Assembly (NCBI GenBank): GCA_012521995.1
Contig: JAAYLH010000107.1
Coordinates: 1-35,283, forward strand
Reading direction: 5' to 3'
Source of the DNA: Bacteroidales bacterium
GTDB taxonomy: Bacteria > Bacteroidota > Bacteroidia > Bacteroidales > UBA7960
Length of the DNA stretch: 35,283 nt
Below the pieces are notes generated by a model, which worked only from the letters and a program-made list of their open reading frames with translations, was not told where the DNA came from and searched no databases. Positions 1 to 35,283 of this stretch are shown one piece after another. How positions within the stretch are numbered: the stretch's first letter is position 1; each line of letters opens with the position of its first letter. Position numbers and translations under genes: made by a program.

Positions 1-626
1 GCATCGATCAGTTTTTCCGATACTTTTTTGGTGGTCAGGCTGTAATATCCCGAAAGGGAAATGGTATTCAACTGAAAAAACACCTCCCTGTCCTTTAGTT
101 TTTCGTATTCTGAGAAGGTCTGGTGCCAGTATACGTAGCGTTCGGGGTGGGCCAGGATCACCTTGTAGCCTGCCACCTGCATTTCGAAGAGCAGCTCGCT
201 GAGGTTTTTCGGGGGGCTGTAATAAGGCAGCTCGATCAGGGCGTAGTTGTCGCCGAAAGTCATGACCTCACGTTTTTGCACCAAGGGGGCAAAGCCCTCG
301 TCGACAAGATATTCGGCTACGGCATGAAACTCAAGGTTTAGCCCTGTTTTTTTGATGGCTTCCTTAACCTCTTTTTCCCCTTTGCGGATGATCTCGGTAT
401 TGTTTTTATAGAGATCGGACATGATGTGGGGGGTGGTGATCACTTTGCGGAAGCCCAGCCTTGACATTTGTTCAAGGAGGGCCAGGACGGTTTGCATGTC
501 GGGGGCGCCGTCGTCGATGCCAGGGATCAGGTGCGAATGCATGTCGGTCACCAGGGGAGAGAGGTCCACGGGGTGGTCGAGCTTCTTTTTCTTAAACCAG
601 GATCCGAAGGGGTTTCGCATGATCAT
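1..626 (-). CDS. CpsB/YwqE-type tyrosine-protein phosphatase (3' end beyond window)
   Basis: This is the amino-terminal part of a PHP-fold, metal-dependent protein-tyrosine phosphatase of the CpsB/CapC/YwqE family. Such enzymes dephosphorylate the tyrosine kinases that control export and chain length of capsular polysaccharide and exopolysaccharide. The protein starts MIMRNPFGSWFKKKK and has the family's metal-binding motif DMHSHLIPGIDDG near residue 30. It continues with TTPHIMSD, and later AHPERY, which supplies further metal ligands. The frame is open to base 1, so the carboxyl end is missing. Two in-frame ATGs (626 and 620) are possible starts. It lies 32 bases after rfbB on the same strand and is probably the distal gene seen here of the polysaccharide operon that starts near 7004. 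Confidence 0.88.
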   Translation of the reverse strand, partial: MIMRNPFGSWFKKKKLDHPVDLSPLVTDMHSHLIPGIDDGAPDMQTVLALLEQMSRLGFRKVITTPHIMSDLYKNNTEIIRKGEKEVKEAIKKTGLNLEFHAVAEYLVDEGFAPLVQKREVMTFGDNYALIELPYYSPPKNLSELLFEMQVAGYKVILAHPERYVYWHQTFSEYEKLKDREVFFQLNTISLSGYYSLTTKKVSEKLID

Positions 627-658
627 GCATTTTGGGTTCAGGACTAATGATTTGCCGG

Positions 659-1711
659 CTAACGCTTTTCGTACTGTTGGTGGTAAAAGTTCTGGTATTC
701 GCCCGAGGTGACCTGTTCCAGCCATGCCTTATTGTTCAGGTACCAATCGACGGTTTTTTCGAGTCCTTCCTCGAACTGCAGGGAAGGCTCCCATCCCAGT
801 TCGCGCTGGAGCTTTCCTGCATCGATTGCATAGCGCAGGTCGTGGCCTGCACGGTCCTTCACATAGGTGATCAGGGTCTCTGAGTGGCCAGGCTCGCGGC
901 CCAGTTTTTTGTCCATGATCTTGCAAAGGATGTGGATCAGGTCAATGTTCTTCCATTCGTTGTGGCCACCTATGTTGTAGGTCTCGCCGTTCTTTCCCTT
1001 TTGCAGGATCAGGTCGATGGCGTGGGCGTGGTCCTCCACATAGAGCCAGTCGCGGACATTCTCTCCCTTGCCGTAAACCGGCAGGGGCTTCATTTGGATG
1101 ATGTTGTTGATGAACAGGGGGATGAGTTTCTCGGGGAACTGGTTGGGGCCGTAGTTGTTCGAGCAGTTGGAGATCACCACTGGCAGGCCATAGGTATGAT
1201 GGTAGGCCCTGACGAAATGGTCGCTCGATGCCTTGGAAGCTGAGTAGGGGCTTCGGGGGTCGTAGGCGGTGGTTTCGGTGAAGAGGCCTTCGCTGCCCAG
1301 CGAGCCATAGACCTCGTCCGTGCTGATATGATAAAAACGCTTGCCTTCGTAAGGCTTGTTCCAGAAATTACGGGCTGCGTTGAGCAGGTTTACCGTCCCC
1401 AGAATGTTGGTGTGGATGAATTCGAGGGGGTTGGTGATGGAGCGGTCCACATGGCTTTCGGCAGCCAGGTGAAGCACCGCATCAAAGTGGTGTTCTTCAA
1501 AAAGGCTGTTTATTTTTTCCTGGTCGAGGATGTCCATCTTCAGAAAAAAATAGTTTGGCTTGAGCTCAATGTCGGTGAGATTGGCCAAGTTGCCCGCATA
1601 GGTCAGGCTGTCAAGGTTATACACTTGGGTTTGGGGGTATTTGTTGACCATCAGGCGAACGACATGAGAGCCAATGAACCCGGCTCCACCGGTAATCAGG
1701 ATTTTTTTCAT
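659..1711 (-). CDS. rfbB: dTDP-glucose 4,6-dehydratase
   Basis: This is an extended short-chain dehydrogenase of 350 residues, the usual length for RfbB/RmlB. It converts dTDP-glucose to dTDP-4-keto-6-deoxyglucose, the branch point for dTDP-rhamnose and other deoxysugars. The Rossmann motif TGGAGFIGSH is at residues 7-16. The dehydratase catalytic trio T131-D132-E133 sits in STDEVYG, and Y156-SAS-K160 is the SDR catalytic pair. The start is an ATG, 9 bases after the stop of galE, so the two genes are co-transcribed. The usual partners rfbA, rfbC and rfbD are not in the window, so the final deoxysugar cannot be named. The family call is firm. Confidence 0.95.
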   Translation of the reverse strand: MKKILITGGAGFIGSHVVRLMVNKYPQTQVYNLDSLTYAGNLANLTDIELKPNYFFLKMDILDQEKINSLFEEHHFDAVLHLAAESHVDRSITNPLEFIHTNILGTVNLLNAARNFWNKPYEGKRFYHISTDEVYGSLGSEGLFTETTAYDPRSPYSASKASSDHFVRAYHHTYGLPVVISNCSNNYGPNQFPEKLIPLFINNIIQMKPLPVYGKGENVRDWLYVEDHAHAIDLILQKGKNGETYNIGGHNEWKNIDLIHILCKIMDKKLGREPGHSETLITYVKDRAGHDLRYAIDAGKLQRELGWEPSLQFEEGLEKTVDWYLNNKAWLEQVTSGEYQNFYHQQYEKR

Positions 1712-1720
1712 TTTGTAAAG

Positions 1721-2755
1721 TTAAGATTCAAGGATGCCTGCTGCAAGGTTTTTTTCCCAAAGCCAGGCAGACGTCATCATTTCTTCCAGTCCTTTTTGGG
1801 CTTTCCACCCGAGTTTCAGGTTGGCCATTGTGGTGTCGGCCCATACTTGTGGGACATCACCCATGCGTCGGCCTGTGATTTCATAATTCAGTTTCATGCC
1901 GGTGACCTTTTCAAAGGCCAGGATGGCTTCCATCACGCTGGTGCCTTTACCCGTGCCCAGGTTGAAGACCTCGAAGTTATGTTCGTTTTCATTTCTGAGC
2001 AATCTTTCCACTGCCACCACGTGGGCTTTGGCCAGGTCGACCACATGGATGTAGTCGCGGATGGCGGTGCCGTCGGGCGTGTCGTAATCATCGCCAAATA
2101 CCATGAGTTTTTCGCGTTTGCCGATGGCGGTTTGGGTGATGAATGGTACCAGGTTGTTGGGGATTCCTATGGGCAGCTCGCCGATGAGGCCGCTCTCGTG
2201 GGCGCCGATGGGATTAAAGTAGCGCAGGGATATGGCATTGACGGGGCTTGCCTTAACGCTATCCTCAATGATCTCTTCGCTGATCTGTTTGGTGTTACCA
2301 TAAGGAGAAAAGGCCTGCTTCACCGGGGCTTGTTCAGTGACCGGCAGTGTTTCGGGCTGTCCGTAAACGGTGCAGGAGGAAGAGAAAACAAGGTTGGGAA
2401 TCTGGAAGCCCTCCATAAAGCGAAGCAGAAAAATGAGCGACACCAGGTTGTTGTGATAGTACTTCAGGGGATTTTCCACAGATTCGCTCACAGCCTTAAA
2501 GGCAGCAAAGTGAATGATAGCTGCCAGATCTTGGTTTTCCCTGAAGAAAACACGCAAGGCAGCCTCGTTGCAGAGGTCCATCTCGTAAAACCTGGGTTTT
2601 TTCCCCGTGATGCGGCCGATCTGGTCAATGATGCGGGCAGTGGAGTTTGAGAGGTTGTCGATGACCACCACCTCAAATCCGCTTTGCTGCAACTCGACCA
2701 CGGTATGCGAGCCGATGTATCCGCTGCCGCCGGTAACCAGGATTTTTTTACTCAT
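1721..2755 (-). CDS. galE: UDP-glucose/UDP-N-acetylglucosamine 4-epimerase
   Basis: This is an SDR-family epimerase of 344 residues that interconverts UDP-glucose and UDP-galactose, or the N-acetylated pair, with tightly bound NAD. The motif TGGSGYIGSH is at residues 8-17. The serine-rich stretch SSSC at 125-128 and Y152-GNT-K156 form the catalytic site. The GalE-specific RDYIHVVDLA segment is also present. It lies 11 bases after the UDP-sugar dehydrogenase gene and 9 bases before rfbB. Within a surface-polysaccharide operon it probably supplies UDP-Gal or UDP-GalNAc, but substrate preference cannot be read from the motifs. Confidence 0.94.
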   Translation of the reverse strand: MSKKILVTGGSGYIGSHTVVELQQSGFEVVVIDNLSNSTARIIDQIGRITGKKPRFYEMDLCNEAALRVFFRENQDLAAIIHFAAFKAVSESVENPLKYYHNNLVSLIFLLRFMEGFQIPNLVFSSSCTVYGQPETLPVTEQAPVKQAFSPYGNTKQISEEIIEDSVKASPVNAISLRYFNPIGAHESGLIGELPIGIPNNLVPFITQTAIGKREKLMVFGDDYDTPDGTAIRDYIHVVDLAKAHVVAVERLLRNENEHNFEVFNLGTGKGTSVMEAILAFEKVTGMKLNYEITGRRMGDVPQVWADTTMANLKLGWKAQKGLEEMMTSAWLWEKNLAAGILES

Positions 2756-2766
2756 TGCGTGACTTT

Positions 2767-4068
2767 TTAAAAACTCCAGTAGGTTAGATCCTTGATCTTG
2801 TTGCGGAAAATACCCTTGATGTCTACCAGGATAGGGTTCTCTGTGCCCTGCATGAAATTCTTAAGATCATTTTCAGTCAGCTTTACATAGGGGCTGTGGT
2901 TCACGGCCACCACCACGGCATCATAGTCGTTGGCAGGCTTTTCAGTCAGTTCAAAGCCATACTCGTGGAAAATGACCTCGCTGCTGGCAAAGGGGTCAAT
3001 CACATCGACCTTTACTCCGTATGATTTTAGCTCACAGACCAGGTCGGCCACCTTTGAGTTGCGGCTGTCAGAAACATTCTCCTTAAAGGTTGCGCCCAGG
3101 ATGAGCACCTTGGTGCCCAGGATATTTTTCCCTGCGGCGATGAGTTTTTTAACAAGTTGCTTGGCAGCATAGAACCCCATGCTGTCGTTGACGAAGCGGC
3201 CTGAGTTGATGACTTGCGGATGATAGCGATATTCCTTGGCTTTGTAAACCAAGTAGTAAGGGTCAACGCCGATGCAATGGCCCCCCACCAGGCCGGGATA
3301 AAAACGGAGGAAGTTCCATTTGGTCCCGGCGGCTTCAAGCACATCGTAAGTGTTGATGCCCATGCGATTGAAGATGATGGAAAGTTCGTTCATCAGGGCA
3401 ATGTTGACATCACGCTGAGTATTCTCGATGATCTTCGCGGCTTCGGCTACCTTGATGGAGGGGGCGCGATGCACCCCAGCCTTAACGATCAGTTCGTATG
3501 TTTTGGCAATGTTATCGAGAGCCACTTCATCATTGCCCGATACCACCTTGGTTATGGTGGTGATGGTATGGTCCTTGTCGCCCGGGTTGATGCGTTCGGG
3601 CGAGAAGCCCACTTTAAAGTCTTTTCCGGCTTTCAACCCTGACATATCCTCCAGGATGGGGAGGCAATCTTCTTCGGTGCAGCCCGGGTAAACAGTAGAT
3701 TCATAAACCACATAATCGCCATTTTTGAGGGCTTTGCCTACTGAGCGGGTTGCTGAAAGCAGGGGCCGCAGGTCGGGCAGGTTGTGGTCGTCGATGGGGG
3801 TGGGTACCCCAATGATATGGAAATTTGCTTTTTTCAGGTCATCGGGGTTGGCTGTAAATTCAATATCGCAACCGTCGAAGGCTTTTGAATCCAACTCTTC
3901 ACTGGGGTCAACATGCTTGCGCATCTTCGCTACGCGGTCCTCCTTTATGTCGAAGCCCACAACTTTTATTTGGCGCGCAAATTCAAGGGCAATGGGCAGA
4001 CCTACATATCCTAACCCAATGACAGAAAGCGTAGCTTCTTTTTTTATCAGTTTCTCGTATATATTCAT
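2767..4068 (-). CDS. UDP-N-acetylhexosamine 6-dehydrogenase (TviB/WbpO/WbpA-like)
   Basis: This is a nucleotide-sugar dehydrogenase of 433 residues. The family oxidises C6 of UDP-sugars in two NAD-dependent steps to the uronic acid. The amino-terminal Rossmann motif is GLGYVGLP (residues 18-25), and the catalytic cysteine is C265 in GGHCIGVDPYYL. Segments such as AEAAKIIENTQRD and AAGTKWNF resemble the TviB/WbpO type that acts on UDP-GlcNAc or UDP-GalNAc. The next genes upstream (WbpB-, WbpD- and WbpE-like) need UDP-GlcNAcA, so UDP-GlcNAc is the likely substrate here; that is inference from context. The gene is 12 bases after the WbpB-like gene and 11 bases before galE. Confidence 0.9.
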   Translation of the reverse strand: MNIYEKLIKKEATLSVIGLGYVGLPIALEFARQIKVVGFDIKEDRVAKMRKHVDPSEELDSKAFDGCDIEFTANPDDLKKANFHIIGVPTPIDDHNLPDLRPLLSATRSVGKALKNGDYVVYESTVYPGCTEEDCLPILEDMSGLKAGKDFKVGFSPERINPGDKDHTITTITKVVSGNDEVALDNIAKTYELIVKAGVHRAPSIKVAEAAKIIENTQRDVNIALMNELSIIFNRMGINTYDVLEAAGTKWNFLRFYPGLVGGHCIGVDPYYLVYKAKEYRYHPQVINSGRFVNDSMGFYAAKQLVKKLIAAGKNILGTKVLILGATFKENVSDSRNSKVADLVCELKSYGVKVDVIDPFASSEVIFHEYGFELTEKPANDYDAVVVAVNHSPYVKLTENDLKNFMQGTENPILVDIKGIFRNKIKDLTYWSF

Positions 4069-4080
4069 ATTGGGATGCGT

Positions 4081-5133
4081 TTAAGAATCTTTTTTATTGT
4101 TAAGCACCTGCTTGTCGCGCAGGGCATAAATGCGTTCAATGATTTCGACCACCTTGAGGCCTTCAAGGGCGTTGGTGGTAATGGTGGTTCGTCCCTTAAG
4201 GGTATCAACCACGTTCTGAATGATAAAATGATGATTGGCAGCACTGCCCTTATAAGGGCCATAGTCGTTGGGCGGGGCGGAGGGAGGCAGTTGGGGCATC
4301 TCGTAATTCTCTACGTGGCAGTATTCAACTTCATTCATATATTGCCCCCCGATCTTAACCGAGCCCTTGCTTCCTACAATGGTGATGCTGCTTTCCATGT
4401 TCTTGTCCCAAACGGCAGTGGAATAGTTGATGCATCCCATACCCCCGTTGACGAAATTAAACCCTACCATGCCTGAGTCTTCAAAATCGGTCAGGTCAGC
4501 ATGCGCAAAGTCGTTGAAAAAGGCCTGGATCTCTTTAATATCGCCAAAGAGCCAGTACATGATATCCACAAAATGGGCGAACTGAGTAAAGAGGGTTCCG
4601 CCATCCAGATCAGCAGTGCCTTTCCAGTCGTCTTTTTTGTAATAGCGGCTGTCGCGGTTCCAGTAGCAGTTGACCTGCACCATATAAATTTCACCCAGGG
4701 TTTTGTTTTCCACCATCTCCTTAATCCAAACGGAAGGAGGGGAGTAACGGTTTTGCATCACCAGGAAAAGCTGGCGGCTGACCTGGAGTGATTTATAGAT
4801 TACGGCTTCACACTGTGCTTTGGTAAGGGCCATGGGTTTTTCACACACCACGTGGAATCTTTTCTCCAGGGCTTGCAGGCTGTGGCGGGCATGCAGGCCA
4901 TTGGGGGTGCAGACGTTGACCACATCGAAAGGAAGGCCGCTGTCGAGGAGCTCTTCAATTGACTTGAAGAAAGGCACCCCAAAGGGGTCAATACCCAGTT
5001 GCTCCTTAGGTTTGATGTCGCATAGGGCCACCAGTTCTGATTCAGGGTTTCCCAGGATCATTTCGGCGTGCCTCTTGCCAATATGACCGCAACCCACTAC
5101 TGCAAAACGAATTTTTTCAGACGCCTTATCCAT
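4081..5133 (-). CDS. wbpB: UDP-GlcNAcA 3-dehydrogenase, WbpB/WlbA-like (Gfo/Idh/MocA family)
   Basis: This is a Gfo/Idh/MocA oxidoreductase. WbpB/WlbA enzymes oxidise C3 of UDP-N-acetylglucosaminuronate, making the 3-keto sugar that WbpE then transaminates. Visible motifs are the nucleotide-binding VVGCGHIGKRH, the catalytic-lysine motif CEKPMAL, and a GGTLFTQFAHFVD segment carrying the conserved His and Asp of the family. I place the start at the ATG at 5133, giving 350 residues, because the protein then begins just before the Rossmann strand. The longer frame to 5181 needs a TTG start and adds 16 residues with no family resemblance. A gap of about 106 bases separates it from the WbpD-like gene, while 12 bases separate it from the next gene. 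Specificity is inferred from the neighbours. Confidence 0.88.
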   Translation of the reverse strand: MDKASEKIRFAVVGCGHIGKRHAEMILGNPESELVALCDIKPKEQLGIDPFGVPFFKSIEELLDSGLPFDVVNVCTPNGLHARHSLQALEKRFHVVCEKPMALTKAQCEAVIYKSLQVSRQLFLVMQNRYSPPSVWIKEMVENKTLGEIYMVQVNCYWNRDSRYYKKDDWKGTADLDGGTLFTQFAHFVDIMYWLFGDIKEIQAFFNDFAHADLTDFEDSGMVGFNFVNGGMGCINYSTAVWDKNMESSITIVGSKGSVKIGGQYMNEVEYCHVENYEMPQLPPSAPPNDYGPYKGSAANHHFIIQNVVDTLKGRTTITTNALEGLKVVEIIERIYALRDKQVLNNKKDS

Positions 5134-5239
5134 AATAATTTCTTGTTTTTGCGAAATACTGGGCTTGAACCATTTCTTCAACCCAAGATTCCGTTTTTTG
5201 TAATGCAGGCCTTAAACTAAAGCCCTGGATGAATTCCCC

Positions 5240-5821
5240 TTAACTGATCCTTATTACTCTGTTGTTTTCCAGAGCATATTCCTGACCGCTCTCAGGGCAT
5301 TTAGCCTTTCCTTGCACATCGAAGCGAAGGTGGTGACCAAATTCGCTCATCCAACCAATGTGCCGGGCAGGGTTTCCCACCATCAGGGCATACGGAGGCA
5401 CATCGCGGATCACCACCGCCCCTGCGCCAATAAAAGCAAAGGCACCGATCTCAATGCCGCAAACCACGGTGGCATTGGCGCCAATGCTCGCCCCGCGCCG
5501 CACCAGGGTTTTTACATACTGATCCTTGCGAACCACTGCACTGCGGGGGTTTACTATATTGGTAAACACCATGGATGGCCCAAGGAAGACATCATCTTCA
5601 CAGATAACCCCCGTGTAAATGGAAACGTTGTTCTGAACCTTTACATTATTGCCCAGGATGACCCCGGGTGAGACCACCACATTTTGGCCCAGGTTGCAAT
5701 TCTCGCCCAGCACACAATCGGGCATAATGTGGGTGAAGTGCCATATTCTGGTCCCTTTGCCGATCTGGCAGCCGGGGTCGATTACTGCTGTTTCATGGTG
5801 AAAGAAATCTTTGGTTTCCAT
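5240..5821 (-). CDS. wbpD: UDP-2-acetamido-3-amino-glucuronate N-acetyltransferase, WbpD-like
   Basis: This is a 193-residue left-handed beta-helix acetyltransferase. WbpD transfers acetyl from acetyl-CoA to the 3-amino group of UDP-GlcNAc(3NH2)A. The protein begins with [20 protein letters not shown] and carries many imperfect hexapeptide repeats, for example [18 protein letters not shown] and IGANAT. The features NIVNPRSA and [14 protein letters not shown] recur in this acetyltransferase subfamily. Its length fits WbpD. The ATG at 5821 lies 9 bases after the stop of the WbpE-like aminotransferase, so the two are tightly coupled. The substrate is inferred from the four-gene context; the fold is clear from sequence. 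Confidence 0.88.
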
Positions 5822-5830
5822 TGTCAGGGT

Positions 5831-6961
5831 TTAGCGGTTTACATATTCCAGGACAGATTGGGTAATGTACTTCAGCTGCTCGTCATTGAGCTCGGTATGC
5901 ATGGGCAGGGAGATGACACTCTTGCTGAGGGCTTCGGTAACGGGGAAGTCTCCCTCGTGGTATCTTGGGTCAATATATGCCTTTTGCATGTGCATGGGGA
6001 CGGGGTAATAAACCATTGCAGGGATATCCTTTGCATGAAGATGTTCCTGCAGGCCAAAGCGGTCGATGTCCCTGGTGACAAGGGTGTACTGGTGGAATAC
6101 GTGAGTGGAATTTCCTGCCCGTTTTGGAGTCAGCAGCCTGGTATTGTTGGAAAAAGCATAGTCGTAATAGTCGGCAGCGGCCTGGCGTGCTTCAGCGTAT
6201 TGATCGAGGTGTCTGAGCTTGATGCGCAAGATGGCGGCCTGAATGCTGTCAAGGCGTGAATTGACGCCAATGGAATCATGGTAGTAGCGCACTTCCATGC
6301 CGTGGTTTACGATCACCCGCATGCGCCGTGCTAAATCATCGTCATCGGTGAAGATGGCGCCGCCGTCGCCGTAGCATCCCAGGTTTTTTGAAGGGAAGAA
6401 AGAGGTGCATCCGATATGCCCCATAGTGCCTGCTTTTTTGCGGGTGCCGTCGCTGAATTTATAGGTGGCGCCAAGGGCCTGGGCGGTATCTTCAATGATA
6501 TAAATGCCTGCTTCGCGTGCAATTTCGAGGATGGGTTCCATGTCGGCACACTGTCCAAAGAGATGCACAGGTACCACCGCCTTGGTTTTTGGGGTGATGG
6601 CCTTGCGGAAAGCCCTGGGGTCAATGTTAAAGGTCAGGGGGTCAACATCCACCAGAACAGGGGTCAGGCCCAGGAGGGCAATCACCTCTACTGTGGCTAC
6701 AAAGGTAAAAGAAGTGGTGATTACTTCGTCGCCGGGTTTCAGGTCAAGGGCCATCATGGCAACCTGCAGGGCGTCAGTCCCATTGGCACAGGGAATGACA
6801 TGCCTGACCTCCAGGTAATCTTCCATCTCTTTTTGAAAGCTTTTTACTTCAGGTCCATTGATGAATTGTGTTGAGCGTATTACATCAAGTACAGCCTGGT
6901 CGACTTCTTTGCTTATTTTGTCGTACTGGCCCTGTAGGTCAACCATTTGAATTTTCTTCAT
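5831..6961 (-). CDS. wbpE: UDP-3-keto-GlcNAcA aminotransferase, WbpE-like (DegT/DnrJ/EryC1 family)
   Basis: This is a 376-residue PLP-dependent sugar aminotransferase. WbpE uses glutamate to aminate C3 of the keto sugar made by WbpB. The PLP-lysine is K192 in SFFPSKNLGCYGDGG, and the PLP-ring aspartate motif is IIEDTAQ at about 155-161. The substrate-loop sequence NSRLDSIQAAIL is typical of the family. It is the first gene of the operon. Its ATG at 6961 lies 42 bases below a good Bacteroidota promoter at 7004-7035. Other sugar aminotransferases of this family act at C4, so the C3 assignment rests on the WbpB and WbpD neighbours. Confidence 0.9.
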   Translation of the reverse strand: MKKIQMVDLQGQYDKISKEVDQAVLDVIRSTQFINGPEVKSFQKEMEDYLEVRHVIPCANGTDALQVAMMALDLKPGDEVITTSFTFVATVEVIALLGLTPVLVDVDPLTFNIDPRAFRKAITPKTKAVVPVHLFGQCADMEPILEIAREAGIYIIEDTAQALGATYKFSDGTRKKAGTMGHIGCTSFFPSKNLGCYGDGGAIFTDDDDLARRMRVIVNHGMEVRYYHDSIGVNSRLDSIQAAILRIKLRHLDQYAEARQAAADYYDYAFSNNTRLLTPKRAGNSTHVFHQYTLVTRDIDRFGLQEHLHAKDIPAMVYYPVPMHMQKAYIDPRYHEGDFPVTEALSKSVISLPMHTELNDEQLKYITQSVLEYVNR

Positions 6962-7003
6962 AGGGGAGGAATTGGGTAAGTTACCGGAAAATTTTTCAGC
7001 TTA

Positions 7004-7035
7004 CAAAGATAAAAAATATTCTTTCGGTCAGGCAA
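7004..7035 (-). promoter_or_regulatory. Promoter of the polysaccharide operon
   Basis: Read on the minus strand, TATCTTTG (7004-7011) matches the Bacteroidota -7 consensus TAnnTTTG exactly. A TTG (7033-7035) lies 21 bases upstream, matching the -33 element at a permitted spacing. Transcription would start roughly 30-40 bases before the wbpE-like ATG at 6961. Confidence 0.68.
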
Positions 7036-7120
7036 TTTTTGTCGCCTAAAGGCATTTTGAGGAAGTTTTTTTTCTTTATCTTTTTTCAGGAAAATCTGAA
7101 ATCAGTTCTTTCGAATGGCT

Positions 7121-7128
7121 TATCTTTG
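7121..7128 (+). promoter_or_regulatory. Putative -7 box of waaA
   Basis: TATCTTTG is an exact TAnnTTTG box, 22 bases before the ATG at 7151. No clear -33 TTTG is visible at the normal distance. Its position inside the longer reading frame that begins at 7115 argues that translation starts at 7151. Confidence 0.45.
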
Positions 7129-7150
7129 GGCAGGAAAAAACCTGCATTGG

Positions 7151-8389
7151 ATGCGGATTCTTTATCAGTTGTTTGTGTGGATTTATTGGGTGGGGTCAGG
7201 AATAGCTGCCCGGTTTTCGCCCAAGGTGAAGCTTTGGCGTAAAGGCCGTAAGGGGCAATTTTCACGTATGCAGGCTGTTGAACAGGGGGGGCAACCCCTT
7301 GCTTGGTTCCACTGTGCCTCGCTTGGGGAATTTGAGCAGGGGCGACCTGTCATTGAAGCCTTCCGTGGGGCTTTCCCTGATTACAGGATACTCCTTACCT
7401 TTTTTTCCCCTTCAGGATATGAGATTCGAAAGAATTATGAACAAGCTGATTATGTGTTTTACCTTCCCTTTGACACCCCTGGCCAGGTGAAGCGGTTTTT
7501 TGAGATCTGGGACCCTGTGGTTGCTGTGTTTGTGAAGTATGAGTTCTGGTTTAACTTCTTCGATACGCTTTTCAGCAAAGGGATACCCAGCTTGGTTATT
7601 TCGGCCAACTTCAGGCCTGACCAGCATTTTTTCAAACCATATGGCGGATGGTTTCGCAGGCAATTAAGAAAGCTTTCGTTTATCTTCGTTCAGAACCAGG
7701 CTTCCCTTGACCTGCTGCATGAGGCAGGGATCGAAAATGCTGCCATCAGCGGCGACACCCGTTTCGACAGGGTAGCTGCCATAGCTGAGAGGCCGGTCGC
7801 ATTTCCCCAATTGAAGGCCTTCACCGAAGGGCATCAAATCCTTGTCGCGGGCAGCACCTGGCCTGCTGATGAGGAAATGTTGCTGCCGCTGATCAAAGAT
7901 GAAGCAATAGATTTGAAATACATCATTGCCCCCCACGAGATTCATGTCAATCATATTGCTGCCCTGAAAACACAAATAGGGGAGCGGGTTGAAGTGTTCT
8001 CCGAAATACAGCAGGAAGTCCATCCCCAGACCCGGGTGCTGATCATCAACAGGATTGGCTTGTTATCGGGCCTTTACCGCCTGGGCACAATGGCCTATAT
8101 AGGGGGTGGCTTCGGGCGGGGAATCCACAACATCTTGGAGGCGGTGACCTTTGGACTGCCCGTATTCTTCGGCCCGCGCTACCACACCTTTGCCGAGGCG
8201 GTTGAACTTCAGCAAAGGGGAGGGGCTTTCCCCGTTAGGGAGCAGGGCCAACTCCGGGAAGGAGTGAAGGCGCTGCTGGAAAAACCCGGGAAACTTCAGG
8301 GGGCTTCTGCCATTTGCCGGGAATTTATTGAAGAAAAGAAGGGAGCTACCCGAATCATCATTGACTATCTGAAGGTTATCCTGGCCTGA
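7151..8389 (+). CDS. waaA: 3-deoxy-D-manno-octulosonic acid (Kdo) transferase
   Basis: WaaA/KdtA transfers Kdo from CMP-Kdo to the lipid A precursor on the inner face of the cytoplasmic membrane, the first step of LPS core assembly. The protein has an amino-terminal membrane anchor (LYQLFVWIYWVGSGIAARF) followed by SPKVKLWRKGRKG, the standard family opening. The catalytic glutamate is E60 in ASLGEFEQGRPV, and YIGGGFGRGIHNILE marks the CMP-sugar-binding GT-B lobe. I choose the ATG at 7151 (412 residues). An upstream ATG at 7115 adds 12 residues unlike the family and would overlap the promoter box. The gene is divergent from the polysaccharide operon and followed by a terminator. Confidence 0.94.
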   Translation: MRILYQLFVWIYWVGSGIAARFSPKVKLWRKGRKGQFSRMQAVEQGGQPLAWFHCASLGEFEQGRPVIEAFRGAFPDYRILLTFFSPSGYEIRKNYEQADYVFYLPFDTPGQVKRFFEIWDPVVAVFVKYEFWFNFFDTLFSKGIPSLVISANFRPDQHFFKPYGGWFRRQLRKLSFIFVQNQASLDLLHEAGIENAAISGDTRFDRVAAIAERPVAFPQLKAFTEGHQILVAGSTWPADEEMLLPLIKDEAIDLKYIIAPHEIHVNHIAALKTQIGERVEVFSEIQQEVHPQTRVLIINRIGLLSGLYRLGTMAYIGGGFGRGIHNILEAVTFGLPVFFGPRYHTFAEAVELQQRGGAFPVREQGQLREGVKALLEKPGKLQGASAICREFIEEKKGATRIIIDYLKVILA

Positions 8390-8394
8390 CTAAA

Positions 8395-8422
8395 GGGCAG
8401 GAAACAATCTTGCCCCCTTTTT
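8395..8422 (+). terminator. Intrinsic terminator after waaA
   Basis: GGGCAGG (8395-8401) pairs with CTTGCCC (8409-8415) around a 7-base loop, with one G-T wobble, and is followed by CC and five T. It begins six bases after the waaA stop. Confidence 0.6.
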
Positions 8423-8486
8423 ATATTCCCTTAAATTGGTTAATTTTATTTACTGATTTCCGAATACGCACCAATACTTTTCAGTT

Positions 8487-8828
8487 ATGATTTTTTTTCT
8501 GAAAGTGCTTGTATCTTCCTTTGCTGTGCTGATCACCGGCTATATCCTTCCGGGGGTTCATGTCAGGGATTTCATTACCGCAGTGGTAGTGGCTTTTGTG
8601 CTGGGTTTGCTGAATATGCTACTGAAGCCTATCCTGATCCTCCTAACCATTCCCATTACCATTCTTACCCTGGGTTTGTTCCTGCTGGTCATAAATGGTT
8701 TTATCATTTTAATTGCCACCCATATTGTGAAGGGTTTTGTGGTTGACGGTTTTTGGTGGGCGGTCTTGTTCAGCATCATTCTGACAATCGTCACCTGGCT
8801 GCTTGAGATTCCGGTGAAGTCGGCATAG
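8487..8828 (+). CDS. Phage holin family 4 superfamily IV membrane protein (YvlD-like)
   Basis: This is a 113-residue, very hydrophobic protein with four predicted membrane segments, roughly residues 3-22, 30-53, 55-80 and 90-108. The pattern (GYILPGVHV, VVVAFVLGLLNMLLKPIL, then a TIPITILTLGLFLLVINGF stretch) is typical of the Phage_holin_4_2 family. Despite the name, members are widespread chromosomal inner-membrane proteins of unknown function and no phage genes are nearby. The gene has its own ATG and sits between the waaA terminator and the DUF4476 gene. Confidence 0.85.
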   Translation: MIFFLKVLVSSFAVLITGYILPGVHVRDFITAVVVAFVLGLLNMLLKPILILLTIPITILTLGLFLLVINGFIILIATHIVKGFVVDGFWWAVLFSIILTIVTWLLEIPVKSA

Positions 8829-8936
8829 AGCTCCTGGCGGGGCTTGGAGGTGTTTTTTTCGGGAAAAAGTATCCTTGGCACGCTAATTGGTTTTATCAGG
8901 ATGATTAAGTTTTATTAAAAAATGGAGGAATATGCC

Positions 8937-9632
8937 ATGAAAAAATTCCTGATGACCTTTGCTTTTGTGAGCATGGCCCTCACCCTGGCTGCCTCACATC
9001 CCAATCCGTCTGAGCTTATTTTGTCGCTGCACGACGGGGCTGCTTTCAACCTTACTGTTGACAACCGCACCTTCCACCAGCAAGCCAGTTCCTATACAAT
9101 CGCTGACCTTCGCCCCGGAAAACACTACATAGAAGTGATGCGCTTCGATCGCTCCTTCAACGGACTTTATTATGTGATGGGTGCCCCACGGGTGGTCTTT
9201 TCAGGAAACATCCAGGTACCTGCCCGCAAGCGCCTGTTCGCCCACATTGACCATCGCAACCGCTTTGTGGTCACCGAAAAAGTGGCGCTCAGGCCCGTTC
9301 AGGTCAACCATGGTCCTGCCCATTATCCTGCCACTTATAGGGTCGTCATGAGCCCCCAGGCCTTTAAGGTCCTTAAGGAAAGCATGGCAAACATACGCTT
9401 CGAGAGCCGCCGCCTTGAACTGGCACAGCATGCTATTATTACCAACAACGTGACTTCTGCCCAGATAAGTGAATTGATGGGATTGTTCGCCTTTGAATCG
9501 AACAGACTCACCCTGGCGAAAGTGGCCTATACCCACACAGTCGACCCCCAGAACTACTTCCTGGTGCACCGGGCTTTCCGCTTCAGCTCAAGCAGCCGTG
9601 ACCTCAACCGATTTATTGTTAGCAACCACTAA
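8937..9632 (+). CDS. Secreted DUF4476 domain protein
   Basis: This is a 231-residue exported protein of unknown function. A Sec signal peptide (MKKFLMTFAFVSMALTLAAS) is followed by a beta-rich amino half of about 90 residues and a carboxyl DUF4476 domain of about 95 residues. The domain shows the family pattern of FESRRLELAQHAI, then LMGLFAFESNRLTLAK and a final DPQNYFLVHRAF. The start at 8937 is set by a strong Shine-Dalgarno GGAGGAA at 8924-8930; the in-frame ATG at 8922 overlaps that site and would add five residues before the signal peptide. The stop lies 23 bases before the MuiA-like gene, so the two probably share a transcript. Confidence 0.82.
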   Translation: MKKFLMTFAFVSMALTLAASHPNPSELILSLHDGAAFNLTVDNRTFHQQASSYTIADLRPGKHYIEVMRFDRSFNGLYYVMGAPRVVFSGNIQVPARKRLFAHIDHRNRFVVTEKVALRPVQVNHGPAHYPATYRVVMSPQAFKVLKESMANIRFESRRLELAQHAIITNNVTSAQISELMGLFAFESNRLTLAKVAYTHTVDPQNYFLVHRAFRFSSSSRDLNRFIVSNH

Positions 9633-9655
9633 ACTGTTTTTAAAACGTAAACTGT

Positions 9656-11272
9656 ATGAAAATAAAATCCGCAATCAGCATGTTCCTGCTGCTGGCTCCG
9701 GGCCTTTGGGCTCTGGGTCAGCCAGTGCAGGTCACTTCCGAAATGAAGGAGGCTACGATCTTTTTTCAGGGGGCTCAGCTCACACGCGAGGCCCAGGTCA
9801 GGGTGCCTGCCGGCATCAACGAACTGGTGTTTACCCAACTTCCTCTTGATATTGATGCTTCAAGCATTCAGGTAAGAGCCACAGGAGCCCTTACCATCCT
9901 TTCAGTTAGTCACAGGACCAATTTTTTGGAAAGCCCGGCTTTAAGCAAAGAGATCAGGCAAATGGAGGACAGCCTCAGGTTTTACAAGAACCGTCTGGAT
10001 CTCAACCGTGCCACCCTCAAGGTCTATGAAGAAGAGGAAGCCTTGCTGGCTGCCAACCGTTCACTAGGAGGCAGCGAGCGGGGGGTGCAGGTTGCAGAAC
10101 TGAAGGCTGCCGCCGATTTCCTCCGCCAGCGTCTGCAGGAGATTAAAGCCAACTGGCTGAAGGTCCGCCAGGATGTTGAGAAGGATGAAGAACGCTACAA
10201 CCGCATAAACCAGCAACTCAGCCGTCTGCGGGGAAATTCAACGGCCCAGGTGGGCGAGGTGGTCGTACAGGTTTCTGCCCATGCCGCTTCCAATTCAAAC
10301 TTTTCCTTGAGCTACAACATATACCAGGCCGGCTGGGTGCCCGTTTACGACGTCAGAGTAGCCGATATAGACCGCAATCTCGAACTTATGCTAAAGGCAG
10401 ATGCTTTCCAGAACACGGGGGAAGACTGGAAGAATGTAAGGCTTACCTTTTCTACAGGCAATCCGCGTCAATGGGGGCAGAAACCCCGGCTCTCCCAGTG
10501 GTTTCTGCGCTATGAGGAGGATGTTGTCGCCCTGCGGGCAAGACAGGCCGGCGCTGTTTTAAACGAAGTATATGCAATGGATGCTGAAGCAGCACAGTAT
10601 GCTCCTGCGCCCAAAGCCGAAGAAGCGCTTTCGGCAGAGGATTTTGTCCAGGTTCAGGAGGGGCAGACGACCCGCGAATTTGTGGTAAACACCCCTTACA
10701 ACCTTTTCTCGGGAAGAGATCGGCGGGTGGTGGAACTGGAGGGGCACAGCCTTCCTGCGCAATATGAGTACTATGTGGTGCCTAAACTACACACCGATGC
10801 CTTCCTGGTAGCCCGGGTGGCTGACTGGCAGGATTACGCCCTGCTGCCCGGGGAGGCCAACCTCTTTATGGAGGGCACCTTCCTGGGCAAGACCTTCATT
10901 GACCCGGGCATGACAACGGACACCCTCGAACTGTCCCTGGGCCGTGATCAGAATATTATCGTAAAACGCGAACGCATCAAAGACCAGAGCAAGCGTAATT
11001 TCCTGGGCAACCGCACCACCGATACCGTGGGATGGGAGGTCAGCGCCCGCAACAACAAAGGGGTACCCATCACCCTGACCATCCAGGACCAGGTGCCATT
11101 GTCAACCCAGCAGGATATCGAAGTGTCTGTGGAAGAAATGTCGGGTGCTGCCTACGACAAGGACCGCGGCTTCCTGAGCTGGAGGATGGAACTGCGCAGT
11201 GGGGAAACCCAGCAGAGGACCCTGCGCTATACGGTACGATATCCTAAAAATAGAAGAATCATCCTGGAATAA
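9656..11272 (+). CDS. Mucoidy inhibitor MuiA family protein (DUF4140/DUF4139)
   Basis: This is an exported protein of 538 residues. The signal peptide is MKIKSAISMFLLLAPGLWALG, cut near GQ. A DUF4140 domain follows at about 25-125 (ATIFFQGAQLTREAQVRVPAG), then a charged coiled-coil region to about 205. The DUF4139 beta-sandwich begins at about 215 (YNIYQAGWVPVYDVRV) and runs to the end. The family is named after a Xanthomonas locus linked to mucoidy, but its biochemical role is not established. It is 23 bases downstream of the DUF4476 gene and ends at a strong terminator. Both neighbours are periplasmic or surface proteins, so a shared envelope role is possible but unproven. Confidence 0.85.
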   Translation: MKIKSAISMFLLLAPGLWALGQPVQVTSEMKEATIFFQGAQLTREAQVRVPAGINELVFTQLPLDIDASSIQVRATGALTILSVSHRTNFLESPALSKEIRQMEDSLRFYKNRLDLNRATLKVYEEEEALLAANRSLGGSERGVQVAELKAAADFLRQRLQEIKANWLKVRQDVEKDEERYNRINQQLSRLRGNSTAQVGEVVVQVSAHAASNSNFSLSYNIYQAGWVPVYDVRVADIDRNLELMLKADAFQNTGEDWKNVRLTFSTGNPRQWGQKPRLSQWFLRYEEDVVALRARQAGAVLNEVYAMDAEAAQYAPAPKAEEALSAEDFVQVQEGQTTREFVVNTPYNLFSGRDRRVVELEGHSLPAQYEYYVVPKLHTDAFLVARVADWQDYALLPGEANLFMEGTFLGKTFIDPGMTTDTLELSLGRDQNIIVKRERIKDQSKRNFLGNRTTDTVGWEVSARNNKGVPITLTIQDQVPLSTQQDIEVSVEEMSGAAYDKDRGFLSWRMELRSGETQQRTLRYTVRYPKNRRIILE

Positions 11273-11277
11273 AACAA

Positions 11278-11303
11278 AAAAAGGAGGCCGCGGCCTCCTT
11301 TTT
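11278..11303. terminator. Bidirectional terminator between the MuiA-like gene and msrA
   Basis: AAGGAGGCCG/CGGCCTCCTT (11281-11300) is a perfect 20-base palindrome flanked by A-rich sequence on the left and T-rich sequence on the right. It can therefore stop transcription from both convergent genes. In RNA the innermost bases must form the loop. Confidence 0.85.
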
Positions 11304-11304
11304 C

Positions 11305-11946
11305 TTATTTGAGCTGTTCCCTGAATAACCGCTCCAGCTTGTCCAGTTTCGGAACGATCACAAACTGGCAATAGGCCTGGTTAGGGTTGTTCGCAAAGTA
11401 ATTCCGGTGGTAATCCTCAGCCTTGTAAAACGCCTTGAGTTCTGTAACTTCAGTTACGATGGGATTGTCCCAAATCTTTTCCCGGTTCAGGGCGTCCTTC
11501 ACTTGCTCAGCCATTTCCTTTTGCTGCGGGCTGTGATAAAAGATCACCGAGCGGTATTGTGTGCCCACGTCGGCGCCCTGCCTGTTAAGCGTAGTGGGGT
11601 CGTGGGTCTTAAAGAAGATCTCCAGCAGTTGCAAATAGCTTACCACTTCAGGGTCATATTTGATCTGGATGACTTCAGCGTGCCCTGTCGTGCCGCTGGT
11701 TACTTCGCGGTAGGAGGGGTTGCGGCTTTTGCCACCCGAATAACCTGATACTACATTGTGAACGCCCCTGACTTTTAGAAAGACGGCCTCAGTGCACCAG
11801 AAACAACCGCCTCCAAAGGTGGCCGTTTCCAGCAAAGGAGTTTCATGATGATTTAGATCTGCCATATCGTTAGATGTTTTTGAGTTATTGTCATTCGGAC
11901 CGCAGGCGCCAAAGAGCAGGGGCCATAAAAGAAGTAGAAGTTTCAT
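11305..11946 (-). CDS. msrA: Peptide-methionine (S)-S-oxide reductase, lipoprotein form
   Basis: MsrA reduces methionine-S-sulfoxide in proteins and so repairs oxidative damage. The motif GGGCFWC (residues 45-51) holds the catalytic cysteine C48. SGYSGG, HAEVIQIKYDP and GTQYRSVIF are further conserved blocks. The first 15 residues (MKLLLLLWPLLFGAC) form a lipoprotein signal with the acceptor cysteine at C15, followed by a polar linker of about 25 residues. This predicts a membrane-anchored enzyme in the periplasm rather than the usual cytoplasmic form. No msrB domain is fused. It faces the MuiA-like gene across a shared terminator. Confidence 0.94.
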   Translation of the reverse strand: MKLLLLLWPLLFGACGPNDNNSKTSNDMADLNHHETPLLETATFGGGCFWCTEAVFLKVRGVHNVVSGYSGGKSRNPSYREVTSGTTGHAEVIQIKYDPEVVSYLQLLEIFFKTHDPTTLNRQGADVGTQYRSVIFYHSPQQKEMAEQVKDALNREKIWDNPIVTEVTELKAFYKAEDYHRNYFANNPNQAYCQFVIVPKLDKLERLFREQLK

Positions 11947-12067
11947 GATGCATTGGATTTAAACTTTCGCCAGACATACTTCGAGGGCCGGGAACAGCCC
12001 CGTTTCTGTGCAAAGCCTGTGCCTCACAGGAAAACAAATAAAGGTGGTTTTTGTTGTAAGCAGATGA

Positions 12068-13213
12068 TCAGGCCATATGATCGATCAGGAAGCGGTAATC
12101 CTCCTCATTGAGCTTGTGATGGATCCCATCCACCTGGTTCAATTGCATAATCCTGTGCAGGTCGTCCTTGTCGGCCTTACTGCATTGGATCCCTGCCTGG
12201 GAAAGAGTGATGGGGCATCCAATAAGCTTAAAGAAATACTCGAATTTGTAGATGGTGTCTTCAACGGATTCACAGCCAAAGAGCGCTGAGCCCAGCTCGG
12301 TGATCCTGTCCTGAATGCGATCCTGCTGCAGCTTCAGCCAGGCGGGGTAAACGATGGAAAGGGTGGCCCCATGTGCCAGGTCCCACTTCACGCCCAGGGT
12401 ATGGCCGATGTTATGCACCCCCCAGTCCTGCGATTTCTTACCCGGAACCGTCATCCCGTTGAGGGCACAGGTGGCTGCGTACATGATACGGGCCCGCAAG
12501 GCGTAATTTTCAAGGTCTTTCATCAGCGCAGGGCCATATTTCAGTGCTTCCTTGATAATGGCGATGATGAACCGGTCGGAAAGGCTGGCTTCACCCTCCC
12601 CAAACCAAGCCTCCAGGGCATGGGCGATCAGGTCGGCAATGCCATATGCCGTATAGTTTTCAGGGACACTGCAGGTATAGGTGGGGTCGAGAAAGCTGTG
12701 CCTGGGATACATCAGTTTATGCACATACCCGATCTTTTTCTGATGCGTGTCGCTCTGCACAACCGCTGCGGCATTCATCTCTGTTCCCGTGGCGGCCAGG
12801 GTAAGCACCCCTATAAGAGGCAAAGCCTTGAGGGGCTTCTCAGAACCATCCAGAAACTCCCAGCCTGAATGGCTGACAGGGATTGTCAGGGCAATGATCT
12901 TGGCGCTGTCTATCACACTTCCTCCACCCACAGCAATGATCATGCTCACCCCTTCCTTTCGGCCAAGGTCAGCAGCAGCATCTACATCCTCAATGATGGG
13001 ATTGGACTTGATCCCATCGAATTCAACCACCTCTATTCCCGCATCCAGCAGGCTCTGCAGCGTCTCCCGGTAGGATCCGTTCCTTTTAACCGAGCCTTTG
13101 CCATAAACCAGAAGTGCTTTATTCCCATATGCCGATGCAAGGCTACCCAGTTTCTTTACAACACCTGCCCCGAAGTGTAATTCTACGGGATTGTAGATCC
13201 TGAAATTTTCCAT
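12068..13213 (-). CDS. Iron-containing (group III) alcohol dehydrogenase, butanol-dehydrogenase/YqhD-like
   Basis: This is a 381-residue NAD(P)H-dependent alcohol/aldehyde oxidoreductase. The cofactor motif is GGGSVIDSAK at 96-105. The four metal ligands are predicted as D194 and H198 (IADLIAHALE), H267 (DWGVHNIGHTLG) and H281 (DLAHGATLSIVYPAW). The last block resembles BdhA/YqhD-type enzymes, which reduce aldehydes with NADPH. The natural substrate cannot be read from sequence; a role in fermentation or aldehyde detoxification is plausible. It is a single-gene unit with 121 bases to msrA downstream and 208 bases to the divergent phosphofructokinase gene. Confidence 0.9.
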   Translation of the reverse strand: MENFRIYNPVELHFGAGVVKKLGSLASAYGNKALLVYGKGSVKRNGSYRETLQSLLDAGIEVVEFDGIKSNPIIEDVDAAADLGRKEGVSMIIAVGGGSVIDSAKIIALTIPVSHSGWEFLDGSEKPLKALPLIGVLTLAATGTEMNAAAVVQSDTHQKKIGYVHKLMYPRHSFLDPTYTCSVPENYTAYGIADLIAHALEAWFGEGEASLSDRFIIAIIKEALKYGPALMKDLENYALRARIMYAATCALNGMTVPGKKSQDWGVHNIGHTLGVKWDLAHGATLSIVYPAWLKLQQDRIQDRITELGSALFGCESVEDTIYKFEYFFKLIGCPITLSQAGIQCSKADKDDLHRIMQLNQVDGIHHKLNEEDYRFLIDHMA

Positions 13214-13421
13214 AATTCCCTTTTAAATAGTAAGTTCCTGACAGTCCTTGTTAAGGTTCATTATCAGTAACGAAGGTAAAAATAACCAGCAAAAAAATGC
13301 AAGAAATCGGGAACAAAGAGGCGAGTTTTTTATAATTTTATGCCTTCATTGGGGGAAAGGGTGCTTTTATTCTGAGCGGCCTCCGCAAAGAACATACACG
13401 ACATAGAAAAACCTTAAGAAA

Positions 13422-14612
13422 ATGACGACACAAAACATTAAAGGAACCATTGGAATTCTTACCGGAGGGGGTGATGTCCCCGGGCTGAACCCTGCCATCA
13501 GGGCCATAACAATACGTGCCCTGCGCGAAGGCTACAGGGTCGTTGGGATTCGCAGGGGCTGGGCGGGCATCATGGAAGTGATTCGCGACAAGAAAGCAGA
13601 TAATTCACAAAATTTTGTTGAGTTGACCGAGGATATCGTTAACCGCGCAGGCCGTACAGGGGGAACCTTCCTGCATAGCTCGCGCACCAGGCCCAGTCAC
13701 GTGCCCCTCAGGCTTGTTCCCGATCAGTACAAGGATAAATACAAGGCTGAGGTCAACGACCTTACGCCCGAGGTTTTGAAGAATATCGATTTCATTGGGA
13801 TTGACTTTCTGATTCCCATCGGGGGCGATGATACCCTGAGCTATTCTGTCCGTCTCTACCAGGAAGGCGTCAAAGTGGTGGCCATCCCCAAAACCATGGA
13901 TAACGACGTACCCGGTACTGATTACTGTATTGGATTCAGTACCTGCATCACCCGTACCATTGCTATGACTAACCTTTTGCGGACTTCGGCAGGTTCGCAC
14001 GAGCGCGTTCTCGTAATTGAGGTATTCGGACGCTATGCCGGCTTCACCGCCCTGCTGCCCACTATGGCAGGCGCTGCCAACCGCTGCGTAATCCCTGAAT
14101 ACAAGTTTAAGATTGAACACCTAACCGAGCTCCTGGTGCAGGACCGGCTCAAGAACCCCAGCAAGTACTCAGTGGTGTTGGTATCAGAAGGCGCGGCATT
14201 TGAAGGCGTCGATATGATGTTCTCCAACAATGAAAGGGACATGTTTGGCCATGCCAAGCTGGGTGGCATCGGGGATGCCGTTTCTGCCAAGATCAAGGAT
14301 GTCAGCCCGCAATTCAACAACGGCCGCCGTGTGGAAACCATCAACCAGCACCTGGGATACCTCGTGCGTTCGGGTGACCCCGATGCCATTGACAGCATTG
14401 TGCCTATGGCTTACGGTAACCTGGCCCTCGACCTGGTGCTCAAAGGTATCCACGGCAGGCTGGTAATCCTTAAAAATGGCCGTTACGACAATATCCCCGT
14501 GGATATCGTGACCAGCACCAAGAAACTCATCGACATCAACAAACACTACAACACCGAACGCCTGCGTCCTGTTTACGAGTCATTTATTGATAAGCCGCTT
14601 TTCCTGGTTTAA
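13422..14612 (+). CDS. 6-phosphofructokinase, residues predict pyrophosphate dependence
   Basis: This 396-residue enzyme of the PFK-A superfamily phosphorylates fructose 6-phosphate to fructose 1,6-bisphosphate. The phosphate-donor loop is TGGGDVPGLN (14-23). The motif GGDDT (134-138) has Asp137 where ATP enzymes have Gly. PKTMDND (156-162) has Lys157 where ATP enzymes have Gly, and includes the catalytic Asp160. These two replacements are the known signature of PPi-dependent PFK, which is reversible and works in glycolysis and gluconeogenesis. The sugar-phosphate motif is EVFGRYAG, with Phe in place of the common Met. The overall form fits group III PFKs. It is monocistronic, with a terminator 22 bases after the stop. 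Confidence 0.92.
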   Translation: MTTQNIKGTIGILTGGGDVPGLNPAIRAITIRALREGYRVVGIRRGWAGIMEVIRDKKADNSQNFVELTEDIVNRAGRTGGTFLHSSRTRPSHVPLRLVPDQYKDKYKAEVNDLTPEVLKNIDFIGIDFLIPIGGDDTLSYSVRLYQEGVKVVAIPKTMDNDVPGTDYCIGFSTCITRTIAMTNLLRTSAGSHERVLVIEVFGRYAGFTALLPTMAGAANRCVIPEYKFKIEHLTELLVQDRLKNPSKYSVVLVSEGAAFEGVDMMFSNNERDMFGHAKLGGIGDAVSAKIKDVSPQFNNGRRVETINQHLGYLVRSGDPDAIDSIVPMAYGNLALDLVLKGIHGRLVILKNGRYDNIPVDIVTSTKKLIDINKHYNTERLRPVYESFIDKPLFLV

Positions 14613-14634
14613 GCAGCTGAAAGGGTTCTTTAAC

Positions 14635-14667
14635 AGGGGCAAATCCATTTGGGCTTGCCCCTTTTTT
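14635..14667 (+). terminator. Intrinsic terminator after phosphofructokinase
   Basis: AGGGGCAA (14635-14642) pairs with TTGCCCCT (14655-14662) and is followed by a run of T. It starts 22 bases after the stop codon. Confidence 0.8.
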
Positions 14668-14865
14668 GGGGGCTGAAAGAAGCACTATCCTTCCTGTTTC
14701 ACTGTTCGATTTCGGTCATCAGGGATTGAAAAACGGACACTTTAGCTGATTCGCTTTTATTGTTTTTGATTGTAATTAGTTGTATATTAATATTTTATTC
14801 AGCAAGGCATGTTTTTAGCTGGATGTTTCGAAAACCTATTCATATTCTTAACAAGAAAATAGCAA

Positions 14866-15609
14866 ATGATGAAAGCAAGCGTAATGAAAAAAAGCAACAG
14901 GATGGCAAGCCTGGTCCTGCTGGCCCTGTTTTTTGCAAGTTCTGCCTTTGTAGCCTGCGGCAGCTCAATCAGCGGTAGCGGTATTATTGCCTCCGAAATC
15001 CGCGACACCCCATCTTTTTCTTCAGTATCGGTTGGCAGCGCCATCAAACTGGTAATCAGCCAGGGCTCCCCCTATGAGGTTTTGGTTACCGCCGATGACA
15101 ACCTCCTTCCATACATACGCACGGAAGTATCAGGCAATACCCTGAAGATTGGCGTAGAACCCATGACCTCCCTGCGCAACCATAAGGATATCGTGGTGCA
15201 TGTTACCGCCCCGATCTTTGAAAAGATCAGTTGCAGCGGGGCCGCCGAAGTGGAAGCCCCTAATCTGCTCACACAGGAGTCCCTGGTAATAAAGTGCAGT
15301 GGGGCAGGGAATGTTAAACTTGAGGTGGAGGCTGCAAGCCTCGAGGTGGATGCCAGCGGGGCCTCTGATGTGCGCCTGGAGGGCAATACCCGTTTCCTGA
15401 AAGCGGAGCTCTCAGGAGCCTCCGATTTGAAATCGTATGGCCTCTACTGCGAGCTTGCTGAGGTGGGCTTAAGCGGTGCCAGCGATATGCAGATTACCGT
15501 TTCCGGGCAGGTCACGGGTAAGGCCAGCGGCGCCTCAAGCCTGAAAGTGGCTGGCGGTGCATCTCTAAATGTCAATACCAGCGGCGCATCCAGCGTTTCT
15601 TCCCGTTAG
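14866..15609 (+). CDS. Head-GIN domain (DUF2807) lipoprotein
   Basis: This is a 247-residue exported protein. A signal sequence ends at a lipobox-like SAFVAC, and then SGSGIIASE and FSSVSVGSAIKLVISQG open the head-GIN domain. The rest is a repetitive beta-helix-like region in which SGA or SGAS recurs about every 18-22 residues (SCSGAAEV, KCSGAGNV, DASGASDV, ELSGASDL, GLSGASDM, KASGASSL, NTSGASSV). This is the usual DUF2807 pattern, whose function is unknown. Three Met codons (1, 2 and 7) precede the signal sequence, so the start may be 14866 or 14884. A terminator follows the stop. Confidence 0.87.
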   Translation: MMKASVMKKSNRMASLVLLALFFASSAFVACGSSISGSGIIASEIRDTPSFSSVSVGSAIKLVISQGSPYEVLVTADDNLLPYIRTEVSGNTLKIGVEPMTSLRNHKDIVVHVTAPIFEKISCSGAAEVEAPNLLTQESLVIKCSGAGNVKLEVEAASLEVDASGASDVRLEGNTRFLKAELSGASDLKSYGLYCELAEVGLSGASDMQITVSGQVTGKASGASSLKVAGGASLNVNTSGASSVSSR

Positions 15610-15633
15610 CCCCAGTTCGGAAAAAATCATAAA

Positions 15634-15682
15634 GAAGGAGGCCGTCTCAAGGTGATGCTTTGAGATGGCCTCTTCCTTTTTT
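15634..15682 (+). terminator. Intrinsic terminator after the head-GIN gene
   Basis: GAGGCCGTCTCAA (from 15638) pairs with TTGAGATGGCCTC (to 15672) with one mismatch. The stem is extended by AAG/CTT and followed by six T. Confidence 0.78.
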
Positions 15683-15765
15683 CGCAATCGCATTTTTGTT
15701 TCATAATTGTTTCCAGGCAAACCCGGGTCATGCCTCCCAAAAGCAGTTTCAGGGAGGAGACATTA

Positions 15766-15864
15766 CCGTACTTTAGACGTACCTAAGACGTACTTAAGAC
15801 GTACTTAAGACGTACATAATCCGTCTTAAGTCCGTCTTAAGTCCGTTTAATGTTTGTTTAAAAT
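15766..15864. repeat. Nine tandem 11-bp units forming a long hairpin
   Basis: Period-11 units run without a break: CCGTACTTTAG, ACGTACCTAAG, ACGTACTTAAG twice, ACGTACATAAT, CCGTCTTAAGT twice, then two more degenerate units. The unit orientation flips near 15820. As a result 15793-15812 and 15822-15841 are inverted copies that match at 19 of 20 positions around a 9-base loop, and weaker pairing extends outward to about 15786 and 15848. There is no T-run after the hairpin, so it is not a standard terminator. The array lies between the head-GIN terminator and the tRNA-Ser gene. I see no gene in 15683-16095. Confidence 0.85.
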
Positions 15865-16095
15865 ACGTTTTAGCTTTGAGTAAGGATAGGGAGGGAAATA
15901 TTCAGGAAAGTATATCAGGGGCTGACAGGTGGGGTTTTACCCAGGGGTTGCGCTTTGATGGTAAGCGGATAAGAAGTTTGGCCACAGACGCAGAAGAGTC
16001 AACCTCAGTCCTTTGAGGTGGTCTCTCCTTTGATTTTTTACCGGATTAAAAAAAAGAAAAGCCACCGAAGTGGCTTTTGATATAAAGGGAGGCTT

Positions 16096-16183
<88 letters not shown>

Positions 16184-16306
16184 GCGGCAAAAGTAGTAAA
16201 AATTTCTTTTGTCCTAAGAAAATTTATTTGACCCCCTGTGGCCGAAAAACCTTACTTTTACAAGTGCAGGCCCCTGAAAGGCCTGTCTTGAAAAAATTTT
16301 CCCTGT

Positions 16307-17332
16307 ATGATAAACCCCGGGGTGGCCATTGTAATCCTGAACTGGAACGGTAAATCCTTTCTCGAGCAGTTCTTGCCCTCCGTTATCGAACACAGCCCTG
16401 CCCGGGCCAGGGTTGTCATTGCCGACAATGCATCTTCGGATGATTCCATTGATTTTCTGGAGGAGCATTATCCTGAATTGCAGTTGATCCGTCTAAAGGA
16501 AAACCTGGGTTATGCAGGAGGTTACAACGCCGCCCTCGGGCAGGTCGAAGCTGATTATTTTGTGCTCCTCAACTCAGACATTGAGGTACCACCCCATTGG
16601 GTCGAGCCTGTCATCGAATATCTGGAAGCCAATCCGAGGGTTGCTGCGGCCCAGCCGGACATCCTTTCATGGCACGAAAAACAACGCTATGAATATGCAG
16701 GGGCTGCAGGTGGGTTTATCGACATTCTTGCCTATCCCTTTTGCAGGGGTCGTATCTTTCAGCACCTGGAAGAAGCGCGCGGGCAATATGCCGAACCCAT
16801 GGAGGTGTTCTGGGCCACAGGGGCCTGCCTCTTTGTCCGGGCTGATGCCTTCCGCAAGGCAGGCGGCTTCGACCACAGGTTCTTTGCCCATATGGAAGAG
16901 GTCGACCTCTGCTGGCGCCTGCAAAACCTGGGATACAAGATCGCCGCCATCCCTGCTTCAAGGGTATACCATGTGGGCGGAGGCACCCTGCCCAAGTCGA
17001 GCCCCCTGAAGACCTTCCTGAATTTCCGCAACAGCCTGTGGCTGCTGACCAAAAACATGCCCACGCGTTATTTTTATCCCATCCTCCCCATACGCCTTGG
17101 GCTGGATGTCATGGCCGCCCTTAGCTTCCTGGCAGGAGGCAAATGGGCCGATGCTTGCGCCGTGTGCAGGGCGCATTTCGCTTTTTTCAGGAGCATCCGC
17201 AAAATCCGTGACCATGCAGCAAGCCTGCCCAAAAATCTCCCATCAGGTATGTATAAGGGCAGCATTGCCTTTACGCATTTTATCCGAAGGAAGAAAACCT
17301 TCCTTACGATTAATCACAAGAGAATGTCTTGA
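16307..17332 (+). CDS. Family 2 glycosyltransferase (rhamnosyltransferase-like)
   Basis: This is a 341-residue GT-A fold glycosyltransferase. The amino end AIVILNWNGKSFLEQ and ADNASSDDSIDFL are the nucleotide-sugar-binding part. LNSDIEVPPHW supplies the DxD-type metal site near residue 90. ATGACLFVRADAFRKAGGFD and HMEEVDLCWRLQNLGYKI form the acceptor and catalytic-base region typical of WbbL-like enzymes. A hydrophobic carboxyl stretch near 260-280 may bind the membrane. It is alone, not beside the polysaccharide operon, so sugar and acceptor are unknown. A TACTTTTA sequence at about 16255-16262 resembles a -7 box with one mismatch. Confidence 0.9.
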   Translation: MINPGVAIVILNWNGKSFLEQFLPSVIEHSPARARVVIADNASSDDSIDFLEEHYPELQLIRLKENLGYAGGYNAALGQVEADYFVLLNSDIEVPPHWVEPVIEYLEANPRVAAAQPDILSWHEKQRYEYAGAAGGFIDILAYPFCRGRIFQHLEEARGQYAEPMEVFWATGACLFVRADAFRKAGGFDHRFFAHMEEVDLCWRLQNLGYKIAAIPASRVYHVGGGTLPKSSPLKTFLNFRNSLWLLTKNMPTRYFYPILPIRLGLDVMAALSFLAGGKWADACAVCRAHFAFFRSIRKIRDHAASLPKNLPSGMYKGSIAFTHFIRRKKTFLTINHKRMS

Positions 17333-17343
17333 TTCCCCGGTGT

Positions 17344-17781
17344 TTATCCTTTGTTTTTTTGCCCTGAATGAATGAAGTTTTGAACGGCCAGGCGGTAGCT
17401 GTCGAGGCCAAAGCCCGCAATACATCCGGTGCAGTGAGGCCCGATCAGCGAACGGTGCCTGAAGTCTTCACGGGCAAAGATGTTTGAGATGTGCACCTCG
17501 ATCACGGGGGCTTTCATGGCTGCAAGGGCATCGGCCAGGGCCACGCTGGTGTGGGTATAGCCTCCCGCATTGAGGACGATCCCGTCAACCCAGGCGCCTG
17601 TGTCCTGGATCTTGCTGATCAACTCCCCCTCAAGATTGCTCTGGAAATAATCAATATGGACATTGGGGAACCAGGCCCTGAGTTTTTCAAGGTATCCGCC
17701 AAATCCTTCCTTGCCGTAAATGTCAGGCTCCCTATTGCCTAAGAGGTTCAGGTTGGGGCCGTTGATAATGATCAGCTTCAT
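17344..17781 (-). CDS. aroQ: Type II 3-dehydroquinate dehydratase
   Basis: AroQ dehydrates 3-dehydroquinate to 3-dehydroshikimate in the shikimate pathway. The protein has 145 residues, the usual size for the type II dodecameric enzyme. It begins MKLIIINGPNLNLLG; Arg17 and the catalytic Tyr22 are in NREPDIYG. NAGGYTHTSVAL and the VEVHISNIFARE block with its catalytic His are present. The start is the ATG at 17781. An extension to 17799 would need a TTG and adds six residues outside the family. It ends 12 bases from the stop of the GT2 gene, tail to tail, and diverges from the riboswitch-controlled receptor. Confidence 0.95.
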   Translation of the reverse strand: MKLIIINGPNLNLLGNREPDIYGKEGFGGYLEKLRAWFPNVHIDYFQSNLEGELISKIQDTGAWVDGIVLNAGGYTHTSVALADALAAMKAPVIEVHISNIFAREDFRHRSLIGPHCTGCIAGFGLDSYRLAVQNFIHSGQKNKG

Positions 17782-17867
17782 GCGAAATTTTTTATGCAAA
17801 TTAATGAAAATATGTTTGTGCTTCCCAACTTATCTGCCTTTTTAAACCCAAAAGCCGGCAATTCTCT

Positions 17868-17898
17868 TTTGCTTTCAGCGGGAATATTATTAACTTTG
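17868..17898 (+). promoter_or_regulatory. Promoter upstream of the TPP riboswitch
   Basis: TTTG (17868-17871), a 19-base spacer and TAACTTTG (17891-17898) match both Bacteroidota promoter elements exactly. Transcription would begin a few bases before the riboswitch at 17912. Confidence 0.75.
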
Positions 17899-17911
17899 CA
17901 TTGCTTTTCAA

Positions 17912-17993
17912 GAAATAGGGGTGCCCTAAATCACGGGCTGAGATCAAACCCATTGAACCTGCTCCGGGTAATGCCGGCGAAGGGAAGGGATAT
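17912..17993 (+). promoter_or_regulatory. TPP riboswitch (THI element)
   Basis: The conserved blocks appear in order: GGGGTGCC, GGGCTGAGA, ACCC, GAACCTG, CGGGTAATGCCGGCG and AAGGGA. These are the hallmarks of the thiamine pyrophosphate aptamer. It lies between a promoter at 17868 and the receptor ATG at 18061. Downstream, CCCTATTT (18014-18021) is an exact complement of AAATAGGG (17913-17920) at the 5' edge of the aptamer, and GAGCGG/CCGCTC (18001-18028) can form a stem around it. These may make up the expression platform. No T-run is seen, so control of translation is as likely as termination. Confidence 0.93.
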
Positions 17994-18060
17994 AAACAAA
18001 GAGCGGTCTTTTTCCCTATTTTCCGCTCAATGTTTAACCAGAAAAAAAGGAATTTTTAAA

Positions 18061-20493
18061 ATGAGAAGAAAGATGCTGGTCACGGCTTTATGCCTGATCA
18101 TGTCATTGGCTGGTATGAGCCAGCATGCACTGCAGGGCCGCATTTATGACAAGGAGGCCCTGATGGCCCTGCCCGGGGCCAATGTTGTTGTAAAAGGAAC
18201 TTTTAAAGGGGTTTTCACAAACAACGAAGGCCGTTTTGAGCTCGATAACCTGCCTGCAGGATTGGCAGTGGTTCTGGTGAGCTACATAGGATATGAAACG
18301 GCTGAGGTGACTATTGAGCTGCCAGCCCGTTCGCCTCTTGAGGTTGGCCTGGTGCCCACAGCTACCCTGGCGGGCGAGGTGATCGTAACCGGCTTGCGTG
18401 CCGATGGGCGCACCCCTGCAACCTATACCGACATCCGGGGCGATGAGCTGGCTAGCAGAAACCTGGGGCAGGACCTGCCCTTCCTGATCAGTCTGACGCC
18501 CTCGGTGATTGTCAGCTCGGATGCCGGGGCAGGGGTAGGCTATACCTGGATGAAGATCAGGGGCAGCGACGATACCCGCATCAACGTGACCCTCAATGGA
18601 GTGCCGCTCAACAACCCTGAATCGCACGGCGTCTGGTGGGTCAACACCCCCGATGTTTCCACATCGGTCAGCAGTATGCAGGTGCAGCGCGGAGTGGGGC
18701 TCAGCACCCACGGGGCAGGGGCCTTCGGCGCCACCATTAGCCTGAAGACCCACGACCTGAAGGAAACCACTTATGCTGAGCTGGAGAACTCCTTCGGCTC
18801 CTTCAACACCCTGAAAAACACCGCCAGCTTCGGCACAGGCCTGTTGAAGGGCAAATGGGCCTTCGACGGACGACTTTCCAGGATCGCTTCCGATGGCTAT
18901 GTCGATCGTGGCTCCTCCGACCTTAAGTCATTCTACCTCTCAGGAGGCTTTTTTGGCAAAAAGACCGTGATCAAGGCCATTACCTTCTCGGGTACCCAGT
19001 CGACTTACCAGGCCTGGAACGGGGTGCCCGGCTTTCTGCTGGAAACCGACCGCACCTACAACCCTTCGGGCCTTTATTACGACAATGATGGGAATGCCCT
19101 GTTTTATGACAATGAAACCGATAACTACCAGCAGGACCATTATCAGCTCCACCTCTCCCATGCTTTTTCTTCCGAGCTGACAGCCAGTGCTTCCCTGCAC
19201 TACACCCGCGGCCGTGGCTATTATGAGCAGTACCGCTACGACGACAAGTTCAGCAGCTACAACCTGCCCAATGTCGAGCTGGGCGAGCAGACCATCAGCC
19301 GCAGCGACCTGATCAGGCAGCGCTGGCTCGACAATCATTTTGCAGGGATGGTCTTCTCGCTGAACTACAATTCCTTCAACAGGCTCTCGCTTACCTGGGG
19401 TGGCGCGGCCAACCATTACAATGGCCATCACTTTGGCGAGATCATCTGGGCGCGTTATGCCCAGCACGTGAACAAAGACTTCAGGTATTACGACAACGAT
19501 GCCCTGAAGGATGATATCAATACCTATGTGAAGGCCATTTTTGAGCTGCTGCCAGGCTTGAATGTCCTGGCCGATATGCAGTACCGCCATGTGGGCTATA
19601 CCTTTGAAGGCCCTGCCTGGGTGATGGGCGAAGTAGTGCCCATCGACCAGACGGTCAGTTATGATTTCTTCAACCCCAAGGCGGGTATCAGTTGGGCCAT
19701 CAACCCTTCCGGTACTGTTTACACCTTTGCCGGAATCGGCAATCGTGAGCCCGTCAGGCGCGACTTCACCGAGTCCTCGCCCGAAAGCCGCCCCCGCCCC
19801 GAGACCATGCGCAACGTGGAACTGGGCTACCGCTTCCAGGGGAAAAGAACCCTGCTTGCCGCCAACCTTTACCTGATGGATTACAAGGACCAATTGATCC
19901 TCACAGGCCAGATCAATGATGTTGGGGGCTTTACCCGAACCAATATTGAGGACAGCTACCGCGCAGGAATTGAACTGGAGGCAGGCCTGATCATCAGCCC
20001 AAAGCTGCAGTGGCAGGGCAATGCATCCTTCAGCAGGAATAAAATTGAGCTCTTTGTCGAATATTCCGATGCCTACGATAATGACTGGAACTGGACGGGT
20101 ACCGATGTGCAGGAATACCTCGATACTGATATTTCGTTCTCCCCATCGGTGGTGGCTGCAAGCATCTTCACCTTTGAGCCCCTGGAGGACCTCTACCTCA
20201 GCCTGAACAGCAAATATGTGGGCAAGCAGTACATCGACAACACCATGAGCAATGACCGGGCCCTGGACGCTTATTTTGTCAACGATTTAAGGCTGAATTA
20301 CGTGCTTCACCCAAGCTTCTTCCGTGAGGTCGAACTGGTGGCCCAGGTCAGCAACCTCTTTAACGCGCTTTACGAAACTAACGCCTGGATTTATAAGGGC
20401 GTAGTTGGCGACCAGGGGATGACTACCATCGAAGATGGTTATTTTCCCCAGGCAGGAAGGCATTTTATGGCAGGGGTCAATTTTCGCTTCTAA
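18061..20493 (+). CDS. TonB-dependent outer-membrane receptor, probable thiamine (or precursor) transporter
   Basis: This is an 810-residue outer-membrane receptor. After a signal peptide (KMLVTALCLIMSLAGMSQ) comes a CarboxypepD_reg-like beta domain at about 20-100, with GANVVVKGTFKGVFTNNEGR. The TonB plug at about 105-230 includes MKIRGSDDTRINVTLNGVP and VQRGVGLSTHGAGAFGATI. The rest is a 22-strand barrel that ends in aromatic FRF at the carboxyl terminus, as expected for BAM insertion. The open frame extends upstream through the riboswitch to 17794, but the signal peptide fixes the start at 18061. The TPP riboswitch points to thiamine or a related vitamer as the ligand. No pnuT or thiamine kinase gene follows. 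Confidence 0.92.
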   Translation: MRRKMLVTALCLIMSLAGMSQHALQGRIYDKEALMALPGANVVVKGTFKGVFTNNEGRFELDNLPAGLAVVLVSYIGYETAEVTIELPARSPLEVGLVPTATLAGEVIVTGLRADGRTPATYTDIRGDELASRNLGQDLPFLISLTPSVIVSSDAGAGVGYTWMKIRGSDDTRINVTLNGVPLNNPESHGVWWVNTPDVSTSVSSMQVQRGVGLSTHGAGAFGATISLKTHDLKETTYAELENSFGSFNTLKNTASFGTGLLKGKWAFDGRLSRIASDGYVDRGSSDLKSFYLSGGFFGKKTVIKAITFSGTQSTYQAWNGVPGFLLETDRTYNPSGLYYDNDGNALFYDNETDNYQQDHYQLHLSHAFSSELTASASLHYTRGRGYYEQYRYDDKFSSYNLPNVELGEQTISRSDLIRQRWLDNHFAGMVFSLNYNSFNRLSLTWGGAANHYNGHHFGEIIWARYAQHVNKDFRYYDNDALKDDINTYVKAIFELLPGLNVLADMQYRHVGYTFEGPAWVMGEVVPIDQTVSYDFFNPKAGISWAINPSGTVYTFAGIGNREPVRRDFTESSPESRPRPETMRNVELGYRFQGKRTLLAANLYLMDYKDQLILTGQINDVGGFTRTNIEDSYRAGIELEAGLIISPKLQWQGNASFSRNKIELFVEYSDAYDNDWNWTGTDVQEYLDTDISFSPSVVAASIFTFEPLEDLYLSLNSKYVGKQYIDNTMSNDRALDAYFVNDLRLNYVLHPSFFREVELVAQVSNLFNALYETNAWIYKGVVGDQGMTTIEDGYFPQAGRHFMAGVNFRF

Positions 20494-20537
20494 ACAGTTG
20501 GGCCTCGCTCCATAATACCACAAAACTGCTTTTTAGC

Positions 20538-20581
20538 TTAAACGGTGTTTAGTCGGTTTAAACCGACTAAACACCGTTTAA
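20538..20581. repeat. Perfect 44-bp palindrome
   Basis: Every base from 20538 to 20559 pairs with 20560 to 20581, with the centre at GGTTTAAACC. Each 22-base arm reads as two 11-base units, for example ACCGACTAAAC then ACCGTTTAAAC on the right, so it resembles the hairpin at 15793. It begins 45 bases after the receptor stop. There is no T-run after it, so it is not a classical intrinsic terminator. The rest of 20494-20829 holds no gene that I can see. Confidence 0.9.
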
Positions 20582-20829
20582 ACTCCCCGTATAGCCCATG
20601 GATGCTGGCTTTCAGAAATGAAAAAATGATGCATGTTTATTGTTGTGGATGAGCCTTGTCCTTTTAATTATTGTCTGGATTTTAGGCTGGAATCTTGGGA
20701 CTTTTTGGAGGGGGAGCATTGAATTTTTAAAGACATCTTTTCTCTTGACCTGAGCAATGAATTCCTTGTTTAAAGGGAAGGAAGCCCTTAAAAAGGCTCA
20801 ATGTAATCTAAAAAAAGCTTGACAGGAGT

Positions 20830-21954
20830 TTAGTTTTCCTCTTCCGTTTTCGGAGGTTTTTCGGGAATTGTTTCGTCGGAGCCCGTTTCCTCCTCATCCA
20901 GTTTGCGGTGGATGACGTAATTTCGCCATTTTCCGATCACCTGCTGCATGTCGTCAGGCAGTTCTGAGTCGAAAAACATGGTTTTCCCAGTGGTGGGGTG
21001 TTTGAATCCGAGGGTTTTGGCGTGCAGTGCATGACGCGGCAGGAGGTTAAAGCAGTTGGTGATAAACTGCTTGTACTTCGTAAACGTGGTTCCTTTGAGT
21101 ATCCTGTCTCCCCCGTAGGTATCATCATTAAATACAGGATGGCCAACATACTTGAAGTGGGCCCTGATCTGGTGGGTTCGTCCTGTTTCAAGCTTGCATT
21201 CCACCAGGGTCACATATCCGAATCGCTCGAGTACGCGGTAATGGGTTATGGCGTGTTTGCCATAGGCGCCATCGGGGAATACATCCATCACCTTGCGGTT
21301 TTTCAGGCTGCGGCCTATGTGTCCCGTGATTGTGCCTTCATCTTCCTTAAAGTCGCCCCACACCAGGGCGTTGTAAATGCGGTCGATTTTTCGGTCGAAG
21401 AACAGCTTGGCCAGGCGGGTTTGGGCAATCTCGGTCTTGGCCACAACCATTATGCCCGAGGTGTTCTTGTCGAGGCGATGCACCAGCCCTGGTTTGATGT
21501 CCTCTTCGTTTTGCAGGGGCAGATTTCCAAAGCGATGTACCAGGGCATTGACCAGGGTGCCTGTATAGTTGCCGTATGCGGGATGGACCACCAGGCCTGC
21601 CTCCTTGTTGATCACGATCAGGTCGTCATCTTCAAACAGGACATTGATGGGGATGTCCTGGGGGATCAGCTCAATTTCGCGGGGCGGATAAGCCATCACG
21701 ATGCTGATCACATCGCCGGGCTTGACTTTGTAGTTCGATTTTACGGGTTGTTCGTTGACCAGGATGTTGCCTGCCTTTGCGGCCATCTGGACCTTGTTGC
21801 GGCTGGCATTTTCGATGCGCGAAGTCAAATATTTGTCGATCCGCAGCAGGCCTTGTCCACGATCGGCGACAAAGCGGTAATGCTCGTACAACTCCTGTTC
21901 GTCGCCGCTTTCTTCCAGGTCATCCTCTTCGGGAAGGTCTCTTTCGTCTATCAT
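20830..21954 (-). CDS. rluD: RluD-family 23S rRNA pseudouridine synthase
   Basis: This is a 374-residue pseudouridine synthase; RluD-type enzymes modify uridines in helix 69 of 23S rRNA. The order is an acidic amino-terminal extension (1-25), an S4 RNA-binding domain at about 35-95 (LRIDKYLTSRI, GNILVNEQPVK) and the catalytic domain. The catalytic aspartate is D162 in GLVHRLDKNTSGIMVV. ETGRTHQIRAHF is the second conserved block. The tail is rich in Glu, Lys and Pro. It is the last gene of a three-gene run with the T9SS protein (11 bases upstream) and the PASTA protein. Which uridines it modifies is inferred from the family. Confidence 0.93.
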   Translation of the reverse strand: MIDERDLPEEDDLEESGDEQELYEHYRFVADRGQGLLRIDKYLTSRIENASRNKVQMAAKAGNILVNEQPVKSNYKVKPGDVISIVMAYPPREIELIPQDIPINVLFEDDDLIVINKEAGLVVHPAYGNYTGTLVNALVHRFGNLPLQNEEDIKPGLVHRLDKNTSGIMVVAKTEIAQTRLAKLFFDRKIDRIYNALVWGDFKEDEGTITGHIGRSLKNRKVMDVFPDGAYGKHAITHYRVLERFGYVTLVECKLETGRTHQIRAHFKYVGHPVFNDDTYGGDRILKGTTFTKYKQFITNCFNLLPRHALHAKTLGFKHPTTGKTMFFDSELPDDMQQVIGKWRNYVIHRKLDEEETGSDETIPEKPPKTEEEN

Positions 21955-21965
21955 TCCCTGTAGTT

Positions 21966-23906
21966 TTAACGGGCAATAATGAAGCGCAGGGCCCGGCTTT
22001 GGTGGCTTGGCGGATGGGTGATGCGCAGGAGGTAAATGCCGTTGCTGAAGGCGCTGACATCCAGCTCTTTTATGTATTCTCCTGAAAGCAGGAGGCGGCC
22101 ACTGAGGTCGAACACCTCAAGCCTTACTTCTTCGGGATGCAGGCCGGGTTCATCCAGCCTTATGTTCAGGAGTCCGTGGTGCAAGGGGTTCGGGTAGACA
22201 TTCACGCCCAAGCTGAGCCGGGGTAATTCAACCGCCACGGTTTGCTGGGGACCGAAAACTGGCCTGATCATCAAGGCGCCTTCGTAAATGGTGGGCACCC
22301 ATTCATTGCCAATATTGTAAAAAATGTTTTGGCCTGCCTGTCCGTTGGCATCATACCCAATGTTCAGGAATCCCTCGTTGAGCTGGCGCCAGCCAATGTA
22401 GATGGTGTCAGACACCGGGATGGGCTCATCCAGGTAAAAGGTGGCAAAGCCATTGAGGCCATCTTCAAATTCGGGGGTGATGACTTCCGATTCATAGAGG
22501 ATCTCTTCAGGGTCGAGGTTTTTCCAAACGGTCAGGTAAAAAGGAATGTCGTTGCTTTCCGAAAGGGTGCGGTTGAAAAAGAACTGTACCGCTTCCAGGG
22601 TGTCGGTTTTGCTGAGGATGAAGCGATAGGCACCGCGGGCATTTTTTCCGGCCAGGCCATAACCGCTCTCAGGCACCCCGTCGTCGTAGGCGAAATAATT
22701 CCGGAATACTTGCTCGTAAACGATGGTGTCGTTGCGTTGGTAGCTGTCGCCTGCCACGCCTTCGCGAATAATATGAATCACCTTGAAATGGCGCTCAGCA
22801 GCAGGGGCAGTGGGCAGGGGGTTCTGGATGACGATGGGGTTGGTATGGGGCTGGTAGTTCTGATAGCCTTCCTGAATGAAGGGGGCGATATTCCAGGTCC
22901 CGCCGGAATAGGTCCTGATGTTGGTGCCTGATTCATCCTGGATGAAATAACGGTAGACGTAGTTGTAAATAATGCCTCCCAGGTTGGTGATCTTCAGATC
23001 GAGATTGCTTTTCAGGTGCGATTGTGGGTTTATGATGTAATGGGACCAGGGCATCGAGGTATAGTGCTTTAGGATGGAGGAGGCCCCATCGGCAAAGGCG
23101 ATGTCGAAATAGGATTCGTTGAAAACGCTTCGTCCCTGGTCGAGCAGGATGTAGTCGATGTTCCAGATATTGTTATTTCCCCCCATATTGACGGGGGTTT
23201 TATTGGTCTCGATGGAAAAACTGGAGTAGTTTTTAAACCTGAATCTGAAGTCGTTGCGGAAGAATGCGGGGTCGGTAATAAAGAGGGCCACGCGTTTGAA
23301 GTAGGGGAAGCTTTCATTGGCAAAGTTGGCTAGGGATTCGCCCTCAGCCCGCCAAACGGATTCCCATTCATCGGGTACCCAAACGGTTTCGCCTTCTTCG
23401 TTTTCGTCATAATAGCCCGGGCTGCGCAAGAATTCGAGCACGAGGGAGTCGCGGTCGCGCGGGGCGCTGCCCTTGCCCTGCGGTTGGTAATAAAAGCTGA
23501 GCAGGACCGAGTCGGCGGGGGCCAGCTCGCCCAGGCTGATAGGATGTGAAGTCAGGTGGTCAGCCACAAACTGGTAAGCATTCTCAAAAGCTTCTTCATA
23601 GATATTTCCCTGCTTATCGAGCGCATCGAAGGTGGCCACCCCAACGGTCTTGGCATGAACGGCAAAGCTGTTGTTGATGAATGCCGAGCTGTCGGCCCAG
23701 AGTGCCGGATCGGGGAATGGGCCTGGGTAGCTGAAGTCCTCACGGAAGGGAAGGTTCAGCTGCTTAGGTTCGGCATTCTGGGTCTTTATCTGGGTTTCAA
23801 TGGCGGCTTTCCGGGGGTTGCTGAGCAAAGGCAACAGCATCTCCTGGGCCGTGGCTACCGTGCTCAGTAGCAGAAATCCAATGAAAGCGGAAATGGCTTT
23901 ATTCAT
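21966..23906 (-). CDS. T9SS type A sorting-domain surface protein
   Basis: This is a 646-residue secreted protein of unknown function. It has a signal peptide (MNKAISAFIGFLLLSTVATAQ). A long region (about 50-540) of beta-sandwich sequence follows, with two jelly-roll-like segments (FREDFSYPGPFPD near 53 and FAYDDGVPESGYGL near 395). The carboxyl-terminal domain (VYPNPLHHGLLNIRL, then SGRLLLSG and SNGIYLLRI) is the T9SS type A sorting signal, which sends the protein across the outer membrane. No catalytic motif is visible. It sits between the PASTA gene (58 bases) and rluD (11 bases). Confidence 0.88.
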   Translation of the reverse strand: MNKAISAFIGFLLLSTVATAQEMLLPLLSNPRKAAIETQIKTQNAEPKQLNLPFREDFSYPGPFPDPALWADSSAFINNSFAVHAKTVGVATFDALDKQGNIYEEAFENAYQFVADHLTSHPISLGELAPADSVLLSFYYQPQGKGSAPRDRDSLVLEFLRSPGYYDENEEGETVWVPDEWESVWRAEGESLANFANESFPYFKRVALFITDPAFFRNDFRFRFKNYSSFSIETNKTPVNMGGNNNIWNIDYILLDQGRSVFNESYFDIAFADGASSILKHYTSMPWSHYIINPQSHLKSNLDLKITNLGGIIYNYVYRYFIQDESGTNIRTYSGGTWNIAPFIQEGYQNYQPHTNPIVIQNPLPTAPAAERHFKVIHIIREGVAGDSYQRNDTIVYEQVFRNYFAYDDGVPESGYGLAGKNARGAYRFILSKTDTLEAVQFFFNRTLSESNDIPFYLTVWKNLDPEEILYESEVITPEFEDGLNGFATFYLDEPIPVSDTIYIGWRQLNEGFLNIGYDANGQAGQNIFYNIGNEWVPTIYEGALMIRPVFGPQQTVAVELPRLSLGVNVYPNPLHHGLLNIRLDEPGLHPEEVRLEVFDLSGRLLLSGEYIKELDVSAFSNGIYLLRITHPPSHQSRALRFIIAR

Positions 23907-23964
23907 ATTTCTTGCTCTTTTCTGGGGCTCATGGGGCTTTTGTGGGTTTTATTCCCGAAAGGGG

Positions 23965-24975
23965 TTAAAACTGATCGATGGAGCGGTACCAGACATCCAC
24001 TTTGCTGCCTTTCCTGACAAGGACATCCTGGTTGTAATCGGGCTCCTGCTTGTACACCCTGGCATTCTGTCTGGAAACGTTTTTTTCGAAGGTTTCATTG
24101 CCCAGCACCAGCGAATTTTCTTCCAGGCTTGCCCTGACCTCCTCGGGGTTTTTCCCGTAAAGGAGGGGAACGGACACGTTTTCCATTTCCGAAAGGTATT
24201 CATCGAAGTCAAAGCGCCTGCCCGAACGGTACGTAAGATTGACAGAGCTTCCTGCCAGCAGGTGCTGCCGTTGCATGTTGGGGTCGGGCGATTGCTGGAA
24301 GACCCTGGGGTCGTCGTCCTGGTCGTCGAGGAATTCCTCGGTGCCAACATTAAGCGAAACGGCATGGAGGGCGTCGATGGCCTCATTGCGGGGCTTTCCC
24401 AGCAGGGAAGGAACTCTGACGGTAGTCTCGCCCAGGCCCCTGCCGATGACCAGGTCGATGGCTGTGCCTTTTTCGACCGAAGTGCCAGGCTCTATTTTCC
24501 CGTTGTTGAACTTTTGATCCAGGACGGCATTCTGGGCGATGTCGTGCCTGTATTCCATATTTCCGACCTTCAGGCCATAGGCTTCCAGCAGCGCCAGTGC
24601 CTGACGCATCGAAAGGTCAACCAGGTTGGGCATGGGTACCATCTCGGGCAGCACGGCAACCTTGGTGAGGTAAATGGTGCGGTTCTTTTTCACCTCAATG
24701 CCCGGCAAGGGATCCTGGCTGGCAATGGTCCCTTTGGGGCTGGTGTCATCGAAGATGGAGTCGTTGATCGTATACCGCAGATCCATTTTTCGCAAAATGG
24801 TCGAAGCTTCCTGTTCGGTTAGGCCATTGAGGTCTGGAACGGTAATTGTTCGGCCGTGGTGTGTATATATATCAAGCAGTTTCAGTGATACCCATAAAAC
24901 CACTATTCCGGCTGCGGCAGCCAGCAGCACATTACGAAGGAAGACCTTGCTTTTGACAAATTCCCAAAGACTCAT
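23965..24975 (-). CDS. Membrane-anchored PASTA-domain protein
   Basis: This is a 336-residue protein with a short cytoplasmic start, one membrane segment at about 15-34 (VLLAAAAGIVVLWVSLKLL) and a periplasmic region. The periplasmic part contains three PASTA domains (about 43-110, 112-185, 186-260) and a fourth, weaker one (about 265-333). Repeated motifs such as VPDLNGLTEQEA, MPNLVDLSMRQA and VPSLLGKPRNEA mark the domain starts. PASTA domains bind uncrosslinked peptidoglycan. There is no kinase or penicillin-binding domain, which is the known form in Bacteroidota. The divergent neighbour ddl supports a cell-wall role. Confidence 0.9.
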   Translation of the reverse strand: MSLWEFVKSKVFLRNVLLAAAAGIVVLWVSLKLLDIYTHHGRTITVPDLNGLTEQEASTILRKMDLRYTINDSIFDDTSPKGTIASQDPLPGIEVKKNRTIYLTKVAVLPEMVPMPNLVDLSMRQALALLEAYGLKVGNMEYRHDIAQNAVLDQKFNNGKIEPGTSVEKGTAIDLVIGRGLGETTVRVPSLLGKPRNEAIDALHAVSLNVGTEEFLDDQDDDPRVFQQSPDPNMQRQHLLAGSSVNLTYRSGRRFDFDEYLSEMENVSVPLLYGKNPEEVRASLEENSLVLGNETFEKNVSRQNARVYKQEPDYNQDVLVRKGSKVDVWYRSIDQF

Positions 24976-25054
24976 CGTGAAATTTAATTAAAGCGTAAAA
25001 ATACGAATTAATGCTGATTTTTTCTGCATAGGCTGCGAGGCCTTCAATTTTTCT

Positions 25055-25062
25055 TAAGTTTG
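25055..25062 (+). promoter_or_regulatory. Putative -7 box of ddl
   Basis: TAAGTTTG matches TAnnTTTG exactly. No clear -33 element is seen at the normal spacing. It would start transcription near 25070, after a possible GTG at 25065, which supports the start at 25146. Confidence 0.42.
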
Positions 25063-25145
25063 TTGTGAGAAATGCCCCGGTATGCACCGGCAGAGCCCGC
25101 GGCATTTTCGGTTTGTTAATTCCCTGGAAAATAAATAATTATCCT

Positions 25146-26132
25146 GTGAAAAAAAACATTGCATTGGTAGCAGGCGGCGATTCGGGAGAATATGTGATCT
25201 CTATAGAAAGCGCCAAAATGATTCAAAGGAATATTGACCCTACTCTTTTTGATGTATATACCATTGTGATCCACAAGAAGAAATGGGTGTTTCTTGACGA
25301 CAGCGGGGCAGAACACCCTGTGGATAAGAACGATTTTTCGGTAGTTCGTGAGGGAAAGAAAGTGATGTTTGACTGCGCCTTTATCACCATTCACGGGACG
25401 CCCGGTGAAGACGGGAAGCTGCAGGGCTATTTTGATTTGATGGGGCTTCCCTATACCACTTCAGGGATGCTGTCCTCGGCTCTGACATTCAATAAGTATT
25501 TCTGCAACCAGATGGTTGGCCGTTGGGGAATCCCCGTGGCCCGGTCTGTCAAGTTCAGGCGAGGCCACAACCCCAGCCTTGAAGAGGTGCTGGGCCAGGT
25601 AAATTTGCCCGTATTTGTGAAGCCCAACAAGGGGGGATCGAGCCTGGGCACCAATTTCGTCAGGGAGCAAAGCGAACTGTTGGAGGCCATTGAAATGGGC
25701 TTTGCCCATGATGATGAGGTGCTTGTGGAGGAATACTTGCAGGGTACCGAGCTTACCTGCGGGGCCTTCAGGCAGGATCAACACGTCAGGGTCCTTCCTG
25801 TGACCGAGATCGTCAGCAAAACAGAGGCACAGTTTTTCGACTTTAAGGCCAAATACACCAAAGGGGCTGCTGATGAGATCACCCCGGCCCGCATTACGAA
25901 CGAACTTTCTGCCCGCGTAAAGGAAACCACCAAGCTTCTCTATGAGAAGTTAGAGCTCAAGGGCTTGGCCCGCATTGATTTTATTTACTCGAAAGGACAG
26001 TTGTTTTTCCTTGAGGCCAACATTACCCCGGGGATGGCGGAGACCAGCATTGTGCCCCAGCAGGCTGCCTTCGAGGGTATTGCCATCAGGGAGCTCTTTA
26101 CCATCGTGATCCAAGAGGCCTTGCGTTCATAG
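25146..26132 (+). CDS. ddl: D-alanine--D-alanine ligase
   Basis: Ddl joins two D-alanines with ATP for the peptidoglycan stem peptide. The ATP-grasp signatures are ALVAGGDSGEYVIS at the amino end, IHGTPGEDGKLQGYFDL, VFVKPNKGGSSLGTNFV and LARIDFIYSKGQLFFLEAN. The final block ITPGMAETS takes the place of the common NTxPGMTxxS. The protein is 328 residues long with a GTG start at 25146, which matches the family's amino end (KKNIALVAGG). The frame also runs back to a GTG at 25065, but that adds 27 residues that are not family-like. It is divergent from the PASTA, T9SS and rluD run, a neighbourhood common in Bacteroidota. Confidence 0.94.
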   Translation: MKKNIALVAGGDSGEYVISIESAKMIQRNIDPTLFDVYTIVIHKKKWVFLDDSGAEHPVDKNDFSVVREGKKVMFDCAFITIHGTPGEDGKLQGYFDLMGLPYTTSGMLSSALTFNKYFCNQMVGRWGIPVARSVKFRRGHNPSLEEVLGQVNLPVFVKPNKGGSSLGTNFVREQSELLEAIEMGFAHDDEVLVEEYLQGTELTCGAFRQDQHVRVLPVTEIVSKTEAQFFDFKAKYTKGAADEITPARITNELSARVKETTKLLYEKLELKGLARIDFIYSKGQLFFLEANITPGMAETSIVPQQAAFEGIAIRELFTIVIQEALRS

Positions 26133-26202
26133 GCCTTTTTAAGGTTTTACTCTAGAATTTTTTTGCCGGTAACTCTTGATGTTCAGGCTGTTGAATCATT
26201 GA

Positions 26203-26781
26203 TTAGCTATTCTTCTTCAGGAATTGGACCAATTTTTCAATGGCGCGGTAGCGGTGGCTGATGCTGTTCTTGATCCCTGGCGATAATGCTCCAAAGGTTT
26301 GATCGTATCCCTCAGGAATAAAAATGGGATCGTATCCGAAGCCTCCCTCACCGCTTGGTTGATGGGTAAGATGGCCATTGACGATGCCCTCAAAAAGAAA
26401 TTCCTGCCCATAGTGTATCAGGGCGATCACTGCTCTGAACCGCGCCCTGCGATTGGTTTCGCCTTTTAATTCTTCCAGGAGTTTCAGCATATTGTCGCGG
26501 CTGTTTTTACCCGGTCCTGCATAACGGGCTGACATCACGCCGGGCTTCCCATCAAGGGCTTCAACCTCGAGGCCGGTATCATCAGCAAAGCAATCGAGCC
26601 CGTAACGAACATTGACATACCTGGCCTTGGCCAGGGCGTTGTCTTCAAGCGTGGGCCAGGGTTCGGGGATATCCTCTTTACATCCGATATCCTTCAGGCT
26701 CAGGAGGGTAAAGCCGGGCCCCAGGATGTCTGCAATTTCCCGGAGCTTATGGAGGTTACTGCTGGCAAAGACTAAATTCAT
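26203..26781 (-). CDS. rdgB: RdgB/HAM1-type non-canonical purine NTP pyrophosphatase
   Basis: RdgB hydrolyses dITP, XTP and similar deaminated nucleotides to the monophosphate and PPi, so they are not built into DNA or RNA. The 192 residues are of normal length. SSNLHKLREI is the amino-terminal substrate loop. FADDTGLEVEALDGKPG holds the catalytic aspartate. GFGYDPIF and SHRYRAI are the base-recognition segments. The start is the ATG at 26781. It is 70 bases after the biotin carrier gene and may be read with it. It faces ddl tail to tail. Confidence 0.95.
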   Translation of the reverse strand: MNLVFASSNLHKLREIADILGPGFTLLSLKDIGCKEDIPEPWPTLEDNALAKARYVNVRYGLDCFADDTGLEVEALDGKPGVMSARYAGPGKNSRDNMLKLLEELKGETNRRARFRAVIALIHYGQEFLFEGIVNGHLTHQPSGEGGFGYDPIFIPEGYDQTFGALSPGIKNSISHRYRAIEKLVQFLKKNS

Positions 26782-26851
26782 AAGTGGAGTAAAAAACTGC
26801 CGCCGAAACCGGGACTTTGGAGGTTAAGTCTGGTCAAGGAATTCGTATGAG

Positions 26852-27187
26852 TTATTCAAGTTCAATGATCACAAAGTTTTTGGGAACCAATTGTCCGGGT
26901 TCAACGTTAATGGTTTTGACGATTCCCTTAAAGGGCGGAAAGAGCTTGTTTTTCATCTTCATTGCCTCAAGGATACATAGGATGGTATCCGATTTTACCT
27001 CCTGCCCGGGTTTTACATAGACATCCTGGATGGTGCCCGGCATAAAAGCGGTGATCATTTTCGGATTCAGGGGCTCATAGGGCTTGCGACGGCTGTATTT
27101 TTTGTTTACCGTGGTGCGGTATATGTCAGCATCGACGATGAACTCTACAAATTGCTGATCGTCCTGTTGCAGTGTTTTGTCTTCCAT
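26852..27187 (-). CDS. Biotin carboxyl carrier protein subunit of an acyl-CoA carboxylase
   Basis: This is a 111-residue protein. Its carboxyl half (from about residue 43) is a biotinyl domain with the attachment site EAMKMKN, in which K77 is the biotinylated lysine. MPGTIQDVYVKPGQEV and GQLVPKNFVIIEL are the hammerhead strands. The amino 42 residues are a polar lead. It follows the carboxylase beta subunit after 62 bases, so its biotin probably carries CO2 to that subunit. No biotin carboxylase gene is in the window and must be supplied from elsewhere, unless the complex is a decarboxylase. Confidence 0.9.
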   Translation of the reverse strand: MEDKTLQQDDQQFVEFIVDADIYRTTVNKKYSRRKPYEPLNPKMITAFMPGTIQDVYVKPGQEVKSDTILCILEAMKMKNKLFPPFKGIVKTINVEPGQLVPKNFVIIELE

Positions 27188-27249
27188 TCTGTTCTTTTTT
27201 TTGGTTTTCTGGCAAAGAATCTTCCAAGGGAAAATGGACAGTTCTTTTT

Positions 27250-28797
27250 TTAGAATGGGGGGATTCCGTGCTTTTTCTCGGGGCTTTTTTCCGATTTCTG
27301 TGAGGAGATATCCAGGGCGTGAATGACAAACCTGCGGGTTTCAGAGGGTTCTATTACTGCATCGATATATCCGTGGGCAGCGGCTACATAGGGGTTGGCA
27401 AACTTCTGCTTATATTCTTCCACTTTGGTACGCCTTACTTCCTCCGGGTCGTCGGCATTCATGATCTCGCTTCGGAAGATGATATTGGCAGCGCCTTCAG
27501 GTCCCATCACGGCAATTTCGGCGGTGGGCCATGCGAAGACAAAGTCGGCTTGCAGGTGTCGTGAGCACATCGCAATATACCCACCACCGTAGGCTTTACG
27601 CAGAATCACGGTGATCTTGGGGACGGTGGCTTCGCTGTATGAATACAGTATCTTGGCGCCGTGGCGAATCACCCCTGCGTGTTCCTGGTCGATGCCGGGC
27701 AGGTAACCCGGAAGGTCAACCAGAGTCACCAGCGGGATGTTGAAGGCGTCGCAGTAGCGGATGAAGCGGGCAGCCTTATCGGAGGAATCGACATCGAGCA
27801 CGCCTGCCAGTACCAGGGGCTGGTTGGCCACGAAACCTATTGTTTCACCATTCAAGCGCCCAAAGCCGATGACGATGTTGGCGGCAAATAGCTCCTGTAC
27901 TTCAAAAAAGTCGCTATCGTCACTGATGGAACGGATCACATCACGCACGTCATAGGGCTCGCGCGGATCGGTAGGGATGATGTTGCTGATGCGGTATTGC
28001 CTTGTTTTCGGTGCTTTCTTGGGGAATGGATCGGCCTTTTTGGTGTTGTTCCAGGGGATATATGACACCAGTTTCTTGATCTGGTCGAAGCACTCGGCTT
28101 CACTGTTGGCAAAGAAGTGGGCGTTGCCTGTGATCTCGCTGTGTACCCGGGCACCGCCGAGTTCTTCCATGCTGATCTCTTCGCCCAGGACCGATTTAAT
28201 GACCTCGGGGCCGGTGATGAACATCTTGGAGATCTTGTCGACCACGAACACGAAATCGGTCAGGGCAGGGGAGTAAACGGCGCCGCCAGCACAGGGCCCA
28301 AGGATAACGGAAATCTGGGGAATGACACCTGAAGCCTGGGTGTTGCGGAAAAAGATCTCTCCATATCCGGCCAGTGAGTTTACGCCTTCCTGGATGCGGG
28401 CACCTCCCGAATCGTTGATCCCGATGAGGGGGATCTTGAGCCGCATGGCATGGTCCATGATCTTGGTGATCTTGCGGGCGTGCATTAAGCCCAGGGATCC
28501 GCCTGCCACGGTAAAGTCCTGGGCAAAGATACAGACAGGGAAGCCGCTGATGGTGCCCGTGCCTGTAATCACCCCATCGCCCGGAAGGTGCTTTTTATCC
28601 ATATCAAAATCCCTGGCGGCATGCTCAACAAAAAGGTCATACTCGTGAAAAGAGTTGGGATCGAGCAGGGCAATAATCCTTTCACGGGCGGTCATCTTAC
28701 CCATGGCCACCTGCTTTTCGATGGCTTTCTGGCCACCTCCTTGCAAGGCATTCTGCATGCGCATCTTCAAATCGAGCGTTTTCTGCTTAATCGACAT
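27250..28797 (-). CDS. Acyl-CoA carboxylase beta subunit (propionyl-CoA carboxylase or methylmalonyl-CoA decarboxylase type)
   Basis: This is a 515-residue carboxyltransferase with two crotonase-like domains. Matching features include KMTARERIIALLDPNSFHE, GDGVITGTGTI, GINDSGGARIQEGV and ILGPCAGGAVYSP in the first half. PGYLPGIDQEHAGVIRHGAKIL and RKAYGGGYIAMCS follow in the second. These are common to PccB and MmdA, which act on propionyl-CoA and methylmalonyl-CoA. The gene could work in propionate formation or consumption; sequence alone does not decide between the two. It is the first gene of the run with the biotin carrier and rdgB. Confidence 0.93.
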   Translation of the reverse strand: MSIKQKTLDLKMRMQNALQGGGQKAIEKQVAMGKMTARERIIALLDPNSFHEYDLFVEHAARDFDMDKKHLPGDGVITGTGTISGFPVCIFAQDFTVAGGSLGLMHARKITKIMDHAMRLKIPLIGINDSGGARIQEGVNSLAGYGEIFFRNTQASGVIPQISVILGPCAGGAVYSPALTDFVFVVDKISKMFITGPEVIKSVLGEEISMEELGGARVHSEITGNAHFFANSEAECFDQIKKLVSYIPWNNTKKADPFPKKAPKTRQYRISNIIPTDPREPYDVRDVIRSISDDSDFFEVQELFAANIVIGFGRLNGETIGFVANQPLVLAGVLDVDSSDKAARFIRYCDAFNIPLVTLVDLPGYLPGIDQEHAGVIRHGAKILYSYSEATVPKITVILRKAYGGGYIAMCSRHLQADFVFAWPTAEIAVMGPEGAANIIFRSEIMNADDPEEVRRTKVEEYKQKFANPYVAAAHGYIDAVIEPSETRRFVIHALDISSQKSEKSPEKKHGIPPF

Positions 28798-29026
28798 GGT
28801 TTATTCGGGTTATTGATGAGTTTACTTATTGATAATTAGTGTTATACACTTTGTTTCTTTGGGAAAATCCCAGTTTCAGGATAGCCAAAAAACATTCAAA
28901 GTAATGAAAAAAAACTGAAAGATCGGGCGTTCGGCGACTCAAATTTGAGCAGTCAAAACGCTTTAAAAGCCTGGGTGAGGCTGAAACAAATGTTTTAATC
29001 TTTAAATATGAGCAGGTTAAAAACTG

Positions 29027-29069
29027 AAACGGGTATGTAGTCATTAAAAACTACACACCCGTTTTTTTT
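29027..29069. terminator. Terminator hairpin downstream of the T9SS protease
   Basis: AAACGGGTATGTAG (29027-29040) pairs with CTACACACCCGTTT (29051-29064) with one mismatch and a 10-base loop. The plus strand has eight T after the stem. On the minus strand, where the protease ends at 29072, the stem is followed by a weaker T-rich stretch. It may act in both directions. The rest of 28798-29026 holds no gene that I can see. Confidence 0.65.
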
Positions 29070-29071
29070 CA

Positions 29072-32000
29072 TTAGTCTGAAATAATAATTTTCAGAACCT
29101 CTTCGGTATCCACTCCTCGGATCCGTATGAAGTAAATTCCTTTGGGCAGGCCGGCCAGGTTCAGTTGGTGTTCCTCCCCGGGGAAGATATCGCCTGGCTC
29201 AAGCAGGCTCACCAGCTGTGCCTGGGCATTGTAGAGTCTGATGGCAGCCGAAGGGATGGCCAGGTTGAAACGAATGCTGATGTAGTCGCGGGCGGGGTTT
29301 GGGTAGGCTTCAAAACCGCTTGCCCTTTCTTCGGGCAACTTGACAGAAGTAGGATCGGAGATGAAGGAAGCCGTCAGGTTCACATTCCCGCCCGGCATTG
29401 AGAAAGCATATTCGGGCTCAGTGCTGAGCACGTTGCCCCCCTGTATCCATCCCGAGAAAAGGTAACCCAGGTTGGGGTTAGCCCTTACCACTACTTGCTG
29501 ACCAGAAAGATAGGTGCCATTTCCTGTTACGGTTCCTGAATAATCGGGGTTAACGGAAATGTTCACATTGTAGGTGATGGCGCCGGCACTCAGGAATTCA
29601 ATTTTATCAAGGGCAAAGAATCCTTCTCCTTCCCCAATATATTGAAAAGCAATGCGCACATTTTCCTTCTGTCCGGCCTTTTTCAGGTTCAGGGTAGTGC
29701 TCAGCCATTGCAAGTCAGCATTTCCCGATGCAAAAGAGGCGTTCATGTTGCTGTCCCAAACTTTTTCGAAAGAGCCGCCATCAACACTCATCCATACGTT
29801 GAGCATCGGGCCGCCGTCCTGTTGGATGCCATTGAACATAAAGCGCAAGGCAGGGCTTGCCATGCCGTCAAAATTGGTTAGGGGCAGGATAAGCCACTGA
29901 TCAGGGTTCGTTCCGGTGCTGCTCTGTATTGCGTAAAACTGATCGCCTTGGGCAGGCTGAATGCCGGTGCCGTTCACCTGCAGGGTGGTTTGAAGCTGCC
30001 AATCGTTATCGCCGTAATCGAGCCAGCAATCCTCATCGAAATTGCTGGCAAAGACCTGCAGGTAAGGGAATTCGCTGATGGTTTCGCTGCAGGCATCCGC
30101 TTTGAGCAGGTAGGCACGTGCCGAAGGTTCCGATTCACCCCCTGGATAATTGGCGGTTACATGGTAATAGGAGAGACCGCTGAGCGGGGCGTTATCGGAA
30201 AATGTCAAAGCCTCGGTATTGGTGGTGCTGTGAATGTTTGAGCCATTTCTGAAGACCCTGTACCCTGAGGGCTGGATGTTTTTGTTGAAAATTTCGGCTT
30301 CGCTGGCCTGGGTGTCGCGGGTATTGGTGGCTCCGGCCATTAGCTTTTCAAGCGAGGTGCTGCTTAATTCCACAGCCTCGTTTGCCTTGCTGCCCTCAAC
30401 AAAGATCCTTGTAAGATAAGTATAGGATCCGCCCATATTGTTGACATTGTGGGCAGTCCAGTCGTCTGCCGAGCCATGAAATGAATAGCCCGCTCCAAAG
30501 TTAACCTGGAGCATCAGCGAGGATGGGTGGCCGCTGGCATCCACAGGCTTAACAGCCACGTAGAAATAGTCGTCGAGCACCAGGGGTTCGTCCAGGATAT
30601 GCTCTTTCACTTGCTGGCTAGCGGCAACCAGCACAGGCGACTCATATAATAATGTAGCGCCATCGGAGGCATAAATTTTAAAAGTAAACTGGTTGTTGGG
30701 CCAGGGGTAGCTGGAGTGCTCGACAAACATATGAGACACCTTTGAAAGGGTGAGGGGGTAAGTGAGGCCAAAATAGGGAGCCTCAAACACTACGGCCCTT
30801 TCGGGGCTTGACCAGGTGAGGTGGGAATAGGAAGTCACATAACTGAACCATCCTTCAGGGTTGGGCGCCGAGCCGGGCTGATACCAGTTAATCTGGGCCT
30901 GCTGGTTTTCGAGCAGGGATGCCGATACAAATCCTGGAGCCGGGAAATCATCCTTGTAGGGGTCGAGGCCACCCAGGAATTCCTGCCCTGTATTAAGGGG
31001 GTCAAGGAAAGGGGCCACCCTTTGTGCCTCGCTCAGGCCGTTTTTATCCCAGTGGTACCACATCTTTCCGTAATAATCCGGGGAATATGGGTTTTCGCAG
31101 GTGGAAGATCCTCCGGTAAGGGTGCCAACCACCTGCCCAAGGCTGTTGAAAAGGGGTGATCCTGAGGATCCGCCTTCCACGACGCCATGGCCGTTGGTGG
31201 TGGGGCTCCAGCTCACCCTCCAGGCCGAATTGGAGGCCATTTGCTGTCCACTCACCAGGGGATTGGCGCTTGTAAGCTGAACATTATAAGTAGAAATCTT
31301 TTTTGAATCGCCGGAAGGATGGTGGATGCCAACGCCCGAAAAACTGGTGTTGTTGGTGCGGTTCCAGCCATTCCAGTAAGGGCGCCAGTGTGCCGGGGGT
31401 GTTTGGCGCAGCATGAGCAGGCGGAAATCGGAGCCACCGGCGAGGGGCCCGAGCGACAACAGCTCTGCACCCACGATGAGGTGCTGTGGGGGGGTTCCGG
31501 TATTATCGCATCCGGGGCGTTCATAATTGAAATAAAACTGCCAGTAGAGCATGTCGCGGGCAGTGGCATTGGAACCGCAGTGGGCCGCCGACAGAAACAT
31601 GGGCGAGGCATCCTGCGCCGTATTGTTGATCAGGGTTCCTGTGCACCAGAAATAGCCTTCGCCCACGCGCATCAGCATGCGGGCTACCCCGCGCTTCTGA
31701 TCCTGCCAGGCATTGCCTTCATCGCAGTTGATGTTTACCTGGCAATCGCCTGCATCGCCAAGGGCTTTTTCCTCCTGGCCAAACATGCCCAGGCCTCCTC
31801 CATACCCAAGGTAAATAACACTTTCAATGTTCAGCAGGCTTGATTCCAATCGGGTTGTTTTTCCCGAATACCAGGGTTCCTGGTATTCCACGATGAGGGT
31901 CTCCCCGGGGATGATCTGGGTGGAGAATACTTGCTCGGGATTGTTGTTATGATGGTCAAAACTGCCTATGATCAGCGATTTGTCGGCATTGTAAACAAAG

Positions 32001-32386
32001 AGTTTTGCGCCTTCCCTGAGTTCAAAGGCATCGAAGTTGAGGCCCAGCCCCAAGGCGCCCGCGACCTGGATCACCTGGCGCCAGAGGTGAATTTTGCCAT
32101 CCACCACTTCCCATTGGCCGTGCTTTAAGGGGCTCAGGTTGGCTTTTACCGCAAGCCCTGCAAACAAGGGCTGGCCGGGCTGGTCAAGGCCAAGCAGGTC
32201 ATTCTTTTGTTGCACCTGCTCGCTGCTGAGTGAGAGGCTTGCACGGGGTAAGTCATCGCCAGAAAGGTTATAGCGTGAGCTGGCAGGCATCCCGCCCTGC
32301 GACAGTTGGGCCGTAGCACTGAAAGTACCAATGATCAGAAAAGAGAGGATCAGCAGAAAAGACCTTGTATTTGACAACTTCTTCAT
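29072..32386 (-). CDS. Large secreted trypsin-like serine protease (lysyl-endopeptidase type) with T9SS sorting domain
   Basis: This is a 1104-residue exported protein. After a signal peptide (about 1-27) and a propeptide-like region comes a chymotrypsin-fold protease domain at about 210-470. The catalytic triad is visible as H269 (LSAAHC), D320 (GGSDFRLLML) and S408 (GGSSGSPLF). Cys248 (FWCTGTLI) and Cys270 could form the usual disulfide. Beta-sandwich domains follow: one at about 495-660, and a galactose-binding-like one at about 770-930. An InlB B-repeat-like segment at about 935-1010 (YSGTVTGNGTYLSGQQ) and a type A T9SS domain (YPNPARDYISIRF) end the protein. The pattern resembles Lys-C-type peptidases; the specificity is not proven. 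Confidence 0.9.
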   Translation of the reverse strand: MKKLSNTRSFLLILSFLIIGTFSATAQLSQGGMPASSRYNLSGDDLPRASLSLSSEQVQQKNDLLGLDQPGQPLFAGLAVKANLSPLKHGQWEVVDGKIHLWRQVIQVAGALGLGLNFDAFELREGAKLFVYNADKSLIIGSFDHHNNNPEQVFSTQIIPGETLIVEYQEPWYSGKTTRLESSLLNIESVIYLGYGGGLGMFGQEEKALGDAGDCQVNINCDEGNAWQDQKRGVARMLMRVGEGYFWCTGTLINNTAQDASPMFLSAAHCGSNATARDMLYWQFYFNYERPGCDNTGTPPQHLIVGAELLSLGPLAGGSDFRLLMLRQTPPAHWRPYWNGWNRTNNTSFSGVGIHHPSGDSKKISTYNVQLTSANPLVSGQQMASNSAWRVSWSPTTNGHGVVEGGSSGSPLFNSLGQVVGTLTGGSSTCENPYSPDYYGKMWYHWDKNGLSEAQRVAPFLDPLNTGQEFLGGLDPYKDDFPAPGFVSASLLENQQAQINWYQPGSAPNPEGWFSYVTSYSHLTWSSPERAVVFEAPYFGLTYPLTLSKVSHMFVEHSSYPWPNNQFTFKIYASDGATLLYESPVLVAASQQVKEHILDEPLVLDDYFYVAVKPVDASGHPSSLMLQVNFGAGYSFHGSADDWTAHNVNNMGGSYTYLTRIFVEGSKANEAVELSSTSLEKLMAGATNTRDTQASEAEIFNKNIQPSGYRVFRNGSNIHSTTNTEALTFSDNAPLSGLSYYHVTANYPGGESEPSARAYLLKADACSETISEFPYLQVFASNFDEDCWLDYGDNDWQLQTTLQVNGTGIQPAQGDQFYAIQSSTGTNPDQWLILPLTNFDGMASPALRFMFNGIQQDGGPMLNVWMSVDGGSFEKVWDSNMNASFASGNADLQWLSTTLNLKKAGQKENVRIAFQYIGEGEGFFALDKIEFLSAGAITYNVNISVNPDYSGTVTGNGTYLSGQQVVVRANPNLGYLFSGWIQGGNVLSTEPEYAFSMPGGNVNLTASFISDPTSVKLPEERASGFEAYPNPARDYISIRFNLAIPSAAIRLYNAQAQLVSLLEPGDIFPGEEHQLNLAGLPKGIYFIRIRGVDTEEVLKIIISD

Positions 32387-32467
32387 TGTTGTGAATTAAG
32401 GGGTTAGAAATCTGTTGTAATAAATAAACCGATTTGGGGTTCCAATTGTTCTCAAAAAAACAGGGCT

Positions 32468-32497
32468 CAAAGATAGTTTAAATTGATAAATCCCCAA
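32468..32497 (-). promoter_or_regulatory. Promoter of the T9SS protease
   Basis: On the minus strand TATCTTTG (32468-32475) matches TAnnTTTG exactly, with TTG (32495-32497) 19 bases upstream. The leader to the ATG at 32386 would be about 75 bases. Confidence 0.65.
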
Positions 32498-32658
32498 GCC
32501 TTTCCTCCTTTCAGGTCAATGAAAGCCATCTCTGAAAAATAAGCCATTCATTAGCCCACACTGGGCAGGGGCCTTCCTGTGCCCCTTTTGAACACCTACC
32601 CGGGCCCTTACTTCCTCCTTTCTGCTGAACAGGGGAAGGGAGCCGAAAGGGCTTTGGA

Positions 32659-32691
32659 ACGGACTTGAAACGGACTTGGTACGGACTTGAC
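32659..32691. repeat. Three tandem 11-bp units
   Basis: ACGGACTTGAA, ACGGACTTGGT and ACGGACTTGAC follow each other with no gap. A degenerate fourth unit (AGGGCTTTGGA) comes just before at 32648-32658. They share ACGGACTT with the minus-strand reading of the array at 15821-15842. The wider stretch 32498-33032 holds no gene that I can support. Confidence 0.8.
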
Positions 32692-33032
32692 AGGAAGGGG
32701 TCCTCGTTTTGAAACAGGAATAGAGTGCCTGAAAGGAATAGAAAAACGTGGAGCGGGGAATACAAACGGTCTTTTTTTTTGTCAGAATTTTTATCCTGCA
32801 TAATTTGGAGCGACGGAAAACTTTTCCTGCGCTTAAGCAAAAAATCCTTTAACCGGGAGAATTTTAAGTAAACGGTTTTAAATGAGTATCTTAAGCCATC
32901 ACGGGTTTCTTTTTTTATGAATTATTAATACAAGGGGCCATCAACTTCAATTACATCATTTCAGGATAAATCACTAATATTGCACTCACGTTTTGAATAG
33001 TGCCTGAATTGTAAAAAAAAGATAAGGAGTTC

Positions 33033-34298
33033 ATGAGAAAGCTTTTCCTGTTCATCATAACGACAATTGTTCTGGGATTTTCATCTTTTGGTCAGCGGGG
33101 GGATTATGTGGCCAACAAGCACAGCTCCCTGCCCGGTAGTTTTTCCAATAAACAAACCAGCCTTGACACCCTGTCTCCTGGCAACTGGGATAGCGCAACG
33201 GGGGTTGCCATTTATTCGTGGGAGGATAACAAGGGTTATGTATTCGGAACCAATCTATACAACGACAAGGGTTATGCCCAGCGTTTTTCGGTTGAAGAGC
33301 CGTACGAGATTGTGAAGGCGATTTTTTGGATAGGCGAGAAGATGGGCACAGGGGGAGAAGTGGTGTTTTCCATCTGGGATTTCGATGGGATGTATCCGGG
33401 CGAATTGTTTGCCAGCGTCACAGTGGCCATGGAGGATGTGGTGGCTTCAGAAGAGCTGGATGGCGCCATGGTGGTAAGCTTTGAGCAGCCGGTGTTTGTT
33501 ACCCGTGATTACCTGATCGGGGTGGATATCGGTGGCCTGGAGCCCTATGAAGAGGGTGTTTATGGCCTGGCCAATTATTCCTCGACGGATGAAAACGGCA
33601 CGGGGCTGGGCTATGCCTATGTGTTGGAAGGCACCATGTGGGTTCCTGTATTGAATTATGACCTGGACGTGGATATCGCCGTCTTCCCTGTCGTCAATCA
33701 TGTGGAAGTTTACTCCCTTACCCTGAATGTTGACCTGGCTGCCCTGGAAGATTTTGACCCTGATTCAAACAAGGTATGGGTGTCAGGCACCTTTAACCAA
33801 TGGACCGAACCGGGGGCTGAGGGCTCTGCTAAAATGACCATGGTGCCCCGCGAGAATGAAGAGGACCCGCTGATCTATACCATCACCATTCCCTATGTGC
33901 GTGTGGGTGATATGCTGTACAAGTATTTTTCCGATGCCGTAGGTGAAGGCTGGGAAGGCGCTGAATGGGAAGGAGACCCCAACCGTTACCTCTTTATCCA
34001 GGAAGACCTGGTGGCCAACGACCTTTGGGCAGAGCCATCCGTAGGCGTTGAAGAAGAAATGGCAGTACCTGAGCTGAAGGTATTTCCCAACCCCGTTCGA
34101 GATGTCCTGTACATTTACGGGAGTCAGCCCATAGATCAGTTGCGGCTGTTTGACCTGACGGGCCGCCTGGTTATGGAGAAAAAGGCACTCGGTTCAGAGA
34201 CGTTCATTGATACGGGCAGTCTTGGCAGTGGCATTTTTATCCTGCAGATGGTTTCGGGAAAAAACTTGATAAACCACAAGGTACAGGTTCTGAAATAA
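33033..34298 (+). CDS. T9SS type A sorting-domain surface protein with Ig-like/CBM48-like module
   Basis: This is a 421-residue secreted protein of unknown function. A signal peptide (MRKLFLFIITTIVLGFSSFG) is followed by a beta-sandwich region at about 45-225. A second module at about 230-330 contains VWVSGTFNQWTEPG, resembling the early-set folds that bind alpha-glucans, such as CBM48 and the AMPK glycogen-binding domain. The carboxyl end (VFPNPVRDVLYIYG, LTGRLVMEKK, SGIFILQM) is a T9SS type A sorting domain. The start is supported by AAGGAG at 33024-33029. The same module appears in the next gene. Glycan binding is a guess from fold resemblance. Confidence 0.82.
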   Translation: MRKLFLFIITTIVLGFSSFGQRGDYVANKHSSLPGSFSNKQTSLDTLSPGNWDSATGVAIYSWEDNKGYVFGTNLYNDKGYAQRFSVEEPYEIVKAIFWIGEKMGTGGEVVFSIWDFDGMYPGELFASVTVAMEDVVASEELDGAMVVSFEQPVFVTRDYLIGVDIGGLEPYEEGVYGLANYSSTDENGTGLGYAYVLEGTMWVPVLNYDLDVDIAVFPVVNHVEVYSLTLNVDLAALEDFDPDSNKVWVSGTFNQWTEPGAEGSAKMTMVPRENEEDPLIYTITIPYVRVGDMLYKYFSDAVGEGWEGAEWEGDPNRYLFIQEDLVANDLWAEPSVGVEEEMAVPELKVFPNPVRDVLYIYGSQPIDQLRLFDLTGRLVMEKKALGSETFIDTGSLGSGIFILQMVSGKNLINHKVQVLK

Positions 34299-34423
34299 GG
34301 GCAGGGAACACATTGGTTACTACAAAATTCAGGGCAATTTTTCCTGAACCCTTATATAATCTGAAGATTTTCAAAAAAAATTAGGAGCCCGTTAAATTTA
34401 TTTGTAAATTTATAGGCCAAAAA

Positions 34424-34434
34424 ACGGACTTGGG
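34424..34434 (+). repeat. Single 11-bp unit ACGGACTTGGG
   Basis: A lone copy of the unit seen three times at 32659-32691, here about 90 bases before the next gene. A single 11-base match may be chance. Confidence 0.35.
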
Positions 34435-34521
34435 TTGATACCTTTTCCCGTAAGGGAATATTGCGTAATTGATAGCAAGTCAATTGTTAAAACCAATTTT
34501 TAACCATTTAAAACTTTTATT

Positions 34522-35283
34522 ATGAAGAAAATCTTTACGCTTTTTCTTTTAACTTTTGCAACAATACTTTTTGTGCAAAATGCCGTAGCCTCTGCTGCTT
34601 CAGGTCAACCTGCCGGGAAAGAAGAGGTTGTAATTTGGCAGGAAGGCTTTGAGCCTGCAAATGATACCGGTGCACTCCCTGAAGGCTGGACCCAGAAAAA
34701 GTCAGGCAATGCCATTGGAAACGACCTGGTAGATCTTGAAACTGGAAATAGGCAATGGTTGCGGTTTTCTGAACTTTACCCGATATATGAAGATTTTCAT
34801 CCTGAGTATATCCGGACCGGCGAGGCTGCAATGCACATCAATTGGAACGTTGAAGTCGAGCAGAATGTTTATGCCATTACGCCTGTGCTTACATTGCCTG
34901 AAGCCGAAGAAATGTCCCTTGGTTTCTGGATGTATTTTTCATCGGCATACCACACCGAGCTGAACGTCCTGCTCGAACTGGATGGGGTATGGGAAGTGCT
35001 TTCCGAGCTGAATTCGACAGACCATGCAAACCTGTATGATTCGGAAGTGCTTATTGACCTGACCGGCAAGGTGGGAGAAGCCCGCATTGCTTTCGTATAC
35101 AAATGGACCGACGGGATTCAGATGACCATTGATGACATCAGGGTATTTGGGATTGCAGGACCTACCGAAAACTATGATGTTACCTTCAATGTGGATATGA
35201 GTGCCGTTGAAGGTTTTGATCCTGAAACGCATCATGTTTGGGTTACCGGAAGCTTTACTGATTGGGCAGAACCCGGCACGGAA
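34522..35283 (+). CDS. Secreted protein with choice-of-anchor J-like domain and Ig-like module (3' end beyond window)
   Basis: The 254 residues visible are the amino part of an exported protein. A signal peptide (MKKIFTLFLLTFATILFVQ, cut near VASA) precedes a cleaved-adhesin or choice-of-anchor J type jelly-roll at about 35-210. That domain opens with IWQEGFEP and LPEGWTQKKSGN, and the TIDDIRVFG strand is near 207. The last 35 residues match the Ig-like module of the preceding gene at 19 of 35 positions, including VTGSF and DWAEPGTE. The frame is open to the last base, so a carboxyl T9SS signal is likely but not seen. The gap of 223 bases to the previous gene leaves room for its own promoter. 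Confidence 0.82.
   Translation, partial: MKKIFTLFLLTFATILFVQNAVASAASGQPAGKEEVVIWQEGFEPANDTGALPEGWTQKKSGNAIGNDLVDLETGNRQWLRFSELYPIYEDFHPEYIRTGEAAMHINWNVEVEQNVYAITPVLTLPEAEEMSLGFWMYFSSAYHTELNVLLELDGVWEVLSELNSTDHANLYDSEVLIDLTGKVGEARIAFVYKWTDGIQMTIDDIRVFGIAGPTENYDVTFNVDMSAVEGFDPETHHVWVTGSFTDWAEPGTE

Follow-up and report, generated by a model that had tools for sequence, protein, structure and literature searches.

The inverted period-11 array at about 15766-15878 of the window (the whole 35,283-nucleotide stretch of Bacteroidales contig JAAYLH010000107.1 analysed here) belongs to a family of such arrays, dispersed through the intergenic DNA of its genome and recurring directly upstream of genes for proteins of the DUF6266 family (PF19781). 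Both the existence of the family and its link to DUF6266 are firmly established. As to what the arrays are, we regard it as close to an even call, by analogy with ParR/parC, that they act as operator-like binding arrays in a DUF6266 regulatory unit that also has solo copies scattered elsewhere, with DUF6266 itself as the most likely binder. Many dispersed bacterial repeats have no known partner, and here one is tied to a protein family of unknown function. The repeat class is set by period and symmetry more than by sequence, its DUF6266 link spans many families of one order, and that link offers a direct test of what repeat and protein both do. The features of the window that matter here are the following.

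14866..15609, plus strand: upstream neighbour gene, 247 amino acids, putative head-GIN (name taken from the earlier, sequence-only reading)
15638..15690, plus strand: terminator-like hairpin with T-run after the 247-aa gene, read from the sequence; the array lies beyond it
15766..15820, plus strand: left half-array, five 11-bp units (CCGTACTTTAG, ACGTACCTAAG, ACGTACTTAAG twice, ACGTACATAAT), the more uniform arm
15821..15878, minus strand: right half-array, inverse orientation, units of the ACGGACTTAAG type, the more variable arm
15767..15864, no strand: main span of the predicted hairpin, from folding
16096..16183, minus strand: tRNA-Ser (tga), convergent neighbour on the other side of the array
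32645..32694, plus strand: second, shorter period-11 array, unit ACGGACTTGRW, head to tail, between divergent ORFs

The sequence-only reading had described nine phased 11-bp units that reverse orientation and form a hairpin, and TRF, a unit scan and folding all confirm this. TRF reports period 11 at 15767-15830 (5.9 copies) and 15820-15850 (2.9 copies), and the unit scan finds five forward and four reverse units followed by decayed ones, the minus-strand units of the right half decaying outward to about 15878. The span first proposed, 15766-15864, holds the main units and stops short at its far end, where the array continues for about 12-14 bp; the family profile R1 described below matches 15765-15876. 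The fold consists of two 10-bp stems with one mismatch between them and a 9-base loop, in keeping with the described arm match of 19 of 20 around that loop, which becomes 20 of 21 with one base added. Its minimum free energy is -43.5, whereas shuffles average -22.2 (z -6.6; 0 of 200 shuffles equal it). An intrinsic terminator was rejected for the array, which has no T-run and lies 157 bp beyond the stop codon and beyond another terminator-like hairpin; the earlier view that it is not the terminator of the upstream gene is thus consistent with the sequence. The array has no match in Rfam 15 at the gathering score, the window yielding a tRNA and a TPP riboswitch only. This riboswitch (17907-18002, plus strand) lies within the 5' part of an ORF listed at 17794-20493, so that the gene probably starts later. 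The two-unit pattern of the array at 32645-32694 recurs in the same genome at C67:4707 and C93:81890, and with one mismatch at C56:230.

A DNA search of the window's own genome (G000) with the array returned 36 matches, some of them both strands of one place, while a DNA search of 39 relatives' genomes found the array in its own genome and once each in two congeners. Three ACGNANNT units at 11-bp steps, with at most two mismatches, occur at 396 places in G000 versus 4 for the reversed control; the corresponding figures for the congeners are 44 versus 6 (G002), 47 versus 3 (G003) and 1 versus 10 (G001). Allowing three mismatches in the ACGNANNT-type pattern was too loose (193+191 places versus 110+75 for the control) and was dropped. 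Profile R1, which uses sequence only and was built from an alignment (A1) of 33 copies, finds at least 46 strong array places in G000, of which 46 were kept for counting with at least eight weaker ones excluded, and 12 each in G002 and G003 among the matches listed; its search of G001 shows no array among the matches listed. The columns ACG-A--T-A- are invariant in both arms of the 33 aligned copies, and positions 6, 7, 9 and 11 vary, as does position 4 in one arm. The unit code in G000 is accordingly written ACGTAnnTnAn, the two arms being inverted half-arrays of that unit, and copies generally have one arm more uniform than its partner. Bit scores of units are inflated because the script picked units fitting five of six code positions, and the 33-copy alignment is the fairer guide.

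A chance local duplication would account for the absence of the array beside the same tRNA in two congeners. It does not account for the pattern places (396 against 4 in the control), for a fixed unit code or for the link to one gene family; the genome searches and profile R1 already refute it, and its probability is negligible. The sequence-only reading had named the absence of similar arrays elsewhere in the genome as a sign of such a duplication, and that absence is excluded. Its suggestion of an intergenic repeat element is established by the genome search, by profile R1 and by the gene context of the copies.

None of the 46 copies in G000 overlaps a called gene. Eighteen lie in convergent gaps, 23 in tandem and 3 in divergent ones, and 2 have one neighbour uncalled; the excess of convergent over divergent gaps has a P of about 0.0015. 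These figures come from a simple codon-usage gene caller that is blind to tRNAs, with an array-free gap baseline of only 11, and the window copy is for that reason scored as tandem despite the convergent tRNA on its right. Terminator-like sites facing away from the array occur on both sides of 7 copies, on one side of 21 and on neither side of 18. Because facing terminator-like sites flank many copies, many of the arrays sit in spacers that look non-transcribed. A larger conserved element around all copies was not found, only T-rich terminator-like stretches, and one subfamily has a weak right flank in common.

This placement, 18 convergent against 3 divergent places and in that respect BIME-like, would also be produced by an unrelated host protein, for instance a nucleoid protein or gyrase, that docks between gene ends, the DUF6266 link being a by-product of its regulating DUF6266. 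Some array-rich genomes show no DUF6266, which such a protein would explain. One congener is without arrays among the matches listed, which would be odd for a housekeeping role, and unit sequences differ among the DUF6266 paralogues of one genome; we therefore consider docking of a host protein improbable.

The strong predicted hairpin makes an RNA element an obvious candidate, meaning that a transcribed hairpin would end, protect or regulate transcripts, and 11 bp is also the pitch of A-form RNA. A hairpin predicted this strongly is no proof of RNA, however. In 31 arrays, own arms pair at 0.722 and swapped arms at 0.714 (P 0.12), and swaps within the subfamily give 0.721 (P 0.40). The loop-proximal unit alone pairs better with its own partner (0.786 vs 0.730, P 0.001), an excess that follows subfamily (P 0.20 within it), and compensatory changes between the arms give no support to a conserved pairing (covariation term -0.15). 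Since pairing at the variable positions is as good across copies as within one, the hairpin is a product of the inverted layout and not a conserved feature; the arms match because both carry one motif. What is conserved is a motif in two orientations, and the hairpin is secondary. The profile strand runs with transcription in 12 of 23 tandem cases and against it in 11 of 23, and terminator-like sites face the array on both sides in 20 of the 46 copies, on one side in 21 and on none in 5. Intergenic copies in either orientation, often between terminator-like sites, point to DNA rather than RNA. The arm-swap test and orientation led us to reject the idea that solo copies are conserved as RNA hairpins, and the RNA structure that the sequence-only reading had offered as one option is disfavoured for dispersed copies by that test and by genomic placement. 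For the gene-linked form, the -7 motif of some genes just precedes the array, which would make the array the 5' leader of the DUF6266 mRNA; against this, z falls below -2 in only 20 of 40 folded upstream arrays outside the genus. Covariation between arms does not exceed what subfamily explains, and we judge an RNA element decidedly improbable.

Our preferred reading, the operator-like array, draws on the linkage to DUF6266. Several arrays lie about 50-70 bp upstream of paralogous PF19781 genes, and six further members in the genus have weaker arrays upstream. DUF6266 matches number 8 in G000, 6 in G003 (2 of them under the cut-off) and 2 in G002; G001 has neither a DUF6266 match nor arrays. 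We scored upstream regions with a test that is blind to unit sequence, which takes, for a given lag, the 55-bp window with most matches within 330 bp and applies a cut of 33. From the order, 104 of 125 DUF6266 rows were tested, the other 21 being left out (fragments, second domains and a few full genes); the genus supplied six more genes, with 3 of 16 genus rows left out, and one of the resulting 110 had no upstream DNA. At lag 11, 37 of these 109 genes have an array in the 330 bp upstream and one of 109 in the 330 bp downstream, while the upstream control lags 8, 9, 10, 12, 13 and 14 give 0, 1, 1, 0, 0 and 1 genes. The signal extends beyond the genus, where 26 of 96 DUF6266 genes, from 12 family codes, have an upstream period-11 array; within the genus 11 of 13 tested genes pass, five of them known beforehand, and a twelfth scores 32. 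The five loci known in advance to carry arrays (L061, L193, L195, L219, L227) are included in the 109-gene test and were dropped from a separate count of lag-11 peaks, which takes in loci from 20 genomes picked because they bear arrays. In this count, upstream regions totalling 47.4 kb contained 49 peaks, compared with 1 in 50.3 kb of downstream DNA, 0 in 70.9 kb within the genes and 6 across 231 kb of other sequence; at other lags the upstream regions yielded 1-2.

The linkage is also seen when arrays are the starting point. In G100, G267 and G048, each pattern array located regardless of genes has a DUF6266 match about 100 bp downstream of it, the pattern matches of G048 being the DUF6266 array itself. 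A DUF6266 match occurs in 43 of 294 genomes of the order, and by a hand count in 10 of the 19 genomes with at least two array matches versus 33 of the 275 others (P 5.6e-5, kinship ignored; among the ten, G244 falls short of the cut-off for DUF6266). Thirteen of the 20 genomes picked for arrays have DUF6266, and the seven that show none comprise two Bacteroidota (loci L104 and L093) and five members of other phyla. In this set 28 of 30 loci were used and 13 of 28 pass; with L337 and L357 removed as runs of N, 11 of 26 usable upstream stretches score at least 33 at lag 11. On a tree of 124 DUF6266 members, 48 carry an array (cut 32; one of them, L357, beside a run of N), 62 have none, 10 fall between and 4 are unscored. 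The array label is clustered on this tree and yet changes often, 22 times against 38 by shuffling. Unit similarity correlates with protein similarity (r 0.38, with 0 of 2000 permutations as high), a correlation carried by pairs above 50% identity, so there is a weak indication of coevolution, units tracking the protein among close relatives only. A search of the PMC literature found nothing on DUF6266 or PF19781.

Since arrays often stand directly in front of DUF6266 genes, DUF6266 is the first candidate for their user, and binding of DUF6266 to the arrays together with self-regulation through them would be the simplest reading, although a third party could bind both operator and solo sites. 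In the mechanism that we propose, the window feature would be a solo copy built from two half-arrays that face each other, each with about five 11-bp units, all of them lined up along roughly one side of the helix. The gene-linked form would lie directly upstream of DUF6266 genes, just before or after the core promoter; a protein, most likely DUF6266 itself, would bind the array cooperatively, and the upstream array would act as the operator of the protein's own gene. The dispersed intergenic copies would then be further docking sites or copies that have spread. The sequence-only reading had raised a protein-binding array among its options; the fixed unit code, the non-covarying arms and the arrays that abut DUF6266 promoters favour that option, all of them indirect support. 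A broader interpretation is that DUF6266 is the basis of a new chromosomal protein-DNA system of the Bacteroidota: this lineage-specific protein would assemble on helix-phased 11-bp arrays, control its own gene through one and mark dozens of non-transcribed spacers, and array sequence would drift freely under a constant period and, often, a constant inverted layout; we hold this only tentatively, on the doubtful side.

The motif TAnnTTTG is the -7 motif of the Bacteroidota. Among 12 genus genes, 7 have it past the array and ahead of the start codon, and the remaining 5 have it within the array bounds as computed. In 11 of 53 genes, none of them among those 12, the motif precedes the array by at most 35 bp (raw counts, without shuffled control); all 11 are outside the genus, many from genomes labelled Prevotellaceae. 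As the position of the motif varies relative to the array, a DNA operator would suit every case, an RNA leader no more than a part of them.

The C-terminal half of DUF6266 models as an FN3/Ig-like sandwich; the model, made with four sequences, has a mean pLDDT of 52.6, and its residues 1-116 fall below 50. A Foldseek search with the model gave no match at E 0.001 or better, and the FN3-like matches appear to be the only sensible ones. Pfam scans of three linked or related members return DUF6266 alone and nothing recognised as DNA-binding. The canonical DUF6266 genes L122, L361 and L363 adjoin lysis-type genes, with short holin-like, lysozyme-like and spanin-like lipoprotein genes (by translation), or Amidase_2 (Pfam), downstream. 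The N-terminal part of DUF6266 also heads longer proteins with other C-termini (L257, L258, L259, L276-L279, and genes of G314, G325 and G326).

Arrays are kept at orthologous sites in four sets of loci (L066/L211/L225, from three species, L051/L216, L190/L217 and L204/L230), where unit number differs by whole 11-bp steps and where the next 45 bp beside the arrays are hardly alignable between G000 and its congeners. Over one arm of three orthologous pairs, unit positions 9 and 11 changed at 14 of 22 sites, positions 2, 7, 8 and 10 at 0 of 49, and the remaining positions at 6 of 68; this tally is from hand-copied blocks, three of four typed pairs being used because the fourth was out of register. 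At the window site the congeners offer only paralogues of the upstream gene, at 26-35% identity, and orthology is therefore anchored on the gene that flanks the array on its other side. In G002 and G003 the tRNA-Ser and the 341-aa gene are present without an array next to them, the alignment ending at the tRNA, and the corresponding stretch of G001 has neither tRNA nor array. Judging from these alignments, the window copy is young or local. Loss in close relatives, which the sequence-only reading had also seen as a sign of chance duplication, is thus found in G002 and G003 at this site and does not extend to the family, other arrays being kept at orthologous sites.

The whole-unit indels between orthologues, and the arrays near the DUF6266 promoter motif, would suit a contingency switch, in which gain or loss of an 11-bp unit (about one helical turn) tunes a nearby promoter. 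Most solo arrays, however, lie in convergent or tandem gaps, at least 130 bp from either neighbour, and we give this explanation hardly any credence.

A stronger competitor is a REPIN- or MITE-like non-autonomous mobile element, with DUF6266 or another enzyme moving the array and solo copies as selfish insertions tolerated past gene ends. One subfamily makes up 22 of the 46 copies in G000, and inspection by eye shows only a single locus of it in G002 and G003; these two congeners also lack the window copy at the tRNA-Ser site. Three arrays of the 22-copy subfamily have an identical five-unit order (3 pairs, a number reached by 19 of 2000 shuffles), although the first four units are shared no more often than in shuffles (4 pairs; 239 of 2000 have as many). 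Two copies in G003 are alike over 250 bp at 94% and two in G002 over 461 bp at 90%, and array placement resembles that of REPs as outlined in part of PMC3733652. Against mobility, the flanks of most copies are unrelated with no common end seen, DUF6266 is no known transposase, the sole Y1 transposase gene found is more than 10 kb from the array listed on its contig, and some arrays stayed at orthologous sites while their flanks diverged. Set beside MITEs, which have common ends with terminal inverted repeats and target duplications, most copies have unrelated flanks and a few share 250-461 bp. We consider a mobile element rather unlikely.

Several known systems resemble the arrays in part. BIMEs differ from them in unit, period and gene linkage. 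Both are mosaics of two-orientation repeats in intergenic DNA. BIMEs are named in PMC3733652. Excerpts of PMC9426499 indicate that ParR of R1 (ParMRC) needs at least two 11-bp repeats and, from reference titles given there, that ten direct repeats flank the promoter in parC of R1 and that ParR autoregulates. The likeness is in 11-bp repeats beside a promoter, bound in that system by a protein of its own operon (same excerpts), and 37 of the 109 DUF6266 genes likewise have an upstream array of short direct repeats, with the promoter motif close by in many genes. Here, in contrast, half-arrays face each other and occur in dozens of copies per genome, and Pfam finds no ribbon-helix-helix domain in three DUF6266 members. 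REPs are mostly located between tandem or convergent genes, according to portions of PMC3116915 and PMC3733652, and the same portions describe REPIN/RAYT elements that are, like the arrays, dispersed, extragenic, inverted and hairpin-capable with one copy class beside a gene. Extragenic dispersal is evident here too, with 0 of 46 copies in called genes, but the arrays consist of 11-bp direct-repeat units instead of an inverted doublet of 20-40 bp palindromes, DUF6266 is not a Y1 transposase, and arm pairing is not conserved. No Y1 (RAYT) gene was found beside a copy in G000, whose one PF01797 match (C20:154-492) is distant from the array listed at 10824, and a RAYT link is unsupported. CGTC-tagged REPs are reported also from Bacteroidetes in the part of PMC3733652 cited; the other strand of the uniform arm likewise has CGTC in nearly every unit and is intergenic, but instead of the single short end-tagged palindrome of that description each arm has about five phased units. 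Because the array fails a defining test of both ParR/parC and REPIN/RAYT, we file it under neither.

Arrays of this kind are not confined to the genus. Of 294 genomes of the order, 46 contain the ACG-type pattern at one or more places when at most one mismatch is allowed, and G000 alone reaches hundreds. Once the strongest are set aside, 13 of the 19 array genomes have few matches, and some of these may be chance. The exact three-unit pattern has at least 80 titled matches in GTDB genomes, 62 of those listed being Bacteroidota and 18 carrying other labels, and the listed matches include Bacteroides oleiciplenus and B. timonensis. Stretches with this pattern also hold period-11 arrays of unrelated units, some inverted. 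A general excess of period 11, as seen by TRF away from the searched arrays, is not clean (32 TRF rows at 11 vs 65 at 7, 38 at 14, 26 at 12 and 10 at 10). Eight stretches of viral contigs have the pattern, and three viral DUF6266 loci were found, none with P0001. Long arrays of ACGTACCTTGG-type units occupy L104 1-340 and L110 5660-5830; the former, in a genome without detectable DUF6266, switches to a different unit with the 11-bp register kept. At L179 3767-3870, TRF away from the searched pattern found an inverted period-11 array of an unrelated unit, ATACCATTATA.
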